This document shows, piece by piece, positions 1 to 37,200 of a DNA stretch of 37,200 bases. The notes beneath the pieces were generated by a model that saw only the letters and a list, made by a program, of their open reading frames with translations, searched no databases and was not told where the DNA came from. The DNA is from Rubrivivax sp. (GTDB taxonomy: Bacteria > Pseudomonadota > Gammaproteobacteria > Burkholderiales > Burkholderiaceae_C), in contig JAEUPF010000082.1 of assembly GCA_016790425.1 (NCBI GenBank), forward strand, positions 1 through 37,200, written 5' to 3'. Position numbers and translations under genes: made by a program. Each line of letters begins with the position of its first letter. The stretch's first letter is position 1.

Positions 1-3714
<3,714 letters not shown>

Positions 3715-3932
3715 CGACGCGCCACCGCCCTCGGCCCGGCCGAAGCCCCGACGGCCGGGAAACCCTCGTGGGCCGCAGCGCCAGGCACGCCCCACGCACG
3801 GCAAGAAGTGCTCCAACGCGCCATACGCGGACGATTCTGCGGGTATCCCGATAACTCACGAAATGAGGTGCAGTCCGAATGCCAGGAGGCCGCAGGGGCC
3901 GAACCAGATGGCGGGACGCAGCAGCCCCGCGT
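3715..3932 (-). other. Intergenic gap with hairpin upstream of the kinase gene
   Basis: This 218-bp gap separates the receiver-Hpt stop from the kinase start. It holds an inverted repeat, CCCGGCC (3735-3741) with GGCCGGG (3753-3759) and an 11-nt loop, just upstream of the kinase start, and a small palindrome CGGGTATCCCG near 3840-3850. No convincing gene is visible. The hairpin could end or attenuate transcription from the two upstream genes, or sit in the kinase leader. Both are inferences. Confidence 0.4.
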
Positions 3933-4751
3933 TCAGTCCACCGAACGCTCCAGGCGGCCGCGCAGCGCCGCCCAGCCGGCCACCGCACCCTCCGCCCGGT
4001 CCGCGGCGGCCTCGGCCTCGGCCTGCCGCGCACTGGCGGCGCCGGCTTCGTCGCCCAGCAGCGCGAGCACGGTCTTCAGGCTGTGCAGCAAGCGGCGCAA
4101 CGCGGCCAGGTCGCCTTGCGCACAGGCGGCGTCGCCGGCGGCGATGTCGGCGGGGAACTGGGCGAGGCTGCGCTCGCGGAAGCCCGCGTAGAGCTGGGCA
4201 TCGCCGCCGAAGTGCCTGGCGATGGCGGCTTCGGTGGCGGCGGCTTCGGCGATGGCGGCTTCGGTGGCCGCGACTTCGGTGGTGGCGGCTTCGGTGGCCG
4301 CGGCTTCGGTGGTGGCGGCTTCGGTGGCGGCGGGGGCGCGGGCAGGCTGGGGCAGGGCCAGTGCTTCGCGCACGCAGGCCAGCAGCTCGGCCACGGGCAC
4401 CGGCTTGTGCAGCACGCGCCAGGCGCCGAGGGCGGCCAGCGCCGCCTCCATTCCCGGGCCGCCGCTGGCGGTGCACACGAGCACCGGCGCGCCGGCGCGC
4501 AGCGTCGGCTCGGCGGCCAGCAGGTCCAGCAGGTCGATGCCCGAGCGGCCCGCGCCCAGCATGAGGTCGGTGACGACGAGCGCCGCCGGCGCCCGGCGCA
4601 GGGTCTGCTCCGCCCCGTCCACGCCTTCGCACTCGACGAGGTCGACGCCGAGTTCCTCCAGCGCCATGGCCACGAAGCCGCGTTGCACCGCGTCGTCTTC
4701 CACCAGCAGCACCCGCGGCGGCGGCGGCGCCGCGGCCGACGTGGCGCTCAA
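3933..4751 (-). CDS. Response regulator with receiver and Hpt domains
   Basis: Phosphorelay intermediate of 272 residues. The N-terminal receiver starts RVLLVEDD; the acceptor is Asp62 in VVTDLMLG and the conserved Lys is in VLHKPVP. A low-complexity linker of Ala, Thr and Glu (about residues 138-178, encoded by 15-bp tandem repeats) leads to a C-terminal Hpt helix bundle with RLLHSLKTVLALLG, where His223 is the likely phosphorylated residue. The start is inferred to be TTG at 4751: it overlaps the TGA stop of the upstream HTH-receiver gene (TTGA), which suggests translational coupling, and no ATG lies before the receiver in this frame. The gene sits between an HTH-receiver gene and a hybrid kinase, so it probably shuttles phosphate between them. 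A downstream GTG at the first receiver strand is a less likely start because it would trim the domain. Confidence 0.85.
   Translation of the reverse strand: MSATSAAAPPPPRVLLVEDDAVQRGFVAMALEELGVDLVECEGVDGAEQTLRRAPAALVVTDLMLGAGRSGIDLLDLLAAEPTLRAGAPVLVCTASGGPGMEAALAALGAWRVLHKPVPVAELLACVREALALPQPARAPAATEAATTEAAATEAATTEVAATEAAIAEAAATEAAIARHFGGDAQLYAGFRERSLAQFPADIAAGDAACAQGDLAALRRLLHSLKTVLALLGDEAGAASARQAEAEAAADRAEGAVAGWAALRGRLERSVD
4221..4335 (-). repeat. 15-bp tandem repeats encoding Ala/Thr/Glu linker
   Basis: Imperfect copies of GGCGGCTTCGGTGGC (plus-strand reading) run head to tail, with a 30-bp higher order from alternating variants. They lie inside the receiver-Hpt gene and encode TEAA/TTEA-type residues between the two domains. 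The unit is a multiple of three, so gain or loss of copies would change linker length without a frameshift. Confidence 0.85.
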
Positions 4752-5437
4752 GGCAGCGGGGCGGCCGGCGCCTCCGCCGCGGGCTGCGCGCCCGCAAGGC
4801 AGGCCGCCAGGTGCCGCGGCAGTTCGGCCACGAGGTCGGGCTTGTGCACCACGGGCAGTCCCTCCAGGGCCAGCGCATACGCGGCGCGCTCGGCCGGCGC
4901 GAGCGAAGTGACGACGATGAGCCGCGTCTGCGCGAAGCGCGGCTGCGAGCGCAGGCCGGTGATCAGCGTCGCGCCGTCGATGCCCGGCAGCAGGATGTCC
5001 ACCAGCAGCAACTGCGGGCGCAGCTCGCCCACCATCGCCAGGCCCGTGATGCCGTCGCCGGCGATGTGCAGCTCGGCCTGCGGCAGGTGCTTCTTCACCA
5101 GCAGGCCGATCAGGTTCTGGAAGTGAATCGAGTCCTCGATCAGCAGCACGCGCGGCCGTTCTTCGCTGCCGCCGCGCCCGCGTGGCAGCGGCCGCGCGGG
5201 CTGTGCGTCGCGTGCGTCCCGTGCGTCCCGGGCGGGCGCCGCGCGTTGCCCCGCCAGCCAGCGCTGGACCGAAGCGCGCGAGATGCGCCGGTGGCCGCCG
5301 GGGGTCTTCCACGCCTCGAGTTCGCCGCGGTCGACCATCAGTTGCACCGAACGCACCGCCAGGCCGAGCTGGCGCGCCACCTCCAGCGTCGTGGTGTGCT
5401 CGCTCTCTTCGTCGTCGCGGGAGGCCGGCGGGCTCAT
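4748..5437 (-). CDS. HTH (MerR/excisionase-type) plus receiver response regulator
   Basis: A 229-residue probable DNA-binding response regulator with an unusual order: the DNA-binding part comes first. Residues about 14-60 form a MerR/excisionase-like helix-turn-helix ([20 protein letters not shown], then a wing with TPGGHRRI and RASVQRWL). After an Arg/Asp/Ala-rich linker, residues about 90-205 form a receiver with RVLLIEDS, acceptor Asp147 in [13 protein letters not shown], and the Lys of VVHKPD. The ATG at 5437 is chosen because the HTH begins soon after it; longer in-frame extensions read as GC-rich filler. The stop overlaps the TTG start of the receiver-Hpt gene, so the two are probably co-translated. 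It is divergent from the chemoreceptor gene. It is the likely output of the phosphorelay; its target genes are unknown. Confidence 0.88.
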
Positions 5438-5479
5438 GTCAGAGCGCGCAATGCTACCGAATCGAGGACCGCACGGGCC

Positions 5480-5506
5480 TCCAGTTCGCGCCGGCAATTT
5501 CGATAA
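5480..5506 (+). promoter_or_regulatory. Candidate sigma-28 (FliA) promoter for the chemoreceptor
   Basis: TCCAGTTC, an 11-base spacer, then TTCGATAA. This matches the enteric FliA consensus (TAAAGTTT-N11-GCCGATAA) at 5 of 8 and 6 of 8 positions with the exact spacing. It lies 85 bp before the chemoreceptor ATG. Chemoreceptors are classic late flagellar genes, which supports the reading; the -35 match is only moderate. Confidence 0.5.
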
Positions 5507-5591
5507 AGGTGCTACTTCTGATAAGGCATCCCGCACCGCATGCGGAAGCGGGACCCCATTGCGAGGACCATCTCCCTCGCCGGAGCACCGC

Positions 5592-7280
5592 ATGCGCAAC
5601 AACCTGCCCGTCTCGAGCCAGGAGTATCACTTCCCCGCCGCACGCACGCTGGTGTCGGTGACGGACCTGAAGGGACGCATCACCTACTGCAACGGGGCGT
5701 TCATCGAGGTCAGCGGTTATTCCCGCGACGAGCTGGTGGGCCAGCCGCACAACCTCATCCGCCACCCCGACATGCCCGCGGAGGCGTTCCGCGACATGTG
5801 GGCCACGATCGAGGCCGGCTCGCCTTGGACGGGGCTGGTGAAGAACCGGCGCAAGAACGGCGACCACTACTGGGTGCAGGCCAACGCCACGCCGATGAAG
5901 GACGGCGAACGCATCACGGGCTACCTCTCGGTGCGCACCTGCCCCGGGCGCGACGCGGTGGCCGCGGCCGAGGCGTTGTACGAGCGCATGCGCGGCGACG
6001 CGGCGGCCGGCCGCCGCACCTTCGTGCTCGAGCGCGGCTGCCTGCGGCGCGTGGACCTGCGTGGGCGCTTGCGGGCGCTGTTCGAGTGGGGCACCGTCGG
6101 CCGGCTGCTGGCGGCGCAGGCGGCCACGGCGGCGCTGGCGGCCGGCGCGGCGCTGGCACTCCCGGCTGCGGCCGCTGCGCTGGCGGCGCTGCCCGCGGCG
6201 GCCGCCGGGGCGTGGCTGGCGTGGCGGCTGCTCGTGGCGCCGCTGCGCGGCGTCGTCGCCGACGCCAACCAGCTGGCCGCAGGCAACCTGGCGCACCCGG
6301 TGGCCACCGGCGCGCACGGCATCGCCGGCGAGCTGCAGCGCGCGTTGATGCAGATGTCGGTGAACCTGCGCACGGTGGTCAGCGACACGCGCGCCGAACT
6401 GGAGAACACCACGTTGGCGGCCAACGAGATCGCCGCCGGCAACCATGAGCTGTCGGCGCGCACCGAGGCGCAGGCCAGCAGCCTGCAGCAGACGGCTGCC
6501 TCGATGGAGGAGATCGCCGGCACCGCGCGCAGCAGCGCCGACGCCGCCGGCGCCGGCGCGCGCCTGGCCGGCGACGCGGCGGGCCTGGCGCAGCGCAGCC
6601 ACGAGGCCGTGCACGCGGTGGCCGAGACGATGGCCGGCATCATCGAATCGTCGCAGCGCATCCGCGAGATCGTGCAGGTCGTCGAGGGCGTGGCCTTCCA
6701 GACCAACCTGCTGGCGCTGAACGCGGCGGTCGAGGCGGCGCGCGCCGGCGACGACGGGCGCAGCTTCGCCGTCGTGGCCAGCGAGGTGCGCGCACTGGCC
6801 GGGCGCACCGCGGCGGCGGCGCACGAGATCCGCCAGCTGGTCAACGAATCCTCGGGCCGCGTCACCGAGGGCGCCGTCAAGGCGGCCGAGGCGCGCGCAC
6901 GCGTGCGCGAGGCACTCACCGCGGTCAGCGAGGTCAACGGCACCTTCGACGGCATCCGCGTGGCCGCCGAGGAGCAGCGCCAGGGCGTCGCCCAGGTCAA
7001 CGAGGCCGTCACCCACATCGACTCGATCACGCAGCAGAACGCGGCGATGGTGGAACAGCTGTCGGCGGCGGCGCAGTCGCTGCGCGGTCAGCTCGATGCG
7101 GTCAGCAACTCGATGCGCATGTTCCGGCTGGCCGCCGGCGAGCCGACGGTGGCCGAAGCCGACGCCGTCGCGCTGCGCCGCCAGGGCAAGGCGGCGCGCG
7201 CGCCGACCGAGCCGGCGCTGCGCCCGCCGCGGGCGGCCGCTGCGCCGGCGCCGACGGCGGCGTTCAGCGTGGCTGCCTGA
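5592..7280 (+). CDS. Aer-like PAS-containing methyl-accepting chemotaxis protein
   Basis: Chemoreceptor of 562 residues, probably for aerotaxis or redox sensing. The N-terminus is the typical Aer form (MRNNLPVSS...YHFP), followed by a PAS domain to about residue 115 with [26 protein letters not shown] and [12 protein letters not shown]. In Aer this PAS domain binds FAD. Two very Ala-rich hydrophobic segments lie at about 170-217, then a HAMP-like region, then the cytoplasmic signalling coiled coil with the conserved tip ([20 protein letters not shown], about 369-388) that contacts CheA and CheW. There is no large periplasmic domain, which fits an intracellular sensor. GGAG at 5582-5585 gives a 6-base spacing to the ATG. 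The 3' end overlaps the convergent peroxiredoxin gene by 17 bp. A sigma-28-like promoter lies upstream. Confidence 0.93.
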
Positions 7281-7923
7281 CGATGCGCAGATAGGGCCGC
7301 GGCGCGCGCCAGCCTTCGGGGAAGAGCTTCCTCGCCTCTTCGTCGCTCACCGAGCCGGCGATGATCACGTCCTCGCCGTGCTTCCAGTTGGCCGGTGTCG
7401 CCACGCGGTGCTTGGCGGTCATCTGCATCGAGTCGAGCGCGCGCAGGATCTCGTCGAAGTTGCGGCCGGTGGTCATCGGGTAGGTCATCATCAGCTTGAT
7501 CTTCTTGTCCGGGCCGACGACGAACACCGAGCGCACGGTCTGGTTGGTGGCGGCGGTGCGGCCGTCGCTGCCGCCCGGCTCGTCGGCCGGCAGCATGTTG
7601 TAGAGCTTGGCCACCGCGAGGTCGGTGTCGGCGATCATCGGGTAGCCCACGCGCGCGTCCTGCGTGGCCTCGATGTCCTCGACCCAGCGCGAGTGGTTGT
7701 CCACCGGGTCCACCGACAGGCCGATCAGCTTGGTGTTGCGCTTGGTGAACTCCGGCTCGATGCGCGCCATGTAGCCCAGCTCGGTGGTGCACACCGGCGT
7801 GAAGTCCTTCGGGTGCGAGAACAGGATCGCCCAGCCGTCGCCGATCCACTCGTGGAAGCGGATCGGCCCCTGCGTCGTCTGGGCCTGGAAGTCGGGTGCC
7901 GTGTCGTTGATGCGCAAGGCCAT
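7264..7923 (-). CDS. 1-Cys peroxiredoxin (Prx6 family)
   Basis: Cytosolic thiol peroxidase of 219 residues that reduces H2O2 and organic peroxides. The AhpC/TSA fold starts INDTAPDF and carries the active-site signature [14 protein letters not shown] with peroxidatic Cys45. No other Cys occurs in the protein, so it is a true 1-Cys enzyme and needs an external reductant. The Prx6-type C-terminal domain is present ([14 protein letters not shown], then LFPEGW). A good GAGGAG ribosome site precedes the ATG at 7923. It is convergent with, and overlaps, the end of the chemoreceptor gene, and divergent from the TpsB gene. No OxyR site was recognised. Confidence 0.95.
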
Positions 7924-8180
7924 GGCGGGCTCCTCGTGATGGCCGCGGCGCGACGGCGCCCGGCAGATTGGGGGGGCGGCGAATGTAGCGAGCCCGCCGC
8001 CACCCTGCGCCGGTCCCGGGTACCGGCGCACGCGGGCCGCCGATCCCGGCCGCGCTGCCGCCGGGCCTTCGTGCCGGCGAAGGACGCGGGCCGTGTTACC
8101 CCTGCGTGGGCGCCGAGGGGCCTGTGATAGCCTTTCCCGAGCGCCACTACAAGAAGCCGCCGCCGCCCGTTGCGGTGGCC

Positions 8181-9884
8181 ATGCGCCCGATGGTCCTGCG
8201 CTCGAAGCTGTTCGTCGTGCCCGCCATCGCCACCGCGGCGCTCATCGCGAGCGGGCCCCAGCGCGTGGCGGCGCAGGCACCGGGCACGCAGCCCGGGCAG
8301 GTCGAGCGCCAGTTCCAGCAAGCGCCGCAGCCGCGCAGCCAGGCCGGCGCCTTCCGCCTGCCGGCGCCGGCGCTCGCCGCGCCGCCCGGCGCCGAGAACG
8401 TGCGCTTCCGCCTGCGCGAACTGACGATGGACGGCATGAGCGTCTATCCGTTCGAGTCCTGGCGCGAGGACTACTACCGCCTCATCGGCCGCGAGGTGAC
8501 GCTGGCCGAGATCTACGCCTTCGCCAACGGCCTCACCACGCGCTACCGCAACGACGGCTACATCCTCACGCAGGTGATCGTGCCGGCGCAGACCATCGAA
8601 GACGGGCGCATCCGGCTGCAGGTGGTCGAGGGCTACATCGCCGAGGTGCGCTTCGAGGGCGACGCGCCCGGCCCGCTGCTGAAGGCGCAGGCCGGGCGCA
8701 TCCGCGCCGAGCGGCCGCTGACGGCGGGCACGCTGGAGCGGCTGCTGCTGCTGATGAACGACGTGCCCGGCACCTTCGCGCGCGCGCTGCTGCTGCCGGC
8801 GGCGGCGCAGCCGGGGGCTTCGGACCTCGTGGTGCAGCTCGCGCAGCAGCGCGCAGGCGCCGGCCTGTCGCTGGACAACCGCGGCGGCCGCGCGCTCGGG
8901 CCGCTGCGCGCCACGGTCGAGCTCGAGCAGCGCGGCCTCATCGGCTGGGGCGACCGCACGAGCCTGCGCTACACAGCCGCCGAGAAGGGCGAGCTGAAGT
9001 ACCTGGCCCTCGCGCACGAGGAAGCGGTGCCCGGCCTCGGCAGCGACGGCACCCGCTTCGGCGCCGCCTTCAGCCGCGTGCGCTCCAGGCCCGACACCGG
9101 CACCAGCTTCATCCCGCTGAACCTGGAGACCTCGTCGGATTCCGGCTCGCTGACGCTCAGCCACCCGTGGCTGCGCAGCCGCAACCAGAACCTGTACCTG
9201 CGCGGCTCGTTCACCGGCCACAACGGCGCCACCGAACTGTTCGGCGTGCGCGACACCGAGGACAAGATCCGCGCGCTGCGGCTGGCGCTGACCTATGACG
9301 CCGCCGACACGGCCGGCGGCGTCAGCATCGGCGAGTTCGAGGTCAGCCAGGGCCTGGAGACTGCGGGCGCCTCGCGCGCCGGCGACCCGCTGCTGTCGCG
9401 CGCCAACGGCAAGCCGGCGTTCACCAAGCTCGGCCTGTACATCGCGCGCTCGCAGACGCTGACGCCGGCGCTTTCGCTGCTGGCGGCGGTGAGCGCGCAG
9501 TACGCCTTCGACGACCTGCTCTCGCCCGAGCTCTTCAGCTTCGGCGGCGAGCAGTTCGGGCGCGGCTACGACCCTTCGGAGCTGGTGGGCGACCACGGCG
9601 CGGCGCTGAAGCTGGAGCTGCGCTACACCTTCGCCGGCATGCTGGCCGGGCGGCCGGCCGCGGCCACGCTGTACGGCTTCTACGACGCCGGCGTGGTGCG
9701 CCAGCGAACCAGCGCCGGCGGCGACGCGCAGCAGTCGGCCACGTCGGCGGGGCTGGGCGTGCGCTTCGATGCCGGCCGCTACTTCTCCGGCTACCTCGAA
9801 GTGGCCAAGCCGCTGACGCGCGACGTCGCGGCCGAGGGCAACCGCGACTGGCGCACTTACGGGGGGTTGTCGGTGCGCTACTGA
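8181..9884 (+). CDS. TpsB two-partner secretion transporter (ShlB/FhaC/HecB family)
   Basis: Outer-membrane beta-barrel of 567 residues that exports the TpsA protein encoded next to it. It shows a signal peptide (about 1-33, ending RVAAQA), a first POTRA domain at about 72-155 (FRLRELTMDGM ... VVEGYIAEVRF), a second POTRA at about 165-225, and then a 16-strand-type barrel with alternating aromatic and polar strands. The conserved loop-6 motif appears as GRGYDPSELVGDHG with Arg461. The C-terminus ends in a barrel strand (GGLSVRY). The ATG at 8181 is preferred because a signal peptide follows at once; in-frame GTG codons at 8106 and 8124 would add a Pro-rich extension. No clear ribosome site is seen. 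It lies 53 bp before the TpsA gene, in the same operon. Confidence 0.93.
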   Translation: MRPMVLRSKLFVVPAIATAALIASGPQRVAAQAPGTQPGQVERQFQQAPQPRSQAGAFRLPAPALAAPPGAENVRFRLRELTMDGMSVYPFESWREDYYRLIGREVTLAEIYAFANGLTTRYRNDGYILTQVIVPAQTIEDGRIRLQVVEGYIAEVRFEGDAPGPLLKAQAGRIRAERPLTAGTLERLLLLMNDVPGTFARALLLPAAAQPGASDLVVQLAQQRAGAGLSLDNRGGRALGPLRATVELEQRGLIGWGDRTSLRYTAAEKGELKYLALAHEEAVPGLGSDGTRFGAAFSRVRSRPDTGTSFIPLNLETSSDSGSLTLSHPWLRSRNQNLYLRGSFTGHNGATELFGVRDTEDKIRALRLALTYDAADTAGGVSIGEFEVSQGLETAGASRAGDPLLSRANGKPAFTKLGLYIARSQTLTPALSLLAAVSAQYAFDDLLSPELFSFGGEQFGRGYDPSELVGDHGAALKLELRYTFAGMLAGRPAAATLYGFYDAGVVRQRTSAGGDAQQSATSAGLGVRFDAGRYFSGYLEVAKPLTRDVAAEGNRDWRTYGGLSVRY

Positions 9885-9937
9885 AACGGTCAGCATCGGC
9901 CAGGGGCATGCTGCGCAACGGAAGTGGGAGTGGAGCG

Positions 9938-12900
9938 ATGAAGTCCAAGACGATGCTGGCGGCGCTGCCGAGTGCCTCGCGCCCGAACCTGCCGCGCCCG
10001 CGCCCGACGTTGCTGACGGCGGCGCTGTTGGCCGCGGGCCTGTGCACGCAAGCGCCGGTGTTCGCCGCACCGGAAGGCGGCACGGTGCGCGCCGGCAGCG
10101 CCAGCATCACCGCCGGCGGCGCGCAGACGCGCATCGACCAGGCCAGCGCCCGCGCCATCATCGATTGGCGTTCGTTCAGCGTCGGCGCTGCCGAGAACGT
10201 GCTCTTCGTGCAGCCGACGGCGCAAAGCGCGACGCTGAACCGCGTCACCGGCAGCCAGTTGAGCCAGATCCTCGGCCGCATCGACGCCAACGGCCAGGTC
10301 TTCCTCGTCAACCCGAACGGCATCGTGTTCGGGCGCGGCGCGCAGGTCAACGTCGGCGCGCTGGTGGCGAGCACGGCCAACATCGGCAACGCCGACTTCA
10401 TGGCCGCTCGCCTCGCGTTCGGGCAAGCGGGGCAGGCCGGCGCAGCGGTGGTCAACGAAGGCCGCATCACCGCGGCCGAGGGCGGCCTCGTCGCGCTGGT
10501 GGCGCCCAGCGTGCGCAACGACGGCCTCATCCAGGCGCGCCTGGGTCGCGTGGCGCTGGGCGCCGGCGACACCTTCGCGCTCGACCTGTACGGCGACGGC
10601 CTCGTCAGCCTGGCGATGGACCGCTCGCAGCTCGCCCGCATCGAGCACAGCGGGCGCATCGAGGCCGACGGCGGCCGCGTCGTGCTGGTGAGCGCCGCCA
10701 CCGCGAAGGCGGCGCTGGACAGCGTCGTCAACCTTTCTGGAACGGTGCGCGCCGACGCCGTGCAGCAGCAGGGCGGGCGCATCGTGCTGCTGGCCCATGG
10801 CGGCACGGCGGAAGTGACCGGCACCTTGAGCGCGCAAGGCGGCGCCGACGCGGCCGGCGGCCGCGTCGAGGTGCTGGGCACGAACGTGCACCTCGGCTCG
10901 GCCGCGGCCATCGATGTCAGCGGCGGCACCGGCGGCGGCACGGTGCTGATCGGCGGCGCCTGGCAAGGCAGCGGCAGCACGCCGCGCGCCAGCAGCACCA
11001 CGGTCGACGCCGGCGCGCGCATCGCCGCCGACGCCACGCGGCAAGGGCGGGGCGGCGAAGTGGTGGTGTGGTCCGACGGCACCACGCGCTACGCCGGCAG
11101 CATCAGCGCCCGCGGCGCCGGTGCGGGCGGCGACGGCGGCCGCGTCGAAGTCTCGGGCAAGGGCACGCTCGACTTCGCAGGCGTCGTGGATGCCAGCGCG
11201 CTGGCGGGCAACGCCGGCTCGCTGCTGCTCGACCCGGCGACGATGACCATCGGCGCGGCCGAAGCCGCCCTCATCAGCCGCGTGCTGCGCACCGGCACCA
11301 GCACCACGGTGACGGCCGACGTCGACATCAACGTCGGCGCGGCCATCGACGGCCGCGGCCGCATCGCCGGCGGCGGCCTCACGCTCACCGCCGGGCGCGA
11401 CATCAACATCGACCAGTTCATCGTCACCGCCAACGGCGCCGTGCGCCTGAACGCCGGCACGGGCACGGTGCGCGTGGCGGCCAACCGCGGCGTCTTCAGC
11501 GGCAACGCGCCGATCACCGTCGCCGCCGGCGCCGACCTCGTCACCGGCGCCTTCGTCACCAGCGGCGCGCTCGCGCTGGCCTCCAGCGCCGGCAGCGTCG
11601 TCATCGCCACGCCGCTGGACGCCGCGCTCGGCGCGGTGACGGTGAACGCGGCGCAGGACGTGCGCATCGAGCAGCCGGTGGTCAACCTGCGCAACGGCAG
11701 CGCCTTCACCGCCACCGCCGGGCGCGACGTGATCGTCAACGCGCAGATCGACGGCCGCGGCGGCGCCGGCGGCGGCGCGTTGAGCCTCACCGCCGCCGGC
11801 TCGGTGCAATTCAACGAGTCGGCCATCACCGACCTCGGCGAACTGCGCGTGCGCGCCATCGCCGGCACCATCGCCACGGCCGCGAACCGGGGCCTCTTCA
11901 CGCTCGGCGGCAGCACGCTGGACCTCAGCGCCGGCGCCGACTTCACCACCGGCGTGCTCGGCACCACCGGGGCGCTGAACCTCACCTCCACCGGCGGCGC
12001 CGTCACCATCGGCCAGGGCATCGACGCCACGGTGGGCGCGACGACGATCCGCGCCGCCACCGACGCCAACCTCGACACGCCGGTGCTCAACCTGCGCAGC
12101 GGCGCGCCGCTGGCGGTGACAGCCGGGCGCGACATCACGGTGCGCGCGCCGATCGACGGCCGCAACGGTGCGGCCAGCGGTGGCACCGCCACGCTGACGG
12201 CGGGACGCAACGTGACGCTGGCCGATTCGATCGTCACCAACGAAGGCGCCATCGCCGTCACCGCCACCGCCGGCACCGTGGCGCAGCCGGCCGGCGTGCA
12301 GCTGCGCAGCGGCGCGGCGCCGATCGCCGTCACCGCGGGCGCCGACCTGACCACGGCCAGCTACGTCACCACCGGCAGCCTCGCCTTGCGCTCCACCGGC
12401 GGCGCGCTGACGGTGGCCGAGTCGATCTACGACAGCGTCGGCAACACCACGCTCGGCGCGGCCACCGACATCACCGTGGCCGCCGCGGCGCGCGTGGAGA
12501 ACGTGCGCACCGGCGCGGCGCTGACGATGAGCGCCGGGCGCGACATCGTCGTCGACGGCCAGGTCGGCCAGGACCGCGACGCGCTCACGCTGACCGGGCC
12601 CATCACGCTGGCAGCCGGGCGCAACGTCACCGTCAACAACGATGTCGTCACGCGCGACGCGCCGCTGACCATCACCGCCAGCACCGGCACCGTCACCGTG
12701 GCGTCGCAGATCGCCGGCCAGCCCGCCGGCGTGCGGCCGCAGGTTCGCTCGGGCAGCGGGGCGCTGACGGTGAGCGCCGGCGCCGACCTCGCGATCGGCA
12801 ACCCGGCGGCGCCGCGCCCGAGCCCGGAGACGCCTTACCTCACCACCGGCGCGTTGAGCCTGGCTTCGACCGGCGGCACGCTCTTCATCGAGTCGCCGAT

Positions 12901-14602
12901 CCCGGCCACCACGGGAACGGTGTCGCTGCTGGGCGGCAACGCGGTCGTCGTCAACGAGCGCATCTACTCGAACAACGGCGACATCACGATCACCGCCGGC
13001 CTCGGCGGCATCGTGATGAACACCGCCAGCATCGATGTCGTCGACCCGGCGACCAACACGCCCTACGCGACGACGCTGTCGGACATCGACGCGCGCCTGG
13101 GCAACCTGACGCTCATTGCGCGCGGCGACATCAACGCGCCTTCGGTGCGCACGGCCGGCACGCTGAGCATCACCTCCACCGAAGGCCACATCACCAGCGG
13201 CCGTGTCGTCGGCAGCCGCAACTCGCCGCTGTCGAGCCTGGGCATGCCGCAGCGCGTGGTGCTGGCCGGGGCGCTGGGCATCGACAGCTTCTTCACCGAC
13301 ACCTCCCCCGACGTGGAAGCGCGCTCGTCGCAAGGCTCGGTGAACCTGAGCGTGTTTGCGCCGCAGCGCCTGTACATCCAGGCGGCTCAGGACGTGGTCA
13401 CCGGGGGCTGGATCGGCCAGCAGGTGGAGCTCGTCGCCGGACGCGACGTGCTGCTGACGAGCCTGGCCGCCGCCGGGCTCGTGCGCGCCAATGCCGGCCG
13501 CGACTTCTCGCTGCAGGGCATGAGCCTCATCAACGCGCTGAACGTCAACGCGGGCCAGGACGTGCGGCTGCCCACCGGCGCCGGCGACATCACCTGGATC
13601 GAGGGCGCCGGCGGCAACCTGACGCTGCGCGACCCGGCCAGCGCCGGCACGGTGCTGGCGATGCGCGGCCTCACGCTCGCGGCGGGACGCGACGTCACGG
13701 TGCCACAGCCGGTGCACGTCTCCGATTCGCTGGCCATCACCAACATCGAAGCGACGCTGATGCCGACGACGCTGGCCGCCGGGCGCAACGTGACGCTCGG
13801 CCAGCTCGAGACGATCGGCGACGTGACGCTCACCGCCGCCACCGGCAACGTGACGGTGGGCTTTCCGCTCGGCGCGCCGGTGGGCGTGGCGCCCGGGCTG
13901 TGGAACCCCACCGACCTCGGCGTGCGCACGCTGACGATCAGTGCGCCGGGCACCGGCGCGGTCGTCAACCTGCAAGGCTCGCGCAGTTTCGGCAACACGG
14001 TGATCGTCGCCCCGAACGGTGGCACCGTGACCTCGGCCTACCACATCGGCTCGACCAACGGCACGGTGACGATCGTGGCACCGACGGTCGTCAACCCGGT
14101 GACCGCGATCCCGCTGCAAGTGCGCCTGACGCGGCCGGCGATCGTCAGCCCGGCCATCGCCCCCGGGCCGCTGCGCGCCGGCCCCGACGGGCCGCTGATC
14201 CCGGCGGCGCCCGCGCCCGGCGGCCCGGCCTTGGCCGAAGTGCTGGTGAGCGCGCCGGGCGCCATCGACGCCGGCGCGCTGGCTGCGCCGGGGCAGGGCG
14301 CGAGCGGCGGCGACGGCAGTGCCGAGGCCGCGGCCAGCGCCGCGCGCGGCACGGGTGCTTCGCGCAGCGGTGACGAGGGCGGCGCTTCCAGCGAGAGCGA
14401 GCAGGCGGTGAGCGGGGGTCGCGGCATCGTGCTGTACAGCGGCGGGCGCGGCATCGCGCTTGCCGCCGACCTCGGCCGCAGCGGCACCTTCGGCAGCGTG
14501 CGCACGCCGCCGCGCGAGGCCGACGAGGAAGAGCAGCGGCGGCGGCGCAGCGGTGGCGGCGGCGGCAACGGCGGCAGCAGCGGCAGCGAAGGCAAGCGCT
14601 GA
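9938..14602 (+). CDS. TpsA filamentous haemagglutinin-like exoprotein
   Basis: Large secreted beta-helical protein of 1554 residues, exported by the adjacent TpsB. It has a long signal peptide (about 1-43, ending PVFA), then the TPS secretion domain with NPNGI at 125-129 and the context VFLVNPNGIVFGRGAQVNVG. The rest is Gly/Ala/Thr/Val-rich beta-helix sequence with at least four imperfect units of 134-138 residues (TAGRD/TAGRN anchors near 486, 620, 756, 894; each unit has GADLxTGxxxTxGAL). The C-terminus changes to Pro/Ala/Gly/Ser-rich sequence with two GGRGI motifs, then an acidic stretch and an Arg4 cluster (R1534-R1537) before a Gly/Ser tail. The ATG at 9938 is preferred over 9908 because GGGAG at 9926-9930 is well spaced. 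The role (adhesin, matrix or other) is unknown; no toxin domain is seen. Confidence 0.9.
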   Translation: MKSKTMLAALPSASRPNLPRPRPTLLTAALLAAGLCTQAPVFAAPEGGTVRAGSASITAGGAQTRIDQASARAIIDWRSFSVGAAENVLFVQPTAQSATLNRVTGSQLSQILGRIDANGQVFLVNPNGIVFGRGAQVNVGALVASTANIGNADFMAARLAFGQAGQAGAAVVNEGRITAAEGGLVALVAPSVRNDGLIQARLGRVALGAGDTFALDLYGDGLVSLAMDRSQLARIEHSGRIEADGGRVVLVSAATAKAALDSVVNLSGTVRADAVQQQGGRIVLLAHGGTAEVTGTLSAQGGADAAGGRVEVLGTNVHLGSAAAIDVSGGTGGGTVLIGGAWQGSGSTPRASSTTVDAGARIAADATRQGRGGEVVVWSDGTTRYAGSISARGAGAGGDGGRVEVSGKGTLDFAGVVDASALAGNAGSLLLDPATMTIGAAEAALISRVLRTGTSTTVTADVDINVGAAIDGRGRIAGGGLTLTAGRDINIDQFIVTANGAVRLNAGTGTVRVAANRGVFSGNAPITVAAGADLVTGAFVTSGALALASSAGSVVIATPLDAALGAVTVNAAQDVRIEQPVVNLRNGSAFTATAGRDVIVNAQIDGRGGAGGGALSLTAAGSVQFNESAITDLGELRVRAIAGTIATAANRGLFTLGGSTLDLSAGADFTTGVLGTTGALNLTSTGGAVTIGQGIDATVGATTIRAATDANLDTPVLNLRSGAPLAVTAGRDITVRAPIDGRNGAASGGTATLTAGRNVTLADSIVTNEGAIAVTATAGTVAQPAGVQLRSGAAPIAVTAGADLTTASYVTTGSLALRSTGGALTVAESIYDSVGNTTLGAATDITVAAAARVENVRTGAALTMSAGRDIVVDGQVGQDRDALTLTGPITLAAGRNVTVNNDVVTRDAPLTITASTGTVTVASQIAGQPAGVRPQVRSGSGALTVSAGADLAIGNPAAPRPSPETPYLTTGALSLASTGGTLFIESPIPATTGTVSLLGGNAVVVNERIYSNNGDITITAGLGGIVMNTASIDVVDPATNTPYATTLSDIDARLGNLTLIARGDINAPSVRTAGTLSITSTEGHITSGRVVGSRNSPLSSLGMPQRVVLAGALGIDSFFTDTSPDVEARSSQGSVNLSVFAPQRLYIQAAQDVVTGGWIGQQVELVAGRDVLLTSLAAAGLVRANAGRDFSLQGMSLINALNVNAGQDVRLPTGAGDITWIEGAGGNLTLRDPASAGTVLAMRGLTLAAGRDVTVPQPVHVSDSLAITNIEATLMPTTLAAGRNVTLGQLETIGDVTLTAATGNVTVGFPLGAPVGVAPGLWNPTDLGVRTLTISAPGTGAVVNLQGSRSFGNTVIVAPNGGTVTSAYHIGSTNGTVTIVAPTVVNPVTAIPLQVRLTRPAIVSPAIAPGPLRAGPDGPLIPAAPAPGGPALAEVLVSAPGAIDAGALAAPGQGASGGDGSAEAAASAARGTGASRSGDEGGASSESEQAVSGGRGIVLYSGGRGIALAADLGRSGTFGSVRTPPREADEEEQRRRRSGGGGGNGGSSGSEGKR

Positions 14603-14603
14603 C

Positions 14604-17600
14604 GTGGTGCGCGCCATCGCGCGGTCGCTCGCACGGTCGCGGGCAGGTTCGCTCGCACGGTCGCTCGCACGGTCGCTCGCACGTTCGCTCGCAGGTTCGC
14701 TCGCAGGTTCGCTCGCAGGTTCGCTCGCAGGTTCGCTCGCGCTCGCCGCCACGCTCGGCTTCGCGTTCGCGTTCGCGTTCGCCACACCGCCGGCCGCGGC
14801 GCGCGAGCCGACGAGCGAGCCGATGCTGCGCGTCGAGGCGGGCATGCACACGACGCTGATCCGCCGCATCGCCGTCGATGCGCCGCGCCAGCGCCTGGTC
14901 ACCGCCTCCGACGACAAGACGGTGCGCGTGTGGCAGATGCCCGAGGCGCGCCTGGTCGCGACATTGCGCGTGCCCATCGACGCCGGCCACGAGGGCCAGC
15001 TCTTCGCGGTGGCGGTGTCACCCGATGGCCGCACCGTGGTGGCCGGCGGCTGGACCGGCTGGGACTGGGACAAGAGCGCCTCGATCTACGCCTTCGACAT
15101 CGCCAGCGGCCAGCTCGTGTGGCGCGTGGGCGGCTTCGCCGACGCGATCAACGCGCTGGTGTGGGCGCGCGACGGCGAGCACCTGCTCGTGGGCCTGCAC
15201 GGCCGCGGCGGCGTGCACCGGCTGCGCCTGGCCGACCGCAAGGTGATCGCCAGCGACACGCAGTACCAGGACAAGGTGATGGAGATCGACGAGCGCGCCG
15301 ACGGCCTCGTCGCGGTGGTGGCGCTGGACGGCATGGCGCGCCTGTACGGGCGCGAGCTGGCGCTGCTCGGCCGCCGCGCCGTGCCCGGCGGCGCGAAGCC
15401 CGCCAGCGCCCGCTTCTCGCCCGACGGCCGGCTGCTGGCGGTGGGCTTCATCGACCAGCCCGTGCTCACGGTGCTGCAATCGCGCGACCTGGGCGTTGCC
15501 TTCCAGCCGCCGCTGGCCAACGTGCGCGAGCAGGCGAGCTTCACCAGCGTGGCCTGGTCGTCGGACGGCCGCGCGCTGTGGGCCGGCGGCGACTTCCGCG
15601 GCGGCGGCGCCAACCCGCTGTACCGCTGGGACGACGGCGGCCGCGGCGCGGCGCAGGCGTTCGCGCTGGCCGACAACCGCATCACCGAAGTGCAGCAGAT
15701 GCCCGGCGGCGCGATCGCCTTCGCGGCCGAGGACCCGGGCCTGGGCATCGTCGGCCCCGACGGCCGCCGGCGCGCCTGGCGCGGGCCGGAGATCCTCGAC
15801 TTCGCCGAGGCGCACGGCCGCATCGAGATGTCGGCCAACGGTGCCGTCGTGCGCTATCCGTTGCAGCGCGCGGCGGGCAGCGCCACGCACAGCTTCTCGC
15901 CGCTCCTGCCCGGCGACCAGGCGCTGGCCGCGCCGCCGAAGGGCGAGCTGTTTGCGCCGGTGCTGCAAGCGCCGGGCCTCGCCGTCGAAGCCTGGAAAGA
16001 CAGCTTCGAGCCGCGCATCAATGGCAGGAAGCCGGCGCTCGACGAATACGAGATGAGCCGCTGCTATGCGCTGGCGCCGCAGCGGCAGGCGGTGCTGCTG
16101 GGCACCGAATGGGCGCTGCGCCTGCTGGACGCGCAGGCGCGCGAGCTGTGGAGCGTGAAGCTGCCGGCGGTGGCGCGCGCGGTGAACGTCAGCCGCGACG
16201 CCCGCCTGGCGCTGGCGGCGCTGTCCGACGGCACGCTGCGCTGGTACCGCATGAGCGACGGCCGCGAGGAACTGGCGTACTTCCCGCACCGCAACGGCCG
16301 CGACTGGATCGCCTGGGTGCCCGACGGCTACTACATGTCCTCGGTGGCCGGCGACAACTTCGTCGGCTGGCACATCAACCGCGGCCGCGACCTGGCTCCC
16401 GACTTCCACCGCGCGGTGCAGTTCGACCGCGTGCTGTACCGCCCCGATGCGGTGGCCGCCGCCTTCCGCGCCGCCGGCGGCCCCGGCGCGCGCGGGCCGG
16501 TGCTGGCCAAGCTCGGCGCCGACTTCGAGATCGGCAAGCTCGCCGACATCGCGCCGCCGCGGCTTTCGCTGGTGCTGCTGGGCGTGGAGCCCGGGCCGGG
16601 CGGGCGGCCGCGCGCCACCTTCGAGATGCGCGCCGAAAGCGGCAAGCGCGAAGTGCGCGACCTCACCGTCTTCGTCAACAGCATCCCGGTGACGCCGGCG
16701 GCGGAGCGCCGCGTCGCTGCGGGCGAAGCGCAGCAGCTGGCACGCCGGCTCGTGCTCGACCTGGCCGACGGCGCGAACCAGATCCGCGTCGAAGCCTTCA
16801 ACGGCGTCGCCATGGGCGTGGCCGAGGCCTTCGTCGTGGCGCCCGAGGGCGTTCGCGTCGCGGCGCCGCCGGGCGACCTGTACCTGCTGGCGGTGGGCGC
16901 CAATGCCTTCCCGGGCCTGCCGCAGAGCATGCACCTCGCCTACGCCGCGCGCGACGCCGAGGAGCTGGCCAGCGCGCTGCGCGCGCGCAGCGGCGGCGCC
17001 TTCGGCCGCGTGCATGTGCGCGTGCTCAGCGACGGCAGCGAGGCCAAGCCCGACCGCGCCGCAGTGCTGCAGGCACTGGCGTTCGTGCAGCAGGCGCGGC
17101 CGCAGGACACCGCGGTGATCTTCCTCGCCTCGCACGGCGTCAGCGACAGCGCCGGCAACTACTACTTCGTGCCGCGCGACGTGCGCGCCGAGGATCTGGC
17201 CGCGCTGGACAAGGGGCCGGTGCGCGAGGGCTCCTCGCTCGTGCCGTGGACGGCGTTCTTCGAGGTGCTGCGCGGCACGGCCGGGCGGCGGCTGCTGATC
17301 GTCGACACCTGCCAGGCGCGCAACATCGAGGGCCGCTTCGAGGCGCACCCGCTGCTCAAGCGCTCGGCCGCCTCGATGTTCGCGCTGCTCGTCGCCTCCA
17401 AGGGCAACGAGGAATCGCAGGAGTACCCGCCGGGCCGGCACGGCCTGTTCACCTACTCGCTGCTGCAGGCGCTGGCGCCCGAGAGCGACACCAACCGCGA
17501 CGGCACGGTCTCGCTGGCCGAAGTGTTCGACGCCGCGCGCCCGCTGGTGGAGCGGCTGCGCGACAAGCGCACCGGCGCGCAGACGCCGCAGATCGTGGCG

Positions 17601-17645
17601 CCGGCGGCGCTGGCGGAACTGCCGCTGTTGCGCGTCGGCCGCTGA
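14604..17645 (+). CDS. Exported WD40 propeller plus caspase-like (C14) peptidase
   Basis: A 1013-residue protein with WD40-type repeats (from about residue 70; first blade has VTASDDKTVRVW), a linker domain (about 640-750) and a C-terminal caspase-like domain from about 750. The catalytic dyad is visible: His844 in FLASHGVSD and Cys903 in LLIVDTCQAR. An EF-hand-like loop, DTNRDGTVSLAE (962-973), follows; many bacterial caspase-family proteins have a similar loop. The start is taken as GTG at 14604 (or 14607), one base after the TpsA stop. This gives a signal peptide of about 66 residues made of ARSL and AGSL repeats, then FAFAFAFA and a PPAAA cleavage region. The ATG at 14823 would remove it. 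The operon position suggests action on, or together with, the exported TpsA. Substrate unknown. Confidence 0.88.
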   Translation: MVRAIARSLARSRAGSLARSLARSLARSLAGSLAGSLAGSLAGSLALAATLGFAFAFAFATPPAAAREPTSEPMLRVEAGMHTTLIRRIAVDAPRQRLVTASDDKTVRVWQMPEARLVATLRVPIDAGHEGQLFAVAVSPDGRTVVAGGWTGWDWDKSASIYAFDIASGQLVWRVGGFADAINALVWARDGEHLLVGLHGRGGVHRLRLADRKVIASDTQYQDKVMEIDERADGLVAVVALDGMARLYGRELALLGRRAVPGGAKPASARFSPDGRLLAVGFIDQPVLTVLQSRDLGVAFQPPLANVREQASFTSVAWSSDGRALWAGGDFRGGGANPLYRWDDGGRGAAQAFALADNRITEVQQMPGGAIAFAAEDPGLGIVGPDGRRRAWRGPEILDFAEAHGRIEMSANGAVVRYPLQRAAGSATHSFSPLLPGDQALAAPPKGELFAPVLQAPGLAVEAWKDSFEPRINGRKPALDEYEMSRCYALAPQRQAVLLGTEWALRLLDAQARELWSVKLPAVARAVNVSRDARLALAALSDGTLRWYRMSDGREELAYFPHRNGRDWIAWVPDGYYMSSVAGDNFVGWHINRGRDLAPDFHRAVQFDRVLYRPDAVAAAFRAAGGPGARGPVLAKLGADFEIGKLADIAPPRLSLVLLGVEPGPGGRPRATFEMRAESGKREVRDLTVFVNSIPVTPAAERRVAAGEAQQLARRLVLDLADGANQIRVEAFNGVAMGVAEAFVVAPEGVRVAAPPGDLYLLAVGANAFPGLPQSMHLAYAARDAEELASALRARSGGAFGRVHVRVLSDGSEAKPDRAAVLQALAFVQQARPQDTAVIFLASHGVSDSAGNYYFVPRDVRAEDLAALDKGPVREGSSLVPWTAFFEVLRGTAGRRLLIVDTCQARNIEGRFEAHPLLKRSAASMFALLVASKGNEESQEYPPGRHGLFTYSLLQALAPESDTNRDGTVSLAEVFDAARPLVERLRDKRTGAQTPQIVAPAALAELPLLRVGR
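14619..14741 (+). repeat. 12-bp tandem repeats inside a signal peptide
   Basis: About ten copies of a 12-bp unit, GCACGGTCGCTC (Ala-Arg-Ser-Leu) in the first part and GCAGGTTCGCTC (Ala-Gly-Ser-Leu) in the second, run in frame through residues 6-46 of the WD40-caspase protein. The Arg-containing copies form a positive n-region; the Gly copies lead into the hydrophobic core. A shorter GCGTTC repeat follows. Copy-number change would alter signal-peptide length but not the frame. Confidence 0.92.
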
Positions 17646-17666
17646 GCGGCACCGGGCGTCCAGGAC

Positions 17667-17688
17667 GCGTGCGTGCACTCACGCACGC
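17667..17688. terminator. Hairpin between convergent caspase and VWD genes
   Basis: A perfect 9-bp inverted repeat, GCGTGCGTG and CACGCACGC, with a 4-base loop lies in the 65-bp gap between two convergent stop codons. There is no T-run on either side, so it is a possible bidirectional terminator or 3' stabiliser, not a canonical intrinsic terminator. Confidence 0.55.
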
Positions 17689-17710
17689 ACGCCCTCACGT
17701 GCTCACGCGC

Positions 17711-19852
17711 TCAGGGCTCCTTGCGCCGCAGGGCGCGCCACAACACCACCGCCGCCAGCGCAGCCAGCAGCAGCCACCAGGGCCAGTGCCGCTTGAGTGG
17801 CCCGGTGCCTTCGCGTCCGTTCGCGTCACCGCTCGCGGCGTTGCCTTTCGGGCGCACCACGGCGCCCGGTTCGGCCAGGTGGGCGAAGACCAACGCCGCC
17901 GCGTCGCTTCGGAGAACCACCACGTCGAGCACGCAGTCGTTGAACCAGGCGCTTTCGCGCTTCACGCCGGCGACGGCGCAGGCGGCCTGGCCGCGCTCGC
18001 GGTCCTTGCCTTCCAGGTTCTCGGCGAAGAACGGCAGCTTCGGCGGGCCGGCGCCGGGCACCGGGCTGCCGCAAGGGGCCAGCAGCAGTTCGTCGTTGCC
18101 CTGAACGCGCCAGCTCTCGCCGTAGCGGTGGTAGAGGTCTTCGAAGCGGATGGGCTCCTTCAGCGTCGCGCCGTCGCGGCCGGCCAGCACATTCGCTTCG
18201 CGCTCGCCCTGGCCGAGCAGCCCGCGCACCGGGGCGTCCGCGCGGCCGAGGCCCACCGCGAGGTTCATCCAGTTCGGGTGCAGTTCGGCGCGCACCCAAT
18301 CGCCCTGCGTGCGGCTCAAGACGAGGAAGACGTTGCCGGTGCGCGAGACCACCACGCCGCCGTCGAGCGCGAGTGGCTTGCCTTCGGAGACCTCGGCCGG
18401 CTTGCCGTCGACGGCCACCAGCGGCTTGGGCGCCAGGCAGATCGCCACTGCGGCCTTGCCGATGCGCGTGGCCACGCCATGGTTGATGGAGGTGTTGGGC
18501 CAGCTCGCCCCACCGCTCACCTGGCGCGCCTGGACGACGAAGGCGCCATCGGCGTCGCCGGCCTTCTTCGCCAGCACGAAGTCGCCGGTGGACTGGAAGT
18601 CGTAGGCCACGCCGCCGAAGGTGCGCAGGTGCGTGTCCCCGAGGCTCGTGGCGGCGGCGCAGTTGTTGGCTGCGCCGCCGGCGCTGCTTTGCGCGAGCAG
18701 CAGCGCCGGCCCGACGCCCGTGGCGGTGGGCGCGGCGGGGCCGAAGTTCAGGTTGTTCTTCTCCGCCGTGTAGCCGATCGGCACGCATTGCGGCGGCTGC
18801 ACGCCGCCGTCGTCGAGCTGCGCGCGCGCCACCATCGACGTGCCGGCGCTGAAGTCGACCTTGTAGCCGCAGCAGTCGCCGACGACGTTCCACTCGACGT
18901 CCTTCCAGCGCTGGTTCAGGCCGAGCAGGTTGTCGTGCGTGTGCAGGAACGCGGTGCCGTTGGCCCAGGTCAGCACCACCTTGTCCAGCGACGTGTCCGG
19001 CGCCGGCGTCGTGGGGTTGTCGAGGCCGGCGAAGGCCGACAGGCGCACCGAGCCGAGGTCGGCGGCCGTGACGCGCGTCGGGCCGACGTAGGCGCCGGGG
19101 CTGTTGAGGTAACAGTCGGTGTTCAGCGGGCTGCCGGGCAGCGTGGGCGACCACCCCGCCGGGCAGGTGGCGCCGAAGCCGAGGAGCCAGTACTCGACGA
19201 AGATGCGCGGGTTCGGGAAGCCCTGGTACTGCGAGTAGATGAACTGCTGCCAGGCCGAGCAGGCGGGCTTGGTGGTGCCGCAGGCGGCGATGGTCGCGTC
19301 GGACGAGACGGGAACGAACGGCTGCGCATTGATCTGCAGCGAGAACGCGTCGGGTGCCGTGCCGCCTGTGGCCAGCGGCCCGCTGGCGGTGAGGTTGGCG
19401 GGGGTGACGTTCTCGAAGCTGCCGGTGGCCGAGCGCACGGTGCCGCTGCTGCGCGCGACGACGTGGTTGGCGCCGCCGATGTCGAACGTGCGCGGCCGGT
19501 TCGCCTGCTTCGACGCCGTGAGGCAGGTGGTCTTGCGCCAGGTCTTGCCGGGGTACTTGGCGGTGAAGCATCCCTTGCCCGGCGCCGGCGTGGCAGCGAT
19601 CGCATCCTGCCAGGCGCGCATCGCCTCCTTGGCGGTCGTGGCGGCGGGAGCGGTGGCGGCAGCAGCGGCGGAAGATGCGGCCGAAGTGGCAGCCGAAGCG
19701 GCAGCCGAAGCGGCAGCCGGGGCCGGGGCCGTGGCCGAGGCTGTTGCCGATGCCGGCCGGGCCGCGGCCGGCGGCCGCTGCGCGATGGCCGCGCCGGCCA
19801 GCAGCATCAGCGTCAACGAGGCGGCGAGCGCGCCGCTGTTGCTCTTGTACAT
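17711..19852 (-). CDS. Exported VWD-domain protein with C-terminal membrane anchor
   Basis: A 713-residue protein with a signal peptide (about 1-24, ending AAIA), an Ala/Ser/Thr/Pro-rich linker to about 75, and an N-terminal region of about 300 residues with several Cys that I do not recognise. A von Willebrand type D-like domain follows from about 405 (GDTHLRTFGGVAYDFQSTGD ... AVAICLAPK ... VRGLLGQ). The C-terminus is one hydrophobic segment, WPWWLLLAALAAVVLW (690-705), followed by RALRRKEP. The segment-plus-basic-tail layout resembles sorting anchors such as PEP-CTERM, but no PEP motif precedes it; a simple inner-membrane anchor is as likely. It converges on the TPS/caspase operon and diverges from the PEP mutase-family gene. 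In animals VWD domains mediate multimer assembly; the bacterial function is not established. Confidence 0.85.
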   Translation of the reverse strand: MYKSNSGALAASLTLMLLAGAAIAQRPPAAARPASATASATAPAPAAASAAASAATSAASSAAAAATAPAATTAKEAMRAWQDAIAATPAPGKGCFTAKYPGKTWRKTTCLTASKQANRPRTFDIGGANHVVARSSGTVRSATGSFENVTPANLTASGPLATGGTAPDAFSLQINAQPFVPVSSDATIAACGTTKPACSAWQQFIYSQYQGFPNPRIFVEYWLLGFGATCPAGWSPTLPGSPLNTDCYLNSPGAYVGPTRVTAADLGSVRLSAFAGLDNPTTPAPDTSLDKVVLTWANGTAFLHTHDNLLGLNQRWKDVEWNVVGDCCGYKVDFSAGTSMVARAQLDDGGVQPPQCVPIGYTAEKNNLNFGPAAPTATGVGPALLLAQSSAGGAANNCAAATSLGDTHLRTFGGVAYDFQSTGDFVLAKKAGDADGAFVVQARQVSGGASWPNTSINHGVATRIGKAAVAICLAPKPLVAVDGKPAEVSEGKPLALDGGVVVSRTGNVFLVLSRTQGDWVRAELHPNWMNLAVGLGRADAPVRGLLGQGEREANVLAGRDGATLKEPIRFEDLYHRYGESWRVQGNDELLLAPCGSPVPGAGPPKLPFFAENLEGKDRERGQAACAVAGVKRESAWFNDCVLDVVVLRSDAAALVFAHLAEPGAVVRPKGNAASGDANGREGTGPLKRHWPWWLLLAALAAVVLWRALRRKEP
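19676..19725 (-). repeat. 12-bp repeats encoding the Ala-rich linker
   Basis: Copies of GGCAGCCGAAGC (plus-strand reading) lie in the VWD-protein gene just after the signal peptide and encode an Ala/Ser/Thr linker. In-frame and imperfect. Confidence 0.7.
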
Positions 19853-20032
19853 GCTGCGATGCTCGCGCAGTCGCACGGGCCGGGCAATGCGGTGACCTAC
19901 GCCCGTCCTTCGGACGGCCGCGGCGCCGCGCTTCGGCAGGCCCACGGCGCAACGCGGGTGCGAGAGCGGCGCAGCGCGCGGCGGAGCGCGCCGCTACAGT
20001 CGGCGGGCCATCGGAGAGAAGGACCCGCCGCC

Positions 20033-20899
20033 ATGCCCGCCACGCCCACGCCCAGCCGCCCCACCGTGGCCGACAAGCGCCGCGCCTTTCATCGCCTGCA
20101 CGAGGCGGGCTGCTTCCTGATCCCGAACCCGTGGGACGTGGGCAGCGCCCGCTGGCTGCAGGGGCTGGGCTTCCAGGCCCTGGCCACCACGAGCTCGGGC
20201 TTCGCCTGGTCGCGCGCGCGGCCCGACAACGGCATCACGCGAGAAATGGCGCTGGCGCACCTGGCCGAGATGGTGGCTGCAACCGACGTGCCGATCAACG
20301 CCGACTTCGAAAGCGGCTTCGCGGCCGATGCGGCCGGCGTGGCCGAGAGCGTGCGGCTGGCGGTGGAGACCGGCGTCGCCGGCCTGTCGATCGAGGACTC
20401 CACCGGCGAGGCGAGCGCACCGCTGTTCGCGCTCGACACCGCCGTCGAGCGCCTGCGCGCCGCCCGCCGTGCGATCGACCGCGCCGGCGGCGACACGCTG
20501 CTAGTCGGCCGCGCCGAAGGCTTCATCGCCGGCAGGCCCGATCTGGCCGACACCCTGGCGCGACTGAAGGCCTACGCCGACGCCGGCGCCGACTGCCTCT
20601 ACGCGCCGGGAATCCGCACCCGCGAGCAGATCACGGCCGTCGTCGCCGCGGTGGCGCCCAAGCCCGTGAACCTGCTCGTCGGCGGTGCCAGCGAGTGGAC
20701 GATGGCCTCCATCGCCGCGCTCGGGGTGCGCCGCGTCAGCGTCGGCGGCGCCCTGGCACGCGCAGCGTGGGCCGGCTTCATGCGCGCGGCGCAGCAACTC
20801 GCCGAGGAAGGCCGCTTCGATGCCTTTGCCGAAGCGGCGTCGGGCAAGGCGCTCAACGAGTTCTTCGCGGCGGACGCGGCCGGCTGGTCGCCCCGGTAG
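20033..20899 (+). CDS. Isocitrate lyase / PEP mutase family protein
   Basis: A 288-residue TIM-barrel protein of the PEP mutase/isocitrate lyase superfamily, which makes or breaks C-C or C-P bonds next to a carboxylate with Mg2+. Visible signatures are IPNPWDVGSARWLQ near the N-terminus, TTSSGFAWS, the metal-binding strand NADFESGF, then LSIEDS, and LVGRAEGFIAGRPD. The KKCGH loop of true isocitrate lyases is absent, so this belongs to the broad subgroup of uncertain substrate (oxaloacetate or 2-methylisocitrate-type lyases are possible). The ATG at 20033 follows GAGAAGGA with about 10 bases of spacing. It is probably a monocistronic gene divergent from the VWD gene, in a metabolic neighbourhood without a clear pathway. 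Confidence 0.88.
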   Translation: MPATPTPSRPTVADKRRAFHRLHEAGCFLIPNPWDVGSARWLQGLGFQALATTSSGFAWSRARPDNGITREMALAHLAEMVAATDVPINADFESGFAADAAGVAESVRLAVETGVAGLSIEDSTGEASAPLFALDTAVERLRAARRAIDRAGGDTLLVGRAEGFIAGRPDLADTLARLKAYADAGADCLYAPGIRTREQITAVVAAVAPKPVNLLVGGASEWTMASIAALGVRRVSVGGALARAAWAGFMRAAQQLAEEGRFDAFAEAASGKALNEFFAADAAGWSPR

Positions 20900-21003
20900 A
20901 CGAGGCGTCTTCGTCGCCACCCCGCCGCCAATTCGTCATCGCCCCTCCCGGCGGGGCAAGATCCGGCCGGCCGCTTCGACCGTGCCGGCAGAATACGGCG
21001 CCA

Positions 21004-21019
21004 CCGCGCGAATGCGCGG
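21004..21019. other. Small hairpin between PEP mutase-family and VOC genes
   Basis: CCGCGC and GCGCGG with a GAAT loop, inside the 197-bp gap before the VOC gene. No T-run follows. It may be a weak terminator for the upstream gene. Confidence 0.35.
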
Positions 21020-21096
21020 CCGTGCATTCGCGGCGGATCATCTCGTCCGGCCCGCCCGTCGGCCGGCAGCCACCATCCCGGCAAGGAGCCTTGGCC

Positions 21097-21465
21097 ATGT
21101 TCGACCACGTCGGTTTCGGTGTCACGCGGCTTGCCGAAAGCAAGGCGTTCTTCCTGCGCGCGCTTCAGCCGCTGGCGGTGGCGGTGGTGATGGAGGGGCC
21201 CTACGGCGTCGGCCTCGGCCGCGGCGGCAAGCCGACACTGTGGCTGCACGAGAGCGGTGACAAGCCGGCGCCGCTGCACCTCGCCTTCACGGCCGAGAAC
21301 CGGGCGCAGGTCGATGCGTTTCACGAGGCGGCGCTGGCGGCCGGCGGCAAGGACAACGGTGCGCCCGGGCTGAGGCCGCACTACCACGCGAACTACTACG
21401 GCGCCTTCGTCATCGGCCCCGACGGGCATAACGTCGAAGTGGTGTGCCACAAGCCGCAGGCGTGA
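21097..21465 (+). CDS. VOC-family (glyoxalase-fold) protein
   Basis: A 122-residue protein of the vicinal oxygen chelate superfamily, made of two beta-alpha-beta-beta-beta modules. It starts MFDHVGFGVTRLAESKAFF and ends in the usual GPDGHNVEVVCH strand, where the Glu is a candidate metal ligand; other candidates are His4 and the His in LHLAFTA. Members include lyases, dioxygenases and binding proteins, so substrate cannot be assigned. AAGGAG at 21083-21088 gives 8 bases of spacing. The last codons (KPQA) form the first copy of a 23-bp repeat array that continues past the stop codon. Confidence 0.9.
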   Translation: MFDHVGFGVTRLAESKAFFLRALQPLAVAVVMEGPYGVGLGRGGKPTLWLHESGDKPAPLHLAFTAENRAQVDAFHEAALAAGGKDNGAPGLRPHYHANYYGAFVIGPDGHNVEVVCHKPQA

Positions 21466-21611
21466 GCGATCGTCAGCCGCAGGCATGAGCGATCGTCGAC
21501 CGCAGGCTTGAGCGATCGTCAACCGCAGGCTCGAGCGATCGTCGGCCGTCGATCCGCAGGCTCCAGCAGCCGTCGATCCGCAGGCTCGACCCGTCGCCAT
21601 CCGCAGGCTCG
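21454..21611. repeat. 23-bp tandem repeat array
   Basis: Four near-perfect 23-bp units, CCGCAGGCNNGAGCGATCGTC plus two variable bases (21454, 21477, 21500, 21523), then an 8-bp fragment, degenerate 24- and 23-bp units and a partial copy ending at 21611. The first four each carry the palindrome CGATCG at 23-bp spacing. The array starts inside the VOC gene and ends three bases before the next gene's GTG. There are no unique spacers, so it is not CRISPR. Confidence 0.92.
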
Positions 21612-21613
21612 AA

Positions 21614-22216
21614 GTGGTCGCCAAGCCCACGCCCACCCTCACCGAAGCGCTCGCACCGGCGCTGCTGGACGCGGTGGCGCGCATTCCGAACGCGCGCCGC
21701 CGGCGCAGCGCGCAACCCGAGGCCGATGCGCGGCGGCTGGGCCGGCGCGCCGCGTTGAAGTCGGCCGCCATCGCCGGCGCGCTGGCGCTGCCGGCCGGGC
21801 CGCTGGGCTGGCTGACGCTGCTGCCGGAGATGCGCGCGGTGTGGAAGGTGCAGGTGCAGCTCGTCGCCGACATCGCGGCGCTGTACGGCATGAAGAGCAC
21901 GCTGACGCAGGAGCAGGTGCTCTTCTGCCTGTTCCGGCGCGAAGCCTCCAGCGGTGCGCTGCGCGACCTCGTCGCGCGCGTGGGCGAGCGCTTCGTCGTG
22001 CGCCAGCCCTCGTCGGCGCTGGTGCGCATGGTGGCGGCCAAGCTCGCGGCGAGGCTGGCGCGCAGCCTGGTGGGCAAGGGCGCGGCCCGCTGGCTGCCGG
22101 TGGCCGGCGCGGTGGGCCTGGCCGCCTATGCTTACCGCGAAACGGTGCAGGTCGCCGAGGCGGCGGCGGAGCTGTTCGGCCACGAGGCCCGACCCGAAGC
22201 AGGAGACGAGCCATGA
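21614..22216 (+). CDS. EcsC-like membrane-associated protein
   Basis: A 200-residue protein with a basic N-terminus (ARIPNARRRR), a hydrophobic stretch at about 52-74, a central amphipathic helical region (LLPEMRAVWKVQVQLVADIA, then YGMKSTLTQEQVLFCLFRRE) and a second hydrophobic stretch at about 157-175 (ARWLPVAGAVGLAAYAY). This pattern recalls the EcsC/DUF697-like group, whose biochemical role is not well known; the assignment is from memory and tentative. The GTG start at 21614 follows directly on the 23-bp repeat array and no good ribosome site is seen. The stop overlaps the cupin start by four bases (ATGA), so the two are probably co-translated. Confidence 0.6.
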   Translation: MVAKPTPTLTEALAPALLDAVARIPNARRRRSAQPEADARRLGRRAALKSAAIAGALALPAGPLGWLTLLPEMRAVWKVQVQLVADIAALYGMKSTLTQEQVLFCLFRREASSGALRDLVARVGERFVVRQPSSALVRMVAAKLAARLARSLVGKGAARWLPVAGAVGLAAYAYRETVQVAEAAAELFGHEARPEAGDEP

Positions 22217-22701
22217 CGCAAGGCAAGCCGGTGCGGCCGCTGATGAACCTCGACGAGGTGGTGTTCGACGACGTCGAGGACAACGGCCTGTACACCTCGC
22301 GGCGCGGCAGCATCGGCTCGCGCATCGGCGCACGCCAGCTCGGCTACAACCTCACCGAGCTGCCGCCGGGCAAGTCGCAGTGCCCGTTCCACAGCCACTG
22401 CGCCGAGGAGGAGATGTTCCTCGTCATCGAGGGCGAGGGCGAACTGCGCTTTGGCAGCGAGCGCCATCCGATCCGCCGCCACGACGTGATCGCCTGCCCC
22501 GCCGGCGGGCCCGAGGTGGCGCACCAGATCTTCAACACCGGCTCGGTGCCGCTGCGCTACCTGTCGCTGTCGACGGTTGCGGCACTCGACGTGTGCGAGT
22601 ACCCCGATTCGGGCAAGGTCGGCGTCTTCGGCGGCCCGGGGCTGCGCAAGATGTTCCGCGCCGAGGGCACGGTGGACTACTACGACCGCGAGAAGACCTG
22701 A
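22213..22701 (+). CDS. Cupin-domain protein
   Basis: A 162-residue single-domain cupin. The first cupin motif is seen in CPFHSHCAEEEMFLVIEGEG (two His and a Glu as likely metal ligands) and the second in the PAGGPEVAHQIFNTG region with a further His. Such proteins are isomerases, dioxygenases or small-molecule sensors; substrate unknown. GGAGA precedes the ATG, which overlaps the upstream EcsC-like stop (ATGA). The 3' end overlaps the convergent xdhC gene by 22 bp. Confidence 0.9.
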   Translation: MTQGKPVRPLMNLDEVVFDDVEDNGLYTSRRGSIGSRIGARQLGYNLTELPPGKSQCPFHSHCAEEEMFLVIEGEGELRFGSERHPIRRHDVIACPAGGPEVAHQIFNTGSVPLRYLSLSTVAALDVCEYPDSGKVGVFGGPGLRKMFRAEGTVDYYDREKT

Positions 22702-23549
22702 GGCCGGCCCTCGGCGGACGGTCGTTCCGCGGGGCCGGCGAATGACGCCGCCGCGGCCCCCGCCGCCTGCATCAACTGCGCCACCGCCGCCAGCGCGATG
22801 ACCTCGGGCTCCTTGCCTTCGATGCCCGGCAGGCCGATCGGGCAGGTGATCCGTGCAAGCACTTCTTCGGCGATGCCGCGCTCGGCCAGGCGGTGCTCGA
22901 AGCGGCGCTTCTTGGTCTTGCTGCCGATGAGGCCGAAGAAGCCGAAGTCGCCGCGCTTGCAGATCTCGTGCGTGATGGCCAGGTCGAGGTCGTGGCTGTG
23001 CGTGAGCACGAGGTAGAAAGCGCCGGGCGGCGCCTGCGCCACCTCGGCCTGCACGGGCTCGACGCAGACGCGCTCGATGTGCCGCGGCGACGGCTCGGCG
23101 GGGAATTCGCTGTCGCGCTCGTCGATCCATTGCACCCGGCACGGCAGGCGGGCGAGCAGCGCGGCGATGGCGCGGCCGACATGGCCGGCGCCGTACAGCT
23201 GCAGCGCAAAGCGCGCGGCGCGCACGGGCCACGCCTGCGGCGCATCGAGTGCCAGCGGCGTGTAGCGCAGGGTCAGCGCCCCGCCGCAGCATTGGCCCAG
23301 GCTCGGCCCGAGCGCCAGGTCCTGGTGGCGCGTGGTCGCGCCGGGCAGGCCGATCAGCTCGCGCGCTTGCGCGATCGCCTGCAGTTCGAGGTGGCCGCCG
23401 CCGATGGTTCCGACGACCTCGTCGGTGGCGACCAGCATGCGCGTGCCCGCCTCGCGCGGCACCGAGCCGCGGTGCGCGGCCACTTCCACCACCACGGCGG
23501 GGCGCCCGGCGGCGCGCCAGGCCAGCGCCGCTTCGCGCAGGTCCGTCAT
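22680..23549 (-). CDS. xdhC: XdhC, molybdenum cofactor maturation factor for xanthine dehydrogenase
   Basis: A 289-residue protein that in studied relatives binds molybdenum cofactor, promotes its sulfuration and delivers it to XdhB. The XdhC/CoxI N-terminal domain shows HRGSVPREAGTRMLV, the VGTIGGGHLE motif and GQCCGGAL with Cys87 and Cys88. The C-terminal Rossmann-like domain begins LYGAGHVGRA and contains LTHSHDLDL and GFFGLIGSKTKK. The ATG at 23549 overlaps the xdhB stop (ATGA), showing coupling in the order xdhA-xdhB-xdhC. Its 3' end overlaps the convergent cupin gene. Confidence 0.95.
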   Translation of the reverse strand: MTDLREAALAWRAAGRPAVVVEVAAHRGSVPREAGTRMLVATDEVVGTIGGGHLELQAIAQARELIGLPGATTRHQDLALGPSLGQCCGGALTLRYTPLALDAPQAWPVRAARFALQLYGAGHVGRAIAALLARLPCRVQWIDERDSEFPAEPSPRHIERVCVEPVQAEVAQAPPGAFYLVLTHSHDLDLAITHEICKRGDFGFFGLIGSKTKKRRFEHRLAERGIAEEVLARITCPIGLPGIEGKEPEVIALAAVAQLMQAAGAAAASFAGPAERPSAEGRPQVFSRS

Positions 23550-25978
23550 CGAGGCGGGCCGGCCGCTGCGCGCACCGCGTCCACGGCAGCGAGGATCGCT
23601 TCTGCGGTGGCCGGCGCCGCCAGCGGCGGGTCGATGCGGTGGCCGCCGACCGCGGACACCGCGTCGCGGATCGCGAGGAACACCGAGAACGGCAGCAACA
23701 GCGGCGGCTCGCCCACCGCCTTGCTGCGGTGGATGGTGTCGGCCGGGTTCGGCGCATCGAAAAGGCGCGTCACGAACTCCGCCGGCGCGTCGTTGGCGCA
23801 GGGGATCTTGTAGGTGCTGGGCGCGTGCGTCGTCAGCAACCCCGTCTGCGGATGCCAGACGAGTTCCTCCATCGTCAGCCAGCCCATGCCCTGGATGAAC
23901 GCGCCTTCGACCTGGCCGATGTCCAGCGCCGGGTTGAGCGAGCGGCCGGCGTCGTAGAGCAGGTGCGCGGCTAGCACCTTGCTCTCGCCGGTGAGCGTGT
24001 CGACGACGACCTCGCTCATCGCGGCGCCGTAGGCGAAGTAGAAGAACGGGTTGCCCTGCATCTTCTCGCGGTCCCAGCTCAGGCCCGGGGTGGCGTAGAA
24101 GCCGTCGCTCCACAGCTGCACGCGCGCCATGTAGGCGGCCTGCACGAGTTCGGCGAAAGGCATGCTCTTGCCGTCGGCGACGCTGACGCGGCCATCGGCG
24201 AAGCGCACCCCGGCGGCGGCGCCGCCGAACTTCGCGGCGGCGAACGCAGCGAGCCGCTCGCGGACCTGCCGCGCCGCGTCCTGCGCCGCCTTGCCGTTCA
24301 GGTCGCTGCCGGTGCTGGCCGCGGTGGCCGAGGTGTTGGCCACCTTCTGCGTGTCGCTGGCCGTGCAGCGCACGGCCGCGAGCGGCAGGCCGAGTTCGTG
24401 CGCGACGACCTGCGCCACCTTGGTGTTCAACCCCTGGCCCATCTCGGTGCCGCCGTGGTTCACGAGCACCGAGCCGTCGGTGTACACGTGCACCAGCGCC
24501 CCGGCCTGGTTCAGGTGCACGACGTTGAAGCTGATGCCGAACTTCACCGGCGTCAGCGCGACGCCCTTCTTCAGCACCGGGCTGCCGGCGTTGAACGCGG
24601 CGGCCGCTTCGCGCCGCCCGGCGTACCCGCTCGTTCGCTCGAGCTCGGCGACGAGCTCGTGGATGACGTTGTCGCGGACGACCTGCCCGTACGGCGTGAC
24701 GTTGTTCGAATCGCGGCCGTAGAAGTTCGCCTTGCGCACCGCCAGCGGGTCGAGCTTCAGCTCGCGCGCGACCGAGTCGAGCAGCACCTCGGCGGCGAAG
24801 GCGCCTTGCGGGCCGCCGAAGCCGCGGAAGGCGGTGTTGCTCTGCGTGTGGGTCTTCCCCGAGTAGCCGTGCAGCGCCACGTGCGGCAGCCAGTAGGCGT
24901 TGTCGAAGTGGCACAGCGCGCGAGTCATCACCGGGCCGGACAGATCGGCCGAGTGCCCGGCGTTGGACACCATCGTCACTTCGGCGCCGAGGATGCGGCC
25001 GGCGTCGTCGTAGCCGACCTCGGCGTCGAACACGAAGCCGTGCCGGCGGCCGGTGACGAGGAAGTCGTCGTCGCGGTCCAGGCGCAGCTTCACCGGCCGG
25101 TTCAGCTTCGCGGCGGCCACGGCGGCACAACAGGCGAACAGCGCCGACTGGCTTTCCTTGCCGCCGAAGCCGCCACCCATGCGCCGGCATTCCACCTGCA
25201 CCGCGTGCGCCGGCCGGGCCAGGGCGTGCGCCACGACGTGCTGCATCTCGCTGGGGTGCTGCGTCGAGCACAGCACCTTCATGCCGTTGCCCTCGGCCGG
25301 CTGCGCGTAGGAGATCTGCCCTTCGAGGTAGAACTGCTCCTGGCCGCCGAGCGTGATGCGCTGCGTGAGGCGCCGCGGCGCGGCGGCGATCGCCGCGCGC
25401 GCATCGCCGCGCGCGAGGTGCATCGGCGGCAGCACGTACTGGCCGGCGGCGTGCGCGGCATCGGGCGTGAGCAGGGGCGGCAGCGCCTTCGCGACCACCG
25501 CCTGCTTCGCCAGTGCCGCGGCGCGGCGGGCCTCGTCGCGCGTGGCGGCGACGACGAGGAACACCGGCTGCCCCAGGTAGCGCAGCGTCGCGCCGGCCTC
25601 GCCGGCGAGGATGGGGTCGTCGTGCACCAGCGGGCCGCAGTCGTTGGCGCCCGGGATGTCCCGGGCGGTGAACACGGCCACGACGCCGGGCATCGCCCGC
25701 ACCGCGTCGAGGTCGAGGCGCTCGATGGTGCCGTGCGCGAGGGGCGACAGCCCGAGCGCGGCGTGCAGCGTGCCGGCGAGTTCGGGCACGTCGTCGGTGT
25801 AGGGCGCCGCGCCGGCCACGTGCAGCGCGGCCGACTCGTGCGGCAGCGGCTTGCCGGCGGCGCCGGTCGCGGTGGAAGCGGCAGCGGCGGCCGCGGCCGC
25901 GGCCGCAGAGCCCGCAGCGGGGGCCGTCGGCAGCGGCAGCGTCTCGACTTCCTGCGGCAGATCGGAGGGCTTGTTCAT
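23546..25978 (-). CDS. xdhB: Xanthine dehydrogenase molybdopterin-binding subunit
   Basis: The large catalytic subunit (810 residues), which hydroxylates hypoxanthine to xanthine and xanthine to urate. Visible family motifs: GGQEQFYLEGQ (211-221), MGGGFGGKES (268-276), TAFRGFGGPQG, NHGGTEMGQGLNTKV, and KAVGEPPLLL with catalytic Glu757. An odd N-terminal extension of about 40 residues includes ten Ala in a row before the domain begins at PHESAALHVAG; it is probably a disordered leader from repeat expansion. GAGGAA precedes the ATG at 25978. It lies 32 bp after xdhA and is coupled to xdhC. Confidence 0.96.
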   Translation of the reverse strand: MNKPSDLPQEVETLPLPTAPAAGSAAAAAAAAAASTATGAAGKPLPHESAALHVAGAAPYTDDVPELAGTLHAALGLSPLAHGTIERLDLDAVRAMPGVVAVFTARDIPGANDCGPLVHDDPILAGEAGATLRYLGQPVFLVVAATRDEARRAAALAKQAVVAKALPPLLTPDAAHAAGQYVLPPMHLARGDARAAIAAAPRRLTQRITLGGQEQFYLEGQISYAQPAEGNGMKVLCSTQHPSEMQHVVAHALARPAHAVQVECRRMGGGFGGKESQSALFACCAAVAAAKLNRPVKLRLDRDDDFLVTGRRHGFVFDAEVGYDDAGRILGAEVTMVSNAGHSADLSGPVMTRALCHFDNAYWLPHVALHGYSGKTHTQSNTAFRGFGGPQGAFAAEVLLDSVARELKLDPLAVRKANFYGRDSNNVTPYGQVVRDNVIHELVAELERTSGYAGRREAAAAFNAGSPVLKKGVALTPVKFGISFNVVHLNQAGALVHVYTDGSVLVNHGGTEMGQGLNTKVAQVVAHELGLPLAAVRCTASDTQKVANTSATAASTGSDLNGKAAQDAARQVRERLAAFAAAKFGGAAAGVRFADGRVSVADGKSMPFAELVQAAYMARVQLWSDGFYATPGLSWDREKMQGNPFFYFAYGAAMSEVVVDTLTGESKVLAAHLLYDAGRSLNPALDIGQVEGAFIQGMGWLTMEELVWHPQTGLLTTHAPSTYKIPCANDAPAEFVTRLFDAPNPADTIHRSKAVGEPPLLLPFSVFLAIRDAVSAVGGHRIDPPLAAPATAEAILAAVDAVRAAAGPPR

Positions 25979-26010
25979 CGTCGTTTCCTCGGGCGGCCGG
26001 CGGATCGGCG

Positions 26011-27567
26011 CTACGCCAAAGCGGTGCCGCCGCGCGCGAACACGCTCACTTCGGCCTCGGCCAGCGGCGCCACGGGCCGTGTCTCGAGCCAGAAGCGCCT
26101 GAGCAGGTTGCCGGCGACGCGGGCGCGGTAGCGGTCGCTGGCGCGCATGTCGGTCAGCGGCTTGAAGTCGGCTGCCAGCGCGGCGACGGCGGCATCGAGC
26201 GTCGCCTCGTCGTTCCACGGCCGGCCGCGCAGCGCCGCCTCGGCGGCGGCGGCGCGCTTGACGATCGCCGCCATGCCGCCGTAGGCCAGGCGCACGTCGC
26301 GCACGCGGCCTTGCACATCGAGCGCGATCGCCATGCCGGCGCTCACCGCCGAGATGTCGGAGTCGAAGCGCTTGCTGATCTTGTAGGCGCGCAGCGTCAT
26401 GGCATCGTCACCGGCGCGGCCCGGCCACGGCACTTCGATCGCCTGCACGAACTCGCCCGCCTCGAGGCGGTTCTTCATGTAGTCGACGTAGAAGTCGGCC
26501 AGCGGCAGGCGGCGCACGCGCTCGCCGCGGCGCAGCACGAGCCGCGCGTCGAGCGCGATCAGCACCGGCGCCGAGTCGCCGATCGGCGAACCGTTGGCGA
26601 CGTTGCCGCCCATCGTGCCGGCCTGGCGCACCGGCACAGAAGCGAAGCGCAGCCACATCTCGCGCACCGCCGGCCAGCGCGCGGCCAGTGCCGCCCAGGC
26701 CGCTTCGAGCGTGGCCGCGGCGCCGATGCACAGCACGCGCTCGCCATCGGTGTGGCGTTCGTCGATCGTGCGCAACTCGGCCACGTCGCCGAGGTGGATG
26801 ACCTCGGGCAGCTCGCGCAGCTGCTTGGTCACCCACAGCCCGATGTCGGTGCTGCCGGCGAGGAGCCGCGCCTGCGGCCTGGCGGCGCGCACACGTGCCA
26901 GTTCGGCCAGCGTGCGCGGCGCGTGGAAGGCCGGGCCGGCGAGCGGCGCATCGGCGGCGAGCGTGCGCAGCGCCGCAACGACGGGGGCGGTGTCGAGCCG
27001 GCGCGGCGCCGCCTCGAACATCTTCTGCCCGGCGTCGAGGATCGGCCGGTAGCCGGTGCACCGGCACAGGTTGCCCGAGAGGTCGTCGGCGAGTTGCTGG
27101 CGCGTGGGCAGCGTGCCCGCTTCGTGGTGGCGCTCGTAGCAGCTCCACAGGCTCATCACGAAGCCCGGGGTGCAGAAGCCGCATTGCGAGCCGTGGCAGT
27201 CGACGAGCGATTGCTGCACCGGGTGCAACGCAGCGCCGGCGCCGGCGCCGGCGCCGGCCGGCGAAGCGGGGTCGAGGCCGATGCCGGCCACGTCCTCCAC
27301 CGTGAACAGCGCCTTGCCGTCCAGCGTGGGCAGGAAGCGGATGCACGCGTTCACCGGTTTCAGCGCCAGCGCGCCGGCGGCGTCGAGCTCGCCCACCACC
27401 ACGGTGCAGGCGCCGCAGTCGCCCTCGGCGCAACCTTCCTTGGTGCCGGTGCAAAGCGCTTCCTCGCGCAGCCATTCGAGCACGGTGCGCGTGCTGCGGC
27501 CCTGCGCCGACGCATCGACTTCGACGATGGCGCCGCGGTGGAAGAAGCGGATCGGTCTTTCGCTCAT
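26011..27567 (-). CDS. xdhA: Xanthine dehydrogenase FeS/FAD subunit
   Basis: The small subunit (518 residues) carries electrons from the molybdenum site to NAD+. The N-terminal plant-type 2Fe-2S domain has Cys46, Cys51, Cys54 and Cys75 (GCAEGDCGACTV); the second 2Fe-2S domain has Cys129, Cys132, Cys168 and Cys170 (QCGFCTPG, LCRCTGY). The FAD domain follows with LLAGSTDIGLWV and TMGGNVANGSPIGD, and a CO-dehydrogenase flavoprotein C-terminal domain ends it. A short Gly-Ala repeat lies between the FeS domains. The ATG at 27567 starts MSERPIRF; an in-frame TTG four codons upstream is less likely. The gene is divergent from the LysR regulator. Confidence 0.96.
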   Translation of the reverse strand: MSERPIRFFHRGAIVEVDASAQGRSTRTVLEWLREEALCTGTKEGCAEGDCGACTVVVGELDAAGALALKPVNACIRFLPTLDGKALFTVEDVAGIGLDPASPAGAGAGAGAALHPVQQSLVDCHGSQCGFCTPGFVMSLWSCYERHHEAGTLPTRQQLADDLSGNLCRCTGYRPILDAGQKMFEAAPRRLDTAPVVAALRTLAADAPLAGPAFHAPRTLAELARVRAARPQARLLAGSTDIGLWVTKQLRELPEVIHLGDVAELRTIDERHTDGERVLCIGAAATLEAAWAALAARWPAVREMWLRFASVPVRQAGTMGGNVANGSPIGDSAPVLIALDARLVLRRGERVRRLPLADFYVDYMKNRLEAGEFVQAIEVPWPGRAGDDAMTLRAYKISKRFDSDISAVSAGMAIALDVQGRVRDVRLAYGGMAAIVKRAAAAEAALRGRPWNDEATLDAAVAALAADFKPLTDMRASDRYRARVAGNLLRRFWLETRPVAPLAEAEVSVFARGGTALA

Positions 27568-27629
27568 GGTGCTGTGCAACCTCGCCCTCGGGACTTACCC
27601 GAAAGGTACTCCGGCTGGCCCTCGTGGCG

Positions 27630-27668
27630 ATACGATCGGAGCCATACCGGCTATGCGGGCGATCATAT
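27630..27668. promoter_or_regulatory. Long imperfect palindrome, candidate LysR operator
   Basis: A dyad centred on 27649: outer arms ATACGATCG (27630-27638) and CGATCATAT (27660-27668), one mismatch, and inner arms CATA and TATG about the same centre. In total 13 of 19 positions pair. It lies between xdhA and the LysR gene and overlaps the LysR start codon, the classic place for autoregulation and divergent control. Binding is inferred from position and symmetry. Confidence 0.65.
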
Positions 27669-28650
27669 GGTGCAGCGGGCGGCTTTCGACACCATAGACC
27701 TCCATCTCATCCGCGTCCTGCACACCGTGATCACCGAACGCAGCGTCTCGCGCGCCGCCTTGAAGCTGGCCAGCAACCAGCCGGCGGTGAGCGCGCAGCT
27801 CAGGCGCCTGCGCGAGCTGACCGGCGACCCGCTGCTCGTGCGCGCCGGCCAGCAGATGATGCCCACGGAGACGGCGCTGTCGCTGGTGGAGCCGGCCGGC
27901 CGCGTGCTGCACGAGGCCGAGCGCCTGTTCAGCCCCAAGGCGCGCGAACGCGGGTTCGAAACCGCGCGCGACATTGCCAGGCTGAACGCCACCTTCCGCG
28001 TCGCCGCCAGCGACTACCTCGACCCGCTGTTCCTGCCCTCGCTGGTGGGCCACATGCAGCGGGTGGCGCCGCAGGTGCGGCTGGAGCTGATGCCGCTGTC
28101 GCGCGAGTACGACTACCGCCGCCACCTCGCGGTGGGCGATGTCGACCTGGTCATCGGCAACTGGCTGGAGCCGCCGGAGGAACTGCATCTGGCGCGCCTG
28201 CTGAACGACGAGGTGGTGTGCCTCGTTTCGGAAGACCACCCGGCCACCCGCGCCGGCCGCGCCTGGACGACGACGCGCTACCTCGAGTGCGAGCATGTGG
28301 CGCCGATGCCGATGCACCCCGGTGCCCTGGGCGTCATCGACCAGCATCTGGCGGCGGCCGGGGCGAAGCGCAACATCACCGTGCGCGCCTCGCACTTCAG
28401 CCTCATCCCGCTGATGGTGGCCGATACCTGGCTGGTGCTGACCACCGGGCGCCTCTTCTGCAGCCGCTATGTCGACACGCTGCCGGTGCGCGTCGTGCGC
28501 TGCCCGCTGGCGTTCCCGCCGCTGTCGTACTACCAGCTCTGGCACGACCTGACGCACAACGCCGCGTCGATGCGCTGGTTCCGCGGCCAGGTGCAGGAAG
28601 TGGCCCGGCAGTTGCCGCGGCGGGCGTTGCCGGGGCGGGTGGCGGCGTGA
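27667..28650 (+). CDS. LysR-family transcriptional regulator of the purine module
   Basis: A 327-residue LysR-type regulator. The winged HTH occupies about residues 10-70 (LIRVLHTVITERSVSRAALK, then SNQPAVSAQLRRLRE), followed by the linker helix and a periplasmic-binding-like effector domain (FRVAASDYLDPLFLPSLVGH onward). LysR proteins usually bind a site in the divergent intergenic region and respond to a pathway metabolite; here urate, xanthine or guanine would be plausible effectors. The ATG at 27667 lies inside the right arm of the palindrome. It is divergent from xdhABC and followed after 160 bp by guaD and the transporter genes, so it may control both sides. Similarity to a known purine regulator was not tested. 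Confidence 0.92.
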   Translation: MVQRAAFDTIDLHLIRVLHTVITERSVSRAALKLASNQPAVSAQLRRLRELTGDPLLVRAGQQMMPTETALSLVEPAGRVLHEAERLFSPKARERGFETARDIARLNATFRVAASDYLDPLFLPSLVGHMQRVAPQVRLELMPLSREYDYRRHLAVGDVDLVIGNWLEPPEELHLARLLNDEVVCLVSEDHPATRAGRAWTTTRYLECEHVAPMPMHPGALGVIDQHLAAAGAKRNITVRASHFSLIPLMVADTWLVLTTGRLFCSRYVDTLPVRVVRCPLAFPPLSYYQLWHDLTHNAASMRWFRGQVQEVARQLPRRALPGRVAA

Positions 28651-28810
28651 GGCGCATCGAGAGCTCGCACTTCGGCGGTCTGCGCGGCCAAGGGCGGCGC
28701 GGGCAGGGCCCGATCGCCGCAAACAAGCCCCGCCAGGCTCGCGCCCGCGGCCTTGCTCGCCACGACCTGCGGCCGCGGCGCGCCGCCGGCCTTGCGATAC
28801 GAGCGCGCGC

Positions 28811-30148
28811 ATGAAAGCCTACCGCGCCGACCTGCTCGACTTCGCGTCGGCCCCCGCCTGGGGCGACACGCAGGCCGAAGGCGCGGTGCGCTTCCGCCCC
28901 GACCACTGGCTGCTCGTCGACGACGCCGGCCGCATCGCCGGCGCCCAGGCCACCGAGCCCGCGCCCGGCGTCGAGCGCGAAGACTGGCGCGGCCACCTGC
29001 TGCTGCCCGGGTTCATCGACACGCATGTGCACAGCCCCCAGATCGGCGTCATCGGCAGCTACGGCACGGCGCTGCTGGACTGGCTGAACGACCATACCTT
29101 CCCCGCCGAGCGCGCCTGGGCCGACGAGGAGATCGCGGCGCGCGGCTCGGCGCACTTCCTCGATGCCCTGCTGGCGCACGGCACCACCGCGGCGGCGGTG
29201 TTCCCCACCGTGCACAAGGTGTCGGCCGACGCACTGTTCACCGCCGCGCACCAGCGCGGCATGCGCGTGCTCGCCGGCAAGGTGCTGATGGACCGGCACG
29301 CGCCCGACGGCCTGCGCGACGACGTGGCGCAGGCCGAGCGCGACTGCATCGACCTCATCGCGCGCTGGCACAACCGCGGCCGCGCCAGCTACGCCGTCAC
29401 CGTGCGCTTCGCGCCGACGAGTTCGCCCGCGCAGCTGGCGATGGCCGGCGCGCTGTGCCGCGCCGACCCGACCCTGTACATGCAGACGCACGTGGCCGAG
29501 AACCGCGACGAAGTGCGCTGGGTGGCCGATCTCTTCCCCGAGGCGCGCAGCTACCTCGACGTCTACGCACGCGCCGGCCTGCTGCACCGCCGTTCCATCC
29601 TGGCGCACGGCATCTGGCTCGACGACAACGACCGCGCGGCGCTGCGCGACGCCGGCGCGCAGGTGGCGTTCTGCCCCAGCAGCAACCTCTTCCTCGGCAG
29701 CGGCCTGTTCGACTGGCCGGCGATGCTGGCTGGCGGCGCCACGGTGACGCTGGCCAGCGACGTCGGCGGCGGCACGAGCCTGTCGATGCAGCGCACACTG
29801 GCCGACGGCTACAAGGTGCAGGCGCTCGGCGGGCACAAGCTCACCGCGTGGACGGCGCTGCACGCGGCCACGCGCGGCGCGGCCGAGGCGCTGGAGCTGG
29901 GCGGCGAGATCGGCTCGCTCGAGCCGGGGCGGCTGGCGGACTTCGCCGTCTGGCGCTGGAGCGTCACGCCGGTGGACGCCGAGCGCCAGCGCCTGGCGCG
30001 CCTGAAGGGTCACCTGCACGAGCAGGTCTTCGCCTGGATGACGCTGGCCGACGAGCGCCATCTGCAGGCCACCTGGGTGGCCGGGCGCAAACTCTACGAA
30101 GATGCCGTGTTCGCCGCTCCCTCGTCCGCCGCCGGCGGCCGAGGGTGA
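28811..30148 (+). CDS. guaD: Guanine deaminase
   Basis: A 445-residue amidohydrolase that converts guanine to xanthine and ammonia, feeding xanthine dehydrogenase. Zinc ligands and active-site motifs of the GuaD/Atz group are visible: GFIDTHVHSPQ (His72, His74), YMQTHVAENRDEV, ILAHGIWLDDND and TLASDVGGGTSLSM. The length is usual for bacterial guanine deaminases. The C-terminus adds a short Ala/Ser/Gly tail. The ATG at 28811 has no strong ribosome site. The next gene, a transporter ATPase, follows after 18 bp, so guaD heads a likely five-gene operon with the BMP importer. Confidence 0.95.
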   Translation: MKAYRADLLDFASAPAWGDTQAEGAVRFRPDHWLLVDDAGRIAGAQATEPAPGVEREDWRGHLLLPGFIDTHVHSPQIGVIGSYGTALLDWLNDHTFPAERAWADEEIAARGSAHFLDALLAHGTTAAAVFPTVHKVSADALFTAAHQRGMRVLAGKVLMDRHAPDGLRDDVAQAERDCIDLIARWHNRGRASYAVTVRFAPTSSPAQLAMAGALCRADPTLYMQTHVAENRDEVRWVADLFPEARSYLDVYARAGLLHRRSILAHGIWLDDNDRAALRDAGAQVAFCPSSNLFLGSGLFDWPAMLAGGATVTLASDVGGGTSLSMQRTLADGYKVQALGGHKLTAWTALHAATRGAAEALELGGEIGSLEPGRLADFAVWRWSVTPVDAERQRLARLKGHLHEQVFAWMTLADERHLQATWVAGRKLYEDAVFAAPSSAAGGRG

Positions 30149-30166
30149 TAACGCCCGGAGGAGCGC

Positions 30167-31801
30167 ATGAACGACCCCAACGCGTCCGTATCCGCATCGA
30201 CGCCCGCATCGACGCCCGCATCGACGCCCGCATCGGGGGCGCCGCTGCGCCTGCAGCTCACCGGCATCACCAAGCAGTACCCGGCCGTGCGCGCCAACGA
30301 CGGCGTGGCGCTGCGCGTCAAGCCCGGCGAGATCCACGCCGTGCTGGGCGAGAACGGCGCGGGCAAGAGCACGATGATGAAGATGATCTACGGCGCGGTG
30401 CAGCCCGACGCCGGCGAGATCCGCTGGAACGGTGCCCCGGTGCACATCGCCAGCCCGGCGGCCGCGCGCAAGCTCGGCATCAGCATGGTCTACCAGCACT
30501 TCTCGCTGTTCGACACCCTGACCGCGGCCGAGAACGTCTGGCTGGGCCTGGACAAGAGCCTCGCGCTGCCCGAGGTGAGCCGGCGCATCGGCGAAGTGGC
30601 GCACACCTACGGCCTCGACGTGGACCCGGTGCGCCCCGTGCACACGCTGTCGGTCGGCGAGCGGCAGCGCGTGGAGATCATCCGCGCGCTGCTCACCGAC
30701 CCGCAACTGCTGATCCTGGACGAACCCACGTCGGTGCTGACGCCGCAGGCGGTGGACAAGCTCTTCGTCACCCTGCGCCAGCTCTCGGCCAAGGGCACGA
30801 GCATCCTCTACATCAGCCACAAGCTCGACGAGATCCGCTCGCTGTGCCACCACTGCACGGTGCTGCGCGGCGGCAAGGTGACCGGCGAAGTCGACCCGAC
30901 GAAGGAAAGCAACGCCAGCCTGTCGCGGCTGATGATCGGCGCCGAGCCGCCGGAGCTCAGGCACCAGGCGAGCAAGGCCGCCGGCGTCGTGCTCGGCGTC
31001 AAGGGCTTGTCGCTGGCCAAGCAGGACCAGTTCGGCGTCGAGCTGAAGGACATCGCCTTCGAGGTGCGCGCCGGCGAGATCGTCGGCGTCGCCGGGGTCA
31101 GCGGCAACGGCCAGCAGGAACTGCTGGCGGCGCTGTCGGGCGAGGACCGGCGCGCCGCGCCCGCATCGATCACCTTGTTCGGCAAACCGATCGGCAACCA
31201 CTCGCCGCGCCATCGCCGCAAGGAGGGGCTGCACTTCGTTCCCGAAGAGCGTCTCGGCCGCGGTGCGGTGCCGGTGATGACGCTGGCGTCGAACACGCTG
31301 CTCACCCGCACCGCGGCAGTGGGCAGGAGCGGCTGGGTGCGCATGGGCGAAGTGACGGCACTGGCCGAGAAGATCATCGCGCGCTTCAATGTCAAGGCCG
31401 GCGGGCCGGGGGCGGCGGCCAAGAGCCTCTCGGGCGGCAACCTGCAGAAGTTCATCGTCGGCCGCGAGATCGACGCCGACCCCAAGCTGCTGGTCGTCGC
31501 GCAGCCCACCTGGGGCGTCGATGTCGGCGCCGCCGCGCTCATCCGCAACGAGCTGCTGGCGCTGCGCGACGCCGGCTGCGCGCTGCTGGTCGTCAGCGAG
31601 GAGCTGGACGAGCTGTTCGAGATCAGCGACCGCCTCGTCGTCATCGCCCAGGGCCGCGTGTCGCCGTCGATCGCGGTGGGCGACGCGACGATCGAGCTCG
31701 TCGGCGAGTGGATGAGCGGGTTGTGGAGCAAGCCGGCAGCCGCAGCGCCCGCGGCCACGCCGGCGGTGATGCACGAGGAGATGCGCCATGCTCAAGCTTG
31801 A
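30167..31801 (+). CDS. BMP-type ABC importer, double ATPase subunit
   Basis: Cytoplasmic ATPase of 544 residues with two fused ATP-binding domains, as in nucleoside and sugar importers (YufO/NupO, RbsA type). The first domain has Walker A GENGAGKST (61-69), LSVGERQRVEI and LLILDEPT. The second has a changed Walker A (GVSGNGQQE, no Lys), signature LSGGNLQKFIVGREI, and LLVVAQPTWGVDVG where the Walker B acidic residues are altered. This asymmetry is normal for the family. The N-terminus carries a Ser-Thr-Pro-Ala repeat of low complexity. GGAGGAG precedes the ATG. It overlaps the first permease gene by 14 bp. Confidence 0.95.
   Translation: MNDPNASVSASTPASTPASTPASGAPLRLQLTGITKQYPAVRANDGVALRVKPGEIHAVLGENGAGKSTMMKMIYGAVQPDAGEIRWNGAPVHIASPAAARKLGISMVYQHFSLFDTLTAAENVWLGLDKSLALPEVSRRIGEVAHTYGLDVDPVRPVHTLSVGERQRVEIIRALLTDPQLLILDEPTSVLTPQAVDKLFVTLRQLSAKGTSILYISHKLDEIRSLCHHCTVLRGGKVTGEVDPTKESNASLSRLMIGAEPPELRHQASKAAGVVLGVKGLSLAKQDQFGVELKDIAFEVRAGEIVGVAGVSGNGQQELLAALSGEDRRAAPASITLFGKPIGNHSPRHRRKEGLHFVPEERLGRGAVPVMTLASNTLLTRTAAVGRSGWVRMGEVTALAEKIIARFNVKAGGPGAAAKSLSGGNLQKFIVGREIDADPKLLVVAQPTWGVDVGAAALIRNELLALRDAGCALLVVSEELDELFEISDRLVVIAQGRVSPSIAVGDATIELVGEWMSGLWSKPAAAAPAATPAVMHEEMRHAQA
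30188..30239 (+). repeat. 12-bp tandem repeat at the ATPase N-terminus
   Basis: Three to four copies of GCATCGACGCCC encode Ala-Ser-Thr-Pro units ahead of the first ATP-binding domain. In frame, with a probably disordered leader. Confidence 0.85.
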
Positions 31802-32876
31802 AGCGCGCCCGCAGCCTTCGCAGGCGATGTCGCTGGCCTCGCCGCTGATCGCACTCGTGCTCACGGCGATCCTCGCCGCCATCCTCTTCGCCGCGCTCGG
31901 CAAGGACCCGCTGCGCGGGCTCGAGGTGTTCTTCGTCGAACCGCTGAACGGGCGCCGCCAGATCGCCGAAGTGCTGCTGAAGAGCACGCCGCTGATCGTC
32001 ATCGCGTTGGGGCTCGCGGTGTGCTACCGCTCCAACGTGTGGAACATCGGCGCCGAAGGGCAGTTCCTGCTCGGCGCCGTGGCCGGCGGCGGCGTGGCGC
32101 TGTGGCTCACCACCGCCGGCATCGTGCTGCCCAAGATCGTCGGCCTGCCGCTCGTTCTCGCCGCCGGCGCGCTCGGCGGCATGGCCTGGGCGGCCATCGT
32201 CGCCTTCCTGCGCGACCGCTTCAACGCCAACGAGATTCTCGTCAGCCTGATGCTCGTCTACGTGGCGCAGCAGTTCGTCAACTGGCTCGTCTTCGGCCCG
32301 TGGAAGGACCCGCAGGGCTTCAACTTCCCGCAGACGAAGACGTTCGACGCCAGCACCTGGCTGCCGGTGCTGCTGGAGCGCACGCGGCTGAACGTCGGCT
32401 TCGTCATCGCGCTGGTCGCGGTGGTGCTGACGTGGCTGTTCATGTTCCGCATGTACCGCGGCTTCCAGCTGCAGGTGGGCGGGCTGGCGCCGGCGGCGGC
32501 CCGCTATGCCGGCTTCAGCGCCCGCGGCGCGCTGTGGCTGGCGCTGATGATCTCCGGCGGCCTGGCGGGCCTGGCCGGGGCGCTGGAGGCGGCAGGGCCG
32601 CTGCGCCAACTCACGCCGCACATCAGCACGGGGCTCGGCTTCACGGCGATCATCGTCGTCTTCGTCGGCCGGCTGCACCCGCTGGGCATCGTCTTCGCCG
32701 GCATCCTGCTGTCGATGATGCTGATCGGCGGCGAACTCGGGCAGTCGCGTCTGGGCCTGCCGAACGCGCTGACCGGCGTCTTCCAGGGCCTGCTGCTGGT
32801 GCTGCTGCTGGCCTGCGACACGCTGATCCACTACCGCATCCGCATCGGCTCGGCGCTGGCCGGGGCGAAGGCCTGA
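31788..32876 (+). CDS. BMP-type ABC importer, permease subunit 1
   Basis: Inner-membrane permease of 362 residues with many hydrophobic helices (for example LIALVLTAILAAILFAALG, VIALGLAVCYRSNVWNIGAEG, TAIIVVFVGRLHPLGIVFAG). The NVWNIGAEGQ motif is typical of the YufP/NupP-like branch of the BPD_transp_2 family. It pairs with the second permease to form the channel for the purine or nucleoside substrate. The ATG at 31788 lies inside the end of the ATPase gene, showing tight coupling. The second permease gene follows after 32 bp. Confidence 0.94.
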   Translation: MLKLEARPQPSQAMSLASPLIALVLTAILAAILFAALGKDPLRGLEVFFVEPLNGRRQIAEVLLKSTPLIVIALGLAVCYRSNVWNIGAEGQFLLGAVAGGGVALWLTTAGIVLPKIVGLPLVLAAGALGGMAWAAIVAFLRDRFNANEILVSLMLVYVAQQFVNWLVFGPWKDPQGFNFPQTKTFDASTWLPVLLERTRLNVGFVIALVAVVLTWLFMFRMYRGFQLQVGGLAPAAARYAGFSARGALWLALMISGGLAGLAGALEAAGPLRQLTPHISTGLGFTAIIVVFVGRLHPLGIVFAGILLSMMLIGGELGQSRLGLPNALTGVFQGLLLVLLLACDTLIHYRIRIGSALAGAKA

Positions 32877-32908
32877 GCGGCGCGACCACGACAAGGGAGC
32901 CAACGTCC

Positions 32909-33829
32909 ATGAACGAGATCGCCCTGCTCATCGCCGCGTCGCTGATGGCCGGCACGCCGCTGGCGCTGGCCGGCCTGGGCCTGCTGGTCAACGAGCGCGC
33001 CGGCGTGCTCAATCTCGGCGCCGAAGGGATGATGCTGGTGGCCGCCGTCACCGGCTTCGCGGTGGCGTTCGCCTCGGGCAGCGACACGCTGGCGTTCATC
33101 GCCGGCGCCGCGGCCGGCGGCGTGCTCGCGGCCGGCTTCGGCGTGCTCGTCATCTGGCTCAACACCAACCAGTACGCCACCGGTCTGGCGCTGAGCCTCT
33201 TCGGCTACGGCTTCTCGGCCTTCGTCGGCGTGGCCTTCGTCGGCCAGAAGCTGGCCGAGCGCACGGCGTTCGAGGTGCCCGTGCTGGCGCAGATCCCGTT
33301 CGTCGGGCCGGCGTTGTTCAGGCAGCACCCGATGGTGTACCTGACGGTGGTGCTCACCGCGGTGTTGATCTGGTTCCTCTACAAGAGCCGCGCCGGCCTG
33401 GTGCTGCGCGCCGTCGGCGAGAGCCCGGAGTCGGCGCACGCGCTCGGCTACAAGGTGCGGTTGCTGCGGCTGGCGGCGGTGGTCTTCGGCGGCGCGCTGT
33501 GCGGCGTGGCCGGTGCGTTCCTGTCGGTGGTCTACGCGCCGCTGTGGGTGGAAGGTCTGACGGCGGGCCGCGGCTGGATCGCGCTGGCGCTGACCACCTT
33601 CGCCACCTGGCGGCCGATCCGCGTGCTGCTGGGCGCCTACCTGTTCGGCGGTGTGACGATGCTGCAGTTCCACCTGCAAGGCCAGGGCGTCGAGATCGCG
33701 GCGCAGCTGCTGGCGATGCTGCCCTATCTGGCGACGATCGTCGTCCTGGCGCTGATCAGCCGCAACGCCGCCTTCATCCGCATCAACATGCCGGCGTCGC
33801 TGGGCAAGTCGTTCCACCCCGGGTCCTAG
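32909..33829 (+). CDS. BMP-type ABC importer, permease subunit 2
   Basis: Inner-membrane permease of 306 residues and the partner of subunit 1. It shows the family motif NERAGVLNLGAEGMMLVAAV near the N-terminus, WLNTNQYATGLALSLFGYG, and the cytoplasmic EAA-like loop around LRAVGESPESAHALGYKV. AAGGGAG upstream gives a workable ribosome site. It ends 54 bp before the binding-protein gene; a TAGAAT at 33827-33832 spans its stop codon and could act as a weak extra -10 element for that gene, though no matching -35 is seen. Confidence 0.94.
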   Translation: MNEIALLIAASLMAGTPLALAGLGLLVNERAGVLNLGAEGMMLVAAVTGFAVAFASGSDTLAFIAGAAAGGVLAAGFGVLVIWLNTNQYATGLALSLFGYGFSAFVGVAFVGQKLAERTAFEVPVLAQIPFVGPALFRQHPMVYLTVVLTAVLIWFLYKSRAGLVLRAVGESPESAHALGYKVRLLRLAAVVFGGALCGVAGAFLSVVYAPLWVEGLTAGRGWIALALTTFATWRPIRVLLGAYLFGGVTMLQFHLQGQGVEIAAQLLAMLPYLATIVVLALISRNAAFIRINMPASLGKSFHPGS

Positions 33830-33883
33830 AATCGCGCCCGCCCCAGGCCCCACAACAGGCCACACACGAGAGGAGAACCGCAC

Positions 33884-35044
33884 ATGACCGATCACTCCAA
33901 GCGCCGCTGGCTTCGGCTGGCGAGCGTCGCCTGCGTCGCCGCATCCGCCGCGTTCGTCGCCGGCTGCGGCAAGAAGGAAGAGCCACCCAAGCCGACGGCC
34001 AGCGCCCCCGCGGCGGCTTCCGCGCCGGCCAAGCCCGAGCCGCTGAAGGCTGCGTGGGTGTACGTGGGCCCGGTGGGCGACGCCGGCTGGACCTTCGCGC
34101 ACGACCAGGGCCGCAAGGCCGTGGAGGCCGAGTTCGGCGACAAGGTGAAGACCACCTTCGTCGAGAAGGTGCCCGAGGGCGCCGACGCCGAGCGCGTGTT
34201 CCGCGACCTGGCAGCCCAAGGCAACAAGATCATCTTCGCCACCAGCTTCGGCTTCATGGAGCCGATGCTCAAGGTGGCCGCCGAGTTCCCGGACGTCAAG
34301 TTCGAGCACGCCACCGGCTACAAGACGCTGCCGAACATGCGCGTCTACGACGCGCGCTTCTATCACGACGCCTACATCAGCGGCATCATCGCCGGCGGCA
34401 TGACGAAGACCAACACCCTGGGCTTCGTGGCCACCTTCCCCATCCCCGAGGTGCTGCGCAACATCAACGCCTACACGCTGGGCGCGCAGAGCGTCAACCC
34501 GAAGGTGAAGACGAAGGTGGTGTGGGTCAGCACCTGGTTCGACCCGCCCAAGGAAGGCGACGCCGCGCAGACGCTGATCAACCAGGGCGCCGACGTGCTG
34601 CTGCAGAACACCGACAGCTCGGCCGTGCTGCAGACCGCCGAGAAGAACGGCAAATATGCCTTCGGCTGGGACAGCGACATGAGCGCCGTGGCGCCCAAGG
34701 CGCACCTCGCGTCCAACGTCGTCTACTGGGGCCCGTACTACAAGAAGGCCATCAAGGACGTGCTGGACGGCACCTGGAAGACCGAGCGCACGATCTGGGG
34801 CAAGCCCGAAGGCGCCAACGACGTCATCAAGATCAACCCCGTCGTGCCCGAGGCCGTGCGCAAGAAGGTCGAGGAAGCGGCCGCCGGCCTGAAGGCCGGC
34901 ACGCTGAGCCCGTTCATGGGCCCGATCGTCGACAGCACCGGCAAGGAGCGCCTGGCCAAGGGCGTGATGGCCGACCAGGACTGGAAGGACAAGGTCGACT
35001 TCTACGTCCGCGGTGTCGAGGGCAAGATCCCGAGCGGCAAGTAG
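33884..35044 (+). CDS. BMP-family substrate-binding lipoprotein
   Basis: Periplasmic binding protein of 386 residues that delivers substrate to the two permeases. The lipoprotein signal ends at the lipobox FVAGC with Cys28, followed by a Lys/Glu/Pro/Ala-rich tether. The mature domain begins LKAAWVYVGPVGDAGWTFAH, a BMP-family hallmark (as in PnrA/Med nucleoside-binding proteins), with later motifs VWVSTWFDPPKEGDAA, LLQNTDSSA and FGWDSDM. Relatives bind purine nucleosides, and guaD/xdh next door favours a purine or purine nucleoside as ligand; this is inferred from context. GAGAGGAGAA precedes the ATG. Strong hairpins follow the gene. Confidence 0.95.
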   Translation: MTDHSKRRWLRLASVACVAASAAFVAGCGKKEEPPKPTASAPAAASAPAKPEPLKAAWVYVGPVGDAGWTFAHDQGRKAVEAEFGDKVKTTFVEKVPEGADAERVFRDLAAQGNKIIFATSFGFMEPMLKVAAEFPDVKFEHATGYKTLPNMRVYDARFYHDAYISGIIAGGMTKTNTLGFVATFPIPEVLRNINAYTLGAQSVNPKVKTKVVWVSTWFDPPKEGDAAQTLINQGADVLLQNTDSSAVLQTAEKNGKYAFGWDSDMSAVAPKAHLASNVVYWGPYYKKAIKDVLDGTWKTERTIWGKPEGANDVIKINPVVPEAVRKKVEEAAAGLKAGTLSPFMGPIVDSTGKERLAKGVMADQDWKDKVDFYVRGVEGKIPSGK

Positions 35045-35055
35045 CCCGCCGTTCC

Positions 35056-35074
35056 GGGCGCGTCCTTCGCGCCC
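35056..35074 (+). terminator. Hairpin after the BMP operon
   Basis: GGGCGCG and CGCGCCC with a 5-base loop, followed by TTCGC only 12 bp after the stop codon. Weak T content; probably part of the operon 3' end. Confidence 0.5.
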
Positions 35075-35133
35075 TTCGCTGACTGGTTCGTCCGCGCCCC
35101 GCCGCCGCGTTGCGGCGGCCGGCACAGCGGTCC

Positions 35134-35169
35134 CGCGCGCCGCCACCTCGCTGGCGGCGCGCGCGTTTT
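35134..35169 (+). terminator. Intrinsic terminator
   Basis: A 12-bp GC-rich stem (35134-35145 with 35152-35163), 6-base loop, then CGTTTT. This is the best intrinsic terminator in the window and probably ends the guaD-BMP operon. Confidence 0.75.
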
Positions 35170-35281
35170 CGCGCCAGCCTCCCGGCAAGGCAGGAGGCTG
35201 ATCGCGTCCCGCTTCTCGCGTTCTGAAGCGAGAAGTTGTTGGCATCGCGCCGAGCGCCGCCCCACGGCGTGGGAGCCCCCC

Positions 35282-35309
35282 TCAAGTCGGGTGGCCGGCT
35301 CACCGATAT
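35282..35309 (+). promoter_or_regulatory. Sigma-28 (FliA)-like promoter for the repeat-protein gene
   Basis: TCAAG (35282-35286), 15 bases, then ACCGATAT (35302-35309). Flagellar sigma-28 promoters have TAAAG/TCAAG and GCCGATAA at nearly this spacing. It lies 110 bp upstream of the giant repeat gene and downstream of the operon terminators, in the correct orientation. Confidence 0.6.
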
Positions 35310-35418
35310 CCGGACGACACGACTCCCCCGGGGCGTGGCGCGCCTGTTCGTCGGCTTGTCCGGCAGCGCCCCGTGACGCAGGGAGACAACGAACGCAGAT
35401 CCCCGAAGGACAGCTTCC

Positions 35419-37200
35419 ATGGCCTCCATCATCCCGGCACTGACCACCACGCAGATCGCGGGCCTCGATACGGCCTCGATCGCGGCGCTGACGACGGCGG
35501 ACTGGGCCGCGTTCAGCTCGGCGCAGGTCGCGGCGCTCGGCACGTCGCAGCTGGCGGCCATCTCGACCGCCGGCATCGCGGCGCTGACGACGAGCGCGAT
35601 GGCGGGCTGGGAAACGGCGGACCTGTCGCTGCTGTCCACTGCCCAGGTGCGCGCCATCGAGACCGCCGACCTGGTGGCCCTGGGCACGGCGCAGATCGAA
35701 GGGCTCACCAGCGCCCAGGTTGTCGCCCTGTCCACCGCGCAGGTCCGCTCGCTGGAGACCGCGGACATCGTCGCGCTCGGCACCACCGACGTGGCGGCGA
35801 TGGGCACGGCGCAGGTCGCGGCGCTGGCCACGAGCCAGATCGACGCGCTGACGACCAACCAGGTGGCCGGGTTGACCACGGCTCAGATCGTGGCGCTCAA
35901 CACGGCGCAGGTGGTGGCGCTGGACACCTCCGACATCCAGGCGCTGACCACCAGCCAGGTGGCCGCCCTGACCACCGCCCAGGTGGGCGCGCTGCAGACC
36001 GCCGACGTGGCCGCGCTGCAGACGGCCGACCTGGTGGTGATGAGCACGGCGCAGATGCGCGCCCTGGCCACTTCGCAGCTGGCGGCGCTGGATACGACGC
36101 AACTCTCGTCGATGACCACCGCCCAGGTGGCCGGCCTGACGACGCAGCAGACGGCGTCGCTCACCACTTCCGACCTGAACGCGCTGACGACGAGCCAGTT
36201 CGCGGCGCTGACGACCAGCCAGGTGGCGGGCCTGACGACGACGCAGATCTCGAGCCTCGACACCGTCGACCAGGTGGTGCTGAGCACGGCGCAGATCCGC
36301 GCCCTCACGACGGCTCAGGTCGCCGCGCTGGAGACGGCCGACGTCGCCGCGCTCACCTCGTCGCAGGTGGCGGCGCTGAGCACGGCGCAGGTGCGGGCGC
36401 TGGAGACGGCCGACGTCGCCGCGCTGGAGACGACCGACCTGGCCGCGATGGCGACGGCGCAGATCGCCGCGATGGCGACGGCGCAGATCGATGCGCTGGG
36501 CACGACGCAGCTGGCCAACCTCACGACGACGCAGGTGGTGGCGCTGAGCACGGCGCAGCTCACCGCGCTGGTGACGAGCGACCTCAACGCCTTCACGACC
36601 TCGCAGTTCAGCGCCCTGACGACGAGCCAGGCTGCGGGGCTGACGACGACGCAGATCTCGAGCCTGGACACCGTCGACCAGGTGGTGCTGACGACAGCGC
36701 AGGTGCGCGCGCTGACCACGGCTCAGGTGGCGGCGCTGGAGACGGCCGATGTGGCGGCGCTGACCTCGTCGCAGGTGGTGGCGCTGTCGACCGCCCAGGT
36801 GCGGGCGCTGGAAACGGCCGACGTGGCGGCGCTGGAGACCACGGACCTGGCGGCGATGGGCACGGCGCAGATCGCCGCGTTCGCCACTGCGCAGATCGAC
36901 GCGCTCGGCACGACGCAGCTGGCCAGTCTCACCACCGCGCAACTCGTCGCGATGAGCACGGCGCAGCTGGCGGCGCTGGGCACGAGTGACCTCAACGCGC
37001 TCGGCACGTCGCAGTTCGCGGCGCTGACGACCAGCCAGGTCGCGGGCCTGACGACGACGCAGATTGCGAGCCTCGACACGGTCGACCAGGTGGCGCTGAC
37101 GACAGCGCAGATCCGGGCGCTGACAACCGCGCAGATCGCCGGCTTCGACACCGCCGATGTCGCTGCGCTGACTTCCTCGCAAGTGGCCGCGCTGAGCACC
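35419..37200 (+). CDS. Giant 8-residue-repeat protein (3' end outside window)
   Basis: The first 594 codons of a larger protein made almost wholly of 8-residue repeats of the form L-[TSEG]-T-x-[QD]-[VIL]-x-[AG], such as LTTAQVAA and LETADVAA. The repeats begin within ten residues of the start (MASIIPALTTTQIAGLDT), and no signal peptide or other domain is visible. Each unit has Ser/Thr followed three residues later by Gln/Asp, a helix N-cap pattern, so a solenoid of short helices is possible; a beta-solenoid cannot be excluded. Seventeen units form a 136-residue super-repeat. The ATG at 35419 follows GAAGGA with 8 bases of spacing. Export might be by type I secretion with a C-terminal signal outside the window, or via the flagellar apparatus given the promoter. 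I do not recognise a named family. Confidence 0.85.
   Translation, partial: MASIIPALTTTQIAGLDTASIAALTTADWAAFSSAQVAALGTSQLAAISTAGIAALTTSAMAGWETADLSLLSTAQVRAIETADLVALGTAQIEGLTSAQVVALSTAQVRSLETADIVALGTTDVAAMGTAQVAALATSQIDALTTNQVAGLTTAQIVALNTAQVVALDTSDIQALTTSQVAALTTAQVGALQTADVAALQTADLVVMSTAQMRALATSQLAALDTTQLSSMTTAQVAGLTTQQTASLTTSDLNALTTSQFAALTTSQVAGLTTTQISSLDTVDQVVLSTAQIRALTTAQVAALETADVAALTSSQVAALSTAQVRALETADVAALETTDLAAMATAQIAAMATAQIDALGTTQLANLTTTQVVALSTAQLTALVTSDLNAFTTSQFSALTTSQAAGLTTTQISSLDTVDQVVLTTAQVRALTTAQVAALETADVAALTSSQVVALSTAQVRALETADVAALETTDLAAMGTAQIAAFATAQIDALGTTQLASLTTAQLVAMSTAQLAALGTSDLNALGTSQFAALTTSQVAGLTTTQIASLDTVDQVALTTAQIRALTTAQIAGFDTADVAALTSSQVAALST
36265..37200 (+). repeat. 408-bp super-repeat of 24-bp units
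   Basis: The marker GTCGACCAGGTG occurs at 36265 and 36673, and GTCGACCAGGTGG recurs at 37081: spacing exactly 408 bp twice, equal to seventeen 24-bp units. Two full units and the start of a third lie in the window. The stretch before 36265 has the same 24-bp periodicity but is more diverged. Confidence 0.92.

Follow-up and report, generated by a model that had tools for sequence, protein, structure and literature searches.

In Pseudomonas aeruginosa, surface retention of the two-partner secretion (TPS) adhesin CdrA is set by periplasmic LapG, which cuts the adhesin's tail (excerpts of PMC4694147 and PMC5422565); the LapG site in CdrA, an alanine pair, has only been proposed (excerpt of PMC4694147). 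The excerpts of a 2017 review (PMC5422565) place the LapG gene apparently outside TPS operons, as for other maturation proteases, and the excerpted Table 1 of PMC3482391 gives HINT as the sole processing protease for the type V route. Judged by title or abstract start, none of the papers listed from open-licence PMC text describes a TPS operon that includes a bacterial caspase gene. Here, we describe a TPS locus of Rubrivivax sp. whose third gene encodes a WD40-caspase, within a 37,200-nucleotide window (positions 1 to 37,200 of contig JAEUPF010000082.1, assembly GCA_016790425.1; the window is the whole stretch of DNA that was analysed).

Gene order and gene calls

The features of the locus are listed in Table 1. 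The tight packing reported in the initial annotation, with gaps of 53 bp (tpsB stop, 9884; tpsA ATG, 9938) and 1 bp (tpsA stop, 14602; caspase GTG, 14604), was confirmed from the stop and start coordinates; an alternative tpsA start at 9908 is possible and would leave 23 bp. The true start of the WD40-caspase gene (GTG 14604 used here) is uncertain, and no clear ribosome-binding site was seen for it. Another reading frame from 14819 is open by chance (74% GC). Scanning for sigma-70 promoters and for terminators says little: there were 0 promoter-like sites against 0.1 expected, and 2 terminator-like sites against 4.3 expected.

Table 1 Features of the TPS locus, in window coordinates
Feature	Position	Strand	Description	Model or remark
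tpsB	8181..9884	+	outer-membrane transporter: signal peptide, POTRA_2, ShlB/FhaC-type barrel	PF08479, PF03865
tpsA	9938..14602	+	predicted exported passenger, TPS secretion domain	PF05860 (1.3e-37), TIGR01901
TpsA C-terminal motif GGRGIALAADLGR	14441..14479	+	40 residues from end	conserved in most class-A TpsAs
WD40-caspase, predicted exported	14604..17645	+	signal-peptide-like segment, WD40 propeller, further beta-rich region, C-terminal caspase domain	
12-bp tandem repeat, in frame (SLAR/SLAG)	14617..14740	+	n-region of predicted caspase signal peptide	Tandem Repeats Finder
Caspase domain	16872..17642	+	metacaspase/MALT1-like predicted fold	PF00656
Invariant Asp	16953..16955	+	aligned with ND motif of metacaspase-4	
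His844	17133..17135	+	predicted catalytic	
Invariant Asp of D-x-C	17304..17306	+		
Cys903	17310..17312	+	predicted catalytic	
EF-hand-like loop DTNRDGTVSLAE	17487..17522	+		from sequence
VWD protein	17711..19852	-	signal peptide, VWD domain, C-terminal hydrophobic segment and basic tail	PF00094; optional companion

Both partners of a type Vb system were identified, as initially read from the letters: TpsB combines a POTRA domain with a ShlB/FhaC barrel (Pfam POTRA_2, 2.6e-17; ShlB, 4.3e-22), and TpsA, encoded next to it, carries at its N terminus the only TPS-domain match of the window, with NPNGI visible. Beyond this domain, TpsA had no further Pfam domain at E <= 0.01. Searched against plasmids (tblastn), it matched 177 records, with 0 covering 80% of the query.

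CDI was rejected: no toxin domain was recognised on TpsA, where Pfam, which would miss toxin types that have no model, found the TPS domain only, and the position directly 3' of tpsA is taken not by an immunity gene but by the WD40-caspase gene, followed by the convergent VWD gene. Only 65 bp separate the caspase stop from the VWD gene, so an immunity gene does not fit there either. On a competition device, one of the roles first suggested for the operon, the evidence is of the negative kind only.

Conservation of the operon

A set of 100 genomes, which includes the window's own, was searched, and related loci were compared, with duplicates of the same locus removed prior to counting and with six-frame profile searches where self-trained gene calling missed the caspase (many GC-rich loci). 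The caspase tree comprised sequences longer than 750 aa with scores above 150 bits, and the TpsB tree comprised matches longer than 350 aa, a length that L037 did not reach. The order tpsB-tpsA-WD40-caspase recurs in a 22-member clade and is therefore not due to chance. In the TpsB tree the 19 class-A TpsBs form one clade. Each of the 20 members that could be tested, which come from Rubrivivax, Rhodocyclaceae, Thauera and other bacteria, has kept the caspase, and the distances are congruent. At the sequence level, these comparisons establish joint inheritance of the three genes.

The four-gene neighbourhood first proposed held for these three genes; the VWD gene was seen at only 3 loci of the 22-member clade, in which the flanks of some loci are short. 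The VWD domain itself is above its cut-off (7.3e-06; 26.8 bits versus 22.9), no Pfam match was obtained for the N-terminal region, and the hydrophobic segment with its basic tail was recognised by eye. Among the 99 other related genomes, G055 alone has a near-full-length relative, which adjoins a tpsB-tpsA-caspase operon, and in Thauera sp. 2A1 (NZ_SSXV01000002.1, locus L036) a relative lies upstream of tpsB, the VWD, tpsB, tpsA and caspase genes all pointing the same way. The suggestion of a partner or anchor, made from proximity, thereby gains a link beyond proximity, though the operon can do without the VWD protein. It had also been called a surface protein; its signal peptide, together with the C-terminal segment and basic tail, makes an inner-membrane-anchored periplasmic protein equally likely.

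TPS genes are joined with caspase-clan proteins in at least 40 of 130 TPS places in the 100 genomes (no more than 8 first-look candidates were scored per genome, so the class A to D counts are minimum values). In class-B loci the caspase domain is the C-terminal end of a TpsA, and the class-B fusion in the window's own genome adjoins FHA and PP2C signalling genes. A parallel with CHAT proteins at cyanobacterial TPS loci had been suggested; a TPS-CHAT link was found in the genus, where CHAT lies 69 to 782 bp upstream of the TPS domain on the same strand in at least 8 of 130 places. No paper uniting CHAT, two-partner secretion and cyanobacteria was found in the literature searched. The window's caspase domain is not itself assigned to CHAT (PF12770 unmatched at E <= 0.01; weak matches in 3 of 23 members, best 0.0053).

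The predicted exported caspase and the TpsA tail

The caspase had been described as carrying a signal peptide in front of its propeller, and a crude hydrophobicity test found a signal-peptide-like segment in 22/22 clade members and, by the same test, in 62/74 WD40-caspases outside the clade. WD40 repeats were confirmed. PF00656 was not found in the whole caspase frame at E <= 0.01; the domain alone matched it (2.4e-13; 50.8 bits versus a cut-off of 21.4), as did all 23 aligned members (window included). Because beta-propellers took up the hits when the complete protein model was searched for similar folds, the caspase domain was modelled separately; its model has the metacaspase/paracaspase fold, consistent with the caspase fold of Peptidase C14. 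A phmmer search of the domain against solved structures returned no caspase, and the EACC1-associated caspase model (NF047832) was rejected at 60.5 bits (curated cut-off, 140).

The His844/Cys903 dyad proposed initially was recovered (numbering from GTG 14604). It is intact in 21 of the 22 clade members, window included (His is replaced by Asn in L038), and in 70 of 73 relatives outside the clade, where the two acids, of the ND and D-x-C motifs, are invariant as well; these enzyme features therefore do not mark the clade. We take the Asp at the ND position to be an S1-pocket acid and that of D-x-C to be the second one expected. From these roles, cleavage would be after Arg or Lys (basic P1). 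The EF-hand-like loop region matched EF-hand_5 in 1 of 23 members, and the phmmer search gave a weak polcalcin match (E = 1.6). We infer that the WD40-caspase is active and is exported to the periplasm or cell surface.

Most class-A TpsAs share an Arg-containing C-terminal motif; in the TpsA of the window, the tail after it is acidic and then Arg-rich. The strict pattern, broadened by one letter once the window's own tail was known, is absent in 6 of the 23 tails (one motif count took L062 as class A; the tree places it elsewhere), and such counts are descriptive and not a test because the pattern was derived from the tails counted. Evidence independent of the pattern comes only from the other-frame scan and the controls, the latter excluding 8 TpsA frames without a known caspase and 1 class-C frame (end-clipped). 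L020 and L045 have no motif, L043 has AGRG, and in L144, L145 and L146 just the (A)DLGR half is left. In L039, L040 and L111 the motif lies at the extreme C terminus, where a cut would shed only about 10 residues, so that a docking or sorting tag fits as well as a release site. That the genes are kept together and the TpsA tails mostly carry a matching tag suggests that the enzyme acts on the tail; since TpsB and the caspase are co-inherited, the motif could instead serve TpsB.

The initial annotation, partly supported overall, had left a choice between a maturation or release protease and a defence or competition device; PADLOC gave no match to a defence system, and the shared C-terminal motif favours a role on TpsA. 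We consider the locus to be, probably, a three-gene TPS operon with a built-in exported protease acting at the TpsA C-terminal motif, the VWD protein being optional. TpsB would secrete TpsA across the outer membrane, and the WD40-caspase would cross the inner membrane and end up in the periplasm or on the cell surface. Its propeller would dock TpsA, and the caspase would cut after Arg or Lys, perhaps in a calcium-dependent manner through the EF-hand-like loop, at or beside the motif once the remainder of TpsA is outside. The outcome would be maturation of TpsA, its release, or a switch between a retained and a free form.

It seems unlikely that the WD40-caspase is a sensor-effector that has TpsA as trigger rather than substrate, sensing contact or damage through surface TpsA or its own propeller and cutting other envelope proteins or killing the producer. 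WD40-caspases form a broad family, most examined ones lying away from TPS genes, caspases adjoin TPS genes in other arrangements within the genus, and in the class-B fusion, whose own-genome copy lies beside signalling genes, a TpsA ends in the protease; all three fit a sensor-effector. Yet the conserved tail motif is better explained by TpsA being bound or cut, the enzyme is apparently exported, away from cytoplasmic death targets, and the negative PADLOC result bears here too.

More doubtful is a caspase-fold C-terminal sorting enzyme, which would recognise a GGRG...DLGR tag, cut, and fix or release the protein at the outer membrane, serving TpsA and also orphan or stand-alone proteins that bear this tag. 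It would be the TPS counterpart of two clan CD enzymes, PorU (type 9 secretion) and GPI transamidase.

The odds are poorer still for a caspase that is set free and serves as an extracellular weapon or digestive enzyme, TpsA being the adhesin or the delivery arm: the class-B layout is usual for delivered effectors, and toxin domains of the caspase type are known from other secretion routes (excerpt of PMC3482391), but the caspase of class A bears a signal-like segment of its own and no TPS domain, and space for an immunity gene is lacking before the convergent VWD gene. A stable neighbour kept by shared transcription alone, with no direct work on TpsA, would suit a motif related to TpsB, but is very improbable given retention in every testable member of diverse bacteria, the congruent distances and the G075 locus, where tpsB and the caspase accompany a motif-bearing gene although no TPS-domain TpsA is present there.

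Comparison with known systems

The operon as we read it, with a built-in protease, makes a caspase-fold enzyme a fixed third TPS member whose partner carries a candidate recognition tag, and so turns the old question of TpsA maturation into a two-gene test. This reading would also provide exported bacterial caspases with a likely substrate and with a function other than programmed cell death. That TPS and caspase-clan genes are joined repeatedly points to a wider link, on which no paper was found in the literature searched (open-licence PMC text).

Plant metacaspases and the MALT1 paracaspase are the nearest solved folds to the caspase-domain model and share with it the His/Cys dyad and, by their expected roles, the acids of an Arg-type specificity pocket; they are intracellular and are not known to be tied to a secretion operon. 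Polymorphic toxins also join a caspase domain to a secretion route, but those in the excerpts of PMC3482391 are assigned to T7SS, PVC, TcdB/TcaC and T2SS, whereas the caspase of the present locus has a gene to itself. Third partner genes are known from the TPS operons hmw1 and hxu of Haemophilus influenzae, where the additional gene encodes a glycosyltransferase or a TonB-dependent transporter (excerpts of PMC5422565) and not a protease. In Bordetella FhaB/FhaC, TpsA is likewise matured by a surface protease, SphB1, but this subtilisin autotransporter has its gene outside the fha locus (same excerpts). CdrA/CdrB with LapG offers a TPS adhesin cut C-terminally by a periplasmic cysteine protease, as is proposed here; LapG is a transglutaminase-like cysteine proteinase that answers to c-di-GMP, whereas the enzyme here belongs to the C14 caspase family and is encoded in the operon.

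Conservation of the tpsB-tpsA-caspase unit

Public genomes scanned with a six-member alignment (A2) contained at least 363 WD40-caspase relatives, and 79 loci were kept; a profile search placed TpsB at 14 of these. At identities of 46% or more, TpsB was present in 13 of 15 loci, with the remaining two (L041 and L042) truncated at a contig end; at the 14th locus with TpsB, L062, the TPS genes lie downstream and the caspase falls elsewhere in the tree. That tree held 96 WD40-caspase rows (93 different; loci from relatives were added to those of the public scan), and all 22 members of the window's group (class A) formed a single clade (support 100) free of other rows. The neighbourhood search suggested in the initial annotation supported TpsB/TpsA/WD40-caspase as a conserved unit: in all 20 class-A loci without contig-end truncation the caspase gene is preceded by tpsB on its own strand, and in 19 also by a tpsA with a recognisable TPS domain. 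L037 carries tpsA twice, and L020 (genome G006) has a 469-aa gene with a weak, below-cut-off subtilase match between tpsA and the WD40-caspase gene. An additional small caspase lies near tpsB in L020. Class-A TpsBs of sufficient length (n = 19) formed a single clade (support 100) in a tree of 55 TpsBs, and pairwise distances in the TpsB and caspase trees were correlated (0.93, 171 pairs). Stretches of 10 to 20 kb around 17 further WD40-caspases of the genus (L185 to L201) contained no TpsA or TpsB matches.

The converging VWD protein, which had been suggested as a possible partner, was searched with a 569-aa query piece in 100 genomes, including the window's own. One near-full-length relative was found, adjoining the class-A operon of G055, with partial matches in G003 and G083; none was found in the class-A-operon genomes G006, G009, G012, G023, and G039, the assemblies of which are incomplete or fragmented. 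In Thauera 2A1, a relative lies upstream of tpsB in the same direction. A C-terminal hydrophobic segment and basic tail are present in the window and G055 proteins but absent from the Thauera protein. Because it occurs beside or within class-A loci in G055 and Thauera, yet in only 3 of 22 loci overall, the VWD protein is, as judged from gene neighbourhoods, a real but optional companion of the operon.

The window is the entire contig C152 (37,200 bases); the assembly to which it belongs totals 4.3 Mb and is 82% complete. A GC content of 74% accounts for a 1989-aa wrong-frame opening that spans both the caspase and VWD genes, where automatic gene calling can be misled. An ALTTAQ-repeat protein (PF20080, 4.9e-148), truncated by the contig end, is probably a large repeat protein.

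Features of the window and compared loci
Feature	Location	Position	Strand	Sequence
TpsA tail motif	window	14441-14479	+	GGRGIALAADLGR
Wrong-frame open frame	window	14930-20899	+	
ALTTAQ-repeat protein	window	35419-37200	+	
469-aa gene	L020	11940-13349	-	
Small caspase	L020	18348-19187	-	
333-aa gene	L021	11207-12208	-	
Class-B gene of window's genome	L027	6515-12334		
Caspase frame, His to Asn	L038	9407-12832		
Orphan tpsA of G055	L184	3196-7887	-	

Other links of TPS with caspase-clan genes

TPS-domain places in the 100 related genomes, the window's own among them (n = 130), were compared with caspase and CHAT places, with counts as lower bounds. WD40-caspase was downstream on the same strand in at least 9 (class A), and caspase was within the open frame of TpsA itself in at least 16 (class B). 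At least 8 places, one also class A, had a caspase in the same orientation no more than 6 kb upstream (class C), and at least 8 had a CHAT domain in the same orientation at an upstream distance of 69 to 782 bp (class D; G009:C140, G012:C5, G013:C157, G017:C34, G018:C2, G029:C57, G043:C198, and G096:C8). Combined, at least 40 of the 130 places were linked, with 90 lacking a link among the matches listed.

TpsA-caspase fusions recur in the genus; in two cases checked against Pfam, a single protein has both domains and the caspase forms its C-terminal end. Both class A and class B occur in the window's own genome, the latter on G000:C58, where tpsB lies directly upstream and genes for FHA (T6SS_FHA_C) and PP2C proteins are close by. 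Chance expectation for class C is about 0.2 among the genus's 94 TPS places. In L147, Pfam identified C14, TPR, CsgG, and FlgT_C after a signal-like start. Class-C loci L147 to L153 comprise such an exported-type protein (domains from L147 only), a CsgG-like protein, tpsB, and a giant tpsA, and most have neighbours that we take to be smpB, ratA, and guaB.

TpsA tail motif and caspase features

Most class-A TpsAs carry [FY]xGGRGxAQxxD[LF]GR or a close variant, which lies 1 to 66 residues ahead of the C-terminus in otherwise variable sequence. Counts are descriptive, because the patterns were derived from the same tails: the loose pattern occurred in the last 160 residues of 15/21 complete TpsAs filed as class A (15/20 without L062), and the strict pattern in 17/23 tails (including the G075 gene, the upstream frame of the cut L041 locus, and the G055 orphan). 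Shuffled tails matched the strict pattern once in 46,000. Among controls, the pattern was found in 0/11 TpsA-caspase fusions, 0/1 complete class-C TpsA, and 1/8 complete TpsAs filed as caspase-less. The single match was the orphan tpsA of G055, on a 14-kb contig (C37) with no tpsB or caspase matches; G055 has a complete operon on contig C231. Other six-frame open reading frames, 2.49 million residues in all, contained the pattern only in the L041 frame, directly upstream of a class-A caspase, and in the 333-aa gene that replaces TpsA between tpsB and the WD40-caspase gene in G075 (L021/L047). Since this gene has the motif without a TPS domain, the motif appears tied to the caspase and not to the beta-helix passenger, although this locus has TpsB as well. 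It may be a site of cutting, a docking site, or a sorting tag for the caspase.

The predicted catalytic His and Cys are both kept in 21/22 class-A members and in 70/73 other relatives longer than 750 aa. The class-A exception, L038, has Asn for His at an otherwise typical locus, reflecting either a pseudoenzyme or an assembly error. Two Asp residues, in L-x-x-A-x-x-D-A and D-x-C, are invariant in all 23 caspase domains of alignment A5 (relatives outside the class-A clade included); the first is matched in an alignment to the ND motif in metacaspase-4, and the two are presumably the acids of a pocket for Arg/Lys. Cleavage after positively charged residues is described for orthocaspases (PMC6426788). 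In 22/22 class-A and 62/74 other rows, a hydrophobic signal-like segment lies ahead of the propeller. An EF-hand-like loop in the caspase weakly suggests calcium binding. Weak matches to Peptidase_C25, which we take to be the gingipain family, occur in 4/23 A5 domains (best, 5.2e-05).

Comparison with known systems

The locus is best explained as a TPS operon that encodes a predicted exported protease of its own, whose partner, from motif and linkage, would be TpsA. In Table 1 of a 2012 survey, HINT is the only processing protease listed for the type V route, although the toxin table names caspase for some toxins beside several routes, including type V (PMC3482391). The word "caspase" is absent from the main text of a 2019 overview on type V passengers (PMC6555100), as are "hemagg," "haemagg," and "two-partner" from a survey of caspase homologues in prokaryotes published in 2012 (PMC3501461). 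The nearest working model for the caspase-TpsA pair is the cleavage by LapG that frees CdrA from the cell surface (PMC4694147).
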